The notes beneath the pieces were generated by a model. That model saw only the letters and a list, made by a program, of their open reading frames with translations, was not told the DNA's origin and ran no database searches. 7,035 nucleotides of DNA from Acidobacteriota bacterium (GTDB lineage: Bacteria > Acidobacteriota > Terriglobia > Terriglobales > Acidobacteriaceae). The translations under genes were made by a program, and so were the position numbers. The DNA lies in NCBI GenBank assembly GCA_021781255.1, contig JAJXXG010000549.1:1-7035 (forward strand), in the 5' to 3' direction. This document shows, in pieces, positions 1-7,035 of this stretch (its first letter is position 1; every line of letters starts with the position of its first letter).

Positions 1-1
1 A

Positions 2-715
2 GAGCAGCCGGCGACAGCCCTGTCAATTGAAGAAGGTTCCGCGAGCGAATTGCAGCGGCACCGGGCCGTGGCGGCGGTGGAGATGGCGCGTTACTACGAA
101 GATGCGCGCAGACTGGCCGGGATGGTGACGCGATGGGCCGCGACGGTGCCGTCGAATCCACCGGGAAGGCATCGGTTTGTGATTACCTCAGGCGGTGGAC
201 CGGGGATTATGGAAGCAGCCAATCGCGGCGCGTATGAGGCGGGTGGCAAGTCGATTGGGCTGAATATCCGGCTGCCGTTTGAGCAGCATCCGAACCCGTA
301 TATTACCCCGGAGCTGAACTTCGAGTTTCACTACTTCTTCATGCGGAAGCTGTGGTTTGCCTATCTGGCGAAGGCGCTGGTGGTCTTTCCCGGTGGATTT
401 GGGACGCTGGACGAGATGTTTGAGCTGTTGACGCTGTCGCAGACCCACAAACTGGCCAAAAAGATGACGGTGGTGATCTATGGGTCAGAGTACTGGAAGC
501 GTGTGATCAACCTGAATGCCCTGGTCGATTGCGGATCGATTTCGCCAAGGGATGTCGAGCTTTTCCAGTTTGCCGATACGCCAGAAGAGGCGTTTGCGAT
601 GCTGCGGGATGGGTTGACGGCAAATCATCTTTCAGCAGAGCCTGTTGCTTCGGCAGAACCGGCCATCCAAATCGAAGCATTTCTTGGTCCGGAATTTGCC
701 AAAACCAACGTATAG
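2..715 (+). CDS. LOG-family (TIGR00730-like) nucleotide phosphoribohydrolase-like protein, 5' partial
   Basis: The frame is open to the window edge, so the gene starts upstream; 237 codons are visible and the stop is TAG at 713-715. A TTG at 50 could be read as a start, but the 16 codons before it are open and no ribosome site precedes it, so I treat it as internal. Two hallmark motifs are present: GGGPGIMEAA (bases 191-220) and PGGFGTLDE (bases 389-415). Together they are the nucleotide-binding and catalytic signature of the LOG or 'lysine decarboxylase-like' Rossmann fold. Characterised members cleave ribose 5-phosphate from cytokinin or purine nucleoside 5'-monophosphates; none has true lysine decarboxylase activity. 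The substrate here cannot be told from sequence. The visible N-terminal part suggests a longer form than the roughly 190-residue short LOG proteins. After the fold there is a tail of about 45 residues with low-complexity Ala/Glu/Pro content. A PHP-domain gene follows on the same strand after a 202-bp gap. Confidence 0.88.
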   Translation, partial: EQPATALSIEEGSASELQRHRAVAAVEMARYYEDARRLAGMVTRWAATVPSNPPGRHRFVITSGGGPGIMEAANRGAYEAGGKSIGLNIRLPFEQHPNPYITPELNFEFHYFFMRKLWFAYLAKALVVFPGGFGTLDEMFELLTLSQTHKLAKKMTVVIYGSEYWKRVINLNALVDCGSISPRDVELFQFADTPEEAFAMLRDGLTANHLSAEPVASAEPAIQIEAFLGPEFAKTNV

Positions 716-917
716 TGGACGATAGGACTCGGTCGCAGGCTGGGAAGTTGTGAGTGTCAGAATGTCGGAGAGACCCGAAAAATACGTACTTAGTCCGGCT
801 AAAGTCCGGAGAAACGCTGCGATTGAACGGAAATTCGCGGGGTTTTCACGGTCTGTTGATGAGTGGACGGCGATACTGAAACCGCAGATTGAGCGGATCA
901 GGAGGACGACCGACCCT
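716..917. other. leader region between LOG and PHP genes
   Basis: This 202-bp stretch has lower GC and more rare-looking codons (AGA, AGG, ATA) than the genes on either side, so I read it as non-coding leader. It contains the 7-mer agtccgg twice, at 792-798 and 803-809, spaced one helical turn (11 bp) apart, and an AGGAGG at its 3' end. I see no convincing -35/-10 pair and no terminator hairpin. If translation of the PHP gene really began at the GTG at 750, most of this would instead be coding sequence for 56 extra residues. Confidence 0.45.
900..905 (+). promoter_or_regulatory. Shine-Dalgarno AGGAGG for the PHP-domain gene
   Basis: A perfect AGGAGG lies 12 nt before the ATG at 918. The spacing is somewhat long, but it is the strongest ribosome site in the region and favours 918 over the GTG at 750 or the ATG at 762. 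The GTG at 750 has only GGGAAG two bases upstream, which is too close to serve it. Confidence 0.5.
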
Positions 918-2081
918 ATGCCATCAACCTCGATCTCATATCTTTGGCGCGACCCTCGCCCCGTTGAAAAATACTCAACAGGCGTTTCGCTGCACAGCCA
1001 CACGAACCAGTCGCAGGAGACGCTTTCCTTTGTGGCGGACTGGACGGCGCAATATGGGTTTGTGCGTCCGCTGATGCGATATCTGGATCGGCGATCGTGG
1101 GATCGTCATGGCATCCGCATTGACTGGCTGCGCAGCTACTGGACGCCGCCGCTGACGCCCAAGCTGGCGTGGGATCTGGAAAGCGGCCAGATCGAAAAGC
1201 TGGGGCTGCGCTCGCTGGTCTCCATCACGGATCATGACGACATTCGCGCACCGTTGATGTTGCGGACGATGGACCGTTCGCAGCATGTGCCGATCTCGGT
1301 CGAGTGGTCGGCACCCTATAGTGAGGTGCAGTCGTTTCACATCGGTGTGCATAATCTGCCAAGTGCGCGAGCGGCGGAGTGGATTGCCAGGTTGAACGCG
1401 TTTACGGCGAATCCGGCGGACGAACAACTGGGCGAGATTCTGGCGGAACTGAATCAGGAACGCGATGTGCTGGTGGTGTTGAACCATCCGATGTGGGATT
1501 TGTATCTGATCGGGCGGGATCGCCATAACTTTCTGGCGAATGAGTTTCTGCTGAAGTACGGCAACTATTTTCACGCACTGGAGCTGAACGGGCTGCGGAA
1601 CTGGGCGGAGAATCGCGCGGCGCGGCGGCTGGCCGAGCAGTGGAATATGCTGCTGGTGGCGGGCGGCGACCGGCATGGCGTGGAAGCGAACGCGAACATC
1701 AACCTGACGAATGCGAGCAGCTTCACGGAGTTTGTGCACGAGGTGCGCTACGAGCGGCGCAGCGAGGTGCTCTTCATGCCGCAGTATGCTGAGCCGTGGA
1801 AGATGCGCATTCTGCAATCGACGATCGATGCGATACGGGATTTTCCAGAGTTTCCCCTGGGTTCGCAGTGCTGGGATGATCGCGTCTTTCATCCGGATGC
1901 CAGCGGCGAGATTCGCCCGTTGAGCGCGATCTGGCCGCGGGGTCAGGCACCGCGCTCGATGCGGATGATTCTGGCAACGGCACGGTCGCTGGGTCGGCGT
2001 CCGCTCAGCTCGAGTCTGCGCTATGCGTGGAGTGATGCCGACGAGCTGCGCTTTGAACTGGGCGAGCGCGAGACGGCCTAA
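918..2081 (+). CDS. PHP-domain metal-dependent phosphoesterase-like protein
   Basis: This is a 387-residue protein with the ordered metal-ligand motifs of a PHP (polymerase and histidinol phosphatase) domain. These are HSH at 26-28 (within LHSHTN), TDHDD at 104-108, E129 within SVEWS, H141 and H145, NHP with H190, and a C-terminal DxH, D251 and H253 within GGDRHG. These residues normally bind two or three Mn, Zn or Fe ions for phosphoester hydrolysis. The protein is cytoplasmic as far as can be seen, with no signal peptide or membrane span. The substrate is unknown; the protein is longer than minimal PHP phosphatases, with an insert of about 75 residues between the first two motifs and a C-terminal extension after about 260. 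The start was chosen from the AGGAGG at 900-905 and the compositional change there; starts at GTG 750 (443 residues) or ATG 762 stay in frame and are possible. It sits between a LOG-type gene and a glycosyltransferase, so a role in nucleotide or glycoconjugate metabolism is a guess. Confidence 0.85.
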   Translation: MPSTSISYLWRDPRPVEKYSTGVSLHSHTNQSQETLSFVADWTAQYGFVRPLMRYLDRRSWDRHGIRIDWLRSYWTPPLTPKLAWDLESGQIEKLGLRSLVSITDHDDIRAPLMLRTMDRSQHVPISVEWSAPYSEVQSFHIGVHNLPSARAAEWIARLNAFTANPADEQLGEILAELNQERDVLVVLNHPMWDLYLIGRDRHNFLANEFLLKYGNYFHALELNGLRNWAENRAARRLAEQWNMLLVAGGDRHGVEANANINLTNASSFTEFVHEVRYERRSEVLFMPQYAEPWKMRILQSTIDAIRDFPEFPLGSQCWDDRVFHPDASGEIRPLSAIWPRGQAPRSMRMILATARSLGRRPLSSSLRYAWSDADELRFELGERETA

Positions 2082-2115
2082 GAAGCCGTCGCGGAGAAAC
2101 AGCAATCTCTGGTCA

Positions 2116-2137
2116 GGGAAGTATCCGGGAAGTATCC
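2116..2137. repeat. perfect tandem duplication of an 11-mer
   Basis: The unit gggaagtatcc occurs twice back to back, at 2116-2126 and 2127-2137, in the 120-bp gap between the PHP and glycosyltransferase genes. It may be a simple slippage duplication or a pair of protein-binding sites on the same DNA face. The gap shows no other gene. Confidence 0.85.
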
Positions 2138-2157
2138 ACCAAGGCCCGAACCGCAGG

Positions 2158-2176
2158 GGCGCAGGGTTTGTGCGCC
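2158..2176 (+). terminator. weak terminator- or attenuator-like hairpin
   Basis: GGCGCA at 2158-2163 pairs with TGCGCC at 2171-2176 around a 7-nt loop, and TGTTTGC follows. The six-pair GC-rich stem suits a weak intrinsic terminator for the PHP gene. The T-run is poor and the hairpin ends only 14 bases before the glycosyltransferase ribosome site, so it could equally be an attenuator or have no function. Confidence 0.3.
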
Positions 2177-2201
2177 TGTTTGCAGCCATCAGGAGTCCGC
2201 A

Positions 2202-3464
2202 ATGTCTTCTCTCTCCCTCACCGCGCAGTTGCCGCGCGTGGCGTATTTCCCTGATTCGTTTCATGAGGTGAATGGAGTGGCGCATACCAGTCGCCACTTT
2301 GAAGCCTTTGCGCGAAGGCGAAATCTGCCGTTTCTGTGTGTGCGAGCCGGGGAGCGCAGCCCGGCGCTGCGGCGAGAAGGCAATGTGTGGACTCTGGAGC
2401 TGCCGCGCGGGGTGCTTTCATTTGCACTGGAGAAAGATCTGAGCTTCGATCCGGCGTATGCTCGCCACATTCCGGCGATTGGCGACGTGCTGGAAGAGTT
2501 TGCGCCAACGCTGGTCCACATCACCGGGCCGAGCGAACTGGGAATGCTGGGCGCGGCGGTGGCCGCGCAGCATGGTTTGCCGTTGGCGGCAAGCTGGCAC
2601 ACGAATGTGCACGAGTATCTGGCGCGGCGATCGGAGTGGCTATTTAAGCTGTTGCCAGGCGAGCAGCCGCGCACGGCGAGCCGCATGGTGGAAGAGTGGA
2701 CGCTGGCGGCGACTGCGCAATTGTATGCACGGGCGCAGGTGCTGTTCGCGCCGAGCGAGGCGCTGGGTGAGCAGTTGACCGGGCTGACCGGACGACCATG
2801 CCATCGTATGCCGCGCGGCGTGGATACGAGCCTGTTCACTCCGGCGCGGCGGCGGCGCCAGTCGGAAGCTTTCACGCTGGGGTTTGTGGGTCGGCTGTCG
2901 GTGGAGAAAAACGTGGCGTTGCTGGCGGCGATTCACGATCAGCTTCATGCAGCCGGGCTGCGGGATATTCGGTTTGTGGTGGTGGGCCAGGGAAGCGAAG
3001 AGGCGATGCTGCGCGAACGGATGCCGGATTCGGAGTTTGCCGGCGTGTTGCGCGGTGAGGCGCTGGCGGCAGCATACGCGGCGATGGACCTGTTTGTATT
3101 TCCGTCGCATACCGATACCTTTGGCAATGTGGTGCTGGAGGCGTTGGCCTCAGGAGTGCCGACGGTTGTGACGCCGGATGGCGGCCCGGCGACGATTGTG
3201 CGCGAGGCAGCGCGTGTAGTGGGAGGACCGGTGGGATGCATTGCGCCGGATGCGGAATTTGCAGCGGCGGTTGAAGCGCTGGTGGAAGGTCCGGAGCGGC
3301 TGGCGGTGATGCGGGCCAATGCGCGCAGGTTTGCGCTGACAGCCACCTGGGATGCGGTCTTCGAGGGCGTGTATGAGGGCTACGGCGATGCGCTGCGAGG
3401 GGAAGCGGGGAACCGTGTGGAAGCGATGCCGGTGAGCGAAGCGACGGCGCGGCTCAGCGCATGA
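2202..3464 (+). CDS. GT4-type (GT-B fold) glycosyltransferase
   Basis: This 420-residue protein has both halves of a GT-B glycosyltransferase. The N-terminal acceptor domain begins PRVAYFPDSF and carries the NGVAHT loop at 24-29, which is typical of the family. The C-terminal nucleotide-sugar domain shows PRGVD at 204-208, FVGRLSVEKN at 228-237, VVVGQG at 259-264, and PSHTDTFGNVVLEA at 301-314. The catalytic EX7E motif appears as D305-X7-E313. The TDTFGNVVLEA form is that of lipid-directed mannosyl- or sulfoquinovosyl-transferase-like GT4 enzymes, so transfer of a sugar to a glycolipid or polysaccharide precursor is a reasonable inference; donor and acceptor are unknown. No membrane segment is seen, as usual for peripheral GT-B enzymes. 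AGGAG at 2191-2195, six bases before the ATG, fixes the start. The last 11 bases overlap the convergent end of accD. Confidence 0.92.
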   Translation: MSSLSLTAQLPRVAYFPDSFHEVNGVAHTSRHFEAFARRRNLPFLCVRAGERSPALRREGNVWTLELPRGVLSFALEKDLSFDPAYARHIPAIGDVLEEFAPTLVHITGPSELGMLGAAVAAQHGLPLAASWHTNVHEYLARRSEWLFKLLPGEQPRTASRMVEEWTLAATAQLYARAQVLFAPSEALGEQLTGLTGRPCHRMPRGVDTSLFTPARRRRQSEAFTLGFVGRLSVEKNVALLAAIHDQLHAAGLRDIRFVVVGQGSEEAMLRERMPDSEFAGVLRGEALAAAYAAMDLFVFPSHTDTFGNVVLEALASGVPTVVTPDGGPATIVREAARVVGGPVGCIAPDAEFAAAVEALVEGPERLAVMRANARRFALTATWDAVFEGVYEGYGDALRGEAGNRVEAMPVSEATARLSA

Positions 3465-4299
3465 AGTCCAGGGCGCGGGCGATGTAACCTTTGAGTTCGG
3501 CGCGTGGAACGACGGCGTCGAGGAAGCCATGTTCGAGCAGGAACTCTGAGCGCTGGAAGCCTTCGGGGAGCTTCTGGCGGATGGTCTGCTCGATGACGCG
3601 CGGTCCGGCGAAGCCGATGAGCGCGCCAGGTTCAGCGATGTTGAGGTCGCCGAGCATGGCAAAGCTGGCGGTGACGCCGCCGGTGGTCGGGTCGGTGAGC
3701 ACGCAGAGGTAAGGCAGGCCCAGGTCGTCCATTTGCGCCAGGCCGGTGGCGATCTTGGCCAGTTGCATGAGGCTGACAACGCCCTCCATCATGCGCGCGC
3801 CGCCGGAAGCGGCAAGAATGATGAGCGCGCTGCGCGTCTCCAGGCAGCGGTCGATGGCGCGGGCGATGGTCTCACCCACAACCGCGCCCATGCTGCCGCC
3901 GATGAAGCTGTATTCCATGGCGCTGACGACGACCGGATGCGGGCCGATGTGTCCAACGGCGTTGACGATGGCGTCGCGCAGGCCGGTCTGATGCTGGGCA
4001 GCGGCGAGACGTTCACGGTAGGGCTTGCGATCGACAAACTGAAGCGGATCGGTGGATTCAAGATTCCCATCGACGAGGGTGTAACCCGGCTCCAGCAGAT
4101 GGGCAATGCGCTCTCGCGCACCCATCTTGAAGTGGTAGCCGCACTTGGGACAGACGTTCAGATTCGCTTGAATGTCGGCCTTGAAGAGAATCTGGCGGCA
4201 GCCGTCGCATTTGGTCCACAGACCTTCCGTGCGGACGCGTGACTCTTCGCTTTCCGCCGCACCCTCTACGCTGGAATCTGCTCGCTTGAACCAGGACAT
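3454..4299 (-). CDS. accD: acetyl-CoA carboxylase carboxyltransferase, beta subunit
   Basis: AccD, with AccA, moves the carboxyl group from carboxybiotin on the carrier protein to acetyl-CoA, giving malonyl-CoA for fatty acid synthesis in the cytoplasm. The 281-residue length is normal. The N-terminal zinc ribbon is intact with C31, C34, C50 and C53 (CX2C-X15-CX2C), after a short acidic linker. The crotonase-like carboxyltransferase core follows: GGSMGAVVGE at 134-143, SGGARM at 165-170 (oxyanion and CoA site), and DPTTGGVTAS at 203-212. It is the last gene of the minus-strand run, 39 bp after the cupin gene, and its stop overlaps the end of the glycosyltransferase gene on the other strand. 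The ribosome site is poor (GGGTAGG only two bases before ATG). accD is more often found beside folC or trp genes, so this neighbourhood is not the usual one. Confidence 0.97.
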   Translation of the reverse strand: MSWFKRADSSVEGAAESEESRVRTEGLWTKCDGCRQILFKADIQANLNVCPKCGYHFKMGARERIAHLLEPGYTLVDGNLESTDPLQFVDRKPYRERLAAAQHQTGLRDAIVNAVGHIGPHPVVVSAMEYSFIGGSMGAVVGETIARAIDRCLETRSALIILAASGGARMMEGVVSLMQLAKIATGLAQMDDLGLPYLCVLTDPTTGGVTASFAMLGDLNIAEPGALIGFAGPRVIEQTIRQKLPEGFQRSEFLLEHGFLDAVVPRAELKGYIARALDFMR

Positions 4300-4308
4300 A
4301 ACCTACCC

Positions 4309-4314
4309 ATTGTA
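4309..4314 (-). promoter_or_regulatory. possible -10 element for accD
   Basis: On the minus strand TACAAT (five of six to consensus) ends nine bases before the accD ATG. I see no good -35 at 16-18 bp; the nearest resemblance, CTGACG, is 22 bp away and overlaps the cupin stop. If used, transcription would begin only a few bases before the ATG, giving a nearly leaderless mRNA, which would fit the weak ribosome site. Confidence 0.22.
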
Positions 4315-4338
4315 CCGGACGAACGGCCCGGGCCGACG

Positions 4339-4695
4339 TCAGCGTCGCAGATAGGCGTCGGTTCCGTTGAGCCAGTCGGCGCGAGGTGGCTGGAAGATGT
4401 CGAGATCGACGGTGTCTTCGAGGGCGAAGGCTTCGTGTGGAAGGTTGGGCGGGATGCAAAGCACTTCGCCGGCGCGAACGGTAACTTCACGGTCATCGAA
4501 GACGAAACGGAGCGCGCCGGAGAGGATGTAGGTGATCTGTTCGTTGGGATGGCTATGACGAGGCACGTGCGCGTCCTTTGCGAGCAGGATGCGAGCGAGC
4601 ATGGTATCGGTGCCGACGACGAAGTGGCGATCAATGCCGGTCTTCATGGGTTCGAGCGGCAGGTCGCTCCAGCGGTAGTGTTGTGCCTGGTCCAT
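4339..4695 (-). CDS. single-domain cupin protein
   Basis: This 118-residue protein is one small beta-barrel cupin. Motif 1 appears as HxH (H47, H49), E52 and G60 in HVPRHSHPNEQITYILSG. Motif 2 appears as PPNLPHEA with H87 as the remaining metal ligand. The four ligands H47, H49, E52 and H87 are all present, so it should bind a divalent metal. Such small cupins include sugar-binding, dioxygenase-like and sensor proteins, and the sequence does not decide among them. It has no DNA-binding domain and no signal peptide. The start is supported by AGGAG at 4703-4707 with seven bases to the ATG. It starts 17 bp after the cobO stop and lies 39 bp before accD, so it is probably co-transcribed with cobO. 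Confidence 0.88.
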   Translation of the reverse strand: MDQAQHYRWSDLPLEPMKTGIDRHFVVGTDTMLARILLAKDAHVPRHSHPNEQITYILSGALRFVFDDREVTVRAGEVLCIPPNLPHEAFALEDTVDLDIFQPPRADWLNGTDAYLRR

Positions 4696-4712
4696 GTGCC
4701 TTCTCCTGATCT

Positions 4713-5249
4713 TCAGTATTCGATGCCGCGCTGGGCAAGAATGCCTTTCTGGTAGGCGTGCTTGACCTCGCGCATCTCGGTGACGGTGTCTGCGATCTCG
4801 ACAAGCGAAGGGTGGGCGTTGCGCCCGGTAAGGATGACGTGGACCATCTCCGGGCGAGCGAGCAGCGCTTCGACGACGAGGGCGGGATCAAGCATGCCGT
4901 AGCCGATGGCGTAATTAATCTCGTCGAGGATGACGATATCCCATTCGCCGGAGAGAATGGCGGCGCGCGCTTCGTCCCAGGCTGCCTCGACCATGCGGAT
5001 ATCTTCCGGATCGGTTTCCGCACCGCCGACTTTGACGAAGCCTCGGCCAAGCTGCTTGAGGACGAAGTTGTCTCCGAAGGCTTTGACCCCGTCGAGTTCG
5101 CCGTAGTGCCAGGAGCCTTTGAGGAACTGAAGCATGAGAACGCGCATGCCCAGGCCGACGGCGCGCAGGCCAACGCCGAGAGCGGCCGTGGTTTTACCTT
5201 TGCCGGGGCCGGTGTGAATGAGGATGAGACCTTGTCGAGATTCGCTCAT
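4713..5249 (-). CDS. cobO: cob(I)yrinic acid a,c-diamide / corrinoid adenosyltransferase
   Basis: The enzyme transfers the 5'-deoxyadenosyl group of ATP to the cobalt of reduced corrinoids, a late step of adenosylcobalamin synthesis or salvage (CobO/CobA/BtuR family). The 178-residue length is close to the usual. A P-loop GPGKGKTT lies at 14-21, in the unusual position for triphosphate binding typical of this family. VLMLQFLKGSWHYGE follows at 37-51, then the Walker B-like VILDEINYA at 106-114, TGRN at 141-144, and the family C-terminal signature KGILAQRGIEY at 168-178. It is 33 bp after rlmH and 17 bp before the cupin gene. No cobalamin riboswitch and no other cobalamin gene is visible, so it may work in salvage. 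Its ribosome site is weak. Confidence 0.95.
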   Translation of the reverse strand: MSESRQGLILIHTGPGKGKTTAALGVGLRAVGLGMRVLMLQFLKGSWHYGELDGVKAFGDNFVLKQLGRGFVKVGGAETDPEDIRMVEAAWDEARAAILSGEWDIVILDEINYAIGYGMLDPALVVEALLARPEMVHVILTGRNAHPSLVEIADTVTEMREVKHAYQKGILAQRGIEY

Positions 5250-5282
5250 GATCCGATCAGAAGATGCTGGATGAGATTGACT

Positions 5283-5741
5283 TCAGTGGCCGCCGTGATA
5301 GGGGTGTCCAGCCAGAATTGTACATGCGCGGTAGAGCTGCTCGGCGGCCACGAGCCGAGCGAGTTCGTGAGCCATTGTGATGGCGCCAAAAGAGAGCTGA
5401 AGCTGGGCCTGGGTGCGTGCTGCTTCGGACCAGCCGTCGGGAGGCCCAATGGCGAAGACGAGGTGCTGCGCGCCGGAGTCGCGCCGGGCACCGAGCCAGG
5501 CGGCGAACTGCTCGGAGCGGAACGTGCGCCCGCGACTGTCGGCCAAAGCAAGTGTGGCGGGGGAGCGGGCGTGCTGGCGCGTAAACCAGGCGAGAAGCTC
5601 ATCCTCAGTCCGGAAAAGCTGGGTGCTCGCGGGGTGGTAGGGCTGGATGCGCTCGACGTAAAGGGCTGTGAGCGTCTCAAACGCGGCCTTTGCTCCGGTG
5701 CGCTGGGTGCGCGCGCCAATGTGGGCGAGGGTGATCTGCAT
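5283..5741 (-). CDS. rlmH: 23S rRNA (pseudouridine1915-N3)-methyltransferase
   Basis: RlmH is a small SPOUT methyltransferase that methylates pseudouridine 1915 (E. coli numbering) in helix 69 of 23S rRNA, using S-adenosylmethionine on assembled ribosomes. The 152-residue length is near the normal 155-160. Recognisable parts are the start MQITLAHIGA, LALADSRGRTFRSEQFA at 64-80, the cofactor-loop equivalent FAIGPPDGW at 96-104, AEQLYRA at 133-139, and the C-terminal HPYH at 146-149. The ATG at 5741 was chosen because RlmH proteins begin directly with this first strand; in-frame ATGs further upstream (for example 5819) would add unrelated residues. The cofactor loop differs from the usual IGGPEGL (Gly to Pro) and the TLPH segment reads TMAH, so the protein is somewhat divergent. 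It is the first gene of the minus-strand run. Confidence 0.93.
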   Translation of the reverse strand: MQITLAHIGARTQRTGAKAAFETLTALYVERIQPYHPASTQLFRTEDELLAWFTRQHARSPATLALADSRGRTFRSEQFAAWLGARRDSGAQHLVFAIGPPDGWSEAARTQAQLQLSFGAITMAHELARLVAAEQLYRACTILAGHPYHGGH

Positions 5742-5875
5742 GGCAGACTCAGTGTACGGCGCGTGGCTTGCCGGGTCTGTGAAGACATGGAGCGCTGCGA
5801 TTCGATAGACTGCGCTCATCGCGTGCGGAATCGTTTTTGTACCGGGAAAAGCGCGAACCGGATCGTGAGGATGGA
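5742..5875. other. divergent intergenic region between rlmH and araB
   Basis: This 134-bp region must carry the promoters for both the rlmH run and araB. A short AT-richer patch (gtttttgtacc) lies at about 5833-5843. I find no promoter pair good enough to call on either strand. GAGG at 5867-5870, five bases before the ATG at 5876, is the likely ribosome site for araB. Confidence 0.5.
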
Positions 5876-6754
5876 ATGCCCATCGTAGCTGGAGTGGACT
5901 TTGGCACGCTGAGCGTGCGCGTGACGCTGGTACACAGTGAGCGTGGACCGATTGGAACGGCTTCGTCGGAGTATCCGTTGCACCGCCGCCGTGAAGATCC
6001 GGACTTTGCCACGCAGTCGCACGACGAGCAGATGCGCGCACTGGTGCGGGCAATGCGCGCCGTGCTGGAGCAGACAGGAATTGCCGGCGAAGGTGTGGCG
6101 GCGCTGGCACTGGATACGACCGGGTCAAGCGTGATTGTGGTGGATGGCGAGATGCGTCCGCTGGACGACTACTACCTGTGGTGCGATCATCGCGCCCACG
6201 CTGAGGCGGCGGAGATTACCGCGAAGGCGCACGCGATGAAGCTGGAGGCGATCGACTGGTGCGGCGGCGTCTATTCGCATGAGTGGGGATTTGCCAAGCT
6301 GCTGCACTGGCTGCGGCACAATCCGGAGCAGCGCGCGCGGCTGGGAACGGCGTTGGAGCACTGCGATATGGTGGCCGCGACGCTGTGCGGCGTGACCGAG
6401 CCAGCCAGGGTGCGGCGGAGTGTCTGTGCGATGGGGCACAAGTGGCTGTGGAATCCCCGCTGGGGAGGATTTCCGCCGGAGGAGTTTCTGGTCGCGGTCG
6501 ATCCGCTGCTGGCGGGGGTGCGAGAGAAACTGGCCGGAGAGTTCCTGACCTCGGATCGCGTGGCGGGACACCTGAGTGCGGAGTGGGCCGAGGCGCTGGG
6601 CCTTCATGCCGGGATTCCGATTCCGGTGGGCGCCTTTGACGCGCACTGGGATGCGGTTGGCTCGCACATTCGCGAGGGTGATGTGGTGAATGTGGTGGGC
6701 ACCTCGACGTGCATCATTGCGATGGCGCGTGAGGCGCGGCTGGTCCCGGGTGTG
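5876..6754 (+). CDS. araB: ribulokinase, N-terminal part, 3' end replaced
   Basis: Ribulokinase phosphorylates L-ribulose with ATP to L-ribulose 5-phosphate in L-arabinose use. Residues 1-293 are a good FGGY-kinase N-terminal domain plus the beginning of the second. They include DFGT at 8-11 (phosphate binding), DTTGSS at 80-85, the sugar-binding YLWCDHRA at 100-107, GAFDAHWDAVG at 252-262 with D255 as the expected catalytic base, and GTST at 275-278. After LVPGV at 289-293 a ribulokinase would continue with something like CG and about 260-270 more residues of the ATP-binding lobe (normal length about 550). Instead the same frame continues as a different enzyme. The start is supported by GAGG at 5867-5870. 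As read, this product cannot be an active kinase. No araC, araA or araD is visible in the window. Confidence 0.85.
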
Positions 6755-6763
6755 CCGAGCCCG
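6740..6763 (+). other. chimeric junction between two unrelated genes
   Basis: Upstream codons encode ribulokinase up to LVPGV; downstream codons encode PGVPSP of the isocitrate/isopropylmalate dehydrogenase family. PGV (bases 6746-6754) fits both families, so the exact point is ambiguous within about 10 bases. Codon endings shift from mainly G to mainly C. No insertion sequence, inverted repeat or target duplication is present at the join. Confidence 0.8.
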
Positions 6764-7035
6764 ATCGTCGGCGCCGATCAGCACGGCATCGATCTCATCG
6801 TCATCAGGGAATCCACCGAAGGCCTGTTTGCGTCGATGGGCAAGGGCGTCGTCACCGATACCGAAGCACGCGAGACGCTGGTGATCACGCGCAAGACCTC
6901 CGAGCGGCTGTTCGAATTTTCCTTTCACCTCGCCGAGCGCCGCAAGGCGCGCGGCCGGCCGGGCAAGCTGAGCTGCGTAGACAAGGCGAATGTATTCAAG
7001 GCCTTCGCCTTCTTTCGCAAGATGTTCGATGAAGC
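6755..7035 (+). CDS. isocitrate/isopropylmalate dehydrogenase-family protein, internal fragment
   Basis: In frame with the ribulokinase, 93 complete codons plus two bases belong to the beta-decarboxylating dehydrogenase family (isocitrate, isopropylmalate, tartrate/malate types), which oxidise 2-hydroxy acids with NAD(P) and release CO2. The evidence is PGVPSP at the join, IDLIVIRESTEGLF (chimera residues 305-318) with the substrate-binding Arg of the IRES/TEG motif, and VDKANVF at 368-374, whose Lys370 matches the family catalytic lysine. The first 100 or so residues of a normal protein are missing, and the C-terminal metal-binding and NAD-binding parts lie beyond the window. The RESTEGLF form resembles the less studied 'isocitrate/isopropylmalate dehydrogenase family' proteins rather than classical LeuB or Icd; the exact substrate cannot be assigned. 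Codon choice (ATC, GTC, CTC, TCC) is unlike the rest of the window and suggests another source genome, perhaps an alphaproteobacterium. Confidence 0.8.

Follow-up and report, generated by a model that had tools for sequence, protein, structure and literature searches.

Results

The window, by which we mean the whole stretch of 7,035 nucleotides that was analysed, has genes cut at both of its ends. Close to its right end lies a frame of 386 codons on the forward strand (5876-7033), which starts with the ATG at 5876 and stays open to the window end with no stop; the list of open reading frames starts the same frame at an upstream TTG (5837). The frame begins as a ribulokinase (AraB) and continues as a beta-decarboxylating dehydrogenase, the switch falling at codons 287-293. 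The features on which the analysis turns are the following.

5283..5741, minus strand: RlmH-type SPOUT methyltransferase gene, divergent neighbour of araB (PF02590, 4.9e-32)
5876..6732, plus strand: beginning of an acidobacterial L-ribulokinase gene (araB), coding for the N-terminal FGGY lobe alone (protein and DNA identity)
6733..6754, plus strand: join, 22 bases that fit both parents, of which 6734-6754 encode ARLVPGV (block counts over 80 loci)
6755..7035, plus strand: fragment from within a gene of the isocitrate/isopropylmalate dehydrogenase family, Bradyrhizobium type, truncated at the window end (protein and DNA identity)

In the frame, Pfam places FGGY_N on residues 4-172 (1.5e-21) and Iso_dh on residues 284-386 (2.6e-11), and has no match to the C-terminal FGGY lobe (FGGY_C) anywhere in it. 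Among NCBIfam models, the ribulokinase model PRK04123 extends to residue 294 (3.5e-89), and past this point the matches are to LEU3_arch, tartrate and isocitrate dehydrogenase-type models (6.2e-14 and weaker). A preliminary description of this DNA had reported one open frame of at least 386 codons passing from a ribulokinase to an isocitrate/isopropylmalate-type dehydrogenase; both family databases agree with it, and its coordinates were right. Its statement that the ribulokinase lacks the ATP-binding lobe fits the missing FGGY_C match, and where it had the dehydrogenase losing its first 100 or so residues, we find about the first 115 missing, with the refinement that the far end is also cut, by the window end. 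The frame is neither an L-ribulokinase with both FGGY lobes (its best NCBIfam score is 300 against a cut-off of 428) nor a protein with a full-length Iso_dh domain, as the match covers profile positions 100-203 of 348 and the far end is lost at the window end. Judged by what the frame encodes, neither half should work, as had been proposed, the kinase being without its second lobe and the dehydrogenase without its beginning.

The left half is closely related to acidobacterial ribulokinases. A protein search with the whole frame scored at least 8000 candidates; the best 120, which were listed, have the two FGGY domains but lack Iso_dh, and the top ones, most of them 524-539 amino acids long, show 88-90% identity across 78-79% of the query. 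To one ribulokinase of 524 amino acids (P0001) the identity is 90% over 79% of the frame, and two named ribulokinases among the matches listed come from Acidicapsa (76-78%). At the DNA level, 5876-6747 is 79% identical to a locus of an Acidobacteria bacterium MAG (L059). The araB gene is whole in this locus and in L058, L062, L063 and L078, with 516-524 of 524 residues aligned.

The right half has other relatives. Residues 292-386 match 6600 proteins, and the best 120 of these carry Iso_dh only, the top identity being 95%; with an Iso_dh protein of 359 amino acids (P0121) this identity holds over all 95 residues. The corresponding DNA, 6733-7035, is 86-87% identical to two Bradyrhizobium loci (L002 and L028). 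In these loci and in L001, L003 and L008 the dehydrogenase is whole (359-360 residues aligned), and the window holds a middle piece of it, about residues 117-209 of 359, bounded by the join and by the window end.

To place the switch we used residues 197-386 (190 amino acids) as a junction query in a scan of a species collection, and kept the best 80 of 554 places. Eight of these loci match the left side and are titled Acidobacteriota, all as MAGs and two of them from a bog; the remaining 72 match the right side, and of these 63 bear Bradyrhizobium titles and 9 those of other Alphaproteobacteria. Each of the 80 aligns either to residues 1/2 to 104-110 or to residues 84 to 189/190 of the query, that is, to one side and the common stretch, and none matches both sides beyond that stretch. 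The switch was first seen on 11 loci and was then counted in blocks, without gaps, over all 80. Bases 6713-6732 agree at 15-18 of 20 positions with the eight acidobacterial loci and at 7-10 with the 72 alphaproteobacterial ones; for bases 6755-6774 the counts are 5-7 and 16-20 of 20, and for the 22 bases between (6733-6754) they are 13-18 and 14-20. The two halves thus belong to different phyla, Acidobacteriota and Alphaproteobacteria, and over the 80 loci the change from one to the other is abrupt, as in a chimeric contig. The separate taxonomy of the halves, which the preliminary description had named as a check, gives Acidobacteriota on one side and Alphaproteobacteria, mostly Bradyrhizobium, on the other.

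The join lies in sequence that the parents have in common at the protein level, again as in a chimeric contig. ARLVPGV occupies residues 287-293 of the frame (6734-6754), so that the PGV which the preliminary description had placed at the crossover, as common to both families, is residues 291-293 within it. P0001 has ARLVPGV at 287-293 and P0121 has ARLIPGV at 110-116; among the 182,854 heptamer pairs of these two proteins ARL(V/I)PGV alone reaches 6 or more identities in 7, and it is again the sole such pair when P0001 is compared with P0122, P0123, P0124 and P0144. A join on the single best heptamer is unlikely by chance, and we therefore infer that this likeness guided the joining. The test was made on protein because, among the longest common DNA words of 28 gene pairs of relatives (4 acidobacterial by 7 Bradyrhizobium, same strand), the junction ranks among the first four segments of one pair only (L075 with L002). 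The true parental strains would have had an exact common word of k-mer length. A search of viral contigs for the exact 39-base junction word gave 0 matches, which is weakly informative.

The rest of the window looks like a single acidobacterial locus up to the join, as pieced together from several relatives, none of which has it whole. Of the other seven genes, all but the one at 750-2081 match Pfam families; the six encode a LOG-type protein, a glycosyltransferase of family 4, AccD, a cupin, CobO/BtuR and RlmH. The divergent rlmH/araB pair is also present at the edge of L059 (rlmH residues 1-56 only, 71%), which supports the left side as a genuine acidobacterial locus. Over the first four genes the window is colinear with a genome of the same family as that of L059 (G831; DNA identity 77.7% over 2-2079 and 76.6% over 2230-4335), in which the AccD protein is 91% identical; accD has matches in 144 of the 150 genomes of this family. 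Neither accD nor cobO has a match in the genome of L059 itself (G001), the nearest on the left. In a further genome (G905), accD, cupin, cobO and rlmH follow in the order of the window, accD and the cupin gene being about 3 kb apart. The examined stretches of G831 and G905 are without araB and the dehydrogenase. CobO is 84-87% identical in three of six acidobacterial genomes and has no match in the other three, G001 included; in two of six Bradyrhizobium-side genomes it is 44-45% identical.

Some details of this part of the window are worth recording. The 443-amino-acid protein encoded at 750-2081 (plus strand) has no Pfam match at E 0.001 and is 84% identical in G831; it is a protein conserved in acidobacteria without an assigned family, and may be a PHP-type metallo-phosphoesterase. 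The glycosyltransferase gene (2202-3464, plus strand) and accD (3454-4299, minus strand) overlap by 11 bases at their stop ends (3454-3464), and their order and orientation are kept in G831. In that genome (L108, 4914-8799) the likeness to the window stops just after accD, where an HNH-like and a ligA-like frame (named by eye) stand in contrast to the cupin-cobO-rlmH-araB order of the window.

We then looked for the same fusion elsewhere. Among the best 120 and 120 proteins listed by the two protein searches none joins both halves; a two-domain protein should lead both lists. The junction query was also run against the 12 genomes behind 12 of the loci, 396 Acidobacteriota genomes and 391 genomes of the Bradyrhizobium-side family (at least 4 genomes were searched twice), and gave some match at E 0.001 in 12 of 12, 333 of 396 and 349 of 391, with no kinase-dehydrogenase fusion among the matches listed in any of the three sets. 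Among the matches listed, the left side scores 182.8 bits at best and the right side 198 bits; a fusion should score far above these values and head the list. Listed spans that cross the middle of the query are weak in the 12 genomes (for example 35%, 47.3 bits, residues 37-162; 30%, 21.2 bits, residues 41-186), and in the 396 Acidobacteriota they follow ribulokinases (58-61%, from residue 1 to 132-135). On the dehydrogenase side, the best identity among the matches listed is 45% in the 396 Acidobacteriota, in contrast to 90% in the Bradyrhizobium-side family.

Plasmid records were searched with the protein of the whole frame, and 453 match, 27 of them with one place covering at least 80% of the query. 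Of the 20 listed of these 453, 19 are annotated as ribulokinase and one is without annotation, and none of their alignments extends past residue 345. Three (H14, H27 and H29, all among the 27) pass the join at 58-60% identity; considered as fusions, they were set aside as ordinary ribulokinases running on. A DNA search of plasmids with the right half gave 13 records, mostly of symbiotic Rhizobium and Sinorhizobium. Eleven of the 13 also carry a ribulokinase (by the 20 listed of 453), 15-40 kb away where compared. A rhizobial plasmid carrying both genes was rejected as the source, its ribulokinase being only about 65% identical, against 90% for the acidobacterial left half.

Discussion

The apparent fused enzyme is most probably an inter-species chimera, formed in assembly or in library PCR at a common short word, and neither a protein nor a gene fusion. 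A chimeric assembly had already been put forward as the likeliest cause, and the origin of the halves in two phyla, together with the lack of a fused relative among the matches listed, supports it. The last 280-300 bases of the window would come from another organism than the remainder: either the path of an assembler or a change of template during library PCR would have led from an acidobacterial ribulokinase gene into a Bradyrhizobium-like dehydrogenase gene, crossing at the stretch of about 22 bases (ARLVPGV) that would be alike in both genes by chance. The open frame would be luck, given that ARLVPGV stands in the same register in both genes. The switch was presumably made during computation or library making rather than in a living cell. 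The cut genes at both ends and the MAG titles of the acidobacterial loci indicate that the window is probably a contig from an environmental metagenome; the join is 281-302 bases from its end, which would make about one read or insert.

Some observations count against a chimera. The frame is open across the join, which a random join gives about 1 time in 3 at most. Third-position GC is nearly the same in the two halves (0.766 and 0.811), and neither GC nor third-position GC shows a useful step. The junction, furthermore, is not the longest common DNA word in the relatives, as the count of 1 in 28 pairs makes plain.

A real rearrangement, in which Bradyrhizobium-like DNA acquired by horizontal transfer recombined into an acidobacterial araB at the 22-base microhomology and left a dead gene, would likewise place the join on common sequence, as microhomology-mediated joining also does. 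We nevertheless regard it as improbable: no such fusion appears among the matches listed in the 396 Acidobacteriota genomes, in the 80 loci kept or in the proteins listed, the foreign part comprises the last 280-300 bases of the window only, and the dehydrogenase half, at 86-87% DNA identity to Bradyrhizobium, has an open frame with no sign of decay. A true bifunctional or regulatory family joining an FGGY kinase to a beta-decarboxylating dehydrogenase, for which the open frame would speak, has next to no probability: both enzymes are cut inside their domains, which makes a working fusion enzyme very unlikely; the relatives with the same fusion or domain order that the preliminary description called for were looked for, and not one independent homolog with this order is among the matches listed for proteins, plasmids, loci and genomes; and a single search of 5.39 million open papers gave none that has ribulokinase, isopropylmalate dehydrogenase and fusion protein together.

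The frame at 5876-7033 adds no new protein. As an inter-species chimera it is a clean example of one that passes the usual checks, with an open frame, a plausible start and two known domains, and such a chimera could find its way into protein databases under the guise of a new domain architecture. What gives it away is the taxonomic placement of each half, together with the position at which the switch occurs.

Compared with AraB (FGGY kinases; PRK04123/TIGR01234), the first 293 or so residues of the frame align with the N-terminal part, but the frame leaves this family before the second lobe, with no FGGY_C match. Compared with the Iso_dh family (PF00180), where JGI names many of the relatives 3-isopropylmalate dehydrogenase, the identity of residues 292-386 to P0121 is 95%, but the piece is without about the first 115 residues, and about the last 150 are lost at the window end. 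The closest likeness is to chimeric metagenome contigs. According to passages in PMC7299287, assembly graphs are linked by common k-mers, also through sequencing errors, and chimeric contigs result; according to PMC7881036, species of low to intermediate coverage are drawn into such contigs more often. The window resembles them in having two phyla joined at a short common stretch near a contig end, and differs from those in the passages of PMC7299287 in that the partners there are closely related species, whereas here they belong to different phyla.
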